DNA of 51,204 bases from Gemmatimonadota bacterium (GTDB lineage Bacteria > Gemmatimonadota > Gemmatimonadetes > Longimicrobiales > Gaopeijiaceae). The notes below the pieces were generated by a model that ran no database searches, was not told where the DNA came from, and saw nothing but the letters and a program-made list of their open reading frames with translations. The stretch covers positions 1 through 51,204 of the forward strand of contig DQPL01000129.1 of assembly GCA_015664885.1 (NCBI GenBank). Direction: 5' to 3'. The translations under genes were made by a program, and so were the position numbers. Positions 1 through 51,204 of this stretch are shown here, in pieces. Positions within the stretch are counted from its first letter, which is position 1. Each line of letters starts with the position of its first letter.

Positions 1-244
1 ACGCAGACGACGAACTCCACGACACGCTCGCTCCGCTCATCGTCGCACCATTCTGATCTTTGACCGTAGCCGTGAGCTGCTGTGTTGCTCCTAAAGACGC
101 AAAGCTCAGAGTAGTAGCAGACAGCGTGATTGATGTCGCTACAGGTGTTGGCGGCGTTGGAGTCGTGGGTGGACTCGTGGGCGTAGTCCCACCGTCACCA
201 CATGCCACGAGCATGAGCACAGCTGTGAGTCGGATGTAGCGCAT
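1..244 (-). CDS. Lipoprotein with bacterial Ig-like (Big2) domain, 3' end outside window
   Basis: The ATG at 242-244 opens a frame that stays open to base 1, so only the first 81 residues are visible. The N-terminus is a short lipoprotein signal (MRYIRLTAVLMLVAC) with Cys15 as the lipidated residue. A Thr/Pro-rich linker follows, and then the start of a Big2-like domain (VATSITLSATTLSF, then QQLTATVKDQNGA and SVSWSS). Big2 domains are Ig-fold adhesive or structural modules of exported proteins, so an outer-membrane or surface role is inferred. Only part of one domain is seen, and the function of the full protein is unknown. Confidence 0.72.
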   Translation of the reverse strand, partial: MRYIRLTAVLMLVACGDGGTTPTSPPTTPTPPTPVATSITLSATTLSFASLGATQQLTATVKDQNGATMSGASVSWSSSSA

Positions 245-443
245 GCTCTGAAGATGCCCCGCCTCTCTATCCACACCAGAGAGGCGACCCCTGTCCACGG
301 CCAGTTCCTTGAGAAGGGCACCTTCAATATGGGTGAGCGGTGTGGCGAGTGGATCGAAAACGGCGGCGGGACCGGCGCCTAGTTGCCGCTGACTGGACGA
401 CCTGCGCCAGACGCAGGAATCCACCCCCCATGCACGTCGGTGA

Positions 444-464
444 TGGTACCTATGTGGTACCTAT
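444..464. repeat. Short tandem direct repeat downstream of tRNA-Pro
   Basis: The ten bases tggtacctat occur at 444-453 and again at 455-464, each containing the palindrome GGTACC. They lie just past the hairpin downstream of the tRNA gene. They could be a scar of a small insertion or chance; no flanking mobile gene is present. Confidence 0.4.
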
Positions 465-470
465 TTGTGA

Positions 471-501
471 GATCGCACACCCATCTAGTAGGCGTGCGAT
501 C
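471..501 (-). terminator. Hairpin downstream of tRNA-Pro (possible terminator)
   Basis: Read on the minus strand, gatcgcacgcc pairs with ggtgtgcgatc through 11 pairs, one of them a G-U wobble, around a 9-base loop. The hairpin begins about 25 bases past the 3' end of the minus-strand tRNA gene. The wobble pair forms only in the minus transcript, which favours a role for that strand. No run of U follows, so this may be a processing or Rho-assisted end rather than a classic intrinsic terminator. Confidence 0.45.
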
Positions 502-526
502 CCGTAAGTCATTGTCATTAAACTAG

Positions 527-600
527 TCGGGGCGCCCGGATTTGAACCGGGGACCCCCTGCTCCCAAAGCAGGTGCGCTACCGGACTGCGCCACGCCCCG
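527..600 (-). tRNA. tRNA-Pro (anticodon UGG)
   Basis: The minus strand reads as a full cloverleaf of 74 bases. The acceptor stem CGGGGCG pairs with CGCCCCG and is followed by discriminator A. The D arm lies around GCGCAGTCCGGTAGCGC. The anticodon stem CCTGC/GCAGG holds the loop TTTGGGA with anticodon TGG, and the T arm is CCGGGTTCAAATCCGG-like. The C at position 1 is usual for bacterial tRNA-Pro. The 3' CCA is not encoded, so it would be added after transcription. The UGG anticodon can read all or most proline codons. Confidence 0.95.
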
Positions 601-789
601 AAGATGTTGTGAGTCGCGAATCTAAGCGACCCTGGGACTTCAAGCTGTTTCGAGGCGCAAACCGCCGTGCAGGCTTCCGTGTAGGTTGGGAAGGGATTCA
701 TTTCGCCTCCCTCACCTCGATGCGCTCGAAGAGGACGTGTAACATAGTGCCTTGGTCAGGCTGATGCGGCTGGATCGAGAGGCCCGACA

Positions 790-948
790 GTGAAGCAGTC
801 TTCCATCGTGGCCGACTACCTGCGGTTCTTGAAGGCACGGAAGAAGTACTGGATGATTCCGATCGTGCTCGTGCTAATCCTGATGGGGACGTTGGTCGTC
901 GTGCTCGAAGGCTTCGCTCTCTCGCCCTTCATATACGCTATTTTCTGA
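790..948 (+). CDS. DUF5989 family small membrane protein
   Basis: A GTG start gives a 52-residue peptide. It has a short basic N-terminal stretch (SIVADYLRFLKARKKYW) followed by one hydrophobic helix (IPIVLVLILMGTLVVVL) and the ending LSPFIYAIF. This pattern of aromatic/basic head, single helix and SPFIYxxF tail is the signature of DUF5989, a short single-pass inner-membrane family often found near carbamoyltransferase genes. No such partner is present here: the upstream neighbour is tRNA-Pro and the downstream gene is convergent. The function is unknown. The start is uncertain by a few codons because no strong ribosome binding site is visible. Confidence 0.75.
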   Translation: MKQSSIVADYLRFLKARKKYWMIPIVLVLILMGTLVVVLEGFALSPFIYAIF

Positions 949-1065
949 AAAGACAGAGAGGAGAGCTCGAGGCCCGAGCGCTCTTCTTGGTTCATCGTGC
1001 GCACGTCGGTGACGATCCCCCGGATAGCTTTTCGAGTTCAACGTTGGTGCCGTCGACGGCAACCG

Positions 1066-2121
1066 TCAGCTCGAGGGGGCTAAGGTGAACGAGACCTCGA
1101 GCTCCTCGCAAAGGGCCCGGAGCTCGTTCATGGTCGCGTCGTCGACGCGGATACCCATGCTTCGGTTCTCGGCGGCTCGGCGGTGCTCCAGCTCGCCGGG
1201 AACGAGGATCTCGTTGACGCCGGGTCGCCGTCGACTGCCTTTGATCTGATCGATCATGGCGTCGATCCGCTCCTTGAACCGCGAGACGTCCATGTAAGCC
1301 GCAACGTCCAGCAGACAGAAGAAGTGACCCACGTCCTGCTTGCGGTCCATGTGCTTGTACATGGAGCCCACCTCCGGGCCCACCGCGGCCCCGGAGAGGA
1401 CCCCCGAGAGCGTCTCCACCATCAGCGCCAACGCGGATCCCTTATGTCCGGCCATCGTCAGCACGGCTCCCGCTAAGGCAGCCACCGCGTCCGTGGTCGG
1501 CTCACCTTCGGCGTCGATGGCCCAACCTAGAGGGATCGTGTCTCCCTGCTTAGCTGCCGCGATGATGTTCCCCCGGGCGACGATCGACGTCGCGAGGTCG
1601 ACGCGGACCGCGTAGCCCTTCCCGGTGGGAAAGCACACGGCGACCGGATTGGTACCGAAAAACGCCTCTCGGCCTCCGTACGGAGCCATGGCCGGCTCGG
1701 CGTTGGTCATTGCCAGGAGGATCATGTCCCGTTCGGCCGCCAGGTTGCAGTAGTAGCCGGCCGCGCCGAAGTGCTGCGAGTTGCTGATGGTGGCCGAAGC
1801 GACACCGAACTCGGCGGCGAGGGGGAACAGGCGCCCGAGCACGGCCATCGCCTGAACCTGTCCGAGCCCTGAGCCGGCGTCTGCCACCAGCACCGCCGGT
1901 CGCCTCTGCTCGACCCGGAGCTCGGCGGCGGGATCGATGAGCCCCTTCTGGATCCGCCGGAGGTAGATGTTCAGTCGCGAGACGCCGTGGGTCGACGTAC
2001 CCAGCAGATCGGCCTCGACGAGGGCGTCGGCGAGCACGCGGGCGTCGCCCGGTGGTACGCCCGTGGACTCGGCCAGGCTACAGGCCAAGTCCGCCACCAC
2101 GGAAGGCTCGTAGCGACCCAT
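1066..2121 (-). CDS. comC: Ldh/malate dehydrogenase-2 family NAD(P)-dependent oxidoreductase, likely (R)-sulfolactate dehydrogenase
   Basis: This 351-residue protein belongs to the Ldh_2 family (malate/L-lactate/ureidoglycolate dehydrogenases, unrelated to classical Rossmann LDH). It shows the family signatures STHGVSRL (residues 43-50, His45) and NSQHFGAAGYY (residues 114-124, His117) and a late GHKGSALAL glycine-rich segment. The family reduces or oxidises 2-hydroxy acids with NAD(P). It is the last gene of an operon 34 bases behind suyB, and in known sulfolactate loci the Ldh_2 member ComC interconverts sulfopyruvate and (R)-sulfolactate. That context makes ComC the best guess. A malate or lactate dehydrogenase remains possible, since sequence alone does not fix the substrate. 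Confidence 0.7.
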   Translation of the reverse strand: MGRYEPSVVADLACSLAESTGVPPGDARVLADALVEADLLGTSTHGVSRLNIYLRRIQKGLIDPAAELRVEQRRPAVLVADAGSGLGQVQAMAVLGRLFPLAAEFGVASATISNSQHFGAAGYYCNLAAERDMILLAMTNAEPAMAPYGGREAFFGTNPVAVCFPTGKGYAVRVDLATSIVARGNIIAAAKQGDTIPLGWAIDAEGEPTTDAVAALAGAVLTMAGHKGSALALMVETLSGVLSGAAVGPEVGSMYKHMDRKQDVGHFFCLLDVAAYMDVSRFKERIDAMIDQIKGSRRRPGVNEILVPGELEHRRAAENRSMGIRVDDATMNELRALCEELEVSFTLAPSS

Positions 2122-2155
2122 CGTGTCCCAGGCGCCGGCTCGCAGCGGGTGGCGC

Positions 2156-3319
2156 TCAGGCGCTCCGATAGAGCTTCGTGATAACGAACTCCCGGTGCCC
2201 GAGGGCCTCCGCTGATGTGAATCGCCCGTTGCACGTCCGTACGAGCATGTCGAGGAGTTCGGCTCCCGCCTCGGAGTAGCTCATCTCACCACGCAGGATC
2301 GCCGAAACGTCCAAGTCGATGTGCTCGCTCATCGTCGAGCACGTGATGGGGTTCGCGGACAGCTTGATGACCGGCACGACCGGATGGCCGACGACGTTGC
2401 CCTGCCCGGTGGGGAAGAGGTGCACTACGGCCCCAGATGCGGCCCAAAGAGTGACCGCCTCCGCAGCCGCCGACGACGTGTCCATGAACCACAAGCCGTT
2501 CCCCGAGGGCGCCTCCGCAGGTTCCAGGCAGCCGACGAACTTGGTCGACTTCCCGAGCTTCTCGATATTTCCGAACGCCTTCTCTTCGATGGTCGTCAAG
2601 CCACCGATGATGTTCCCCATCGTGGGCTGCGAGTCGGAGAGGTCGTCGGTCTTCTCGGCGAGGATGAAGTCGTTGTAGGCGTCGTAGACCCTCCTGAACT
2701 CCGCAGCCACCTCGGGTGTCGCCGCCAGCGACTCCACGACGTGCTCGCCGCCGGTTAGCTCTGAGGTCTCGCCGAACGAGGCGGTGGCGCCCATGGGTAT
2801 GATGCGATCGATGACGTTGCCGACTGTCGGGCAAGAGCCGAGCCCCGTCGTCGTGTCCGACTCTCCACATTTCACGGAGACGTACAGGTCGGCGACCGAA
2901 CACTCCTCCCTCTGGAGCTCGGAAGCCCATTGCAGGTACTCCTTGGCCTGGCGCGACGCTTTGGCAATCGTCCCCAGGTCGCCCGTCCGCTCGATGGCGA
3001 AGCCCGAGACCGGCTTTCCGGTTTCTGCGATCCCCTGCACGACGCGGTCGGTCCACCCGGGCTCGATGCCGACGACCACCACCGCAGCCACGTTTGGATT
3101 CGCGCCGGTGCCGATCAACGTCCGGAAGAAGAGCTCGAGATCCGCGCCGAACTGGAGGCGTCCATATGCGTGCGGAATCGCCCGGATGCCCTTGATGTTG
3201 TTGGCTACGGCCTCGCAGGCCGCATTCGAGATGTCGTCGACAGGCAGGATCACGACGTGGTTGCGGATCCCAACCCGGCCGTTCTCTCGTCGGTATCCCA
3301 GAAAAGTCGGGGCCTCCAT
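2156..3319 (-). CDS. suyB: (2R)-sulfolactate sulfo-lyase, large (beta) subunit; UxaA/altronate dehydratase family
   Basis: The family is the C-terminal catalytic part of UxaA/GarD dehydratases, about 387 residues here. SuyB with SuyA cleaves (R)-3-sulfolactate to pyruvate and sulfite. Visible motifs are [15 protein letters not shown] near the N-terminus, [37 protein letters not shown] with cluster-type cysteines, [11 protein letters not shown], and the closing [14 protein letters not shown], which matches my memory of SuyB proteins. I chose the ATG at 3319, two bases past the suyA stop and behind AGAGGTGG. A GTG nine bases upstream would also be in frame. Altronate or galactarate dehydratase is the alternative, but those usually carry the SAF domain fused or have different partners. 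Confidence 0.8.
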
Positions 3320-3321
3320 CG

Positions 3322-3600
3322 TCACCACCTCTTGGTCTTGACGTTATGTACGTGCACGTGCTCGCCGGTCTTGATCGCGGCGACCACCTTCCCGATGTCC
3401 TGCCCGTATTTCGTAACGGTGTCACCGACGGCGAAGTCCCTCAGGGCGATCTTGTGGCTTAGAGGCACGTCCTGCAGCGCCTCGACGTGACCCGTCTCTT
3501 CTTGGGTGTCCAATGTCTTGCCGGTGACCACATCGCCGGCCTTGATGTCGACGACCGCGACTCCGACGTCGTCCTGCTCGTTGTGGATCAGAAAGTGCAC
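3322..3600 (-). CDS. suyA: (2R)-sulfolactate sulfo-lyase, small (alpha) subunit; SAF domain protein
   Basis: This 92-residue protein is a stand-alone SAF domain ([32 protein letters not shown], ending [14 protein letters not shown]). In UxaA-type dehydratases this domain is fused or forms a small partner subunit, and the separate short form before a large subunit is the SuyAB arrangement. The GTG start at 3600 is preceded by GGAGGCGG at normal distance. It is the first gene of suyA-suyB-comC, and the suyB start lies two bases past its stop, suggesting translational coupling. The assignment rests on domain type, size and gene order; the altronate dehydratase small subunit is the main alternative. 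Confidence 0.78.
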
Positions 3601-3722
3601 GATTCACCGCCTCCGGCTGAAAGGATCAACCACCGGGTCATGAGTCAAGCTCAACCATCGAACGCTACACGGCCCTTACCACGCCGGTATCGGTGCCGTG
3701 AGGCGACCCCTGACGCGGCCCA

Positions 3723-3986
3723 TTACGTCGCGAGGAGATAGCCCAACGCTACGAGTGCGGCAATCACTAAGGAGGTGCCGAGGCCTTGCCCGCCATCCGC
3801 TTCCTACGCCACTCCGAAGGCTGGCCACCACCTGACCAGAGCGTATCCCAGCACGATCAGAGTTACAAGAACCAGAAACGAAGCCATGAGCCCTTTGACC
3901 GCCATCGTACGCAGGTTCACCCCGTATCCCGCGGCTACGGCGGGACCGTCGGCCGCGCCACGTGAGCGAAATCGCTGGTCAGACAA
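3723..3986 (-). pseudogene. Decayed membrane-protein fragment upstream of suyA
   Basis: On the minus strand one frame runs from about 3986 to a TAG at 3804-3806 and then, in the same frame, on to a TAA at 3723-3725. The first part ends in a strong hydrophobic helix (SFLVLVTLIVLGYALV). After the in-frame stop a second helix follows (SLVIAALVALGYLLAT), so two membrane segments are split by a stop. The fragment lies about 120 bases upstream of suyA on the same strand, where sulfonate loci often carry a transporter. I cannot name the family. It may be the 3' end of a lost permease, or a short unrelated membrane peptide followed by chance coding potential. Confidence 0.38.
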
Positions 3987-4011
3987 CCGGTGCCGCGGTA
4001 CTGTGTGAGTT

Positions 4012-6456
4012 ATGAACTACGTAGTCTCGGCAATGTTGTTCGCGGGCCTCTTGATGGTCACGCTGGCCCCAGACGCGGGTCCGGGCAGCAGCGCAGCGTA
4101 CGCCATTGGCGCGACGTCGAGCGAGGATTCTGACGCGGTCGTGCAGGCGTACTGCGTGCGCTGCCACAACGACCGCATGCTGCGCGGCAACCTCTCGCTC
4201 GAGGGCTTCACGCTAGACACGGCGGAAGAGACCGGCGACATCGCCGAGATGATGATCCGCAAGCTGCGCGCGGGCATGATGCCGCCGCCAGGTGCGCGCC
4301 GGCCCCCGGGTGACTCGTTGCTCGTTCTCGTGGAGTCGTTGGAAGCGCACATGGACGAGGCTGCCGCCGCGAACCCTAATCCAGGCGGGCGCACGTTCCA
4401 GCGGCTCAATCGCGCCGAATACGAGCGCTCGATCTACGACCTGCTCGGCCTGCAGGTCGATGCCGGTGACTATCTGCCGCTCGACACCAAGAGCGCCAAT
4501 TTCGACAACATCGCCGACGTGCAGATGATGTCGCCGACGTTGCTCGACTCCTACCTCAACGCCGCGGCGGAAATCAGTCGGCTGGCGGTCGGAAACGCTG
4601 ATGCCACCGCGAGCGAGTCACAGTACAGGATCCCGCGCTGGGTGTCTCAGACGGAACGCGTAGACGGCGCGCCGTTCGGCACCCGCGGCGGCACGTCGGT
4701 CCTCCACAATTTCCCGGCCGACGGTGAGTACGTCTTCCGCGTCTCGTTCCACCACGAGACCACCGGTACTGTGGTCGGCAACGGGCGCTCCGCGCTGCAA
4801 ACCGCTGACGCACTCGAGCAGGTCGAGATCTCGATCGACGGGGAGCGCGTCGCACTGCTCGAGATGGACCGATGGATGCACGTCTCCGACCCCAACAGCG
4901 TCGAGATGAGCACCGAGCCCATCCTGGTGGCGGGAGGCGCACACAGGGTCACCGCCGCGTTCATCAAGCGCACGGACGGACCCGTGCAGGACCTGATCTC
5001 GCCGCACGACTGGTCGCTCGCCAGTACCGCGATTGCGGGCACCTACGGCGTGAATTCGCTGCCGCACATCCGTGACCTGGTGGTCGGCGGGCCGCTGACG
5101 ACGGTGGGCGTCTCCGACACGCCCGTTCGCAGGCGGATCTTCACTTGCACGCCCGCCTCGCCGAACGAGCAACGGCCCTGCGCGAACGAGATCATCTCGA
5201 GGCTGGGCGAGCAGGCCTTCCGACGCCCGCTAAGGGAAGAGGATCGCTCGGCGTTGATGTCGTTCTACGACGAGGCCGCAGCGGAGGGTGACTTCGAGCT
5301 CGGAATCCGCACGGCGCTCGAAGCAATGCTCGCGAGCCCGCGCTTCGTTTTCCGCTTCGAGCAGCCTCCCGGGGACGTCGCCGCGGGGCAGACCTATCGC
5401 ATTGGCGCATTCGCGTTGGCGTCACGCCTCTCGTACTTCCTCTGGGCCGCGCCACCGGACGCCGAATTGAGGCAGGTGGCCGCGAGCGGCGCTCTGCTCG
5501 GCGATGGTGTGCTCGAGACGCAGGTCCTGCGCATGCTCGCCGACCCGAAGGCCGAAGCGCTCGGGCCACGATTCGCAGGCCAGTGGCTGCGCCTGCAAGA
5601 CCTCGACAAGATCCACCCGGACGTGCGTCTGCAGCCGGACTTTCATCAGCAGCTCGCGGATGCCATGCGGCGCGAAACCGAGCTCTTCTTCAACAGCTTG
5701 GTGAGGGACGATCGCAGCGTGCTCGACCTGTACGCCGCGGACTACACCTTCGTGAACGAGCGCCTGGCCAAGCACTACGGCATCCCCGGCGTCAGCGGCG
5801 AGCACTTCCGCCGCGTCAACTACCCCGACGACACGCGACGGGGAGTGCTAGGGCACGCCAGCATCCTGACCATGACGTCCCACGCGGGACGCACGTCTCC
5901 AGTGCTGAGAGGCAAATGGGTGATGGAGGTACTGCTGGGGACTCCGCCACCTCCCCCTCCCCCGGGCATTCCGGATCTGGAAGAGGTCGATGAGGCGGCC
6001 GGTGGCCGCATGCTCACGACCCGTGAGCGCATGGAACAGCATCGCGCCAGCCCCACGTGCAATTCCTGCCACCGCTTCATGGATCCAATCGGCCTCGCGC
6101 TCGACAACTTCGGGGTCACCGGCAAGTGGCGAACGAGGGAGAACGGCAGTCCGCTGGACACGCGCGGAGAGCTCTATGACGGGACGCCCATCACCGGCCC
6201 CGCCGACCTGCGACGCGCCCTGCTCAACCGTCCGATCCCGCTCATCCGGACCTTCACCGAGAATCTTTTCGCCTATGCACTAGGACGCCGGGTCGAACAC
6301 TTCGATCAGCCGACCGTGCGAGCGATCGCCCGCGCCGCGGAAGCCGATGATTATCGCATGTCGGCGTTTATCTTGGGCGTAGTGAAAAGCGACGCGTTCC
6401 GGATGCAGCGCGCCAACGTAGTCGCGCAGCAGGGCCCGGAGGGGCAGAAGCCCTAG
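4012..6456 (+). CDS. Exported DUF1592/DUF1588/DUF1585 protein with c-type heme motif
   Basis: This 814-residue protein has an N-terminal signal segment (residues 1-30) and a CVRCH heme-binding motif at residues 48-52 in a planctomycete-type cytochrome c region. The DUF1587 block follows (RTFQRLNRAEYERSI), then a carbohydrate-module-like middle section, then DUF1595 and DUF1592 (ALASRLSYFLWAAPPD). DUF1588 comes next (GVLGHASILTMTSHAGRTSP), and finally DUF1585 with SCHRFMDPIGLALDNF. This domain order is a known periplasmic family of Planctomycetota, Acidobacteriota and Gemmatimonadota with unproven function, presumed redox or polymer processing. It heads a same-strand run with the DUF1552 gene 32 bases downstream, its usual partner. 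Confidence 0.88.
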   Translation: MNYVVSAMLFAGLLMVTLAPDAGPGSSAAYAIGATSSEDSDAVVQAYCVRCHNDRMLRGNLSLEGFTLDTAEETGDIAEMMIRKLRAGMMPPPGARRPPGDSLLVLVESLEAHMDEAAAANPNPGGRTFQRLNRAEYERSIYDLLGLQVDAGDYLPLDTKSANFDNIADVQMMSPTLLDSYLNAAAEISRLAVGNADATASESQYRIPRWVSQTERVDGAPFGTRGGTSVLHNFPADGEYVFRVSFHHETTGTVVGNGRSALQTADALEQVEISIDGERVALLEMDRWMHVSDPNSVEMSTEPILVAGGAHRVTAAFIKRTDGPVQDLISPHDWSLASTAIAGTYGVNSLPHIRDLVVGGPLTTVGVSDTPVRRRIFTCTPASPNEQRPCANEIISRLGEQAFRRPLREEDRSALMSFYDEAAAEGDFELGIRTALEAMLASPRFVFRFEQPPGDVAAGQTYRIGAFALASRLSYFLWAAPPDAELRQVAASGALLGDGVLETQVLRMLADPKAEALGPRFAGQWLRLQDLDKIHPDVRLQPDFHQQLADAMRRETELFFNSLVRDDRSVLDLYAADYTFVNERLAKHYGIPGVSGEHFRRVNYPDDTRRGVLGHASILTMTSHAGRTSPVLRGKWVMEVLLGTPPPPPPPGIPDLEEVDEAAGGRMLTTRERMEQHRASPTCNSCHRFMDPIGLALDNFGVTGKWRTRENGSPLDTRGELYDGTPITGPADLRRALLNRPIPLIRTFTENLFAYALGRRVEHFDQPTVRAIARAAEADDYRMSAFILGVVKSDAFRMQRANVVAQQGPEGQKP

Positions 6457-6488
6457 AATGCGGCCCTAGAACGGAGATCACGCAAACC

Positions 6489-7883
6489 ATGCCATTCATA
6501 ACCGGCAAGCGAATTCCCCGCCGCACGTTTATTCGAGGCGCTGGTGCGTCTCTCGCGCTCCCGTTCCTCGACGCCATGGTGCCGGCCGGGCTGGTGTGGT
6601 CCAACGCTCCCCGGGTCGACGACCCAACGCGTTTGGTCGCGATCGAGATCGTGCACGGCGCGGCGGGCTGCAACGAATGGGGCGCTACGCAAAACCTGTG
6701 GTCGCCCGCCGCGGCCGGGCGGGACTTCGATCTCTCCCCGAGCGCGCTGCTGCCGCTGGAGAGGTACCGGGACTATCTGACGATCATCAGCAACACCGAT
6801 GTGCGGAACGCGGAAGCGGCCCAGGCAAAGGAAATCGGGGGTGATCACTTCCGGTCCAGTGCAGTCTACCTGACGCAAGCGCACCCCAAGCAGACCGAGA
6901 GTTCGGATGTCTCCGTCGGCATCTCACTGGATCAGATGTACGCACAGCGTTTTGGGCAGGACACGCCCATCCCGTCCATGCAACTCTGCATCGAGAACGT
7001 CGATCAAGCGGGTGGCTGCGCGTACGGCTACGCGTGCGTCTATACGGACACCATCAGTTGGGCCTCCCCCACCGAGCCGCTCCCGATGATTCGCGACCCG
7101 CGCGTCGCGTTCGATCAGCTGTTCGGGGCCGGTGGCAGCGCGGAGGAGCGCGCAGCGCGCAGGCAAACGAGCGGCAGCATCCTCGATTGGATCGCGCAGG
7201 ACATCGCGACGCTCAAGCAGTCGCTGGGACCGAACGACACCGTGCGCCTCGAGCGTTATCTGGACAACGTGCGCGAGCTCGAGCGCCGCATTCAGGGCGT
7301 CGAGGCCCAAAACCGGAGCGGAGAGGCTCGCGAGTTGCCCGGCGCGCCGGCGGGCGTGCCGGACTCGTTCAGCGAGCACGTGAAGTTGATGTTCGACCTG
7401 CAGGCGCTCGCGTTCGCCTCCGACACGACGCGCGTGTTCTCGCTGAAGCTCGGGCGCGACGCATCGTCACGGGTCTATCCGGACAGCGGCACGGACACCC
7501 CGTTCCACCCGGCCTCGCACCACGGCGGTCGCGACGCGCAGGTGCTCAACTTCGCCCAGATCAACAAGTACCACGTCGGTCTGCTGCCGTACTTCCTGGA
7601 CCGGCTGAGGGAGATCCAGGAGGGCGATAGCCACCTGCTCGACAAGACGATGATCCTCTATGGCTCCCCAATGGCCGACTCCAACCTGCACAATCACCGC
7701 CGCTGCCCGTTAATCGTGCTCGGCGGCGCGAACGGGCAACTCGAAGGCAACCTGCACGTGCAGACCGCCGATGGAACACCGATGGCCAACGCGATGCTCA
7801 CTCTGCTGCACAAGCTGGGACTCGACGACGTCACCCGGTTCGGGAACGACACCGGGGCGCTCGCGCTCTCGGCGTCGGGATGA
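6489..7883 (+). CDS. DUF1552 domain-containing protein, Tat-exported
   Basis: This 464-residue protein has a twin-arginine signal (RRTFIRG at residues 11-17, followed by GASLALPFLDAMVPAG). The rest is DUF1552, a family almost always encoded beside a DUF1592 protein. Visible family stretches include GGDHFRSSAVYLTQAHP and SVGISLDQMYAQRFG early on, FSLKLGRDASSRVYPDSG, and DKTMILYGSPMADSNLHNH, which resembles the metal-binding end of sulfatase or DUF1501-like folds. The likely location is the periplasm. The function is unknown, but co-occurrence with the heme-bearing DUF1592 protein implies a joint exported complex. The start ATG fits the Tat signal. Confidence 0.88.
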   Translation: MPFITGKRIPRRTFIRGAGASLALPFLDAMVPAGLVWSNAPRVDDPTRLVAIEIVHGAAGCNEWGATQNLWSPAAAGRDFDLSPSALLPLERYRDYLTIISNTDVRNAEAAQAKEIGGDHFRSSAVYLTQAHPKQTESSDVSVGISLDQMYAQRFGQDTPIPSMQLCIENVDQAGGCAYGYACVYTDTISWASPTEPLPMIRDPRVAFDQLFGAGGSAEERAARRQTSGSILDWIAQDIATLKQSLGPNDTVRLERYLDNVRELERRIQGVEAQNRSGEARELPGAPAGVPDSFSEHVKLMFDLQALAFASDTTRVFSLKLGRDASSRVYPDSGTDTPFHPASHHGGRDAQVLNFAQINKYHVGLLPYFLDRLREIQEGDSHLLDKTMILYGSPMADSNLHNHRRCPLIVLGGANGQLEGNLHVQTADGTPMANAMLTLLHKLGLDDVTRFGNDTGALALSASG

Positions 7884-7903
7884 AGCATTCGGATGAGGGA
7901 TCG

Positions 7904-9730
7904 ATGATACATCAGATACAGCGCCCTAAGCGGCTCCGTTACAACGTGGTATGTGTGTTGGCGTGCGCGCTTCTGACCTGGGCCGCAACGCCGCCTGACA
8001 CACCGGTCGCGGAGGCCGCGATGAGGGGGGACGCCGCCAAGGTTCGTGCGTTGATCGAGCTCGGCGAGGACGTGAATGCGGCTCTCGGGGACGGCATGAC
8101 CGCTCTGCATTGGGCCGCCGAGCGCGGAGACGGCGAGGTTGCCTCGCTGCTGCTGTCGGCTGGAGCTCACGTCGAATCGACGACACGCCTCGGCGCATAC
8201 CGCCCCCTGCACCTCGCCGCCAAGGGCGGGCACACTTCAGTCGTGCGTGCGCTCCTGCAGGCAGGAGCCATCGCCACGCCCGAAACCACGACCGGAAGCG
8301 TTACGCCCCTCCACTTGGCGGCTGCCTCCGGTAGCGCCTCCTCGGTAGCTGTGCTCATCGAGTTCGGTGCCGAGGTCGATCGACGTGAAACCGCCTGGGG
8401 GCAAACGCCGCTGATGTTCGCCGCGGCGACAGGGCGTGTGCAGGCGATCCGCGCATTGGTGAGCGCCGGTGCGGCCATCGACGCACGGGCCATCGTGCTC
8501 GATATGCCCACCAGGGATGCCGAGGACCGCGCGGACCAGGCCGCGGGGCGGCAGCGCACGCGAGGCGAGCCACTCACCGCGCAGACGACCCCCACCGAAG
8601 CCCGGAGACTGCAGACAACCACGACCGAGACGAGACGCGTGTCGGCCGCAGGCAGCGGTGGTGCCGGAGCTGGCGCCGCTCCCGCCGAAATCGACATCAA
8701 CGAAGCTCAACGCGACCGCGTCGCCCAGCCGCTCTCGCACGCGCAGCTCGTGGGTGGCTACGGAGGCCTGAGTGCGCTGCTACTGGCGGTTCGCGAGGGG
8801 TATGCCGCAGCCGCGATCGCCTTGATCGAGGGCGGAGCCGACATCGACCATGTGAGCGGCGGAGACCACACGAGTCCCCTGCTGATGGCGATGCTCAACG
8901 GCCACTTCGACCTGGCCATGCAGCTCTTCGAGCGCGGCGCCGACCCCAAGATCGCGAGTGACGCGGGCGCGGCGCCGCTCTACATCGCGCTCAACACACA
9001 CTGGATCCCGAAGTCCAGGCATCCCCAGCCCACGCACCGCTTGCGGCAGGAGGTCACGTACATGGACCTGATGCGGGCGTTCCTGGACGCCGGCGCAGAC
9101 CCCAATGTGCAACTCACCAAGCCGCTCTGGTTCACGACGTTTGGGGACGACTATCTGAGGGTCGACCGTACGGGTGCGACACCGTTTTGGCGCGCCGCAT
9201 ACGCTCTGGACCTCGATGCCATGAGGCTCCTGGTGGCCTACGGCGCCGATCCGGACACGCCGACCGTGAAGTCGCCCCGGCGTAGCTATCGCGGGGGCAA
9301 CCTCGAGCCCACATCCGGTGGAGATGCGTCCGGGCTGCCGCCGGTTCCGGTCGGAGGACCCGGCTCGTGGCCGATCCATGCCGCTTCAGGCATCGGGTTC
9401 GGAGAAGGCTTCGCAGCAAACATCCACCGTCACGTACCGGACGGCTGGCTTCCCGCAGTGACGTACCTGGTGAACGAGATCGGGGCGGACGTGAACGCGC
9501 GGGACCACAACGGATACACCGCGCTCCACCACGCAGCCTCACGCGGCGACGACGAGCTGGTCTTGTTCCTGGTGGAGCACGGAGCGGACGTGATGGTGGT
9601 GAGTCGGCGCGGTCAAACCACGGTGGACATGGCGAATGGTCCGGTGCAACGCATCACCCCCTTCCCCAGTACGATCGCGCTGCTCGAGGGGCTCGGGGCG
9701 AAGAATAACCACAACTGTGTGGGGTGCTGA
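7904..9730 (+). CDS. Secreted ankyrin-repeat protein
   Basis: The ATG at 7904 follows GAGGG at five bases and gives 608 residues with a signal-like helix (VVCVLACALLTWAA). An in-frame ATG at 7880, overlapping the DUF1552 stop, is the alternative start. Ankyrin repeats are clear in the N-terminal half (GMTALHWAAERGDGEV, YRPLHLAAKGGHTSVV, VTPLHLAAASGSAS) and again near the C-terminus (GYTALHHAASRGDDELV). A low-complexity linker rich in Thr, Arg and Ala lies near residues 205-270. Ankyrin repeats bind proteins, so it may scaffold the DUF1592/DUF1552 pair upstream. The C-terminus ends in an HNCVGC tail with two cysteines. Confidence 0.85.
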   Translation: MIHQIQRPKRLRYNVVCVLACALLTWAATPPDTPVAEAAMRGDAAKVRALIELGEDVNAALGDGMTALHWAAERGDGEVASLLLSAGAHVESTTRLGAYRPLHLAAKGGHTSVVRALLQAGAIATPETTTGSVTPLHLAAASGSASSVAVLIEFGAEVDRRETAWGQTPLMFAAATGRVQAIRALVSAGAAIDARAIVLDMPTRDAEDRADQAAGRQRTRGEPLTAQTTPTEARRLQTTTTETRRVSAAGSGGAGAGAAPAEIDINEAQRDRVAQPLSHAQLVGGYGGLSALLLAVREGYAAAAIALIEGGADIDHVSGGDHTSPLLMAMLNGHFDLAMQLFERGADPKIASDAGAAPLYIALNTHWIPKSRHPQPTHRLRQEVTYMDLMRAFLDAGADPNVQLTKPLWFTTFGDDYLRVDRTGATPFWRAAYALDLDAMRLLVAYGADPDTPTVKSPRRSYRGGNLEPTSGGDASGLPPVPVGGPGSWPIHAASGIGFGEGFAANIHRHVPDGWLPAVTYLVNEIGADVNARDHNGYTALHHAASRGDDELVLFLVEHGADVMVVSRRGQTTVDMANGPVQRITPFPSTIALLEGLGAKNNHNCVGC

Positions 9731-9776
9731 CCCACCCTGCGTCGGTCATCTGCATGTGCGGGCGGCACACCACCCG

Positions 9777-9962
9777 ATGAAACGGAAATCGGCAATGCGG
9801 ATGACGAATGTTCCTAGGTGCGCAACCCGCGGGGTACTCGCAGCACTCACCCTAGTCACGCTACAGGCGTGCTCGCGGTACGCCGACCGTCAGCTCTCTA
9901 CCTCTCCCCGCGCCCCAATGCCGGACCACATGGTCCACCGCGAGTGGCAGATTAGTCAGTAG
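9777..9962 (+). CDS. Putative small lipoprotein (61 aa)
   Basis: ATG at 9777 opens a 61-residue frame with a basic head, a hydrophobic stretch (GVLAALTLVTLQAC) and a plausible lipobox ending in Cys, followed by about 28 polar residues. It lies 46 bases past the ankyrin gene and ends inside the 3' end of the opposing PadR remnant. No strong ribosome binding site is visible and I recognise no family. It may be a degraded N-terminus of a larger lipoprotein gene rather than an intact gene. Confidence 0.35.
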   Translation: MKRKSAMRMTNVPRCATRGVLAALTLVTLQACSRYADRQLSTSPRAPMPDHMVHREWQISQ

Positions 9963-10194
9963 GGCCCGGACGAAGAAAAGCAGTACCAATCGAGCCGCCC
10001 GACTCCAGCCGTAGCGACTGCAGCGCCGGCACAATCCCGAAGACCAGGGTCGCGATGCGTAGCTCCTTGATGAGTGCGTAGCCGTGCAGCTCCCGGTCCG
10101 TGAGCGCAACGAGGATGTTGAATGCGAGATCGGTGAGTGGAAGCAGGTGGGATGCGTCCAAGGGCTGTTGCGAGGCCATCGGGACTCCGGCCAT
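9952..10194 (-). pseudogene. PadR-family regulator remnant
   Basis: The first 45 residues match the start of PadR winged-helix regulators (LPLTDLAFNILVAL, then RELHGYALIKELR). The normal recognition helix and wing that should follow are missing: the frame continues directly into a garbled PALQSLRLESGG-like piece of the wing and stops at 80 residues, where intact family members have about 105-115. This indicates an internal loss, so DNA binding is unlikely. A GTATAC palindrome lies just upstream at 10208-10213. No ADOP permease, the usual partner in this lineage, sits behind it. Confidence 0.5.
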
Positions 10195-10360
10195 AGACTC
10201 GTTAGAAGTATACCTGTAACGAGTAGAAGCGACGCGGCCGTGCCGTCAACTCCCGGACCGAGTCGCTCGCCCTTGCGGTGCCGCGGCGCACTCCCAAGTG
10301 TGCTCCTGCAACTGGGTCGTGAAATCGTCAGAGGCTTTCACTCAGTCAGAGGGTAGGATC

Positions 10361-11359
10361 GTGACCAACGCAAACATGGCTCGCTCGTCGATCCTGGTGG
10401 CACTGCTTCTTGCGGTCGCCACAGGTGTCGTGGCCCAGGAAAAAGTGCACACCGTCGAGTTCTACAGCCCGGCGGTCGAACGCACGATGAAGTACAACAT
10501 CGTTCTGCCCGAGGCCTACGAGGCCTCCGACGAGCGCTACCCGGTCCTCTACCTGCTTCACGGACTGACGAGCAACTACACGGCTTGGAGCAGGCAGGGG
10601 GCGGCGTTTTACGCCGGGCTCGCCGGGGACCTAATCGTGGTCATGCCCGACGGAGGGAACTCCTGGTACGTCAATTGGGCGGAAAACGAGAAAGGTCAGC
10701 GGAACGATTGGGAAGACCACATCGTCAAGGACGTGGTCGGCCACGTCGACGGGAACTACCGCACTATAGCGCGGCGAGAGGGGCGTGCGATCACCGGGCT
10801 CTCCATGGGGGGCTACGGCGGACTGACGCTCGGCCTACGCAACCCTGAGCTCTTCGTATCGATTGGCAGCACCAGCGGCGCGTTGTCGTATGCCCGTCGC
10901 AACGCTGCCGAGGCCCGGGGTGAGGTCGCGCCGCGAGCGCGTCGGGAACGCACCGCGGAGGAGCAGGCAGGTCTCGAGGCGCGCCAAGCCAGAATCAACC
11001 CCAACATCGGTATCGAAAGCTTCAGCAGCCAGGCAGAGCGCACGCCGGCGGGGAGGGCGTTTGCCACGGCCGAAGGCGCGGATGCCTACGACCCCTTCAA
11101 GCTGGTCCTTCAGGTTCCGCACGAAGATCTGCCCCACATCTACCTGGACTCGGGGACCGAAGACCGGCTGATCGGCGATGCCAGGGCCTTTGCCCAGGTG
11201 TTGTTCGAGAACGACGTGCCCTTCGACTTCATGCAGATGCCGGGTGGGCACAACGGTACCTACTGGACCCAGTCTCTCGGCCACATCGTTTCGATCCAGT
11301 ATGAAGTGATGCGCCGGGCGCTTGGGGAGAGGCCGGTCCGTCGCAGTAGACGCCCATGA
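10361..11359 (+). CDS. Exported alpha/beta-hydrolase, putative esterase (esterase D-like)
   Basis: A GTG at 10361 behind AGAGGG gives about 332 residues; ATG 10376 is the next option. The signal peptide is ARSSILVALLLAVATGVVAQ. The mature part is an Esterase (PF00756) domain: VLYLLHGLTSNYTAW holds the oxyanion region, GLSMGGYGG carries the nucleophile Ser, and the late LDSGTEDRLI and MPGGHNGTYW supply the likely Asp and His. The family includes S-formylglutathione hydrolases, feruloyl esterases and mycolyltransferases. The signal peptide argues for an extracytoplasmic carboxylesterase. An Arg/Glu/Ala-rich insertion near residues 185-235 is unusual and could be a cap. It is a single-gene unit convergent with the PQQ gene. 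Confidence 0.85.
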   Translation: MTNANMARSSILVALLLAVATGVVAQEKVHTVEFYSPAVERTMKYNIVLPEAYEASDERYPVLYLLHGLTSNYTAWSRQGAAFYAGLAGDLIVVMPDGGNSWYVNWAENEKGQRNDWEDHIVKDVVGHVDGNYRTIARREGRAITGLSMGGYGGLTLGLRNPELFVSIGSTSGALSYARRNAAEARGEVAPRARRERTAEEQAGLEARQARINPNIGIESFSSQAERTPAGRAFATAEGADAYDPFKLVLQVPHEDLPHIYLDSGTEDRLIGDARAFAQVLFENDVPFDFMQMPGGHNGTYWTQSLGHIVSIQYEVMRRALGERPVRRSRRP

Positions 11360-11386
11360 GCGTCGGGTCCGAGTAGGCGCCGAGCC

Positions 11387-13477
11387 TCACGGAAAGGGTC
11401 TAAGTCCTCCTGCGTTCGGCAACTTAACCGCCACGAGCTTAGGAGGACTCGCCCTCACAGTGAACGCGATGTACTGCTCGCCGTCGACCATGTAAGTCAT
11501 CGGCGTGCCGAGTACGGGCGCTGGCACGTCGATGGCACCGACGATCTCACCCGTCATCTTGTCGCGCGCCACCAGCTGGGGGCCGTCGTCGGTGCCCCCG
11601 CTCTCCATGCCCGAGATGAGCAGTGTCTTGGTGAGCACGGGTCCGCCCGCCCGCACCACTCGGTCTCCGAGCGGAGGTAGGTCCAGGTCCCTGAGCAAGG
11701 GGTGATTGCGCACCTCGTCTCCATTTCCGATCGGTTGCATCCAGAGATGTTCACCCGTGTTGAGGTCGATCGCGGTGATCCTCGAATACGGCGGTTTGAA
11801 CAGCGGTAGTCCGCTGGGCATGCGAGGTCCGCTGCCGGGGCCGCCGTGTGTAAACCGGGCGGTTGCCTCGTCGCCGAATACCTCTCGAGGGTCGTAGAGG
11901 TGGATCATCTGGTACGACGAGCGCGAGGGCACATACAGGATGCCCGTCTCGGGGTCCACCGCCGAGCCAGGCCAGCTGGCGCCTCCGCCCGTGCCGGGCC
12001 GTAGGATCGTGCCTTGAGTGCCGCCGTCCTCGTGCAGCGAGATCGGCTCGAAGAGGGGCCCCCAGCGAAACGGCTGGATCGCGTCGATGGCCTGCTGGCG
12101 AAGCTCCGGGGTGAAGTCGTTCAAGTCGTCGATCGACACACCCTGATACTCGAAGGGCGCCGGTTTTGTCGGGATGGGTTGCGTCGGCCAGACCACCTCA
12201 CCGGGCACGTTGGTCTCGGTATCCATACGCCGTTCTACGATGGGCCAAACGGGTTCGCCGGTCGCGCGGTCGAACACATAGGTGAAGCCCTGCTTCGATA
12301 TCTGGGCGATCGCCTTGATCTCCCTGCCGTCCACGGTGATGTCGATGAGGTTCGGGTGTGTCGGGAAGTCGTAGTCCCACAGACCGTGATGCACCGCCTG
12401 GAAATGCCAGACGCGTTGGCCCGTCTCGGCATCGATGGCGATCAGCGACTCCGAAAACAGGTTCGAACCCAGGCGGTGACCTCCGTAGAAGTCATTGGTA
12501 GCGGTACCGGTGGGAGCGTACAGGAGCCCGAGTTCTTCGTCGGCGGCGTAGGTGCTCCAAACGTTGGTATTGCCGGAATACTGCCAGGAGTCGTTCTCCC
12601 AGGTGTCGACCCCTAGCTCGCCAGCCTGCGGGATGGTGTGGAACGACCAACGCTCTTCACCCGTGCGCACGTTCCAGCCGCGTATCCAGCCAGGGACCGC
12701 TTCCATGGTGATCCTGCGATCCGCGATCGATACGGGCGTGACGACCACGTTCCGGATCACTATGGGAGCCGATTGCACCGAATAGAGGAGAGCGTTCAGG
12801 TAGTCCCTCTCTCCGCGGTCTGACCTGGGAAGAGTCGTGGTCAGGTCCACACGCCCGTCCACCCCGAAGCCTGCGCAAGGCCGTCCCGTCTTGGCGTCGA
12901 CGCAAATGAGATAGCCGTTTCCGGTCCCCCAGAAGACGCGTTCGTCGTCCGCGCCGTCGCTCCAGTAGGACACTCCGCGTTGGTTATAGATCACGGTCAT
13001 CGACGTGGTGCCGTCCTCGTAGCTCTTGGGATTGTAGATCCAGAGCACTTCGCCCGTCTTGGCGTCGACCGACACGCCGACCGAGAGCGGCGTGACCAGG
13101 AAGAGCCGACCTCCCGCCATCAATGGTGTCGCTTTCAGGTTCTCGATGAGCGGGTGCTGGTCGCTCCGCCACAACTCGGGCGTTTGCTCCTGAAGAGCTT
13201 CGAAGATATTGGCGGAGCTGGAGGTCCATTCGCCGCCCGCGAGCTCGGTGCTCAGCATGGCGTCGACGGTCGTCCAATTCCAAGCTTGCACGAGGCTGCT
13301 GAAATTGGTGGCGTCGATCTGATCCAGCGGCGAGTACTTCGTGCCGCCCACATCACCGCCGTAGCTCCGCCATTCACCGTTGAGCGCGCCGTACTGCGCC
13401 TGGGCCGGCGCGCAAACGCATACCAGTGCGGCCAGACCCGCTGCTGCGCTCCGGGTGACTAACCAAGTCATCTTCAT
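11387..13477 (-). CDS. PQQ-dependent dehydrogenase-like quinoprotein
   Basis: This 696-residue protein has a cleavable signal (LAALVCVCAPAQAQ) and then a beta-propeller of PQQ enzyme repeats: EWRSYGGDVGGTKYSPL at the N-terminus, repeated DAKTGEVLWIY, DAETGQRVWHF, DRATGEPVWPI and DLNTGEHLWMQ blades, and GGGASWPGSAVDPETG near the quinone site. Members oxidise alcohols or sugars in the periplasm and pass electrons to a cytochrome or quinone. No C-terminal heme motif (CxxCH) is present and no N-terminal membrane-anchor domain like that of Gcd, so an external electron acceptor is needed. It sits 13 bases ahead of nothing on its strand but directly downstream of the M24 peptidase gene. Confidence 0.88.
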   Translation of the reverse strand: MKMTWLVTRSAAAGLAALVCVCAPAQAQYGALNGEWRSYGGDVGGTKYSPLDQIDATNFSSLVQAWNWTTVDAMLSTELAGGEWTSSSANIFEALQEQTPELWRSDQHPLIENLKATPLMAGGRLFLVTPLSVGVSVDAKTGEVLWIYNPKSYEDGTTSMTVIYNQRGVSYWSDGADDERVFWGTGNGYLICVDAKTGRPCAGFGVDGRVDLTTTLPRSDRGERDYLNALLYSVQSAPIVIRNVVVTPVSIADRRITMEAVPGWIRGWNVRTGEERWSFHTIPQAGELGVDTWENDSWQYSGNTNVWSTYAADEELGLLYAPTGTATNDFYGGHRLGSNLFSESLIAIDAETGQRVWHFQAVHHGLWDYDFPTHPNLIDITVDGREIKAIAQISKQGFTYVFDRATGEPVWPIVERRMDTETNVPGEVVWPTQPIPTKPAPFEYQGVSIDDLNDFTPELRQQAIDAIQPFRWGPLFEPISLHEDGGTQGTILRPGTGGGASWPGSAVDPETGILYVPSRSSYQMIHLYDPREVFGDEATARFTHGGPGSGPRMPSGLPLFKPPYSRITAIDLNTGEHLWMQPIGNGDEVRNHPLLRDLDLPPLGDRVVRAGGPVLTKTLLISGMESGGTDDGPQLVARDKMTGEIVGAIDVPAPVLGTPMTYMVDGEQYIAFTVRASPPKLVAVKLPNAGGLRPFP

Positions 13478-13490
13478 TGCATGTGCTCCT

Positions 13491-14855
13491 TCAGCGGAGA
13501 ACCGACGTGATCAAGTAGAACTCTTCCTGTCTGGGGCGGAAGAAAACCCACCCCTCAGGGGTCAGATAGGCAGGGTCCTCCTGCATGATGTGGACGTCCT
13601 GACCGTCCCACTCGGGCACCGTGGTCCGTGTATTCAGCTCAATCGAAATGTAGGAGCCTTCGACGAGCGGCTTGGACGTGGCCTCCCCGCGCCCAGCGCT
13701 TCTGAAGTCGATGCTTGGACCCATTCCGTGACCGTTGTTGCCCAACGGATGCGAATAGATCTGCGCCTGGATGCCGAGATCCTCCATCTCCGCCATCGTC
13801 GCAGCATACGCCTCGCCCGCTGTTCGACCCGGGCGCGAGGCCCTGAGCGTTAAAGCGTCCTGAAGCGCTACGGTATTGGCGAAGGCGGCTTTGAGCCCCT
13901 CGGGTGCGTCCTCCTCACCGGGTCGGAGTACGTAGGCCATCTTCTGCCAGTCGCTGTCGAGCCCCAGGTACGAGATTCCGAAGTCGACGTGGATCAGGTC
14001 TCCGGGCTCGATGACCGTCTCTTCCGGTGCGACCGCGAGGAAGCCACGAGACCCGACGTCTGCCATCCCGGCACGCTGTACCCGCATGTCGGGTTGAAAC
14101 CACGTGCCGACGCCGTGGCTCCAGAGCTCATCGTACATGAAGCGTCTTACGTCTCCAACCGTCGTGACTCCCGGTTCGACTACGGCGTTGGAGAAGGCCT
14201 CCTTGGTGATCGCTTCCGTGAGCGCCACGAGCAGTTCGTAGTGCTCCAACTCCTCAGGAATCCGCGTCGCTAGATACTCCTCGATGAGCGGGGCCGCGCT
14301 CTGGAAGCGGCTCGCGGCTTCGCTACCCATGGCATCCGTCAGGAAACGGTAGGAGTCGTGCGTAAGGCTGCGCGTCATGCCGCGAGCGCCTCCGGTCCCG
14401 AGCCCGACCGTCGCGGGCCTGTACTGCTCGTAGAGCTCGCGAAGCACTTCGCCTGCGGGTTTGGGATCGATCGGCGACTCGAAGAAGCGAGCAACGGTCT
14501 CTTCCCAGTAGCCGGTTGCTGCCACTTTGCGCAGCCCGGCATCTCCCGCGTCCACGAATACGAAGATGTCACGCCGCCCCGTATACGGACGCGCCGGTGC
14601 CACGTATTGCGTGAGCGGGTCGTCGTGGAACTCCTCGTTGACCACGATCCACATGCCGATGCCGTGGCGGCGCATCATGGGCAGCAGCATGTCGTGCCGC
14701 TTGGTGAGCCACACGTCGCGCACGGCCATCTGCTCAGTCCAAGTCAGCAGCTCGATCGCCGCCTCAGTGGGCGCCGTTTCGCGCTGGTCGATTGTGCATG
14801 CGCCGGCCGAGAGCATGACTGTGACGGCACATGCGGAGAGAATCGGACGGTGCAC
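13491..14855 (-). CDS. M24 family metallopeptidase (Xaa-Pro aminopeptidase-like), lipoprotein
   Basis: The GTG at 14855 follows GAGGAG at seven bases and gives a 454-residue protein with a lipoprotein signal ([15 protein letters not shown]). The longer in-frame extension upstream is low-complexity and unlikely. The C-terminal half has the pita-bread fold motifs: [17 protein letters not shown] with two metal-ligand Asp residues, [11 protein letters not shown] with the His, IELN and HIMQEDP with the two Glu. The N-terminal half resembles the creatinase-type lid ([14 protein letters not shown]). It likely removes N-terminal residues from proline-containing peptides outside the cytoplasm. The PQQ gene follows 13 bases downstream, so the two may be co-transcribed. 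Confidence 0.88.
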
Positions 14856-15254
14856 CAGGAATCTCCTCGGTGAAGCGGAACCACGAAGAGGAAGCAGAGG
14901 CTCGAAGATGCGAGCCCCCTGCCGCGAAGGCGAGGGGAACGATGGCTCCTTCGCCCGACGCGGGCGGATGCCCGCGCTGAGACACCGCGCACTCATACCT
15001 TGGAGTGAGTGCGACCGACCCGCTCACATACGCCGGGGTGGCTTTGTTGCTAGCAGCGGCGGCTGCCGCGGCTTGTTGGATTCCGGCGCGCGCGACGCTG
15101 AGCATGGAGGCGTCGAGGGTGTTGCGGGAGGAGTAGCGAGGGGAGCTGCGGTCGCCGTGTTTCTGGCGTCTCTCCGGGCGCTCGGCCATTATTCCAGAGG
15201 CTCGTAGGCCTTGCCGACCGGAATATGGCCGCTCTGAAACCGGATACGTGATCC
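14856..15254. promoter_or_regulatory. Divergent intergenic region between M24 peptidase and IorAB-like genes
   Basis: About 400 bases separate the minus-strand peptidase start from the plus-strand iron-sulfur gene. Only the GAGGAG ribosome binding site of the peptidase gene is clear. Frames that stay open here are rich in Arg, Pro and Ala and match no family I know. I expect promoters for both genes but see no convincing -35/-10 pair or operator. Confidence 0.4.
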
Positions 15255-15749
15255 ATGGTGACTTTTACGCTGAACGGACGCCTCCACGAGGTCGATGTCC
15301 CGGATGACACCCCTCTCCTTTGGGCATTGCGGGACACGCTCCACCTGACAGGCACCAAGTTCGGGTGTGGCATCAGTCAGTGCGGTGCTTGCACGGTTCA
15401 CGTGAACGGGTCGCCGGTCCGCTCGTGTCGGTTCGCCGTGAGCCGCGCCGCGGGCGCCGAAGTGACCACCATCGAGGGTCTCTCGCCTGACGGGGGCCAC
15501 CCGGTCCAACTGGCTTGGGTGGAAGAGCAGGTGCCACAGTGCGGGTATTGCCAGTCGGGTCAGATCATGGCTGCGGCTGCTTTGCTGGCCGAGGATCCCA
15601 AGCCGTCGGACGCGGCCATCGACGCGGCCATGTCTCGCAACGTCTGTCGCTGCGGCACTTATACAGCGATTCGGCGCGCGATCCATCGAGCGGCGGAGAT
15701 TCAGTATCAGATGATGTCGACGGACGATGCCGGCGGAGGTGACCGATGA
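15255..15749 (+). CDS. (2Fe-2S)-binding small subunit of xanthine dehydrogenase-family molybdoenzyme (IorA-like)
   Basis: This 164-residue protein has both [2Fe-2S] motifs of the family: plant-ferredoxin type (Cys38, Cys43, Cys46, Cys58 in [15 protein letters not shown]) and the C-terminal type (Cys96, Cys99 in [10 protein letters not shown]; Cys131, Cys133 in CRCGTY). It transfers electrons from the molybdenum centre of its partner. No signal peptide is present, so it would be exported together with the Tat-bearing large subunit, whose ATG overlaps its end by four bases. The pair without an FAD subunit is the isoquinoline 1-oxidoreductase or aldehyde dehydrogenase type. The substrate is not evident from the sequence. 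Confidence 0.9.
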
Positions 15750-17908
15750 GCGTATCACGCCGCACCTTCATAAAGATTACGGGCGTGGCCGGGGTAGGGC
15801 TGACGCTTGGAGTCACCTACAAAGTGGTGTCGGGCCCGGGACAGCCCGCCACCGACGCTGCATTCGCGCCCAACGCGTTCCTGCGCATCGATACCGATGG
15901 CTCGATCACCGTAGTTGTCGGCAAGTCCGAGATGGGGCAAGGCGTTTCGACGGCGCTGCCCATGCTGCTGGCGGAGGAACTCGAGGTGCCGTTCGAGCGC
16001 GTGGCCTTCGAGTTTGCACCTGCCCACGCGGCGTACGGCGCCCTGGGCATGCAGGTCACCGGCGGAAGCACGAGTGTCGTACAATCGTGGGTTCCGCTGC
16101 GTGAGGCCGGTGCAGCCGCGCGTTTGATGCTTCGTGAGGCGGCCGCGCGCGAGTGGGGTGTGCCAGCCTCGGACATCGAGATGCGCGACGCAAAAGCGCA
16201 TCACCCGGACGGCTCCACGCTCGACTACGGCGAGCTTGCTACTGCGGCGGCGGATGTGGACGTGCCCAAGAATGTGGCGCTCAAGGACCCGTCCGAGTTC
16301 CGATTGATCGGCACATCTCAGAATCGACTGGACATCCCGGCCAAGACCACCGGGGAGGCCGTCTTCGGTATCGACGCAGGCCCGAGTGACGCGCGCGTCG
16401 CGCTCGTCGCCCGCTGCCCGGTCTTTGGTGGCACGCTCCGCTCCTTCGACCCCGCGCCCGCGTTAGCGGTGCCAGGAGTCGACGAAGTGGTCGAGCTGAG
16501 CAACGGCGTGGCGGTGGTCGCAAACGGTTACTGGCCGGCGAAGCAGGGGCGGGACGCTTTGCTCATCGAGTGGGACGAAGGAGCTGGGAGCACGCTGAAC
16601 GACGAGGAGATCACGAGGCGCTTCAAGTCGGCGATTCAAGCAGGAGGAGGGGTCGCCGAGCAGCACGGTGAGACGGACGCGGCGTTCGCGGCCGGCTCCG
16701 ATCCGATTCGGGCGACGTATTCAGTGCCTTATCTGGCGCATGCGACCATGGAGCCCATGAACTGCACCGCGTTGGTCGAGGACGGTAGATGCACGGTATG
16801 GGCGCCGACCCAGTGGCAAAACGGCCCGTCATTGATCGCCGGCGGTGCTCGACAGGTTGCAGGGGAAATGTCGGGCGTGGGTGCCGACAACACAGTCATT
16901 CACACCACCTTCTTGGGCGGGGGCTTCGGGCGACGTGCCGAGACGGACTATGTCGCTGAGGCGGCGGAGTTGGCCTCGATGGTGGAGGGCGCGGTGAAAG
17001 TCATGTGGTCCCGCGAGGACGACATGCAGCACGACTTCTATCGACCCGCCTCGCACCACGAGTTCATGGCGCTTCTGGACGACGACGGCATGCCGCTCGC
17101 TTGGCGTCACGACATGGCGTCGCAGTCGATCATGGAGCGACTCATGCCAGGGTGGTTGCCGGACTTCGTTCGCAATCTGACGGTCACGCGCGACGGCGTG
17201 GACCCCACCGCGGTCGAGGGCGCGTCGAACCAGCCGTACCACGTGCCCAACTTCCGGATGGCGGCTGCCACGGTCGACCTCCCGATTCCGGTGGGGTTCT
17301 GGCGTTCCGTCGGGCATACGCACACCGGGTTCGTCGTGGAGTCGTTCATCGACGAGTTGGCGCACATAGCAGGAAAGGACCCCTATCAGTACCGCCGTGA
17401 CCTACTCGGTGAGCACCCCCGACACCTGGCGGTGCTCGATGCCGTCGCCACGGCGGCGTCGTGGGATTCGCCCGTGCCCGAGGGTCGGGCGCGGGGGATC
17501 GCGGTCGTGGAGTCGTTCGGCTCCTACGTGGCCGAGGTCGCAGAAATCTCTCTCGAAGATGGGCGGCCGCGCGTACACAAGGTTTGGTGTGCGGTCGACT
17601 GCGGCGTGATCGTGAATCCCGCGATCGTGCAGGCGCAGATGGAGAGCGGCATCATCTACGGACTTACCGCCGCGCTCTACGGACGCATCAGCATCGAAGG
17701 TGGCCGCGCGGTGCAGAGCAACTTCAACGACTACGAAATGGTGCGCATGGGGGAGGCCCCCGAAATCGAGGTTCTCCTGGTACCGAGCGGAGATGAGCCC
17801 GGTGGCGTCGGTGAGCCCGGCGTGCCACCGATTGCGCCGGCTGTCACCAACGCGCTGTTCGCACTGATTGGTCGGAGGGTGCGAGAGCTACCCGTGCAGT
17901 TGGCCTGA
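15746..17908 (+). CDS. Molybdopterin-binding large subunit, xanthine dehydrogenase family (IorB-like), Tat-exported
   Basis: This 720-residue protein starts with a twin-arginine signal (SRRTFIK at residues 4-10). Two aldehyde oxidase/xanthine dehydrogenase-type domains follow. Recognisable stretches are [33 protein letters not shown]-like ([14 protein letters not shown]), [18 protein letters not shown] and the C-terminal [17 protein letters not shown] with the catalytic Glu. This duplicated N-terminal form is the IorB or membrane-associated aldehyde dehydrogenase type, which works with a separate [2Fe-2S] subunit and usually a cytochrome. No cytochrome gene follows; the next gene is convergent. 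It hydroxylates an N-heterocycle or oxidises an aldehyde in the periplasm; which one is open. Confidence 0.9.
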
Positions 17909-17933
17909 CTTCGGAGGGCCACCGCCCGGAGGT

Positions 17934-18920
17934 TCAGCCCCTTACGGCTCGCTTCACGAGATTCTCCATCAGCGGAATCTTGAAGTGGTTGTAGTCGAGC
18001 GGCTCGGCGCCCCGGATCGCCTCCGCACCGGCTAGTGCCGCTGTTTCTTCGTTGCGCGTCCGACCACTGATCAGCACCTCGACGTCGTGCAGACGTCGTG
18101 GGATGCACTGGACGGCTCCGCACACGATGCTCGCTTCGTCGATCTGAGCTCCGCTCGTGCGAAATGCCGCCGCGACGCTCACCAACGCGAAATCCCAGCT
18201 TTTCCGGTCCGCCACCTTCTCGAAATAGAAGTCGGCACCGGCCCAGCTCGCGGGTAGGCGAATCGCCGTAAGCAAGTCATCCGGGTCGAGAACGGTCATG
18301 CGTTGGATGTCCACCGACGGTTCCATGAAGAAGTCGGCGGCGGGAATGACGCGCTCGCCGCGTGCATTGCGAACGACCATCTCCGCGTCTAATGCTACCA
18401 GCGCAGGCGCCGTATCCGACGGGGTCACCGCTACACACCTGCTGGCACCGAAGAGCGCGTGCTCCCGGTTCATGGCCTCGGGCGCTGCCGCGTAACAGGT
18501 GTTGCCACCCGCCCGGTAGCAGTCCACGCCGTAGCGGTAGTACCAACAGCGTGTATCCTGAGAGAGATTGCCGCCTAGGGTACCCGCGTTGCGGATCTGT
18601 GGGCTCGCGACCCTGCGCGCGGCGTCCGCCAGAAGCCCATAGCGATCACGTAGAAGAGGACTACGCTCGACCTCCGTGAGCGTGGTCAGAGCGCCGATCT
18701 CGACACCGTCCGTGGTCTCGCGAATTCCCTTGAGCGCGTCCAGGCCTTCGAGGTCGATGACCGCCTCGGGACCCTTTCCACGGTTCTTGAACCAATCGAG
18801 GGAGTCGTAACCACCGGCGAGCTTCCATCCGCGGTTGCCGTATCGGTCGATCAACTGAATGGCGTCATCCACGTCGGCCGGCTGGTAGAGCTCGAAGCCC
18901 GACATCATGTCCTTCATCAT
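17934..18920 (-). CDS. FAD-binding subunit of molybdenum hydroxylase with extra 4Fe-4S loop (PaoB/HcrB-like)
   Basis: This 328-residue CO-dehydrogenase-flavoprotein/FAD_binding_5 subunit has FAD motifs WKLAGGYDSL and RNAGTLGGNLSQDTRC. Directly after it is an insertion with four cysteines, Cys125, Cys134, Cys142 and Cys162. This matches the loop that holds an additional [4Fe-4S] cluster in 4-hydroxybenzoyl-CoA reductase beta and E. coli PaoB, and most xanthine dehydrogenase FAD subunits lack it. It ends the operon [2Fe-2S] - Mo - FAD, 10 bases behind the Mo subunit. The first Met codons (1, 2, 5, 6) leave the start slightly open. The enzyme is probably an aldehyde or aromatic oxidoreductase; the substrate is unknown. 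Confidence 0.88.
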   Translation of the reverse strand: MMKDMMSGFELYQPADVDDAIQLIDRYGNRGWKLAGGYDSLDWFKNRGKGPEAVIDLEGLDALKGIRETTDGVEIGALTTLTEVERSPLLRDRYGLLADAARRVASPQIRNAGTLGGNLSQDTRCWYYRYGVDCYRAGGNTCYAAAPEAMNREHALFGASRCVAVTPSDTAPALVALDAEMVVRNARGERVIPAADFFMEPSVDIQRMTVLDPDDLLTAIRLPASWAGADFYFEKVADRKSWDFALVSVAAAFRTSGAQIDEASIVCGAVQCIPRRLHDVEVLISGRTRNEETAALAGAEAIRGAEPLDYNHFKIPLMENLVKRAVRG

Positions 18921-18930
18921 GGGCTTTTCC

Positions 18931-21327
18931 TCACTGGGTGTTTACCTGGAGCGGGCCGTGTGATTGCGACCGCTCGGAAGCGACGTTGATGATCATGTCC
19001 GCCATGACCGGGATGCGGTTGAAGTAGTGCCCCCCGAGCGCGTCCGAGATGGCACACAAGAGCGCAGCGGCGGAGCATCCCATCACAGGCTCTCCGATAC
19101 CCTTCGAGCCAACCGGGTTATTGGGATCCGGCTCATCGACCGCGTGCCAGTCCATTTCCGACGGCACGTCCAGGTAGGAAAGCGGTTTGGCTTGATAGAA
19201 GCCGACGGCCGCCGGAAGACCCCAGTGGCGGTCGTAGACGTGGCGCTCCGAAATGGCCATGCCGAACCCCATCACGCCCCCGCCTTTGATTTGCGTGGAC
19301 AGCCCCTGCGGATGAAGCACCGTTCCGCAGTCGGCCACTCCGAGATAGTCGAGGATCTCGATGCCGCCCGTTTCCATGTCGAGCTCGATTTCGATAAAAC
19401 CGGCTGCCAGCGCCGGCACCATCCCGGTCTGCGGGAGGTTGTCTCTCGCGACGCCAATCAGACCTGTCCCCGCTAGCCCGGCAACGGCGCGCCGAGTCAG
19501 CGCGTTGATGTCGTCCGGCACCTCGTGACCACTGTATTCGCCGCCGATCTCGATGGCGGCCTGGGCCGCTTGCGCGTAGGTGAGCCTCCGGCCGGGGTTG
19601 CCCCGAGCGAAGACGGTCTCGTTTCCGATGTCGTAGTCGGAGGCGGAGCCACCGAGTCGACGCGCGGCGATCTCCTTGAGCTTGCGAACCGCGTCGTTGG
19701 CAGCGGCGAAGTTCGTGCGCGTCATCGTGAACGACGTATTGCTGCCGAACTGCCCCAGTGTCCAGGGCAGCCCCCGGCTCGAATCACCGCGCACGATCTC
19801 GCAGTTCTCCCAGTCGCACTTGAGCACCTCTGCGGCGACCCGTGACGTCGTCGAGTACGAGTACGTGCCGAGGTTCCCGACTCCGGAATGAATGTTCAAC
19901 TTTCCTTCCGGCGTGAGCACGACCAGCCCGTCGAATCCGCTGGCGCCTGCTGAGTGGAACGCCTGCCCAACGCCCACCCCGCGGACTTTGGATCCGTTGC
20001 GTTCGCCGCTGCGCGCACGGCGCTCCTCCCATCCGAAGCGCTCAGCGCCCTGCTCCAACGCCTCGCGCATATAAGCGCTCGTGATGCCGCTACGGTTACT
20101 GCCGTAGAGGGACTCATGGGTCGGCGCGTTGATGTGCCGAATCGCGACCTGGTCGAGACCGAGCTGCTTCGCAGCCTTGTCCAGTAGCGGCTCAACCGCG
20201 GTCGCCATCTGATTCTGGCCCGGGCCCCTCTGCGCTCCGCGCGGAGGCGTGTTGGTCAGCACCGACATCCCCCGGTAGCGCATGTTTAGGGGCGTGTACA
20301 CGATCGAGATCGCACTGGCAGCCGCGTTCATGTCGCCACCGCCCTGGTTCGGTCCGTTCTCCTGCACGATGTACACGTCGATGGCCGTAATTCGGCCGTC
20401 GTCCCGGAATCCCATCTTGATGCGACCCTGGAAGCCGGGTCGCGCCGAACCGAGGAAGTACTCCTCGCTGCGGCTGATTCTCATGAGCACCGGCTTCTGG
20501 ACCTTGCGCGACATGTGCGCCGGAATCGAGAGTAGCGGATAAGGTCCGCCCTTAGATCCGAAACCACCACCGCAATACTCTGCGATGTAGACCAGATCCT
20601 CCGGTTCGATGCCGATGTACGCGGCGATTCCCGGATGCACGAAGCTTTGGCTCTGGGTCGATGCGTGCAGATAGCACTTGCCGTTTTCCCAGTACGCCAT
20701 CGCGGTTCGCGGTTCCATCGAGTGATGCGATGTGCCCGCGGTCACGAAGGTCTCGTCCAAGATGATGCTCGCTTCGGCAAAGCCCGCGTCGATGTCGCCA
20801 TACGACCATTCGGTGCCGGGTTCGCCCATTGGCAACTGGCCTTCGCCCGCGGCCGCGAAGTCTTCCTCGGTCCACTTCCGCTCTTGAACCTCACCCGATA
20901 CGACCGTGTTCCCGTCCGTGCGCGCGTTGGGGCCGCCCGGTCGCAGGCTCTCGAGCGGATCCACACAGAAGGGCAGCGGCTCGAGGTCGAGCACGATCGC
21001 GTCGATCGCGTCCTGGGCGATGGTTTCGGTGACCGCGGCCACGGCCAAGATCGGCTCGCCGACGAAGTGAGGCTCGTCGGTCAGAATGTTATTGGCTGGG
21101 CCGGCCTGCTCCGGAACTTCGTCCGCCCTCAAGATGGCCACGACTCCGTCCATCGCGAGCGCCGCGGTGGCGTCGACGCCCCGAACACGACAGTGCGGCA
21201 TCGGGCTCTTGAGCAGGCGGCAGAAGAGCATGCCGTCCCTGCGGAAGTCCTCTGCGTATTTCGCGCGACCCGTCACCTTTCCGTAGATGTCGGGTGGTGC
21301 GTAGTCCTTTCCAAGTAAGTCAGCCAT
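18931..21327 (-). CDS. Molybdopterin-binding subunit of molybdenum hydroxylase (PaoC-like)
   Basis: This 798-residue catalytic subunit has the aldehyde oxidase N-terminal domain (PPDIYGKVTGRAKYAEDFR), the Mo-cofactor regions EYCGGGFGSKGG and PRGAQRGPGQNQMATAVE, and near the C-terminus GSKGIGEPVMGCSAAAL containing the invariant catalytic Glu. It is predicted to hydroxylate aldehydes or aromatic substrates using water, with electrons leaving through the two neighbouring subunits. It carries no signal peptide of its own. Its start lies one base beyond the stop of the Tat-bearing [2Fe-2S] gene, so the complex should be exported folded. No XdhC/PaoD-type maturation factor is encoded nearby. Confidence 0.92.
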   Translation of the reverse strand: MADLLGKDYAPPDIYGKVTGRAKYAEDFRRDGMLFCRLLKSPMPHCRVRGVDATAALAMDGVVAILRADEVPEQAGPANNILTDEPHFVGEPILAVAAVTETIAQDAIDAIVLDLEPLPFCVDPLESLRPGGPNARTDGNTVVSGEVQERKWTEEDFAAAGEGQLPMGEPGTEWSYGDIDAGFAEASIILDETFVTAGTSHHSMEPRTAMAYWENGKCYLHASTQSQSFVHPGIAAYIGIEPEDLVYIAEYCGGGFGSKGGPYPLLSIPAHMSRKVQKPVLMRISRSEEYFLGSARPGFQGRIKMGFRDDGRITAIDVYIVQENGPNQGGGDMNAAASAISIVYTPLNMRYRGMSVLTNTPPRGAQRGPGQNQMATAVEPLLDKAAKQLGLDQVAIRHINAPTHESLYGSNRSGITSAYMREALEQGAERFGWEERRARSGERNGSKVRGVGVGQAFHSAGASGFDGLVVLTPEGKLNIHSGVGNLGTYSYSTTSRVAAEVLKCDWENCEIVRGDSSRGLPWTLGQFGSNTSFTMTRTNFAAANDAVRKLKEIAARRLGGSASDYDIGNETVFARGNPGRRLTYAQAAQAAIEIGGEYSGHEVPDDINALTRRAVAGLAGTGLIGVARDNLPQTGMVPALAAGFIEIELDMETGGIEILDYLGVADCGTVLHPQGLSTQIKGGGVMGFGMAISERHVYDRHWGLPAAVGFYQAKPLSYLDVPSEMDWHAVDEPDPNNPVGSKGIGEPVMGCSAAALLCAISDALGGHYFNRIPVMADMIINVASERSQSHGPLQVNTQ

Positions 21328-21328
21328 G

Positions 21329-21964
21329 CTATGCCTCGCTCACGGCACGCATCACGCCGTTCAAGTAGTGATCGTAGGCGCCGCACCGGCACAAATTGCC
21401 CGCCATCGCTTCGCGGGCCTCCTGCCGGGTTGGATTCGGATTCGCGCGCAGCAGCGCCACCGCGGACATCACCTGGCCCGAGGTGCAGAAGCCGCACTGC
21501 GGACCCAGTTCGTCGACGAAGGCCTGCTGTACCGGATGCAGGGTGCCGTCCGGACTCTCGAGTCCCTCGACGGTAGTGATCTCTCGGTCGCGCACGCGAT
21601 GCGTAAGCGTCGAACACGAGTAGTAGTTCACGTCGTCGATCAGCACGGTGCACGCGCCGCATTCACCGCGGTCGCATCCGAGCTTGGTGCCGGTGAGGCC
21701 GAGCTTATAGCGCAGCGTCATGGCTAGCGTTTCACCCGGCAGTACGTCGACGCGGCGCACCTGGCCGTTCACGGTCAAAGAAAGCAGCCGCTCTACGCCA
21801 CCGGTTTGGGCTGGCAGTGGTGTCGTACATCCAGCTCCGAAGTACGACATGCCAGATACTGAGACACCGGACGCGATCACTCCCTTGATGAAGTCACGAC
21901 GCGACCAACTCGAATGCGTCGTCGCAAAGGCGACCGTCGTGCCCGGCGAGTCTGACGAGTCCAT
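21329..21964 (-). CDS. Tat-exported (2Fe-2S) subunit of molybdenum hydroxylase (PaoA-like)
   Basis: I chose the ATG at 21964, giving 211 residues with a twin-arginine signal (SRRDFIK at residues 21-27). A longer in-frame extension to 22411 exists but runs antisense into the mscS gene and lacks domain character. The ferredoxin domain has Cys97, Cys102, Cys105 and Cys117. The second cluster uses Cys157, Cys160, Cys192 and Cys194 (CGFCTSGQ and CRCGAY). Placing the Tat signal on the small subunit is the PaoABC arrangement, where this subunit carries the folded complex to the periplasm. Gene order here is small - Mo - FAD, unlike small - FAD - Mo in E. coli. Confidence 0.88.
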   Translation of the reverse strand: MDSSDSPGTTVAFATTHSSWSRRDFIKGVIASGVSVSGMSYFGAGCTTPLPAQTGGVERLLSLTVNGQVRRVDVLPGETLAMTLRYKLGLTGTKLGCDRGECGACTVLIDDVNYYSCSTLTHRVRDREITTVEGLESPDGTLHPVQQAFVDELGPQCGFCTSGQVMSAVALLRANPNPTRQEAREAMAGNLCRCGAYDHYLNGVMRAVSEA

Positions 21965-22306
21965 CTCGCTCACATCTCTACTCCCGTCTGAGGCACTAGA
22001 GGCATGGTACGCCGTGTAGCGGGAACGGACAACCGCGAACAGGTAGCGGGACGTCTCCGCGGAAACGCTTTGCGGCCGTTTCGCGGCAGGCGGTACATCA
22101 GGCGCTAACTTGGGCGAGTCGTTGCCATCCCCCCCGCGTACGCTCTTGACGAACCCAACCAAGTTCTTCGTGTCCTCGATGACCGCCCAACCTTTGACGA
22201 TCTGGCCCCGCGCTGTCCTCTCAACCTCCGGGTTAGGATCTGAATCGAAGCCCTGGTCGGGCTGGACGCGATGGACGAAATACGGTGGAGGCCTACCTTC
22301 CCCGTT
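21965..22306. promoter_or_regulatory. Divergent intergenic region between PaoA-like gene and mscS
   Basis: About 340 bases lie between the two divergent starts. The long minus frame that crosses it is polar and unlike any family. I see no clear -10/-35 pair, repeat or hairpin of note. Confidence 0.35.
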
Positions 22307-23347
22307 ATGACCGAGTTCTTCCAGATCGAGTGGGTACAGCGGACCATCCTCATCGTGGGCGGCGTGCTGGTAGGCTTGCTGCTCGAACGGGTCGTCGTCA
22401 CGCGTGCTCATCGCATCGCGAAAAAGACGCGCTTCAAGTGGGACGATCTGATCGTCGAGTCGGTGCGAGGGGTACCGACGATTTGGCTCACGTGCGCTGG
22501 CATCTATCTGGCGCTGAGCGTTGGAACGCTCGATCCGCTGCTCGCGAGCACCGTGTTGAGCGTGCTCACGGTCGTCTTGATCGGCTCCGTTGCGATCGCA
22601 GGCATGCGCGCGACGGGGGCTGCTGTGGAGATGCTCTCAGGCCGCGCGGAAGGAGCGATCGGCTCCCTCACGCTCGTGGTGAACACGGCTCGACTCGCCG
22701 TAGGCGTGATCGGCGTCTTCATCATTCTGCAGAACCTCGGCATCGACATCACGCCGCTCATTGGGGCACTGGGAATCGGTGGCCTCGCGGTCGCGCTCGC
22801 GCTGCAGGATACGCTCGGTAACCTCTTTGCCGGCGTTCAGATCATTCTCTCCAAGCAGGTCCGACCACAGGACTATGTGCGACTCGACTCGGGCGACGAG
22901 GGCTGGGTCACGGACGTGAAGAGCCGTAACACCACGATCCTCACGTTCCCCGACGGCAACCTCTTGGCGGTGCCGAACACACTGTTGGCGTCCTCGGTGG
23001 TGAAGAACTTCAGCATGCCGCGCAAGGCGCTCTGGGTCAGCGTGGAGGTGGGGGTGAGCTACGACAGCGATCTCGAGCATGTGGAGCAGGTGACACTCGA
23101 GGTCGCGGGTCAGGTTTTGGCATCCGTAGATGGCGGCGGCTCGGTCGAAGACCCGGTCGTACGGTATCACACATTTGGCGACTCCAGCATCAATTTCGAG
23201 ATCCGAATGCAGGTGCGAGAGTTCGAAAGTCAGGGGCCCGTTCGGCACGAATTGATCAAGCGTTTGCACGAACGCTTCAACGATGAGGGGATCGAAATCC
23301 CGTTCCCCATCCGCACTGTGCTCATGCCGGGCGCCGACGGCGCGTAG
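22307..23347 (+). CDS. MscS-family mechanosensitive ion channel
   Basis: This protein of about 346 residues starts at ATG 22307; ATG 22271 in frame is the alternative. Three to four hydrophobic helices come first (TILIVGGVLVGLLLE, IWLTCAGIYLALSV, VLSVLTVVLIGSVAIA). The pore-lining helix follows, with the Gly/Ala pattern typical of MscS TM3 (GALGIGGLAVALALQDTLGNLFAG). The cytoplasmic beta and alpha/beta domains follow (RPQDYVRLDSGDEGWV, FPDGNLLAVPN). It would release solutes on osmotic downshock from the inner membrane. The gene is alone on its strand, followed 60 bases later by a PP2C stub. Confidence 0.93.
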   Translation: MTEFFQIEWVQRTILIVGGVLVGLLLERVVVTRAHRIAKKTRFKWDDLIVESVRGVPTIWLTCAGIYLALSVGTLDPLLASTVLSVLTVVLIGSVAIAGMRATGAAVEMLSGRAEGAIGSLTLVVNTARLAVGVIGVFIILQNLGIDITPLIGALGIGGLAVALALQDTLGNLFAGVQIILSKQVRPQDYVRLDSGDEGWVTDVKSRNTTILTFPDGNLLAVPNTLLASSVVKNFSMPRKALWVSVEVGVSYDSDLEHVEQVTLEVAGQVLASVDGGGSVEDPVVRYHTFGDSSINFEIRMQVREFESQGPVRHELIKRLHERFNDEGIEIPFPIRTVLMPGADGA

Positions 23348-23407
23348 CTCCCTGTCACGCGGGGATCTATCTGTATCGTCCCCTAGAACCCTTGCCGAGG
23401 TAGCAGG

Positions 23408-23641
23408 TTGGCGAATCAGCCGCGGCTCGCCACGGAGTCGATCGCGGGCCGAAGGCCGTATCAGGAAGACACCGTGCTCGCGCAGGCGCTTTCAGACGCA
23501 CGCACGCTCGTCGCCGTAGCGGACGGGATGGGTGGTCATGCCGCGGGCGACGTCGCCAGTGCACTGGCGATCGCGACCCTCCTGGCTGCGCTCGAGGATG
23601 GCAAGGACTTGGAGCTAGGGTTCGGGCTGACCATCCGCTAA
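23408..23641 (+). pseudogene. Truncated PP2C-type protein phosphatase
   Basis: From a TTG start at 23408 the frame reads the N-terminus of a PP2C phosphatase: a GRRPYQEDTVL motif with a metal-ligand Asp, then VAVADGMGGHAAGDVAS, the second and best-known metal motif. It stops after 77 residues, where intact enzymes have about 230-260. The later DGL/SD and GGxDN-type motifs are absent before the stop, and the next gene is convergent. This is a 3'-truncated remnant, not a functional phosphatase. Confidence 0.75.
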
Positions 23642-23669
23642 CTAGCAAAAGAGGCCTGTCAGTTCGGCG

Positions 23670-24866
23670 CTAGCGGCTGATCTTTTCCCCCATCGGCCAT
23701 GGCGCGCCTTGGTCTCCCGCGGGGACTTCGCCGATCCCCATGTAGACGAATTTCTGCACGCGCTTCCCCTCGTAGGTCTCGGTCGTGTAGATGTTGCCCT
23801 GGGAGTCCGTGGCGATGGAGTGCACGGCGAAGAAGAGGCCTGGCTGGCGACCGCCGTCGCCGAAGCTCGTCAGCACCTCGAGCGACTCACGCTCAATGAT
23901 GTACACCTTCATGTTCTTGCCGTCCGCGAGGTACATGTACTGCTGGTTGGGGTCCCTCGAGAATGCGATATCCCAGGTCGAGCCGTCGCCCATCGTCATC
24001 GGCGCGATCCGCTTTTCGGCCACGAACGTGCCGTCCTTGCGGAAGACCTGAATCCGGTCGTTGGGGCGATCGCAAACGTACACCAGCCCGTCCGCCGTCG
24101 GCTCAGCGCAATGCACTGGGCTCCGGAACTGCTGGATGAGCGGCGCATTGGGGTCATAGCTGCCGGTGTATTCATCGCTGGGCACGTTGCCGTAGGCTCC
24201 CCAGAATCGCTTGATGGCGCCCGTGTTGATGTCGACGACCGCGACGCGCTTGTTGCTGTAGCCGTCTGCTACGTACACCTCATCGTTCTCCGCGTCGAAG
24301 GAGATCTTGGCCGGCCGACCGAAGTGCTCGGTCGAGGTGCTGCCGCGGTCCGTGCCCGGCGTACCGTACTGCGCGAGAAACCGGCCGGTGTTCGTGAATC
24401 TCAGGACATGGCCGTCACCGTTTCCGTTTCCGCCGATCCAGACGTTGCCGAAGGGGTCGATCGATATGCCGTGGTTGGACGTCGGCCAACTGTAGCCTTC
24501 TGCGGGGCCGCCCCAAGAGTCGATCAACACGCCGTCGGGATTGAAAACCAGCACGTACGGTGCGGGCGAGCAGCACTCGCTGGTGGGCGGATCCTGGGCG
24601 GCACCGATCTCGGTGCGCGCGTTGAGAGGCGCCTGCCGGTGGATGATGTAGACGTTGTCGGCAGCGTCGATGCCAACGCCCACCACCGACCCGAGGACCC
24701 AGTGGTTCGGCAGAGGCTGGGGCCAGAACGGATCGACTTCGAAGATGGGCGCCATCACTGCGTTCTCATCAAGGACCGCGGCGGTATCCTCGATCGCGTT
24801 GGCTACGAAGGCCAGCGTCGTGATTGAAAGAAGGAGTGCGAGTCCGTAGACCAGATTGCGCTTCAT
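23670..24866 (-). CDS. Exported NHL-repeat six-bladed beta-propeller protein
   Basis: The ATG at 24866, after GGGGGATG, gives 398 residues with a signal peptide (LVYGLALLLSITTLAF). The mature chain consists of NHL-type blades: VVGVGIDAADNVYIIHR, NHGISIDPFGNVWIGGNG, AKISFDAENDEVYVADGYSNKRV, AEPTADGLVYVCDRPNDRIQVF and IATDSQGNIYTTETYEGKRVQKF. Similar proteins resemble peptidyl-alpha-hydroxyglycine lyase or serve as solute-binding scaffolds; no catalytic assignment is possible. A longer upstream extension to 25112 overlaps the opposite HupE gene and is not credible. It lies convergent to the PP2C stub. Confidence 0.85.
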   Translation of the reverse strand: MKRNLVYGLALLLSITTLAFVANAIEDTAAVLDENAVMAPIFEVDPFWPQPLPNHWVLGSVVGVGIDAADNVYIIHRQAPLNARTEIGAAQDPPTSECCSPAPYVLVFNPDGVLIDSWGGPAEGYSWPTSNHGISIDPFGNVWIGGNGNGDGHVLRFTNTGRFLAQYGTPGTDRGSTSTEHFGRPAKISFDAENDEVYVADGYSNKRVAVVDINTGAIKRFWGAYGNVPSDEYTGSYDPNAPLIQQFRSPVHCAEPTADGLVYVCDRPNDRIQVFRKDGTFVAEKRIAPMTMGDGSTWDIAFSRDPNQQYMYLADGKNMKVYIIERESLEVLTSFGDGGRQPGLFFAVHSIATDSQGNIYTTETYEGKRVQKFVYMGIGEVPAGDQGAPWPMGEKISR

Positions 24867-24972
24867 GATGCATCCCCCGAGCGGGACAGGAGTCATTGGA
24901 ACGCTACGCGCCGCGCGTGCGTCCGGCAATCGGGTCTGGACTTGAGCCGCCCGGTGCCCGACAGTGCGTGCC

Positions 24973-26307
24973 ATGAGACGCACAGCCGTGATTGTCGTAG
25001 CCCTCGTTCTCCTGCTTCCGTCCTGGCCGGAGGCGCATGAGATACCCGCCGACGTCACAGTACAGGTGTTCGTCGCGCCGGAAGGCGGCACGCTGCGATT
25101 GTTGGTGCGCACGCCGCTATTCGCGATGCGTGAATTCGACTTTCCCGTGCGGGACCCGGGCTACCTGGAGATCGCCGAGTCCGACCCGCTGATTCATGAT
25201 GCCGCGGTCCAGTGGATCGGGAACTACATCCGGCTGTACGAAGGCGCGGAGGCTTTGCCCGCGCTCGAGCTCGTGGCAGCACGAATTTCGTTGCCCAGTG
25301 ACGGCTCTTTCGCCAGCTACGAGACCGCGCTGGCGGGCGTGAGGTCGCCGCCGCTCGATGCGGACGTCGACTTGCCGCCGGCGCAGGCTTTGCTGGACGT
25401 ACTCTTCGAGGTCCCGATTGCCTCCGACCAATCGGAGTTCTCGATCGATCCGCAGGTGGCTCATCTCGGCCTGCGCACCGTCACGGTGCTGCGATTCGTG
25501 CCCGCGGGAAGGCCGGAGCGCGTCTACCAATACACGGGTACTCCGGGGCTCGTGCGACTCGACCCGCGTTGGTTTCAGGCCGCGTTCCGCTTCGTGGTTC
25601 TCGGCTTCGAGCACATTCTGGACGGCCTCGACCACCTACTCTTCCTCTTCTGCTTGGTCGTGCCCTTCCGGAGCTTCTGGGCGCTCGTGCCCATCGTCAC
25701 GTCGTTCACCGTGGCGCACTCGATCACCCTGATCGCTGCCTCTATGGGCCTGGCGCCCAACGCACTCTGGTTCCCGCCGCTCATCGAGACCCTGATCGCG
25801 CTTTCGATCGTCTTCATGGCGTTCGAGAACATCCTTGGTGCCAAGCTCAGTAGGCGGTGGCTGATCGCGTTCGGCTTTGGCTTGATCCACGGATTCGGTT
25901 TCTCGTTCGCGCTTTCCGAGTCGCTGCAGTTCGCCGGCGCGCACCTGCTGACCTCGCTCTTTTCCTTCAACATCGGCGTCGAGCTGGGCCAGCTCTTCGT
26001 GCTCGCGATCACCGTGCCTATCCTGGCTCTGCTCTTCCGCAAGGTTCTGCCGGAGGTGGGCGGCACAGTGGTGCTCTCAGCGGTGTTGGCTCACACCGGG
26101 TGGCATTGGATGACCGAGCGAGGCGGGCAGCTCTTGCGCTACGATTTCCGCGTGCCGGTGCTCGATGCCGCCTTCGCAGCGACGCTCCTTCGCTGGCTAA
26201 TGCTGCTGCTCATTGTGGGCGGAGCAGCCTGGCTGCTGCGTCTCGCCTTCGACTGGCTGAGCGCTCGCCGGCCAGCTATGACGACGCCTGACCTCGACGG
26301 AGACTAG
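24973..26307 (+). CDS. HupE/UreJ-2 family membrane protein
   Basis: This protein of about 444 residues starts at ATG 24973 with a signal peptide (VIVVALVLLLPSWPEAHE). The first half is a periplasmic beta-rich domain. The second half is a HupE/UreJ membrane domain with about six helices and the hallmark motifs GFEHILDGLDHLLFLFCLV, TSFTVAHSITLIAA, GFGLIHGFGFSFAL and VLAHTGWHWM, whose histidines suggest metal binding. HupE proteins import nickel for hydrogenases in some bacteria; no hydrogenase or urease gene is present, so the substrate is open. It stands alone on its strand. Confidence 0.85.
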   Translation: MRRTAVIVVALVLLLPSWPEAHEIPADVTVQVFVAPEGGTLRLLVRTPLFAMREFDFPVRDPGYLEIAESDPLIHDAAVQWIGNYIRLYEGAEALPALELVAARISLPSDGSFASYETALAGVRSPPLDADVDLPPAQALLDVLFEVPIASDQSEFSIDPQVAHLGLRTVTVLRFVPAGRPERVYQYTGTPGLVRLDPRWFQAAFRFVVLGFEHILDGLDHLLFLFCLVVPFRSFWALVPIVTSFTVAHSITLIAASMGLAPNALWFPPLIETLIALSIVFMAFENILGAKLSRRWLIAFGFGLIHGFGFSFALSESLQFAGAHLLTSLFSFNIGVELGQLFVLAITVPILALLFRKVLPEVGGTVVLSAVLAHTGWHWMTERGGQLLRYDFRVPVLDAAFAATLLRWLMLLLIVGGAAWLLRLAFDWLSARRPAMTTPDLDGD

Positions 26308-26314
26308 AGCTAAC

Positions 26315-26580
26315 TCAGCGCACCCTGAAGTTGATCGGGAACTGTACCCAAACCGTGATTTTCTGGTCGCGTTGCAGGGCCGGCGAGAAGCGGAAGTGTT
26401 CGGCCACCCGTAGTGCCGCTTGGTCGAGGCTCGAGTGACCTGATGTCTTCGCGATGCGCGTATCCGCGACCCGTCCGTCCTCGTCGATCAAGAACCAGAC
26501 CTAGATGGAGGCGCCGACCCCGGCGTCCTTCAAAAGCGGAGGGTACTCGGCGATCAACAGTCTCGTGAGCTCGCTGCACA
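26315..26580 (-). pseudogene. TonB C-terminal domain, broken by in-frame stop
   Basis: The minus strand reads LLIAEYPPLLKDAGVGASI, then TAG at 26501-26503, then VWFLIDEDGRVADTRI and ALRVAEHFRFSPAL, ending at TGA 26315-26317. This is a clear energy-transducer TonB C-terminal domain of the type found alone or at the end of M56 proteins in this lineage, interrupted by one nonsense codon in the same frame. The position usually carries a polar residue such as Gln, so a C-to-T change of CAG is plausible. Sequence further upstream loses family resemblance, and a repeat element begins at 26645. TonB transmits proton-motive force to outer-membrane transporters; this copy is probably dead. Confidence 0.75.
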
Positions 26581-26644
26581 AGGCGATCCGAAAGGCGCAG
26601 GGCGACGAGAGAAGCGAGACATCGGTGCTCTACGTGAGGAAGCA

Positions 26645-26850
26645 CTAGGGAGCCTCTGGACAAGTAGAGCGCGCCACCCCAACACCAAGTGCGAAAACAC
26701 TTGACGGTCTGTGGGGTTACGATGGCACAGCCCCATCTCCGTCGTTGGAGCTCCTAGCCGTAGCGACGGCTATGGCGTCGTCGCCCCGCCTAGGATCTGG
26801 AGCCGTGGCACCGTAACGCGGCGTGCTCTACTTGTTCAGAGGCGCCCTAG
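26645..26850. mobile_element. 206-bp element with ~33-bp terminal inverted repeats (MITE-like)
   Basis: The left end (26645-26677, starting ctaggg.gcctctg.acaag) is an imperfect inverted copy of the right end (26818-26850, ending cttgttcagaggcgccctag), with about five mismatches in 33 bases. The interior has no protein frame of note. It folds further: caagtg/cacttg around cgaaaa at 26686-26703, ccgtcg/cgacgg, and gccgtagc/gctatggc. The layout suits a non-autonomous transposable element or a large structured RNA. The left end abuts the TonB remnant, and the right end sits 24 bases before the next gene's start. No transposase is present in the window. Confidence 0.55.
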
Positions 26851-26873
26851 CCGCTCTTGGAGGAGCGAGACAG

Positions 26874-27173
26874 ATGGCAGTTACAGAAAAGGACGTGCGC
26901 AAGGCACTCAAGGAGGTCAAGGATCCCGAGCTCGGCCTCGATCTGGTGGTGCTCGGGTTGATCTACGACATCGAAATCGATGATGCCGAGGTCAAGGCCA
27001 CGATCTCGCTCACGTCTCCGTTCTGCCCGGTTGCGGGTCAGATCGTCGAGGACGTGAGGACAGCGATCGAAGGGGTCGATGGCGTCGACGACGTGGAGGT
27101 CGAACTCACCTTCGAGCCTCCTTGGACGCCGGACCGTATTGCGCCGCTCATCAGGGCCTCGCTCGGGCTTTGA
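26874..27173 (+). CDS. MIP18/DUF59 family metal-sulfur cluster assembly factor
   Basis: ATG 26874 follows GGAGGAG at a normal distance and gives 99 residues. An in-frame upstream start at 26823 would fall within the inverted-repeat element and is rejected. The domain shows VKDPELGLDLVVLGLIYDI (DPE at 17-19), TSPFCPVAGQIVED with the conserved Cys51, and EPPWTPDRIAPLIRASLGL. Members (SufT, PaaD N-terminal part, eukaryotic MIP18) help load iron-sulfur or iron cofactors onto client proteins. It starts the run leading to the Paa-like genes and may serve the di-iron subunits; general Fe-S assembly (SufT-like) is the alternative. Confidence 0.87.
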   Translation: MAVTEKDVRKALKEVKDPELGLDLVVLGLIYDIEIDDAEVKATISLTSPFCPVAGQIVEDVRTAIEGVDGVDDVEVELTFEPPWTPDRIAPLIRASLGL

Positions 27174-27278
27174 GATAGGTGAGGTCGCCCTGTGACCATT
27201 GCCAGTCGTCTGGCATTCCATAGACTTATTACACTCTGGCGTTGACCGGAATCAAAGTGTCATAAACAAGAGAGCCCC

Positions 27279-28229
27279 ATGTCGCCGTTCACCGAAGATG
27301 AGCTGAAAAAGAACGTCCACGAAGGCTACATCGTCGAGTCCCCCGAAGAGATGACCGAGGGGTACAGGAAGGCTCTCGTGGTGCAGCTGACGGTTCAGGC
27401 CGACACCGAGCTCATGAGCGCGCCGGCGTATTGGATGGCAGCTCGCTACGCGCCGTCCACCAACACGCAGGTCAGCGCGCACGCGATTATCCAGGACGAG
27501 CTGGCCCACGCTAACATCGGGTACCGGTTGCTCGAGGACATCGGCGAGTCCAAGCAGCACCTGGTCTACGGCCGACAGCCCCACGAGTTCAAGCATCCGT
27601 ACGGTTTCGACCAGCCGTTGGACAACTGGGCGGAGCTCGTGGTCGCCAACGGATTCTTCGACCGTGCCGGCATCTGTCTCTTGTCCGACGTCTTCCAGAA
27701 CACGTCGTACGGCCCGCTCAAACGGGCTCTGGTGAAGGTGGATATGGAGGAGACTTTTCACTTGCGCCACGGCGAAGTTTGGATGCGGAGGCTGACCAAG
27801 GCCGGTGGGGAGGCGAAGGACCTCGTGCAGCGCGCGGTGGACTGGATGTTCCCGATGACCATCGAGTGGTTCGGGCTGCCGGACGCCCTGAAGCGTCACT
27901 CTGGTCAGCTGGGATACAAACTCAAGGCCCTAACGAACGACCAGCTACGCCAGACCTGGATGGCGTCCACGGTCCCGCTCTGCGAACAGCTCGGGCTGAA
28001 CGCTCCCGCGCATTGGGACGAGCAACGGGGGGAGTACGTGCTCGAGTACCCGTTCCCGTGCCAGTACGATGTGGCCGACAAGCGCTGGGCCTTCGACGCG
28101 GGCGAGATCTCTTGGGATGACGTGTTCAAGCGCTGGAAGGGCCGCGGTCCCATGAACGAGATCTACGTTGAGTCGATACAGCGCTCACGCGGTGACGTCG
28201 GGCGTTGGCTGAACGGCAAGGTCGCGTGA
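27279..28229 (+). CDS. paaA: Phenylacetyl-CoA epoxidase-like di-iron subunit A
   Basis: This 316-residue ferritin-like protein of the Paa_cat family keeps a full set of di-iron ligands: Glu44 (QADTELMSAP), Glu74 and His77 (QDELAHANIG), Asp128 (GFFDRAG), and Glu158 with His161 (MEETFHLRHGE). In phenylacetate degradation PaaA is the oxygen-activating subunit that epoxidises phenylacetyl-CoA. Here it is followed at once by PaaD-N, PaaB and PaaC homologues on the same strand, which supports the call. No ligase, ring-opening or beta-oxidation paa genes are nearby, so a different CoA ester or acid may be the substrate. Confidence 0.8.
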   Translation: MSPFTEDELKKNVHEGYIVESPEEMTEGYRKALVVQLTVQADTELMSAPAYWMAARYAPSTNTQVSAHAIIQDELAHANIGYRLLEDIGESKQHLVYGRQPHEFKHPYGFDQPLDNWAELVVANGFFDRAGICLLSDVFQNTSYGPLKRALVKVDMEETFHLRHGEVWMRRLTKAGGEAKDLVQRAVDWMFPMTIEWFGLPDALKRHSGQLGYKLKALTNDQLRQTWMASTVPLCEQLGLNAPAHWDEQRGEYVLEYPFPCQYDVADKRWAFDAGEISWDDVFKRWKGRGPMNEIYVESIQRSRGDVGRWLNGKVA

Positions 28230-28233
28230 CGGA

Positions 28234-28665
28234 GTGAGCGACTCGACACCTCTTCCGGTGCTGGGTGCACGCCGCTCCGGCCTGCCCACTCATGTCACGA
28301 CTCACATGAGCGGCGGCCGCGACGTGTGGACCGGGCCCTTGCAGTCGATCCCCGCTGATCCGCTGGCGGCGACCTGGGCCGCAATCGACGAGGTCCTCGA
28401 CCCGGAGATTCCGATCAGCCTGGTCGAGCTCGGACTGATCTATGGAGTGGAGCTCGACGACGGAGTCGTGACGGTCCAGCTGACCTTCACCGCTACGGCG
28501 TGCCCCTGCATGGAGTTCATCCACGAGGACATTGAGGACCGTTTGGCGCTGGAGCCGTGGGTCGACCGCGTCGAAATCGTCGAGGTGTGGGACCCTCCAT
28601 GGACCAACGAGAGAATCACAGCCGAAGGGCGAGCAAAGCTAAAAGAGTTCGGCGTCGGCGTCTGA
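28234..28665 (+). CDS. paaD: PaaD-like DUF59 protein lacking the zinc ribbon
   Basis: This 143-residue protein (GTG start, or ATG at 28306) has a DUF59 core: EVLDPEIPISLVELGLIYG (DPE near 56-58), TATACPCMEFIHED with Cys90 and Cys92, and DPPWTNERITAEGRAKLKEFG. The closing GRxKLxxFG stretch is typical of PaaD-type members. Full-length PaaD normally continues into a CxxC...CxxC zinc ribbon; here it stops, and the ribbon is encoded separately at 29709. It starts five bases after paaA. PaaD is needed for maturation of the epoxidase rather than catalysis. Its N-terminal 45 residues are non-conserved. Confidence 0.78.
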   Translation: MSDSTPLPVLGARRSGLPTHVTTHMSGGRDVWTGPLQSIPADPLAATWAAIDEVLDPEIPISLVELGLIYGVELDDGVVTVQLTFTATACPCMEFIHEDIEDRLALEPWVDRVEIVEVWDPPWTNERITAEGRAKLKEFGVGV

Positions 28666-28687
28666 CTAAGAAGGTTGTTGAAGATCG

Positions 28688-28912
28688 ATGATAGAGATCA
28701 CCTACGACGTTTTCGCGCGTAAGAATCGGGGGGACCAGCTCTCGCACGTCGGCTACGTGGACGCGCTCGATGACGAGACCGCGAAAGTGCATGCCTGGAC
28801 GACGTACTCCGAAGAAAATTGGTTCGAAATGTGTGTGGTGCAACGCTCGCAGATCATTCCAGTAAACCGCGACGATGGCCCGTTCGTGAAGGCGCGCGGA
28901 GGTCCGGAATGA
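28688..28912 (+). CDS. paaB: PaaB-like small subunit
   Basis: This 74-residue protein has the PaaB (PF06243) pattern: YDVFARKNRGDQLSHVGYVDA, then DDETAKVHAWTTYSEENWFEMCVV and QRSQIIPV. PaaB bridges the PaaAC catalytic pairs in the epoxidase complex. It is somewhat shorter than the 95-residue E. coli protein and lacks its C-terminal tail. Its stop overlaps the paaC start by four bases (ATGA), which argues for coupled translation. Order here is A, D-N, B, C, ribbon, whereas E. coli has A, B, C, D, E. Confidence 0.78.
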   Translation: MIEITYDVFARKNRGDQLSHVGYVDALDDETAKVHAWTTYSEENWFEMCVVQRSQIIPVNRDDGPFVKARGGPE

Positions 28913-29709
28913 GTGATGCGATCAACGTCGACGCGCTCAGCGACGGAGGCAGAGCAGCGCTCGAGCGCCTGATCCTGTCGTTGGCGGACAGCAAGCGGCT
29001 CATGGGGATCAGGTACTCGGATTGGATACTCGGTTCGCCTTCGGTCGAGACGGGGATCGCGACATCATCCATGACCCAAGACGAGTGGGGGCACGCGCGT
29101 CTGTTGTATGCGATGCTCAAGCAGCTGGACATCGACCCGGTTCCGATCGAGCATGACCGAACGGCCGAAGCGTATGCCAACCTGAGCGCGCTCGATGAGC
29201 CGTTCGAGGACTGGGCTGCGTTGGTTGCCTCGATGGTGATCGTGGACGGGGCGCTTTCGGTGGCGCTTGATGCGTTCTCCGAGGGCGCATTCGCGCCCGC
29301 GCGCCAAAGGGTACCGAAAATGCTTGCCGAGGAGCGTTTCCACGTCAGCCTCGGAGTCGCGTGGTTCCGGCGGCTCGCAGCCGCATCGGAAGAGGCGCGC
29401 GCGTTGTTGCGCGCGGCAACGGACCGGCAACTTCCTGCTGCTCTGGTTTGGCTGGCGGCAGACGATGAGTCGTCCCGGGAATTGGTCGAGCTCGGTGTCA
29501 TGCCGCCGCCGGAGTCTCTTACGACGGCGTTCAGGGCGTCCGTGAGGGACGTACTGGCGGAAGGCGACGCTGATGTCAACGCGTATTTCGACGCTGCGGG
29601 CCCTGCGTCGGACTGGGACTCGACGCGCGGACGAGCACCTGGTCAGCCCGACGCAGATTCTGTCGATCGTGCGCGCGGCGCCAAGAATCGCGCTCTGTTC
29701 GTCGAGTAG
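28909..29709 (+). CDS. paaC: PaaC-like ferritin-fold subunit
   Basis: ATG 28909 overlaps the paaB stop and gives 266 residues. It is a four-helix Paa_cat protein. Ligand positions are partly kept: Glu59 and His62 (DEWGHA), Asp113 (VIVDGAL), Glu142 and His145 (EERFHV). In the first helix, the position matching PaaA Glu44 reads Lys29 (ADSKRLMG), so the site is incomplete. In E. coli PaaC most of these ligands are lost, so this copy looks less degenerate. PaaC is normally the structural partner of PaaA. The protein has an acidic, charged C-terminal tail after residue 220. Confidence 0.78.
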   Translation: MSDAINVDALSDGGRAALERLILSLADSKRLMGIRYSDWILGSPSVETGIATSSMTQDEWGHARLLYAMLKQLDIDPVPIEHDRTAEAYANLSALDEPFEDWAALVASMVIVDGALSVALDAFSEGAFAPARQRVPKMLAEERFHVSLGVAWFRRLAAASEEARALLRAATDRQLPAALVWLAADDESSRELVELGVMPPPESLTTAFRASVRDVLAEGDADVNAYFDAAGPASDWDSTRGRAPGQPDADSVDRARGAKNRALFVE

Positions 29710-29915
29710 TGCCCGTCGAACCGCCGCGCGGGCCAGACGGAAGGGAGGCTCGGGAACAGGAGGCGCCGGACATGTTGCCGCGAAGCCCGCAATGCCCGTT
29801 CTGCTCAGGACGAGAGACGGAGATCACGAACGCCTTCGGGGCGCACGCGTCCGTCAGCTCTTATTGGTGCCGCGCTTGCCGGTCGCCCTTCGAGATGATG
29901 AAGTGGAGGCCGTAG
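29709..29915 (+). CDS. Stand-alone zinc ribbon corresponding to PaaD C-terminus
   Basis: A GTG at 29709 shares one base with the paaC stop and opens a 68-residue protein. After a polar lead it has SPQCPFCSGRETEITNAFG and YWCRACRSPFEMMKW, with Cys29, Cys32, Cys54 and Cys57 forming a zinc ribbon. This pattern, including the spacing, the FG between the knuckles and the SPFEMMK ending, matches the C-terminal part of PaaD. The simplest reading is that PaaD is split into two genes here, with the ribbon moved behind paaC. No paaE reductase follows; the next gene is on the opposite strand. Confidence 0.75.
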   Translation: MPVEPPRGPDGREAREQEAPDMLPRSPQCPFCSGRETEITNAFGAHASVSSYWCRACRSPFEMMKWRP

Positions 29916-29925
29916 CCTGGGCTGT

Positions 29926-30492
29926 TTAGGCCTCGACCAACTCCACGTCTTCGAGGAAGTCCTTCAGCGGATTCGCGACTGCAACGGCGCGCTCGCGGAT
30001 CGCCTCCGGTAGCGCGTCATCTTTGGGCTCCTCGCCCCTGAGGTGCCGAGAAACCGCCTTACCCAAAAGGCCGTCGGATTCGGCGGCGGCTTGGTGATAC
30101 TCCGCGTACCGGGCGCTCACGCGCTGCTCGAAGAGCGGCAGCTGCCACTCGGGCGTACCGTGCTCCACCATGTCCTCGAACACCGCCTTGTGTAGCGCGT
30201 CGAGGCCTTCACGTATCCTTTGGTCCGGGGCGCGACCGAGAAATGCCAACTGCGCTCCCCTCGTATGCGCCCACATGAAGAAGATCAACGCTTCTTCGGC
30301 TGTGCGATGCGCCGAGCCTATGTCGTCTGATATTGTGTCTTCGTCGGGCAGAGGCGTTTCAACGTCTTCCCGAGAGACGAAGTCGGAGAAGCTTTCCCAG
30401 ACCAGGCGCGCCAGGCTGTCGCCCAACTCGCCAGGAGTCATCGTTTGAGGGGCCCTGAATTCGTTTACGTCGTCCATAATCGTGCCCAGCAC
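29926..30492 (-). CDS. Hypothetical acidic protein
   Basis: The frame spans 29926-30570. I place the start at GTG 30492, preceded by AAAGGA at seven bases, giving 188 residues; ATG 30477 or 30570 are alternatives. The protein is helical and acidic, with stretches such as LARLVWESFSDFVSRED, EEALIFFMWAHTRGAQLAF and LPLFEQRVSARYAEYH. No signal peptide, cysteine motif or known domain is seen. It lies convergent to the zinc-ribbon gene and divergent from a lipoprotein gene. The function is unknown. Confidence 0.6.
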   Translation of the reverse strand: MLGTIMDDVNEFRAPQTMTPGELGDSLARLVWESFSDFVSREDVETPLPDEDTISDDIGSAHRTAEEALIFFMWAHTRGAQLAFLGRAPDQRIREGLDALHKAVFEDMVEHGTPEWQLPLFEQRVSARYAEYHQAAAESDGLLGKAVSRHLRGEEPKDDALPEAIRERAVAVANPLKDFLEDVELVEA

Positions 30493-30613
30493 GGCTCGTT
30501 CCTTTCTATCTTGTTCGGGGTAACCCTCAATTCCGAGTCGAGACTGGGGAGTGTCAAGGATTTTGATCATGAGGCCGAAGAGATTAGAGACACTTCAATC
30601 ATTGGGAGTCAGC

Positions 30614-31288
30614 GTGGACCATAGACGCTCGGGCGCTCGGGCGGTCGCCATCGGCGTGCTGGCGGTGCTCGCCGGCTGTGCCGGAGTCGCGCCGGAGGTA
30701 GCCGAGCCGCGACCGATCGTCATCCACTCGGGCGCGCGGCTTCGCGTCGAGCATGAGCGTATGAAGGAGGTCAACGAGTGGGTCACGCGCCAACAGGCCA
30801 ACATCGTCGATGACCCGACGTTCATGATCTACACGGATCCTTCCGTCGATGAGGTCTATATCTGGGATCAGCTCGAGATCGAGGGCGACACTGTGCATAC
30901 GCCCGTGCACGCCAGGGCCGCGGACTCGCGACTCGTGCACGAGCTCTACGCACACTTTCACCTGATGGTGGACATGGGGCGTCAGGACGAGTGGCTTCCC
31001 GAAGCGCCCGATGCGGTCGAGTACGAGCTCGAGCGCGCGATCCTCTTGCGTGCGTCCGACGCGTGGCTGCTCGGGCGCACCGTGTTCGACGTGGCGCCGT
31101 ACGGGCCGCTCGACGAGTTGATGTACGCGAACGAAGCGGGCTTCCTGGATGCGTTCATCTTCACGGCCCGACCCTCGGAGTTTGCATTGGCGCGCACCGA
31201 CTGGGCGAGGTCGAACCCCGGTGAAACCGACCGTTACCGCAACTGGTTCGTGGAGACGTTCAACAGGGATCCACCTGGCCTACGCTGA
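30614..31288 (+). CDS. Hypothetical lipoprotein
   Basis: GTG 30614, after GGGAG, gives 224 residues beginning with a lipoprotein signal (RAVAIGVLAVLAGC, lipidated Cys22). The mature part has no motif I recognise. It includes MKEVNEWVTRQQANIVDD, a DELMYANEAGFLDAFIF segment and a Trp-rich C-terminus (RNWFVETFNRDPPG). The likely location is the inner leaflet of the outer membrane or the periplasmic face of the inner membrane. It has no clear operon partner. Confidence 0.65.
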   Translation: MDHRRSGARAVAIGVLAVLAGCAGVAPEVAEPRPIVIHSGARLRVEHERMKEVNEWVTRQQANIVDDPTFMIYTDPSVDEVYIWDQLEIEGDTVHTPVHARAADSRLVHELYAHFHLMVDMGRQDEWLPEAPDAVEYELERAILLRASDAWLLGRTVFDVAPYGPLDELMYANEAGFLDAFIFTARPSEFALARTDWARSNPGETDRYRNWFVETFNRDPPGLR

Positions 31289-31336
31289 CGCGACCAGCGC
31301 TAGGTGGCGTTCCGGATCACCGTCGGGGTCAGGACG

Positions 31337-31651
31337 CTAGGAGGGGGTGACTTCCCAGCGCAGGCCGACAGGGCCGCCCTCGATCTCCGCGATGTGCACG
31401 TCGATGCGGCCGGTGCGCGCGAACCTGTCGTCGCTCGGTTTCCCACCGAAAAGCGCAAACCCGAGCACCTTCAGTCGGCAGCTTTCGCCGGAGGGGCCCG
31501 TCGCGCGCAGCTCGGCGTTTCGAAAGGACTTGATGGAGGGCACTTCACCCGACTCGAGTCGGAGCCGTAGAATACGTCCGGAATGCGGGGCATCCAACGC
31601 GTCGAGCACGCGAAAGACCACGCCCTGGCCGGTGGAACCATCTACAGACAT
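31337..31651 (-). CDS. Hypothetical protein (104 aa)
   Basis: This compact 104-residue frame on the minus strand has regular beta-type alternation (GRILRLRLESGEVPSI, FRNAELRATGPSGESCRLKVLGFALFGGKPSDDRF, GRIDVHIAE). The gene-like amino acid composition and the FGGKPSDDR stretch make it likely to be real. It is divergent from the decarboxylase gene with 18 bases between starts, so promoters would overlap. No ribosome binding site is obvious, and a start a few codons downstream is possible. No function can be assigned. Confidence 0.55.
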   Translation of the reverse strand: MSVDGSTGQGVVFRVLDALDAPHSGRILRLRLESGEVPSIKSFRNAELRATGPSGESCRLKVLGFALFGGKPSDDRFARTGRIDVHIAEIEGGPVGLRWEVTPS

Positions 31652-31669
31652 AGAAGGAAGATTATCCGC

Positions 31670-33112
31670 ATGACGTCCACGACGGAAGGCGGTGCTCGCA
31701 GCGAGCTCCAGATGACGCCAGAGGAAATGTTGGCGTTGGCGCAGAGGGCCGCAGAGCTCATTGTTGCGCGAATCGAGAACCTGCCCAATGAGCCGGCATG
31801 GAGGGGAGGGTCACGCTCGGAACTCGAGTTCATCATGCGGGAGGATGCCCCAGAGGAGGGGCGAAGCGCTGAGGAGGTGCTCGAGCGCGCTGCGACGGAG
31901 ATCCTGCCCGTGGCGGGGCGCGTCGACCATCCGCGCTTCTTCGCGTTCGTACCCTCGTCGCCGACTTGGCCGGGAGTGCTCGCGGACTTCATGGCTGCCG
32001 GGTACAACATTTTTCAAGGAACGTGGCTCGGAGCTAGTGGACCCAGCCAGTTGGAAGTGGTCGTGCTCGATTGGTTCCGCGACTGGATCTCCTACCCCGA
32101 GACCGCCGGGGGAGTCCTCACCAGCGGAGGGTCCGCCGCCAGTTTGGATGCCTTCGTCGTGGCCCGGGAAGATGCGGGTGCCCCGGAGCGCGCCACCGTC
32201 TACATGAGTGATCAGAGCCACACTGCGCTGAGCCGCGCTGCGACCATCGTCGGGGTTCGACCTGAGTGTGTGCGGAAGGTGAAGAGCGACCAGCACTTTC
32301 GTCTGGACATGGACGACCTCGCCAGGATGATCGATGAGGATCGTGCCGCCGGGTTTACTCCGATCGCCGTGTGCGGAAACGCCGGTACGACCAACACCGG
32401 AGCAGTCGACCCGTTGGACGCCATGGCGGACTACTGCGAAGCCCAGGGCATCTGGTACCACATCGACGCCGCGTACGGCGGCTTCGCGGTGCTTAGCGAG
32501 CATGGCAAGAGCCTGCTCGAGGGCATGGAGAGAGCGGACTCGATCGCCATGGACGCACACAAATGGCTCTTCCAGCCCTTCGAGGTCGGATGCCTGATGG
32601 TGAAGGATGTGCGCAAGCTCGAGGCCGCGTTCTCGGTCCATCCTGAGTACTTGCAGGACACGCAGTGGGGTGCCGATCACCCGAATTTCGGAGACCGGGG
32701 CCTGCAGCTTAGCCGCTCGTTCCGGGCCCTCAAGATCTGGATGTCGATCCAGACATTTGGCATGGCGGCCTTTCGGCGAGCCGTGAGTCGCGGCATCGAA
32801 TTGGCCGCGCAGGCCGAGGCGTACGTCCGTGAGTCCAGCGTGCTGCAGATCGCGAATCCGGCGTCGTTGGGTATCGTGTGCTTTCGCATCAACCCGAGTG
32901 GCAGCGACTTCAGTGACGATCGACTCGAGCAGGTCAACCAGGCGGTTCAGGCGCGCGTCATAGAGAGTCAAGTCGCGATGATGTCCTCCACGCGCCTGCG
33001 CGGACTGTATTCGCTCCGGCTGTGCATCTTGAACCACACCACCACGTGGGACGACGTGCGCGACACGCTCGATGCCATCGCGAAGTTCGGTCTCGAGGCG
33101 CTCTCCGAGTGA
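31670..33112 (+). CDS. Pyridoxal-dependent group II amino acid decarboxylase family protein
   Basis: ATG 31670 follows AAGGAAG and gives 480 residues. It belongs to the aromatic-L-amino-acid/glutamate decarboxylase fold-type I group: HPRFFAFVPSSPTWPGVLADF near the substrate site, LTSGGSAASLDAFVVARE binding the phosphate, FTPIAVCGNAGTTNTGAVDPL, YHIDAAYGG with the PLP-ring Asp, and AMDAHKWLFQPF with the Schiff-base Lys. Substrates in this family include tryptophan, tyrosine, DOPA and phenylalanine; which applies is not clear. The CPBP gene overlaps its stop (GTGA), so the two are likely co-translated. Confidence 0.88.
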   Translation: MTSTTEGGARSELQMTPEEMLALAQRAAELIVARIENLPNEPAWRGGSRSELEFIMREDAPEEGRSAEEVLERAATEILPVAGRVDHPRFFAFVPSSPTWPGVLADFMAAGYNIFQGTWLGASGPSQLEVVVLDWFRDWISYPETAGGVLTSGGSAASLDAFVVAREDAGAPERATVYMSDQSHTALSRAATIVGVRPECVRKVKSDQHFRLDMDDLARMIDEDRAAGFTPIAVCGNAGTTNTGAVDPLDAMADYCEAQGIWYHIDAAYGGFAVLSEHGKSLLEGMERADSIAMDAHKWLFQPFEVGCLMVKDVRKLEAAFSVHPEYLQDTQWGADHPNFGDRGLQLSRSFRALKIWMSIQTFGMAAFRRAVSRGIELAAQAEAYVRESSVLQIANPASLGIVCFRINPSGSDFSDDRLEQVNQAVQARVIESQVAMMSSTRLRGLYSLRLCILNHTTTWDDVRDTLDAIAKFGLEALSE

Positions 33113-33918
33113 GTCGACTCAAGGACCTTCCCCCTGGCGTGGCGCGCGTGCTTTGGTTGGGAGCAACGCTGTTCTGGGCAGTGCAGCTGTCGCTCTACCT
33201 GCTGGGTGGATTGTCGCTCCTGGACACGATTCTGCTTGCGACTCTGCTCATCGCGATACCGGCTCTCGCTATTGCCCAGGTCCCGCTCGCGCAGGAGGCG
33301 CTCATCGAGCGCCTACCCGCCTACTGGAGCTCGATCGCCACCTTGTGGGTCCTGGGCACGATCAGTTGGCTGGTCGGCACGCGCACGGAGGGGCTCGCGG
33401 CGATCGGCCTCACGCTTCTTCCGCCGGTGCCCTTCATCGCATGGACCCTCGGGCTCACCGCGGCGGGATTGGGCATCATCGTGGTATTCAGACAAGTCGC
33501 GCTCGGCCTTCGCGTGCGCGAGAGTCCGTTGCTCCGCTCTCTGCTACCGAGGACAGCCGAAGAGCGCGGCGTCTTTGCGATCTTGTCGCTGGCCGCCGGC
33601 GTAGGTGAGGAAGTCGCCTACCGCGGCTACGCCATTCCGGTCTTGATCCCGGTTGTGGGCTCCGTTGGCGCGCTCCTGCTCACATCCGCTGTGTTCGGCG
33701 TGTTACACGTCTATCAGGGCACGCTCGGAATCTTTCGCACGGCCGTGATGGGCGCGACGCTCGCCGGTGGCTTCCTCCTCTCGGGCTCGCTGCTGCCGGC
33801 GATAATCGCACACACAGCAATAGACCTTTTGGCGGGCATCCTGATCGCGGATAAATTGCTGCTACCTCTGAATAGCCACGGGGTAGGAGGTGTAGATGAA
33901 ACCCTCCAGGAAAGCTGA
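33109..33918 (+). CDS. CPBP family intramembrane metalloprotease
   Basis: GTG 33109 overlaps the decarboxylase stop and gives 269 residues with about seven to eight hydrophobic helices. The Abi/CPBP motifs are present: GEEVAYRGY (EExxxR), FGVLHVYQG (FxxxH) and the later IIAHTAIDL with the third His. These residues form the intramembrane active site of Rce1-type glutamyl endopeptidases. Bacterial members process signals or peptides, or provide bacteriocin self-immunity; the target here is unknown. The DUF6941 gene starts two bases after its stop. Confidence 0.85.
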   Translation: MSRLKDLPPGVARVLWLGATLFWAVQLSLYLLGGLSLLDTILLATLLIAIPALAIAQVPLAQEALIERLPAYWSSIATLWVLGTISWLVGTRTEGLAAIGLTLLPPVPFIAWTLGLTAAGLGIIVVFRQVALGLRVRESPLLRSLLPRTAEERGVFAILSLAAGVGEEVAYRGYAIPVLIPVVGSVGALLLTSAVFGVLHVYQGTLGIFRTAVMGATLAGGFLLSGSLLPAIIAHTAIDLLAGILIADKLLLPLNSHGVGGVDETLQES

Positions 33919-33920
33919 GC

Positions 33921-34334
33921 ATGGAAGTTGATCTCGCACTAATCGCCGACGCTGCGACCATCGATAGCTCGGGCAAGCTCAGCATCTTGGGGATCTTCGA
34001 TCGCATCGGGACGTCGTCGTTTCCAGCGCAGCATCCCCACATGGTGCTGGTCCTCAGGTTCATTGCGGCGGTGAACGAGGCGGGCAAGCATCAGATCACG
34101 ATCGCCTTGAAGGATCCCGCGGGGAGAGAAGTGGTGGGCGTCGACGGCGAGATGCAGCTGGGACTAGGGCCGGCCGGCGGTGGCAGCGGAATCCGGGTTC
34201 CGCATGTTCTGCACTTGGACGGCCTGGTTTTTCCGGTGCCTGGACTGTACGCGTTCGACGTGCGCGTGGACGGTGAGCATCATGTGTCCTTGCCACTTAC
34301 CGTGTATGGACCGGAGTCCTCCGCCATGGCTTGA
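33921..34334 (+). CDS. DUF6941-like hypothetical protein
   Basis: This 137-residue protein starts MEVDLALIADAATIDSSGKL, then LGIFDRIGTSSFPAQHPHM, and continues with an all-beta pattern ending in VDGEHHVSLPLTVYG. This resembles DUF6941, a small cytosolic family of actinobacteria and Gemmatimonadota with no known role. It starts two bases after the CPBP stop, so it likely belongs to the decarboxylase-CPBP run. No catalytic residues stand out. Confidence 0.7.
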   Translation: MEVDLALIADAATIDSSGKLSILGIFDRIGTSSFPAQHPHMVLVLRFIAAVNEAGKHQITIALKDPAGREVVGVDGEMQLGLGPAGGGSGIRVPHVLHLDGLVFPVPGLYAFDVRVDGEHHVSLPLTVYGPESSAMA

Positions 34335-34450
34335 TCCAGATGGTGCATGAGCGGCGTCTCGTACTGCTTGCAGAAACACTCTGGGGTGCCGATATGTAGA
34401 TGTAGGGAGAGGCCGTGTCATGGGGGCGCGGATGACCTTCGGAGACAACC

Positions 34451-34873
34451 GTGATCTTGCATTTCTCTTATGAAGAGCTGAGGGCCCTGCGCACGGGCGC
34501 CGACGTTTTCCTGGAAGGGGAAGGTGCGACGACGGGCGGCGTACTGGCACCTCCGGAGAGCAGGGCACGGGTCGAAGCGCTGCAGCCGCTCCTACACGGC
34601 GACCTGTCACTGTCGACGCTCGAGGAGTTGTGGGGCGTGCAGACTGCGGTGACCACCATCGTCGAATGCCTCCGGACCGAGATGGAATCCCTCGTCGTGG
34701 CCATGCACGCTGCCGACGAGGGTGCCGTGGCCTCCTATTTCGATTTCGCCCACGCCTTTATCGTCTCGCATCGCATCGGCGAGTTGGCGAGCGAGATGGC
34801 GGCCCTCATTGAGCTGGTTACCGGGTCCCCCCCGACGAACGAGTCCGCGCGCGACTTCCAGTTCCCGGACTGA
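34451..34873 (+). CDS. Hypothetical protein (140 aa), helical
   Basis: A GTG start at 34451 gives 140 residues, mostly alpha-helical, with MILHFSYEELRALRTGADVFLE at the front and FDFAHAFIVSHRIGELASEMAAL near the end. The middle contains an ALQPLLHGDLSLSTLEELW segment. No known domain is recognised. It starts a compact run with a TPR protein 7 bases downstream and then a sigma factor and an anti-sigma factor, so a regulatory or chaperone-like role is possible but unproven. Confidence 0.6.
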   Translation: MILHFSYEELRALRTGADVFLEGEGATTGGVLAPPESRARVEALQPLLHGDLSLSTLEELWGVQTAVTTIVECLRTEMESLVVAMHAADEGAVASYFDFAHAFIVSHRIGELASEMAALIELVTGSPPTNESARDFQFPD

Positions 34874-34880
34874 TCATCGC

Positions 34881-35198
34881 GTGGTCCCGGACCGAGTAGC
34901 CGCGCTCGAGAGAATGCTCGAGCGCAACCCCGACGATTCCCGGCTACGCTTCGGCCTCGCGCTCGAGTACCTACGCGCAGGCAGATCTGAGGACGGCGTC
35001 CGGGAACTCCGAGCCTACCTCGCCGCTTCAGACGACGAGGGCAATGCCTGGGGCCGCTTGGCGGCGGCGTTGCACGACATGGGGGAGCACGAGCAAGCAA
35101 AGGAGGCCTACCGCCGGGGGATCGATGCCGCGAACGAGCACGGCCACCCCACCATGGCGGAGGAATTCGAACGGACATTGGAAGGCATGGGCTCTTGA
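34881..35198 (+). CDS. Small TPR-repeat protein
   Basis: GTG 34881 gives 105 residues composed of about two to three TPR helices pairs (ALERMLERNPDDSRLRFGLA, LEYLRAGRSEDGVRELRAYL, NAWGRLAAALHDMGEHEQAKEAY). TPRs bind protein partners. The frame upstream of this GTG is an Arg/Ser/Pro-rich shadow of the previous gene, so the start is well supported. It ends in TTGA shared with the downstream sigma factor start. It likely acts in the same unit, perhaps modulating the sigma/anti-sigma pair. Confidence 0.78.
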   Translation: MVPDRVAALERMLERNPDDSRLRFGLALEYLRAGRSEDGVRELRAYLAASDDEGNAWGRLAAALHDMGEHEQAKEAYRRGIDAANEHGHPTMAEEFERTLEGMGS

Positions 35199-35796
35199 TC
35201 GAGCCGAAAGAGCAGGCGGAGTCGGCCGCGAGTTTCGGAGCCGAGGCGCTCGCGCACTTGGATGCGGTGTATCGTTTCGCGCTCAGGCTGTCCGGCGCAC
35301 CGGACCAAGCGGAGGACCTCGTTCAGAGACCTTCCTGAAGGCCTACAAATCCCGGGGGCAGTATACTCGCGGCACGGCCGCCAAGAGTTGGTTGTTCACG
35401 ATCTGCCGCAACGTGTTCTTGAGAGGGCGAGAGCGCCGCCAGCGACACGACGAAATCGTGACCGAGACTGTGGGGCAGGATGGTCCTGGGCCGAACCCGG
35501 TGAATCCCGTTTGGGTCTCGGTCCTGGGAGTGGATCCGGAGGGCGACTTCTTCGAGTCGATCGTGGACGAGCACATCATGCAAGCGATCGACGACCTGCC
35601 CGAGGAGTACCGGATGGCGGTGGTGCTTTCCGATCTGGAGGGGCTTCCGTATGCCGATATTGCCGAGCTGATGGAGGTTCCCGTGGGAACGGTGAAGAGC
35701 CGACTCTTTTGGGGGCGCATGCAGCTTCAGAACGTGTTGTATGACTATGCGGTCGAGATGGGATATATCGCGGCACGCACCGAAACGGATGAATAG
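35195..35796 (+). pseudogene. Sigma-70 family (ECF-type) RNA polymerase sigma factor with a frame break
   Basis: From TTG 35195 the frame reads LDAVYRFALRLSGAPDQAEDLVQ, the start of region 2 of an ECF sigma factor, then stops at 35336. Reading on in another frame gives TFLKAYKSRGQYT, then KSWLFTICRNVFL of region 2.4, and LPEEYRMAVVLSDLEG with YADIAELMEVPVGTVKSRLF, a typical region 4 helix-turn-helix, to 35796. A missing G near 35326 (cag-agacc in place of cag-gagacc) would restore one full protein of about 200 residues. The stop overlaps the anti-sigma gene's neighbourhood six bases on. This is a real frameshift or an assembly error; the rest is intact. Confidence 0.82.
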
Positions 35797-35801
35797 CGTC
35801 G

Positions 35802-36107
35802 ATGTCATTCTTGGATAAACTCAAGTTCCTCTTCACCGGCGCCGCGCACGACGTTGGTGCCTCGCCCTCGGCGATGATCCCCTGTGAAGAGGCGCTGAGC
35901 GTCGTTGACGACTTCCTGGAAGGGGAGTTGCCGGGTGTGTCGCACGAGCAGGTCAAGGCGCACTTCGACGCCTGTCAGCGCTGCTACCCCCACCTCCATC
36001 TCGAAGAAGCATTTCGAGATGCGATCCGTCGTGCGGGGACCGGCCAGCGCGCTCCTGTCGGGCTCAAACTGAAGCTGATGGAGCTTCTTGCGGAGGCAGA
36101 CGCCTAG
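35802..36107 (+). CDS. Zinc-finger anti-sigma factor (zf-HC2 type)
   Basis: This 101-residue protein has the ZAS/HC2 pattern: PCEEALSVVDDFLEGELP, then VKAHFDACQRCYPHL, i.e. HxxxCxxC with an upstream Cys. Such proteins bind the adjacent ECF sigma factor and release it in response to redox or envelope signals. No membrane helix follows, so this would be a soluble anti-sigma. It begins six bases past the sigma gene and ends the unit before gyrA. Confidence 0.8.
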   Translation: MSFLDKLKFLFTGAAHDVGASPSAMIPCEEALSVVDDFLEGELPGVSHEQVKAHFDACQRCYPHLHLEEAFRDAIRRAGTGQRAPVGLKLKLMELLAEADA

Positions 36108-36118
36108 CGCCAACCTTC

Positions 36119-36145
36119 GGGCCGCGGAGCGGCCCCTGCCCGTTT
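36119..36145 (+). terminator. Candidate intrinsic terminator before gyrA
   Basis: A perfect 7-base-pair stem gggccgc/gcggccc with a 3-base loop spans 36119-36135, followed by ctgcccgttttc, a short T-containing tail. It sits 12 bases past the anti-sigma stop and about 40 before gyrA. The T tract is weak and separated, so termination may be partial. Confidence 0.45.
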
Positions 36146-36176
36146 TCTTGGGGCTTCCTATTGCCCCGGAGACGGA

Positions 36177-38684
36177 ATGGCCACGGCCTCCAAACGGGAA
36201 CGCATTGTTCCACGCATCCTAGAAGAGGAGATGCGGGAATCGTTCCTCGATTACTCGATGAGCGTGATCGTGCAGCGCGCTCTTCCCGATGTACGGGACG
36301 GGCTCAAGCCCGTGCACCGTCGAATTCTGTACGCGATGTATGAGCTGGGGCTGAACCCGGACCGGCCGTACAAGAAGTGCGCGACCGTGGTCGGCGACGT
36401 ACTGGGCAAGTATCACCCACATGGTGATTCCGCCGTCTATGACGCGCTCGTGCGCATGGTGCAGGAGTTCTCGCTGCGCATGCCTCTGGTGGACGGCCAG
36501 GGCAACTTCGGCTCGATCGACGGAGATTCGGCCGCGGCGTATCGCTATACCGAAGCTCGACTGAAGGCGCTCGCTGTCGATCTGCTCGACGACATCCACA
36601 AAGAAACGGTCGACTTCCAGCCCAACTTCGACAATCAACTCGAAGAGCCGATCGTACTGCCCGCGCGGTTTCCCAATTTGCTGGTGAACGGCTCCTCGGG
36701 CATCGCCGTCGGCATGAGCACCAACGTGCCGCCGCACAGCCTTCGCGAAGTCGCCGCCGGCGTGCGGCAACTCGTGGTGGATCCGGACTGCTCCGTCGAC
36801 GACCTCATGCGGCATATCCCGGGGCCGGACTTTCCCACTGGCGGATTCATCGTGGGCACCGAGGGCATCGAAAAGCTGTACCGGGAAGGCCGCGGGCGGG
36901 TGATCATGCGGGGCCGTGCGGTGAGGGAGTCACGGCGCGGTGGCAAAGAGCAGCTCGTGGTCACCGAGCTGCCCTACACGGTCTCCAAGACCAAGCTCAT
37001 CGAGCAGATCACCAAGCTGGCGAAGGCGGGGCGGGCCGAGGACGTCTCCGACATCCGGGACGAGAGCGACCGTGACGGGATTCGCCTCGTGATCGAGCTC
37101 AAGCGGGGCGCCGATGCTGGGACGGTCCTGCAGATGCTGCAGAAGCGTACCAGCCTTCAGACCACGTTCGGCGCTCATCTGCTGGCGCTCGACAAAGGAC
37201 AACCGAGAGTTTTCGACCTCAAGCAGATGCTGGAGTGTTTCCGGGAGCACCGACTCGAGGTGGTTCAGCGACGCTCGCGTCACGAGCTCGAGAAGGCCGA
37301 AGCCGAGCGTCACATCGTCGAGGGGCTACTGGCGGCGCTCGAGCACATCGAAGAGGTGGTCAAGATCATTCGCGCCTCGAAGGACCGGGGGGCGGCGTCG
37401 CTGAAGCTCCAGGATCGTTTCGGGCTGAGCGACGTGCAGGCTGACGCCATCCTGGACATGCGACTCTCGCGGTTGACTGCCCTGCAGCAGTCTCAACTGG
37501 TGAATCGCGTCGCGGAGCTGGAGGCGGCGATCAAAGATCTGAAGGAGCTGCTCGGTTCTGAGGAGTTGCAGCTCCAGGTCATGCTCGAAGAACTGGCCGA
37601 CGTCGTCAAGAAATATGGCGACGCGAGGCGCACTGTGATCATCGACGACCAGGAAGAGGAACTCGAGACTGCCTCGGTCGAGCACCAGCTAGCGGACGAG
37701 GACGTCGTGGTGACGTTCTCGCACGAGGGCTTCGTGAAGCGGATCCCGATGCACCTGTACCGGCGACGTGTGGGCTCTGGCAAGGCGCTCGCCGGCATGG
37801 AGCGGTACGAGGACGACTACCTCGAACGCATTTTTGTCGCACGCACTTCCGGCTGGATTCTCACGTTCACGGCCAACGGCCACTGTCACTTTCTGCCGGT
37901 AATCGACGTGCCCGAGAGTGCTCGGGCATCGAGGGGCAAGTCGGTCTATTCGTTGATCGAGGGGGCCGACCGCAAGGACCGCATCGTGTCGATGATTCCG
38001 CTGGACCATCTGGACGTAGAGGGTCGGTACCTGGTCTTCCTTTCCCGACTGGGGGTCGTGAAGCGAACGGCGGTCTCGGAGTTCGCCAGCACGAGGGCTG
38101 GCGGAGTTAAGGCTGCGGGGGTCAAGGACGGGGACGTGATCCTCGATGTTGCACTGTCGGATGCGACCGCGGAAGTCATGTTGCTCTCGCGGTCAGGGAG
38201 GGCGATCCGTTTCCCTGAGGACGAGATCACCGTCGTCGGTCGCACCGCACAGGGCGTGAAGGGCATGACCCTCAAGGACGACGAAGTCGTGGGCATGCTG
38301 ATGATTCGCCGCGACAGCACGGTACTCACCGTGAGTGAGGACGGATCGGGCAAGCGCACTCCGGTGTCCGACTTTCCCCTGCAAAAGAGAGGTGGTCTCG
38401 GCACCCTCGCGGTCGCGGCCGGAGCCGATGTTTCGCCTGTTGTGTGCGCGCTCGAGGTGCTGGAGGCTGACGAGGTCATGATCGTCACGGCGGGCGGGCA
38501 GGTGACTCGGGTGGCGGCGGACTCTGTGCCGCTGCAGGGTCGGAGGACGCAGGGCCGGATCATAGTGCGACTCGAAGCCGGCGACCGAGTCGTCGAGGTC
38601 ACGCGCGCCCAGGGGCGTGGAGGAGCACCGGCGCGCGACGACGTGTCCACCGATGCGGACGGACAGCTCGACCTGCTTGGATAG
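36177..38684 (+). CDS. gyrA: DNA gyrase subunit A
   Basis: This 835-residue type IIA topoisomerase subunit opens with [21 protein letters not shown] and has the catalytic Tyr124 in AYRYTEARL. The quinolone-resistance region [16 protein letters not shown] has Ser85 and Asp89, the wild-type residues matching E. coli Ser83 and Asp87. The C-terminal pinwheel includes QKRGGLG, the GyrA box that separates gyrase from topoisomerase IV. It cuts and passes DNA as an A2B2 complex with GyrB, which is not in the window. Its own upstream hairpin suggests independent transcription from the sigma unit. Confidence 0.97.
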
Positions 38685-38722
38685 GGGCGCCCCTTACGTC
38701 AGGTACCCTGGCTAGCTAGTTG

Positions 38723-38759
38723 TTCTACATACCAGTCTGAAGAACTTCTACATAGTATG
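38723..38759 (+). promoter_or_regulatory. Repeat upstream of PadR gene, possible operator
   Basis: The nine bases ttctacata occur at 38723-38731 and 38746-38754, spaced 23 bases apart. The second copy overlaps CATA-G-TATG at 38751-38759, an odd palindrome. PadR regulators usually bind their own promoters at such sites. No sharp -35/-10 pair can be drawn with confidence. Confidence 0.4.
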
Positions 38760-38770
38760 GGAATTTCGCG

Positions 38771-39088
38771 ATGAGTCCTCGCCCCCTTGGGTACGCCACG
38801 CTTGCCGTCTTGCAGGCACTTGCCGACGGCTTTCAGTACGGCTTCGACGTGATCGACCATACGGGGCTACCTAGCGGCACCGTCTATCCGGCGTTGTCTA
38901 CGCTGACTCGCAAAGGGCTCGTGGAGTCCCACTGGGAAGAGGAGGGCGTCGCTCATGCGGACGGCCGTCCCAGGAGGAAGTACTACGCGGTCAGGGTTGA
39001 GGGCTCGACCGCTCTGCAGGAGGCGATGGAGCGTTTCAGGGCCCTGGGCCTGCGTGCGTCCTCTGTGGCGCCGGAGGCCATGGGCTGA
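38771..39088 (+). CDS. PadR family transcriptional regulator
   Basis: This 105-residue protein has the PadR winged-helix: YATLAVLQALADGFQYGFDVID, the recognition stretch TGLPSGTVYPALSTLTRKGLV, and the wing GRPRRKYYAV. It likely represses its own promoter (palindromic repeat just upstream) and the downstream permease, whose ATG overlaps its stop. In this lineage PadR genes pair with ADOP permeases, as here. Confidence 0.88.
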   Translation: MSPRPLGYATLAVLQALADGFQYGFDVIDHTGLPSGTVYPALSTLTRKGLVESHWEEEGVAHADGRPRRKYYAVRVEGSTALQEAMERFRALGLRASSVAPEAMG

Positions 39089-39774
39089 TGAGCGTGAACC
39101 GGACCGGGGGCGCACTCGAACGGATGTGCCACGGCATCATCGTGTTGGTCAGCGTGCTGGTCCCGCGTAGCCGTCGCTCCGGATGGCGTGAAGAATGGGA
39201 ATCGGAGGTGTGGCACCACGTTCATACACATGGGCAAGGGTCCGGCGCGTTGCCGGGTGCTGCGTTGCTGGTGAGGTGCCTGGGCGCCTTCCCGCACGCG
39301 CTCTGGGAAATCGACGCCACGCAGCCGCTCACGCGCACGTTGGACCTGGAACAGATGGTCGGAAGCGCTCTGGCGCCGGGCCGTTTCCAGGCCTTGCTGC
39401 TGGGACTGTTTTCTGTGTTTGCTGTCGGGCTCGCCGGCGTCGGCGTCTATAGCATTCTCGCCGAAGGCGTGAACGAGCGCAGACGTGAGATCGGCGTGCG
39501 CATGGCGATGGGCGCGCAACCGTCATCGGTGGTTCAAGAGGTGGTGCGCCGTGGGCTCAGACTTGCCGTCGCCAGCATCGCAGTCGGGGGTCTGGTCGCG
39601 TTCGGCGTCACCCGGCTATTGGCGACGCTCCTTTTCGGGGTGGGTCCCCGCGATCCTTTGGCGTTCCTGCTGACCCCGCTGTTCCTAATCGCGGTGGTAG
39701 CGCTCGCGAGTTGGCTTCCGGCTCGGCAGGCCGCGCGCATCGACCCGTCGGCCGCGCTGCGCAACGAGCGCTAG
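39088..39774 (+). pseudogene. ADOP/FtsX-type ABC permease, internally deleted
   Basis: The 228-residue frame begins with an ADOP-like head (SGWREEWESEVWHHV) and then jumps to the C-terminal FtsX membrane domain: LLLGLFSVFAVGLAGVGVYSI, EGVNERRREIGVRMAMGAQ and LASWLPARQAARIDPSAALR. Complete ADOP proteins are near 800 residues with two such domains and periplasmic MacB parts, so about 550-600 residues are missing while the frame is kept. It is likely a non-functional or domain-reduced leftover of the PadR-controlled permease. It could be a shortened single-domain permease if an ATPase exists elsewhere. Confidence 0.75.
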
Positions 39775-39835
39775 CGAGCGTCAGGCCTTGCGGCTGGAGA
39801 GTCGGCCACTCTCAGGTGGGCGGACCTCCGGTCGG

Positions 39836-41590
39836 TCAGTTCCGTCTACCCATCGTCACGGTCAGCGTAAGCCGCTCGCCGTCGCGTTCGACGATAATGT
39901 CCACGACGTCGTCCGGCTTGGTGCTGCGCAGCGCATCGGTGTATTCGTAGAGGTCTCCGACCGGCATCCCGTTGAGCTCTACGACTACGTCGCCTGCAAG
40001 CAAACCGCCCAGGTCGGCAGGGCTGCCTGCGGTCACACCATTCAGCCTCATGCCGGAGTCACGGGGGGTCATGTCCGGGACTGTCCCCAAGTATGCGTCA
40101 CCGTAGCCGCTGGTCGACGACGGGCCCTCGGACGCAGAGGGCGGTCCCTGCTCGAGTAGGGTCATGGGCACAGCCTGCGTCTCGCCGGCGGTGAGATGGG
40201 CAGTTACCAGGGCGGTGAGCTCGGCGACGCGGTGCAGACCGTCCGCGTTGATGCGTTGCCAGTCGTCGGAAGGACGATGGTAGTCGGCGTGCGTATTCGT
40301 GAAGAAGTGCAGGACCGGGATCCCTTCGACGTAAAAGGAGGTGTGGTCTGAAGCGCCGTACCCGTCGGGGGCCCGGGCAACCTGCAAGGGGCGTCTCATG
40401 TCCGCGATTGCCAGGTCCATGATCTCGTCCCACTCCTCGGCGGTACCGAAGCCGAAGACGGTGACATTGTCTTCGCTCATGCGCCCGACCATGTCGAGGT
40501 TGAGCATGGCCACCAAGTCGTCGATCGCGAGCGTCGGTTCCATGACCCAGTACGCCGAGCCCCACAGCCCCTTCTCTTCACCTGTAAACGTTATGAACAG
40601 GACGCTCCGGTCCGGCCGTGGGCCAGCGGCCAATGCCCGGGCGATCTCGATCACCGCTGCGGTCCCGCTCGCGTTGTCGTCGGCGCCGTTGTGCACGTCG
40701 CGAGAATCGGGCGCCAGCGAGCCGTCCCCACCAAAGCCTAGATGATCATAGTGCGCGCCGACGATCACATACTCGTCCCGCAGCTCGGGATCGCTACCCG
40801 GCAGCAGCGCCACCACGTTGCGGGCCTCCATGCTGGTCGGTCTGACATCGGTAACCACGTTTGCCGTGGACGATTCGTTCGCGGCCGCACGGATTGCGTC
40901 GGCCACGTCATTGCTCACGACGGCCACAGGAACGCCCAGGGCCGCCCGGTACTCTGCTTCTAGTGACGGGAGCGGCATCCCCTCGGGGGCCAATACCAGA
41001 ACGCCTGCGGCGCCGCGCCCCTCCATGATCGTGGCTTTGGAATGAGGCGTGCCACGCGTGGAAACACCGTGCGCATCGACAGGGTCACCCCACTCGAGCA
41101 CGACGATCTTCCCACTCAGGTCGATGTGGGCATAGCGGTCGTCCGGATTGCCCGGCTGGCTGAGGCCGTGTCCACCGTAGACGAGCTCGCGTTCGAGGCG
41201 GCCATTGGCCGAGAATCCGAGCGGTGTCCAGTCACTGCCGACCGCGTACTGAGTCCCACCGATGACGAGTGCATTTGTGTTCCCAAGCTCCGACCCCTTT
41301 CGCAGTCGGAACGTTTGGAAGAAACTGTCGTCTCCGCCGGCGGGCTCGAGGCCCATCTCGCGGAACTGTGCGGCGATGTAATCGGCGGCGCAGCGGGCGC
41401 CCCTGGTTCCGACCTCGCGGCCCTCGAGGCGGTCGTCCGCAAGATACCGGATGTGCGCCATCGCCCGGTCGTCCACATTCGTGGCGTCGCCGGGGTTGGG
41501 GCACGTTTCCTGGGCGAGGGTGGGTGTGGCGAAAGCCAGTAGCAGGGCTGCGAAAGCGGCTTCGACGTTTCTGAGCGACATCTTGGTCAT
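39836..41590 (-). CDS. Exported M28 family zinc aminopeptidase with PDZ domain
   Basis: The preferred start, ATG 41590, gives 584 residues; ATG 41617 would overlap the opposite gene, and ATG 41581 is also possible. The signal peptide is AAFAALLLAFATPTLAQ. A protease-associated domain lies in the middle (ATIMEGRGAAGVLVLAPEG). The M28 ligands are visible: GAHYDHLGFGG, HNGADDNASGTAAV, FTGEEKGLWGS with the catalytic Glu, LNLDMVGR and TNTHADYHRPSDDW. A C-terminal PDZ domain (AGSPADLGGLLAGDVVVELNG) may hold substrates. It trims peptides outside the cytoplasm. Confidence 0.88.
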   Translation of the reverse strand: MTKMSLRNVEAAFAALLLAFATPTLAQETCPNPGDATNVDDRAMAHIRYLADDRLEGREVGTRGARCAADYIAAQFREMGLEPAGGDDSFFQTFRLRKGSELGNTNALVIGGTQYAVGSDWTPLGFSANGRLERELVYGGHGLSQPGNPDDRYAHIDLSGKIVVLEWGDPVDAHGVSTRGTPHSKATIMEGRGAAGVLVLAPEGMPLPSLEAEYRAALGVPVAVVSNDVADAIRAAANESSTANVVTDVRPTSMEARNVVALLPGSDPELRDEYVIVGAHYDHLGFGGDGSLAPDSRDVHNGADDNASGTAAVIEIARALAAGPRPDRSVLFITFTGEEKGLWGSAYWVMEPTLAIDDLVAMLNLDMVGRMSEDNVTVFGFGTAEEWDEIMDLAIADMRRPLQVARAPDGYGASDHTSFYVEGIPVLHFFTNTHADYHRPSDDWQRINADGLHRVAELTALVTAHLTAGETQAVPMTLLEQGPPSASEGPSSTSGYGDAYLGTVPDMTPRDSGMRLNGVTAGSPADLGGLLAGDVVVELNGMPVGDLYEYTDALRSTKPDDVVDIIVERDGERLTLTVTMGRRN

Positions 41591-41608
41591 CTGGGAAGGA
41601 AGCTTTTC

Positions 41609-42694
41609 GTGAATCATCGAGTTCTGTTTATGACGGCGGCGATCGGTCTCGTTTGTTCATCGTGTGCGAGTGAAGAGTCCGCCGAAGCGGCTCCCGAGCC
41701 CGCGGAGGCCACCGCTAATCTGGCGACTGAAGGCGAAACGCACATCCGTAATATCCGGCAATTGACGTCGGGGGGCGAGAACGCCGAAGCCTATTGGGCT
41801 TTTGATGGATCGCGGCTGATCTACCAGGCCAAAAAGCCCGGCGCGGAATGCGATCAGATCTACATCATGGATCCCGAGACCGGCGACTCGCAGCTGGTGA
41901 GCACGGGCGAGGGTCGCACCACCTGCTCGTATTTCTATCCGGCGGGGGACCAGATCCTGTATTCGTCGACCCATCACCACGACGCTGCCTGCCCCGCGAA
42001 CCCCGACTTCTCGTTGGGCTACGTGTGGCCGATCTACGACACCTACGATGTTTTCGTAGCCGATATCGACGGATCGAATCTGCGCCAGCTGACCACCGAG
42101 GACGGGTACGACGCCGAAGCGACGTTCTCACCGACCGGGGACCGAATCATCTTCACGAGCACTCGCGACGGAGATCTGGAGCTCTATTCGATGGCTCCGG
42201 ACGGGTCGGACGTTCAGCGGCTCACCGACCGCATCGGATACGATGGCGGTGCGTTCTATTCACCGGACGGCTCCAAGATCATCTGGCGCGCGCACTACCC
42301 AGAGCCGGGCCCCGAGGCCGACGACTACCTGGCGTTGCTGGAGCAGGGCCTGATTCGGCCGGGCGAGCTCGACATCTACGTGATGGACGCCGATGGCTCC
42401 AACCAGCGTCAGGTGACCGACGTGGGCGGCGCGAGCTTCGCGCCGTACTGGCACCCGGACGGTGACAGGATCCTCTTCAGCTCGAACCACCATGACGAGC
42501 AGGGTCGAGACTTCGATATCTACATGATCAACCTGGACGGCACCGGCCTGGTTCGTATTACGCAAGCAGACGGCTTCGACGGCTTTCCGGTGTTCAGCCC
42601 GGACGGCCGTCACCTCGTGTTCGCCTCCAATCGAAACAACGGTGGCACGAGCGACACCAACGTCTTCATCGCCGAATGGGTCGAAGGCGGTTGA
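41609..42694 (+). CDS. TolB-like beta-propeller lipoprotein (PD40 repeats)
   Basis: GTG 41609 after GGAAGGAAG gives 361 residues with a lipoprotein signal (TAAIGLVCSSC). The body repeats the WD40-like PD40 blade: NAEAYWAFDGSRLIYQAK, DAEATFSPTGDRIIFTSTRDGD, GGAFYSPDGSKIIWRAHY, FAPYWHPDGDRILFSSNHHD and GFPVFSPDGRHLVFASNRNN. Such proteins bind peptides or partners in the periplasm (TolB-like) rather than act as enzymes. It is divergent from the M28 gene with very close starts, so the two probably share a regulatory region. Confidence 0.85.
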   Translation: MNHRVLFMTAAIGLVCSSCASEESAEAAPEPAEATANLATEGETHIRNIRQLTSGGENAEAYWAFDGSRLIYQAKKPGAECDQIYIMDPETGDSQLVSTGEGRTTCSYFYPAGDQILYSSTHHHDAACPANPDFSLGYVWPIYDTYDVFVADIDGSNLRQLTTEDGYDAEATFSPTGDRIIFTSTRDGDLELYSMAPDGSDVQRLTDRIGYDGGAFYSPDGSKIIWRAHYPEPGPEADDYLALLEQGLIRPGELDIYVMDADGSNQRQVTDVGGASFAPYWHPDGDRILFSSNHHDEQGRDFDIYMINLDGTGLVRITQADGFDGFPVFSPDGRHLVFASNRNNGGTSDTNVFIAEWVEGG

Positions 42695-42701
42695 TCCAAC
42701 G

Positions 42702-43322
42702 CTATAGCGCCGAGTGGATCTCAAGGAACTGCTCGAGAATTCGGAAGGTGAGGCCCCAAACGACCTCGCCGGCTACGCGGTAACACGGGAATTCGCGTAG
42801 GCCTTCTGGCAGGGGGATCTGCACCTTCGAATGCACCTGGGGCGAGCGTAATTCGCCCAGTTGAATCCAGAATACCTCTGCCACTTCGGGGCTAGCGACA
42901 AAAGCTTCGGCTTCACCCGCGATGCCGAACACAAAGGGCGTGACCATCAGACGCGGCAGCCTGTTCGACGCCGGGCCGAGCTCGCCGAGCCGGCCGAGAA
43001 ATCGCGTCTCGCGCTCCAGGTCGAGGCCGACCTCCTCAATCGTCTCACGTATAGCCGTGGCGAGCAGCGCCGTGTCTTGGTCGTCCCGACGTCCGCCCGG
43101 CAACGCCATGTGGCCCGACCACGGGTCACGCTCGGAATGCGCTCGTTTGATAAGCAGCACTTCAAGACCGGGAGTGGCCCGTAGTATTACCGCCACTGCC
43201 GCCTGAGCAGAGTCCCCCTCTACTGCGAGCCTGTCGTCCCTGTGCGCCGCTTCGGCCGCGTGCGAAGCGAGGGCTTCGCCGAGTAACAGGAAGCGGGAGT
43301 CGTTGTCAGACGCCTTTGGCAT
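42702..43322 (-). CDS. Nudix hydrolase, CoA pyrophosphatase-like
   Basis: ATG 43322 gives 206 residues and overlaps the queE 3' end by 17 bases. Upstream in-frame sequence is an antisense shadow of queE. The Nudix box reads GGRRDDQDTALLATAIRETIEEVGLDL, with REtiEEvG intact and the preceding PGGR typical of NudL-type CoA diphosphatases. LEVLLIKRAHSERDPWSGHMALPGG precedes it. It probably hydrolyses CoA derivatives or another nucleoside diphosphate compound in the cytosol. Being translationally linked to queE may be only a matter of packing. Confidence 0.85.
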   Translation of the reverse strand: MPKASDNDSRFLLLGEALASHAAEAAHRDDRLAVEGDSAQAAVAVILRATPGLEVLLIKRAHSERDPWSGHMALPGGRRDDQDTALLATAIRETIEEVGLDLERETRFLGRLGELGPASNRLPRLMVTPFVFGIAGEAEAFVASPEVAEVFWIQLGELRSPQVHSKVQIPLPEGLREFPCYRVAGEVVWGLTFRILEQFLEIHSAL

Positions 43323-43974
43323 CCGCTCCCCAGATGAGCTTGTGCACCTGAGCCTGGAAGCGCACGGGGAGCGCATCCTCGAGAATCCATCCCGCGAGCG
43401 CCGCCAGATCGATCTCATCCCACACTGGTGATACGAGCAGCGCACGCAAGGAACCCTGCTTCAAGCGGGAGTCGAGTCCCCGTTCTCGAATCGTGTCGCG
43501 CGTCCACTCGTAATCTGTCCGATCCTTCACGACGAACTTGACCTCATCACGTTCCGTGAGATGGTCGAGGTTGGCCCAGAGATTGCGTGCGCTTTCGCCC
43601 GAGCCGGGGCACTTGAGGTCCATGATCTTGTGCGCGCGAGGGTCGAGCGGCGCCACGTCGAAGGCGCCCGATGTTTCGACCAGCACGGTATACCCGTCCT
43701 CCAGCAGCATGTCGACCAGAGGAAACGCGCCCGGATGGGCGAGGGGCTCGCCACCCGTGACTTCCACCAGCTCGGCCGAGTGACCGTGCACGGCATCCAG
43801 GATCTGCTCGAAGGTCATCCTCGTGCCTCCGTGGAATGCGTACTCGGTGTCGCACCACGTGCAGCGGAGAGGACACCCGGTCAGCCGAACGAACGTGCAA
43901 GGCAAACCGGCCCAAGTGGATTCACCCTGGACCGAGTGGAAGATCTCGGTGATGCGCAGGAAGTCGCCGGCCAA
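43306..43974 (-). CDS. queE: 7-carboxy-7-deazaguanine synthase
   Basis: A TTG start, the only plausible one between the upstream stop and LRITEIFHSVQGES, gives 222 residues. It is a radical SAM enzyme: Cys34, Cys38, Cys41 in GCPLRCTWCDTEYAF bind the [4Fe-4S]/SAM centre, and VTGGEPLAHP follows. It rearranges 6-carboxy-tetrahydropterin to 7-carboxy-7-deazaguanine, a step of queuosine synthesis. queG lies 5 kb away in this window; queC, queD, queF and tgt are absent. It runs hypothetical - queE - Nudix on the minus strand, two bases after the previous stop. Confidence 0.92.
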   Translation of the reverse strand: MAGDFLRITEIFHSVQGESTWAGLPCTFVRLTGCPLRCTWCDTEYAFHGGTRMTFEQILDAVHGHSAELVEVTGGEPLAHPGAFPLVDMLLEDGYTVLVETSGAFDVAPLDPRAHKIMDLKCPGSGESARNLWANLDHLTERDEVKFVVKDRTDYEWTRDTIRERGLDSRLKQGSLRALLVSPVWDEIDLAALAGWILEDALPVRFQAQVHKLIWGADAKGV

Positions 43975-43976
43975 GG

Positions 43977-44363
43977 TCAGTCAGCGCCTCTGAGCTCGGC
44001 GTCGTCGGATGACGTAACGCGCTGGCGTGCGATCGCTTCTTCGAGCAGCTCCTGCACGCGGTGGAGTGACAACGCCTTGAGTTGCTCATCCGCTTCTTCT
44101 GTAGTCTTGGCCTCCACGAGTGTCGCGGTCTCGACGTGACCGACGATGCCGACGCCGGTCAGCGCCCAACGGGGGAACACGAGATATCCACTGAACGGCG
44201 CTCGAAGGTTGCCGGTTTGTTGGATTTCCATGGAGACCGTGTAGGGATGACCGTCGGTCCCTTCGTACGCCGGGGGACGGTTGTGAACGGTGAAGTAGCC
44301 CCCCAGGGTATGGTCGGCTACCTCGTTCTGTTCCGGTTCGGAGACGGAGTCGGATTCAGACAT
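43977..44363 (-). CDS. Hypothetical protein upstream of queE
   Basis: ATG 44363 (MSESDSV) gives 128 residues; a longer frame to 44474 is antisense to the opposite reductase gene. After an acidic head, LGGYFTVHNRPPAYEGTDGHPYTVSMEI and FSGYLVFPRWALTGVGIVGHVETATLVEA form a small beta-rich domain, followed by a helix (KALSLHRVQELLEEAIARQ). It resembles conserved hypothetical proteins of this lineage and has no known function. It is spaced two bases ahead of queE. Confidence 0.65.
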   Translation of the reverse strand: MSESDSVSEPEQNEVADHTLGGYFTVHNRPPAYEGTDGHPYTVSMEIQQTGNLRAPFSGYLVFPRWALTGVGIVGHVETATLVEAKTTEEADEQLKALSLHRVQELLEEAIARQRVTSSDDAELRGAD

Positions 44364-44437
44364 CCCTAGAAGATGGCGCATTCGGTGGCCGCTCGCGCTA
44401 GACTTTGCACCCGTCGACCTCCAGGAGCCCTTCAGCG

Positions 44438-45475
44438 ATGCCTCGAAAGATGCGAGCCGCCCTTTTTGCCACATACGGTGGTCCCGAGGTGGTAGAGATG
44501 GGCAAGGTCCCGATTCCCCAGCCCGGTCCGGGTGAGGTACGCATCAAGATCGAAGCCGCGGCAATGAATCATCTGGACCTCTGGGTCCGTCGCGGCCTGC
44601 CCATCGAGACGCCGATGCCCCACATCGGAGGCTCTGACATGGCGGGCGTGGTCGACTCTGTTGGCACAGGCGCGGAGGCGGTACCGATCGGGACGCGCGT
44701 CGTCGTTGACCCCTCGGTCTCCTACGAGTGGTACCTCGGGCAGGGCCGTGGTCCGTCCATAGATGATCCGCGCTACCACATCCTCGGGGAGCACACGCAG
44801 GGCGGCTTCGCCGAATACGCTATCGTGCCCGCCTCCAATGTGCTCGAGTTGCCCGAGGACTTCCCGGCTGAGAAAGCGGCAGCCGCAGGTCTGGTCTTCG
44901 TGACCGCTTGGCGTGCCCTCATGACCCGCGCCCAGCTCCGCGCTGGTGAGCGAATCTTGATCACCGGGGCGTCGGGGGGTGTCGGTACAGCCGCGATCCA
45001 GATTGCGGTGAGCGCGGGCGCCAAGGTCTATGCGTTGACCGGGGGTGAGAAAAAGGTGCGCCTTCTAGAGGAGCTCGGCGCGCACGTGGTATACGACCGC
45101 CACAAGGTCGACTTCTCTCGTGAGGTGTGGAGGGAAACTGCCAAGCGCGGCCTCCATGTCGTGTTCGACACCGTGGGCGAGTCGGTGTGGCCCCAGGCAT
45201 TGCGCACACTCGGTCACGGCGGTCGCCTGGTGACGTCAGGTGCTACGACCGGCTCTCGAGGCGTGACCGAGATCCGGCTCGTGTTCTGGAAGCAGCTCAC
45301 GATCATGGGCAGCACCATGGGCACGCCCGCCGAATTCCGTCAAGTCATGCGGCTGGTGTTCTCCGGCAGCCTGGAGCCGGTCATCCACTCGGTAATGCCA
45401 CTCGACGAGACGCGCAAAGCCCACGAGATGCTGGAGGCTGGCGAGGTTTTTGGGAAAATTGTGTTGGTGCCTTAG
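44438..45475 (+). CDS. Zinc-type alcohol dehydrogenase/quinone oxidoreductase-like MDR protein
   Basis: ATG 44438 follows AGGAG and gives 345 residues; ATG 44450 is possible. This medium-chain reductase has MRAALFATYGGPEVVEMGKV, GEVRIKIEAAAMNHLDLWVR, HIGGSDMAGVVDSVG and the Rossmann motif ITGASGGVGTAAIQIA. The GHE and structural-zinc cysteine loop of classical ADH are absent, suggesting a quinone oxidoreductase or crotonyl-CoA reductase-type member that uses NADPH. It is followed two bases on by the MazG-like gene. Confidence 0.85.
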   Translation: MPRKMRAALFATYGGPEVVEMGKVPIPQPGPGEVRIKIEAAAMNHLDLWVRRGLPIETPMPHIGGSDMAGVVDSVGTGAEAVPIGTRVVVDPSVSYEWYLGQGRGPSIDDPRYHILGEHTQGGFAEYAIVPASNVLELPEDFPAEKAAAAGLVFVTAWRALMTRAQLRAGERILITGASGGVGTAAIQIAVSAGAKVYALTGGEKKVRLLEELGAHVVYDRHKVDFSREVWRETAKRGLHVVFDTVGESVWPQALRTLGHGGRLVTSGATTGSRGVTEIRLVFWKQLTIMGSTMGTPAEFRQVMRLVFSGSLEPVIHSVMPLDETRKAHEMLEAGEVFGKIVLVP

Positions 45476-45477
45476 CC

Positions 45478-45795
45478 ATGGACCTCAAGCAAGCCCAGGA
45501 ACGAGTCGACGCCTGGATCTCCGGATTCGAGGAGGGCTACTGGCCCCCGCTCACCAACCTCGCCCGCCTCATTGAGGAGGTCGGCGAGCTCGCGCGCGAG
45601 ATGAACCACCGTTTCGGCCATAAGACCAAGAAGCCGGAGGAGCCGCCGCAGGATCTCGCTTTGGAGCTGGCGGACGTTCTCTTTGTGCTCTTGGTGATTG
45701 CCAACGAGCAGGGGATCGATCTGGATGAGGCGCTCGAGCAGGTGCTGGAGAAATACCGTACGCGGGACTCTGAGCGTTGGGCTCCAGCGGAGTAG
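45478..45795 (+). CDS. MazG-like nucleotide pyrophosphohydrolase
   Basis: ATG 45478, right behind the previous stop, gives 105 residues. The all-alpha NTP-PPase motif is clear: LIEEVGELAREMNHRF supplies the ExxE half and LALELADVLFVLLVIANEQ the ExxD half, which bind Mg ions. The family hydrolyses NTPs or dNTPs to monophosphates to clear odd nucleotides. It is of the short YpjD-like type rather than two-domain MazG. Confidence 0.88.
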   Translation: MDLKQAQERVDAWISGFEEGYWPPLTNLARLIEEVGELAREMNHRFGHKTKKPEEPPQDLALELADVLFVLLVIANEQGIDLDEALEQVLEKYRTRDSERWAPAE

Positions 45796-45800
45796 GCGCC

Positions 45801-46268
45801 CTACTCCACCAGCGTGTAGTGCCCATGCATGCATAACCAGCGACCGTCCTCCTTCACGAAGATCCGCGTCGACTTGCCGCGTGAGGAGCTGAGCTCGCCC
45901 GTACTGCGGTCGACGCTCGCGTCCGGCCAGTAGTAGGTGATCCACGCGGTCTCGCCTCGCACCGTGACCTCCGGCTGGTACATCTCGGTGCGGATGTCCG
46001 CGCTACGCTCGGTCCACCCTTGCACGCTCCTGAGCTCGAACGCCTTGCCTTCGTTCAGGTACGTGTCGGTTTCGCCAAAAGACGTGAAGTCTTCGTGGAT
46101 GTAGGTCGCGTATCGCTCGAGGTCGTTTGTCTCGATCGCATGCCACATGTCGACGAGCGTCTGCCGGATCGCGGCTTCGTCGCTTTGTGCGATGGCGGCC
46201 TTCGGGGCCGACAGCAGGACGGTGAAGGATGCAGCTAGGACGAAAACGCCGCGAGCACATGCAGGCAT
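45801..46268 (-). CDS. Exported NTF2-like/SnoaL-fold protein (DUF4440-like)
   Basis: This 155-residue protein has a signal peptide (FVLAASFTVLLSAPKAAIAQ). The mature domain is NTF2-like: AIRQTLVDMWHAIETNDLERYATYIHEDFTSFG, VRGETAWITYYWP, STRIFVKEDGRWLCMHGHYT. The fold covers ketosteroid-isomerase-like enzymes and small-ligand binders; no catalytic triad can be set. Its first 34 bases overlap the 3' end of the aminotransferase-like gene on the same strand, which suggests translational coupling. Confidence 0.78.
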   Translation of the reverse strand: MPACARGVFVLAASFTVLLSAPKAAIAQSDEAAIRQTLVDMWHAIETNDLERYATYIHEDFTSFGETDTYLNEGKAFELRSVQGWTERSADIRTEMYQPEVTVRGETAWITYYWPDASVDRSTGELSSSRGKSTRIFVKEDGRWLCMHGHYTLVE

Positions 46269-47380
46269 CGGTCGACTTCCTCTTCGGTGTTGTAGAAATG
46301 CGGACTGACCCGCACGAAGCCGGGGCGGTAGTCGACGATCACGTCGTGTTCGGCGAGGTGGCGAACAGCCCCGGATGGATCGTCGTGACGAATCATGACG
46401 ATGGATGTGCGCTGTTCGGGCTCCGCCAGCGCCATGGAGAACCCCGCTGAGCGGGCGCCGTCGATGAGGCGCTCCGTGAGCACGCGGTTTCGTGCCACGA
46501 TGGCATCGATGCCGATCTCGTCCACGAGCTCTTGGCCGCCGAGTGCCGTGTGCACGGTCGGTAACGCCGGCGTGCCGAGCTCGAAGCGCCGCGCGTCGGG
46601 GCGGTACTCGAAGCCCTCCAGGTCGAAGTCGAACTGGCGTTCCGTAGCGAACCAGGACGTGATGCGCGGCCGCAACGACTGAATCAGCTGCTCACGTACG
46701 TACAGGTACGACAGCCCCGGACCACCGCACAGCCATTTGAGCGGTCCTGCCGTGTAGAAGTCCACACCGGACTGGGAGAGCGCGAGCGGCACCTGGCCGG
46801 CTCCCTGGTATCCATCGATGAGCGAATATGCGCCGGCCTCCCGGGCGATGTCGGCCAGTTGCTCGATGTCCTGCCGAAAGCCGGTGGTGAAGAAGACGTG
46901 ACTGGTCGCCAAGAACAGCGTGCGCTCATCAACAGCATCCACGAACTGCTGAGGATCGATGGCGACGCCGTCCTCGCTGCGAAGCATCACCAGGTCGATC
47001 TCTGGCTTCACCGCCCACTGGTACGCGAGCGTAGGGAAGTCGAGCTCGGTGCATACCACTCGATTGCGGTCGCCCACTGGGACGCTCTCGGTCACCATGG
47101 CGAGGGCGGTGGACGTCGAGGGCAGTAGCGCGAGCTCTTCCGGGGTCGAGCCCCAGAACCCCGCCACACGGCAGCGCAGGTCCTCGACCCGGCCTAGCCA
47201 GTGTCGATGCCACGCCGAGGCACCCAGGTCGTGCCACTGTTCCCGAAACTCGTCGAGATACATCTCCGAGCGCAGCGAGAGTGCCCCGAGAGAGCAGGAA
47301 TTCAGGTAGGTTCGGCGCGAGAGGATCGGGAATTGAGCGCGGATCGCTTCGAGGTCGAGCGGAGAGGCGTCGTCGGTCAC
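46235..47380 (-). CDS. Aminotransferase class V fold PLP-dependent enzyme
   Basis: GTG 47380 gives 381 residues; a longer frame reaches 47539 but its extension is Arg/Pro-rich. The fold-type I class V pattern is visible: RRTYLNSCSLGALS, LLPSTSTALAMVTES, AYSLIDGYQGAGQVPL with the ring-stacking Asp, and YTAGPLKWLCGGPGLSYLYV with the Schiff-base Lys. Class V members include cysteine desulfurases, kynureninase and isopenicillin-N epimerase-like proteins. SRxYLNSxSLG and the GGPG stretch favour the epimerase-like/kynureninase branch over NifS, so desulfuration is unlikely. Confidence 0.8.
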   Translation of the reverse strand: MTDDASPLDLEAIRAQFPILSRRTYLNSCSLGALSLRSEMYLDEFREQWHDLGASAWHRHWLGRVEDLRCRVAGFWGSTPEELALLPSTSTALAMVTESVPVGDRNRVVCTELDFPTLAYQWAVKPEIDLVMLRSEDGVAIDPQQFVDAVDERTLFLATSHVFFTTGFRQDIEQLADIAREAGAYSLIDGYQGAGQVPLALSQSGVDFYTAGPLKWLCGGPGLSYLYVREQLIQSLRPRITSWFATERQFDFDLEGFEYRPDARRFELGTPALPTVHTALGGQELVDEIGIDAIVARNRVLTERLIDGARSAGFSMALAEPEQRTSIVMIRHDDPSGAVRHLAEHDVIVDYRPGFVRVSPHFYNTEEEVDRCLHVLAAFSS

Positions 47381-47551
47381 GGAACGGACGTGGTGGGGGT
47401 CGGCAAGGAAAGGTGGATTCGAACGGGGACGATAGGCTCGCAACAGGTCCTGTCGCCAGGTGGGCTTCCCCCGCCAACCTCCGCGCACGACGTTTGAACC
47501 CGTAACGCGGCCCACGGCGAATCTGGCAAAGGGCTGCAAAGCCCCCGGCGC

Positions 47552-48722
47552 ATGACCATTCTTCTGTTGGCGTTCCCTTGGATCGCAGTTTTGGTCTTCC
47601 TCGTGCTCTTCACGCGTATTCCGAGTGAGCTGCCGCCTGCGGACGCCCTGGACCCTGAGCGCGCGCTGCGTGTCAGTGTGGTCATCCCGGCGCGCAACGA
47701 AGCGGTAAACATCGAGAACTGCCTCTCATCGATCGCAGCATCGACCTATCCGGACTTCGAGATCATCGTCGTCGATGACCGCAGTGGAGACGAAACCGTT
47801 GCGCTCTCTCGCTCGGTACCAGCCGGCAACCCGAGTCGCATCGTGGTGATCGATGGTGAAGAGCTGCCGGAGGGGTGGCTGGGGAAGCCGTGGGCGTGCT
47901 GGCAGGGCGCGCAGGTGTCCGATGGCGAATTTCTGCTCTTCACGGACGCGGACACGATGCATGGGCCGCAGATGCTCAGTCGTGCCGTGGCTGGTCTCTA
48001 CCAGGACGAGGCCGACCTCATGACTGTGCTGGGGCGGCAACTCATGGGGTCGTTCTGGGAGCGTCTGGTCCAGCCACAGATCTTCCTGCTGATGCTCTTC
48101 CGGTTCCCCGACTTCGAGCGCGCCGTGAGGAACCCGCACTGGCGCGATGCCATCGCGAACGGCCAGTACATCCTCTTCCCTCGCAGCGCCTACGACGAGA
48201 TCGGCGGGCACGTCGCGGTGCAGGCCGAGGTCGTCGAAGGTATGGCGCTGGCAATGCTCGTGAAGAGGGAGGGCAAACAGCTACGTATCCGATCGGCGGT
48301 GGACGACCTGCACACCCGCATGTACCGCTCCTTGGCCGGCATCATCGAGGGCTGGTCCAAGAACATCGTGGTAGGCGGATGGCTGAGCGTGCCTCCGTCT
48401 CTGCGCGGAGCGGTCGCACCGGTGGCGATTGCCGCAGGAGTATCGCTCTGGATTGCTCCACCTGTTGTGCTACTTGCCGGCCTGGTGGGCTGGGTCGCGG
48501 GGAGGACCCCTGCTGCTGTGGTCCGCTGTGGTGTACGGCGTGAGTGTCGCGATCTGGATGTACTTCACTCACGCCATGCATGGACCGCCACAGTACGGAT
48601 TCCTCTATCCCCTAGGGGCGTTGGTGGGCGCGTACATCTTCCTACGCTCCTGGAGGCGCGGTCAAAACGTCGAATGGAAGGGAAGGCGTTATACCGTGTG
48701 TGCGCCCTCGGAGATGCCCTAA
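47552..48722 (+). pseudogene. Family 2 membrane glycosyltransferase with C-terminal frame break
   Basis: From ATG 47552 the protein has an N-terminal helix (ILLLAFPWIAVLVFLVLF), the GT-A core VSVVIPARNEAVNIENCL, IIVVDDRSGDETV and LLFTDADTMHGPQML, then a DEIGGHVAVQAEVVEGMALA stretch and RMYRSLAGIIEGWSKN. The expected last helices, LLLWSAVVYGVSVAIWMYF and FLYPLGALVGAYIFL with the ending VEWKGRRY, are in the next frame and stop at 48722. A single extra base near the cgcggggagg run around 48497 explains it. Homologues include carotenoid or hopanoid-linked glycosyltransferases; the substrate is unknown. Confidence 0.8.
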
Positions 48723-48759
48723 TGAGAGAGCATCGGGCGGGGCGACGAGCGCAGCACCC

Positions 48760-50004
48760 GTGACGATCGACCGTCAGGCCCTCGGCCAGGAGTTGAGGGA
48801 GCGCGCCCTCTCCTCTGGATTTTCGCTCGCCGGCATCGCGCCGGTGAACTCGAGTGCGCATATGCGGGCCTATCGGGAATGGATCGATGAGGGCCGACAC
48901 GGAGAGATGGAGTACCTATCGCGCACGGACTCGGTCTCCCGTAGAGCCGACCTCGACTCCACGCTCAGCGACGTGCGCTCGGTGCTTGTGGTCGCGCACG
49001 AGTACTATGTCGAGGATCCACCAGGGGTGCCGGAAGACGCCTCGCGCGCTGTCATTGCACGCTACGCACGCGGGGAAGACTACCACGACGTGGTGAAGGA
49101 CAAGCTGGTCTCGCTGGCTCGCTGGCTGGATACCAAGATCGATTCGAAACTCCATGCGAGAGCGTACGTGGACACCGGTCCGATCCTGGAGCGTGACCTG
49201 GCGCAGCGCGCTGGCCTCGGCTGGTTCGGAAAGAACACCATGCTCATCAACCCGCAGCGAGGCTCGTACTTCTTCCTGGGTCTGCTCCTGCTCGACATCG
49301 AGCTGCCTTCGGATGAGCCGTTCGCCGAGGATCACTGCGGCACCTGTCAGGCCTGTCTCGACGCGTGCCCAACCGGTGCTTTGCTGGGTCGCGATGGTAG
49401 CGGCGCGCCCATCATCGACGCCAGACGGTGTATCAGCTATCTGACCATCGAGCTGCGCGGCCCGATCCCCGTGGAGTTGCGACCGCTCATGGGGAACCGC
49501 GTCTACGGGTGCGACATCTGCCAGGAGGTGTGCCCATTCTCCAGTAAGTTCTCGGTGCCGACCTCAGAGCCGGCGTACTCCCCCAAGTCGGAGTTCGATG
49601 GGCCGCCACTCATCGAGTTGGCGGAGCGTTTGTTGTCGCTCTCTGGCAAGGAATTCCTGCGCGAGTTCGCGGATTCGCCTGTGACGCGGGCGGGCAGGAA
49701 GGGGCTACTGCGGAACGCGTGCGTGGCGTTGGGTAATTGGGGATCTGAAGAGGCGGTGCCGGCTCTCGCGGCCGCGCTCATTGATCCGGCACCGTTGGTG
49801 CGTGGCCATGCGGCTTGGGCGCTGGGACGGATCGATGCCTCGGCAGCTTTCCAGGCGCTGTCGTCCCGAGCGCTGGTCGAAGAAGACAGCTGGACCCGAG
49901 AGGAGATCTCAGCCGCGCTTAGTAGCCAGGACGACACCCTGCGCCCTCGGCGACGTCACGACTCGCGGACGTCACGGGTACCAGGTCGGACCGGATCGGC
50001 CTGA
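48760..50004 (+). CDS. queG: Epoxyqueuosine reductase
   Basis: GTG 48760 gives 414 residues. The catalytic Asp138 is in VDTGPILERD, followed by AGLGWFGKNTMLINP. Two ferredoxin-like [4Fe-4S] sites use CGTCQACLDACPTGAL (Cys193, 196, 199, 203) and CDICQEVCPF (Cys251, 254, 258), with Cys224 nearby. HEAT-like repeats end the protein (ALAAALIDPAPLVRGHAAWALGRID). QueG reduces epoxyqueuosine in tRNA to queuosine with a cobalamin cofactor. With queE nearby, it supports queuosine formation; the remaining que genes must be elsewhere. Confidence 0.93.
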   Translation: MTIDRQALGQELRERALSSGFSLAGIAPVNSSAHMRAYREWIDEGRHGEMEYLSRTDSVSRRADLDSTLSDVRSVLVVAHEYYVEDPPGVPEDASRAVIARYARGEDYHDVVKDKLVSLARWLDTKIDSKLHARAYVDTGPILERDLAQRAGLGWFGKNTMLINPQRGSYFFLGLLLLDIELPSDEPFAEDHCGTCQACLDACPTGALLGRDGSGAPIIDARRCISYLTIELRGPIPVELRPLMGNRVYGCDICQEVCPFSSKFSVPTSEPAYSPKSEFDGPPLIELAERLLSLSGKEFLREFADSPVTRAGRKGLLRNACVALGNWGSEEAVPALAAALIDPAPLVRGHAAWALGRIDASAAFQALSSRALVEEDSWTREEISAALSSQDDTLRPRRRHDSRTSRVPGRTGSA

Positions 50005-50052
50005 GGATGCCCTCGGTTTCCTGCTCGTAGAGCGCGCCGAGTAGGACTTCGA

Positions 50053-51204
50053 TCATCCCCGCGACAACTCCCGGGCCCGGCGGTACATGAGCGCCGCTTC
50101 CTCGCCCATGTGCTTGCGGTCGTAGAGGTGGCCCAGTGTGTAGAAGGCCTTGGCGTTTTGGGGTTGAAGCACGGTGGCGCGTTCCAGTGCTTGCAGCGCC
50201 TCATCGAAACGACCCAGGCGGTTGAGCGCCTCGCCTCGATAGTATAAGGCCGACCCATGCGCATCGTCCTGCTCACAAACCCAGCCGAGGTCTGCCTCCG
50301 CCATGGCATACATAGCACGGCGGAAATGGAGAATGCCTATACTCGCCCGAACCGAGACGTCCTCGGGGGCTAGTCTTTGCGCGCGACGCAGCAATTCCTC
50401 CGCTTCCTCGTAACGGCCCATCGCGCCGAGCACCGAGCCGTAGTTGTTCAAGATCTCGACGCTCTCGGGTTCGATGAGCCCTGCCGCCTCGAACTGCTCG
50501 AGCGCGAGCTCCAGACGGCCCAACTCATCGTACAGTACCCCCAGGTTGTTGCGCGCCTTCAGGTTGGCGGGGTTCTGGACGAGGATGTCGCGGTACAACG
50601 CGATCGCCTCCTCGATGCGACCGTCTCGCACCAGGTCCTTCGCTCGCCCGAGCTGCTCTCCATCAGGGACTGCCGGGACCGCCACACCCTCTGCGGGCAC
50701 CATCTCGAAGGAGACGGGAACACGTGCCCCGCCTTCGTCGGTTGGAAGTGCGGCTTCAGCCTCCTCGGAATCATGCTCGACCGGCTCTTGCGCGGACTCG
50801 CCGTCCTCGTCCTCGTTCGGTGCTTGCTTGTCCGAGAGCAGGTCCGTCTGCGCATCCCAGATGAACCCAACCGCGTTGAGCGCATCGATCCGGTCCTGCG
50901 TTACGCGTCCCACTTTGTAATCGGTTCTCTTGTGCGAGACCCACCGGCCAAGCCCGAAGCCATCCTCCGTTGTGAATCCGTAAGGCACCCTGCAGTCTCC
51001 GTGCTCCGCCTTGTAGGCCTTCAGATGGCGAAGTCCTTCTTGGAAAACCTCCTCGATCGGATCCCAGATGAACCCAAGCTTGTTGAGCGCGTCGATACGG
51101 TCTGGAGTTAGACGTTCAATCTTGTAGTCACTTCGTCTATTAGCGACCCATCTGCCGAGCGTGAATCCATCTTCGGTCGTGAATCCATCGGGCACCCTAC
51201 AGTC
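50053..51204 (-). CDS. Helicase-associated (HA) repeat plus TPR protein, 5' end outside window
   Basis: The frame is open to the window edge, so the start is missing. The visible part begins with two HA-type repeats (PF03457 pattern): DGFTTEDGFTLGRWVANRR with LTPDRIDALNKLGFIWD, and GLRHLKAYKAEHGDCRVP with LGRWVSHKRTDYK and RIDALNAVGFIWD. An acidic linker follows, then about six TPR motifs (NLKARNNLGVLYDELGRLELAL, EILNNYGSVLGAMGRYEEAE, SALYYRGEALNRLGRFDEAL, NAKAFYTLGHLYDRKHMGEEA). HA repeats bind nucleic acid in some helicases. No helicase core is in the visible part, and one could lie upstream. Confidence 0.8.
   Translation of the reverse strand, partial: DCRVPDGFTTEDGFTLGRWVANRRSDYKIERLTPDRIDALNKLGFIWDPIEEVFQEGLRHLKAYKAEHGDCRVPYGFTTEDGFGLGRWVSHKRTDYKVGRVTQDRIDALNAVGFIWDAQTDLLSDKQAPNEDEDGESAQEPVEHDSEEAEAALPTDEGGARVPVSFEMVPAEGVAVPAVPDGEQLGRAKDLVRDGRIEEAIALYRDILVQNPANLKARNNLGVLYDELGRLELALEQFEAAGLIEPESVEILNNYGSVLGAMGRYEEAEELLRRAQRLAPEDVSVRASIGILHFRRAMYAMAEADLGWVCEQDDAHGSALYYRGEALNRLGRFDEALQALERATVLQPQNAKAFYTLGHLYDRKHMGEEAALMYRRARELSRG

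Follow-up and report, generated by a model that had tools for sequence, protein, structure and literature searches.

A MITE family of Gemmatimonadota inserted at CTAG sites, with a conserved and probably RNA-like interior fold

The window that we analysed is a stretch of 51,204 nucleotides from a Gemmatimonadota bacterium (contig DQPL01000129.1), whose genome (G000) is in many contigs and is probably a MAG. Almost all relatives of its PaaA/PaaC-like protein carry a Gemmatimonadetes or Longimicrobiales label. On the plus strand at positions 26645-26850 it holds a whole copy of a MITE, counted with the CTAG target remnants at both ends. A C-terminal remnant of a SpoIIE-like phosphatase gene (26550-26648, plus strand; its relative in genome G014 matches PF07228) ends in SVLYVRKH, and its stop codon is the TAG of the left CTAG, which is the insertion site. 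Further left is a decayed C-terminal remnant of TonB (about 26314-26560, minus strand; PF03544, E 1.8e-15) with an internal stop. Directly downstream of the element is the first gene of a Paa-like cluster, FeS_assembly_P (PF01883; 26874-27173, plus strand). The first-pass annotation had placed the element exactly between a broken TonB gene and this cluster. The Paa gene is where it was said to be, and the TonB remnant is real but does not abut the element. The annotation also suggested that the element could have helped truncate TonB. The break in TonB, on the other strand, is some 90 bp left of the element. The stop codon that holds the insertion site belongs to the SpoIIE-like remnant instead, so we conclude that the element did not truncate TonB. 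Between 26314 and 26648 two decayed gene ends, TonB on the minus strand and SpoIIE-like on the plus strand, are joined beside the element. This junction is a rearrangement scar that is unrelated to the ends of the element.

The element proper covers approximately 26648-26847, and the duplicated TA lies inside the CTAG on either flank (left TA at 26646-26647, right TA at 26848-26849, both placed by an empty site in the same-genus genome G001 and by the ends of 66 copies). The terminal inverted repeats are at 26648-26676 on the plus strand (GGGAGCCTCTGGACAAGTAGAGCGCGCC..) and 26818-26847 on the minus strand. Imperfect inverted ends had been noticed before, and we found the arms at 26645-26675 and 26820-26850, with a length of 31 nt, 90% complementarity and a spacing of 144 nt. 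Between the terminal repeats are the domain B hairpin (CCCC...GGGG; 26677-26716, plus strand) and domain C (26716-26817, plus strand), a conserved hairpin module with invariant loop bases that our covariance model R1 matches at 26718-26814 with 97 bits. Full-length elements are about 328 bp, with domains A, B and C in that order between the two terminal repeats. The 206-bp copy in the window is a shortened form of this element from which domain A (about 100-125 bp where present in full-length copies) is cleanly gone. Comparison with the 328-bp copy G000:C5 puts the point of absence at 26676-26677. We found no convincing gene inside the element, only chance ORFs, so the interior is non-coding as first described. 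A 216-nt stretch folds more stably than its dinucleotide shuffles on both strands (z of -10.1 for plus and -9.3 for minus), and none of 200 shuffles equalled it.

A search for further copies found about 12, full or partial, in the window's own genome and about 40 in G001. With blastn, matches were present in 12 of the 59 genomes searched (G000 is counted among the 12), and further genomes have the terminal repeats around an interior that has diverged beyond the reach of blastn. Model R1 found the inner module in 34 of 298 genomes of the phylum, spread over 20 of 119 genera. Copies range from 164 to 411 bp, and none has its own transposase. We collected 102 elements with arms, and their flanks are all unrelated; several copies within a genome are about 90% alike. 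The proposal of a MITE-like, non-autonomous element was therefore borne out, with many copies at unrelated sites, insertion sequences with matching ends, an empty site and a TA duplication. By every feature tested, the element is a MITE.

We made some side observations on the distribution. One 4.2-Mb genome, G021, has 110 matches to the terminal-repeat pattern, many of them at contig ends, which is probably a burst of subfamily 2 that broke the assembly. Nine module matches occur in G213 (family f8); the one that we read, at L264, sits in a palindrome (GGTCGATSAAAACGACCCA...) with ends unlike the IS1182/IS5-type repeats, and this palindrome may be another carrier of the module. Near the orthologous locus in G001 (G001:C14, L205 at about 1531) there is a lone left arm (CTAGCAGCCCGTG-AGAAGTACAGAGGGCCGCG) with neither module nor right arm. 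Plasmid matches were tried and rejected. In viral contigs, two specific patterns gave zero matches, and a third pattern, which was too loose, gave only chance matches.

Insertion site. At the position that corresponds to the window copy, G001 reads GGAAGCA-CTAG-CCGCTCT, while the window reads GGAAGCA-CTAG-element-CTAG-CCGCTCT. G014 also has no element at the equivalent site. CTAG is its own reverse complement, so the window site alone cannot separate a duplication of TA from a duplication of CTAG. The ends could be read in 66 copies. Of these, 41 have CTAG on both sides and fit either length. In 19, the outer bases are unequal with a constant inner G and C, which agrees with a TA duplication; two fit a 4-bp duplication and four fit neither. 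The TA duplication is thus favored in 19 of the 21 copies that can decide, and we rejected a 4-bp CTAG duplication because TTAG/CTAA sites show TA only. The target is CTAG/YTAR and the TA is duplicated, so the target-site duplication that had been named as a check on mobility is present, together with the empty CTAG site in G001.

Partner transposons. We found insertion sequences by a search for DDE transposases and then compared their ends with those of the MITEs. Three genomes have an IS whose ends match MITEs of the same genome. In G030 a 1400-bp IS with ends CTAGCAGGYCGCTGAAAAA matches MITE L142 (CTAGCAGGTCGCTGAAAAAG), in G001 a 1472-bp IS with ends CTAGGAGCCCGTGG matches that genome's own MITEs CTAGCAGCCCGTGG and CTAGCAGCCCGTGGTAGAAG, and in G016 the IS with matching ends is degenerate. 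A 1971-bp IS in G017 has ends (CTAGGAAGSTGACCGGAAAGCC) like those of a MITE type of other genomes (CTAGGAGGGTGATCGGAAAG). The MITEs and their partner ISs have only the ends in common. We scanned the transposases of G001 and G030, and both have DUF772 and DDE_Tnp_1. By E-value, both are closest to the IS1182 model of NCBIfam and next to IS5. Both are below the IS1182 cut-off (NF033551; 164.7 and 221.7 vs 270), and one passes an IS5 model (206.5 vs 140). Palindromes are reported as targets of some members of the IS1182 family (PMC5678879). An IS with matching ends had been suggested as a thing to look for; it exists in the four relatives named above, and we found no matching autonomous IS in G000 itself. 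The lack of such a transposase there may be a loss or an assembly gap. We also considered an IS630 origin, since a TA duplication in CTAG resembles IS630, and rejected it because G000 has no IS630-type transposase (DDE_3, PF13358). Taken together, the ends and transposase domains strongly indicate IS1182/IS5-like (DUF772/DDE) insertion sequences as the likely movers.

Interior fold. From 52 aligned copies we obtained a fold of four parts, closed by a stem of the two terminal repeats. Domain A is present in 49 copies. Its three tandem G.A/A.G steps are kept in 42-48 of all 52 copies, and one of the C-G pairs between these steps switches to G-C in 15. The hairpin loop of domain B is replaced by UUCG in several copies (CCC-UUCG-GGG). 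Domain C, a module of about 97 nt, is found again in elements that have diverged strongly. Subfamily 2 has the module twice, one on each strand, and domain A of subfamily 1 resembles domain C when it is read on the minus strand. One copy of the window's genome (G000:C64:39883-40214; L014, L191) has domain C the other way round from its remaining domains, as a flip of the palindrome would leave it. Several different stems of the element contain small nested hairpins, GGGCACCGCCGCCGAAGGCGGTGGTCC and ACCCGCAAGCGGGT among them (L009, L015, L018, L121, L124, L065), which look like a second, tiny repeat.

We then have 36 modules in one alignment, with 20 pairs, of which 15 show double changes. Pairing is present in 94.6% of cells, and 90 cells have double changes against a shuffle mean of 19.8, a count that none of 500 shuffles reached. 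Slid-structure controls gave at most 24 double-change cells. These counts are uncorrected for the tree, and relatedness among the copies inflates them. More weight therefore falls on the slid control and on between-family divergence than on the shuffle. The loop bases (CGTT.., CGCCT) are invariant across subfamilies and families, while the stems have diverged by paired changes. In other families, the R1 modules are inside elements with unrelated terminal repeats (CTAGTGTGGTGTCGCAGAA..), and the module was absent from the IS loci that we searched. Because the same module is found in elements with differing ends and is absent from those IS loci, we conclude that the module persists and the ends change. 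There was no Rfam match up to E 1 for the window or up to E 0.1 for four related loci. These alignments support a module whose fold is kept with covariation. Double changes in a palindrome can also be explained by template-switch repair, which counts against an RNA reading. For the large structured RNA that the first-pass annotation offered as an alternative, the conserved, covarying fold is thus supported, and action as RNA is likely.

Strand preference. We counted G.U against A.C on the plus strand. The ratio was 85:20 in domain A and 64:28 in the arms, where a single position gives 33 of the G.U. Domain C had no clear strand preference in the 52-copy set (131:74, with G.U mostly at two fixed positions and the pairs split 11 to 13). 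In the 36-module alignment the ratio was 89:14, which falls to 31:14 without two fixed wobble positions that hold 58 of the 89 G.U cells. For domain C of the window copy, the minus strand is the more stable one (-58.9 vs -48.5 kcal/mol for plus).

Orientation to genes. Where the neighbors of the 102 armed elements are co-directional, we observed 40 +/+ elements against 12 -/- (p 1.3e-4). Two-module elements were oriented by the higher-scoring module, which is a partly arbitrary choice; single-module elements between co-directional genes gave 30:9. An ORF-free codon-phase method on 450-bp flanks gave 37:9 (p 4e-5). By genome, +/+ was in excess in 11 and -/- in one. Coding-scored ORFs have their stop at the left end of the element in 27 cases and at the right end in 13, and with bare open frames the count is 27:20, GC-rich DNA being a source of many spurious frames. 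An insertion preference linked to replication could produce this sense bias as well.

We are fairly confident that the best explanation is an IS1182/IS5-like MITE that carries a selected, RNA-like cargo fold, often sits just past a stop codon and probably acts in a read-through transcript. A selected RNA-like cargo fold accounts best for the loops that are kept, for the covariation and for the sense bias. Many elements combine the hairpin module with an inverted relative, domain A. IS1182/IS5-like (DUF772 + DDE) transposases would move the element in trans by recognizing its terminal repeats. Insertion at CTAG/YTAR duplicates the TA, often within the TAG stop codon of the upstream gene, and because the insertion rebuilds the TAG the upstream gene is spared. 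Since most copies between co-directional genes are in sense, we expect the read-through mRNA to include them. In that mRNA the module would fold, with the terminal repeats as the closing stem. We infer selection on the RNA fold. Its most likely benefit is that the host tolerates the insertion, for example because the fold protects the untranslated stretch against Rho or RNases or binds a host protein, or else that the element persists better for some other reason.

A bolder version of this explanation, which we put forward only tentatively, is a phylum-wide class of mobile elements in which a single conserved RNA module, about 97 nt long, is the constant part and passes from one set of unrelated transposon ends to another. 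The ends would be borrowed from resident ISs. Read in sense within host mRNAs, the module might counter polarity or stabilise the mRNA, and insertions after stop codons would thereby become harmless. Inverted pairing of modules would then provide one functional copy whichever strand is transcribed.

The strongest competitor, which we consider somewhat unlikely, is a device that works as DNA and not as RNA, either a cruciform or paired protein-binding sites as in REPINs, and serves transposition or a host DNA-binding protein. The two inverted modules of subfamily 2, the flipped domain C in G000:C64 and the lack of a clear strand preference for domain C in the 52-copy set would all fit such a device. 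A DNA device does not explain the one-stranded excess of G.U over A.C, seen both in domain A and in the 36-module alignment, or why the tandem G.A steps are on the plus strand of domain A only. The sense bias also argues against it, though here a replication-linked preference could mimic the effect. REPINs are moved by RAYT (TnpA-REP) transposases and are not known to have 30-bp terminal repeats. In our family, by contrast, the module is about 97 nt and the likely partner is of the DDE type. The resemblance is in the two related hairpins in inverted orientation, as in subfamily 2 (PMC3116915).

We give less credence to an ordinary MITE that is merely a good substrate for its transposase and whose interior seems conserved because the copies are young or were transferred between lineages. 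MITEs do generally fold well and have terminal repeats, and the copies that are about 90% alike within a genome would fit this reading. However, a neutral interior should decay before the terminal repeats, and we see the reverse, with stems diverged by paired changes, invariant loops and differing terminal repeats. The absence of the module from the IS loci that we searched is a further point against it.

A regulatory leader or riboswitch of the Paa-like cluster, specific to this locus, was suggested by the position of the element directly upstream of the first gene, and we now find it very improbable. Only 2 of 80 paa loci of relatives have a nearby copy of any kind. We read one of these two, L065, in full and it is an independent insertion elsewhere in the cluster; at 4640-5000 the same-family insertion is between FeS-assembly and PaaA/PaaC-like genes, also at a TAG stop codon. 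The corresponding site is empty in G001 and G014, and copies are found beside many other gene pairs with unrelated flanks. A conserved leader is thus refuted, and an effect of the window copy on its own neighbors is possible. A chance inverted repeat, which the first-pass annotation gave as its refuting case, can be dismissed almost entirely given the copies in many genomes and fold z-scores of -9 to -10.

For the reading that we prefer, a MITE with a selected RNA-like cargo fold, there are partial parallels in known systems. We found no description of this element family in the literature within our search, which left most subscription journals outside. MITEPsy1 of Pseudomonas syringae is IS5-related, is 100 nt long and inserts at CTAG or YTAA with a reported 4-bp duplication (PMC3189936). 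It is like our family in being small and non-autonomous, with CTAG/YTAA sites and IS5-like ends. It differs in length and duplication from the 164-411 bp and TA found here, and the accessible text reports no conserved inner fold to compare with our module (PMC3189936). QMITE1 and QMITE2 of Coxiella burnetii, according to the abstract, have about 50 copies of 150-400 bp and are a source of sRNAs; most QMITE2 copies lie between genes or in 3' untranslated regions (PMC5896051). Their duplications and repeats, as given there, differ from those of the window's family, and the abstract mentions no module common to elements with different terminal repeats (PMC5896051). MITE transcripts form stable stem-loops, according to a review (PMC10969869).

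MITEs are usually viewed as transposon ends around decaying filler, and here the interior is kept and the ends vary. The sense copies within strings of genes point to a mobile element that is selected for an RNA-like fold in host transcripts. Model R1 provides a marker for a family that is absent from Rfam, and the family is a test system for how non-coding insertions spare operons.
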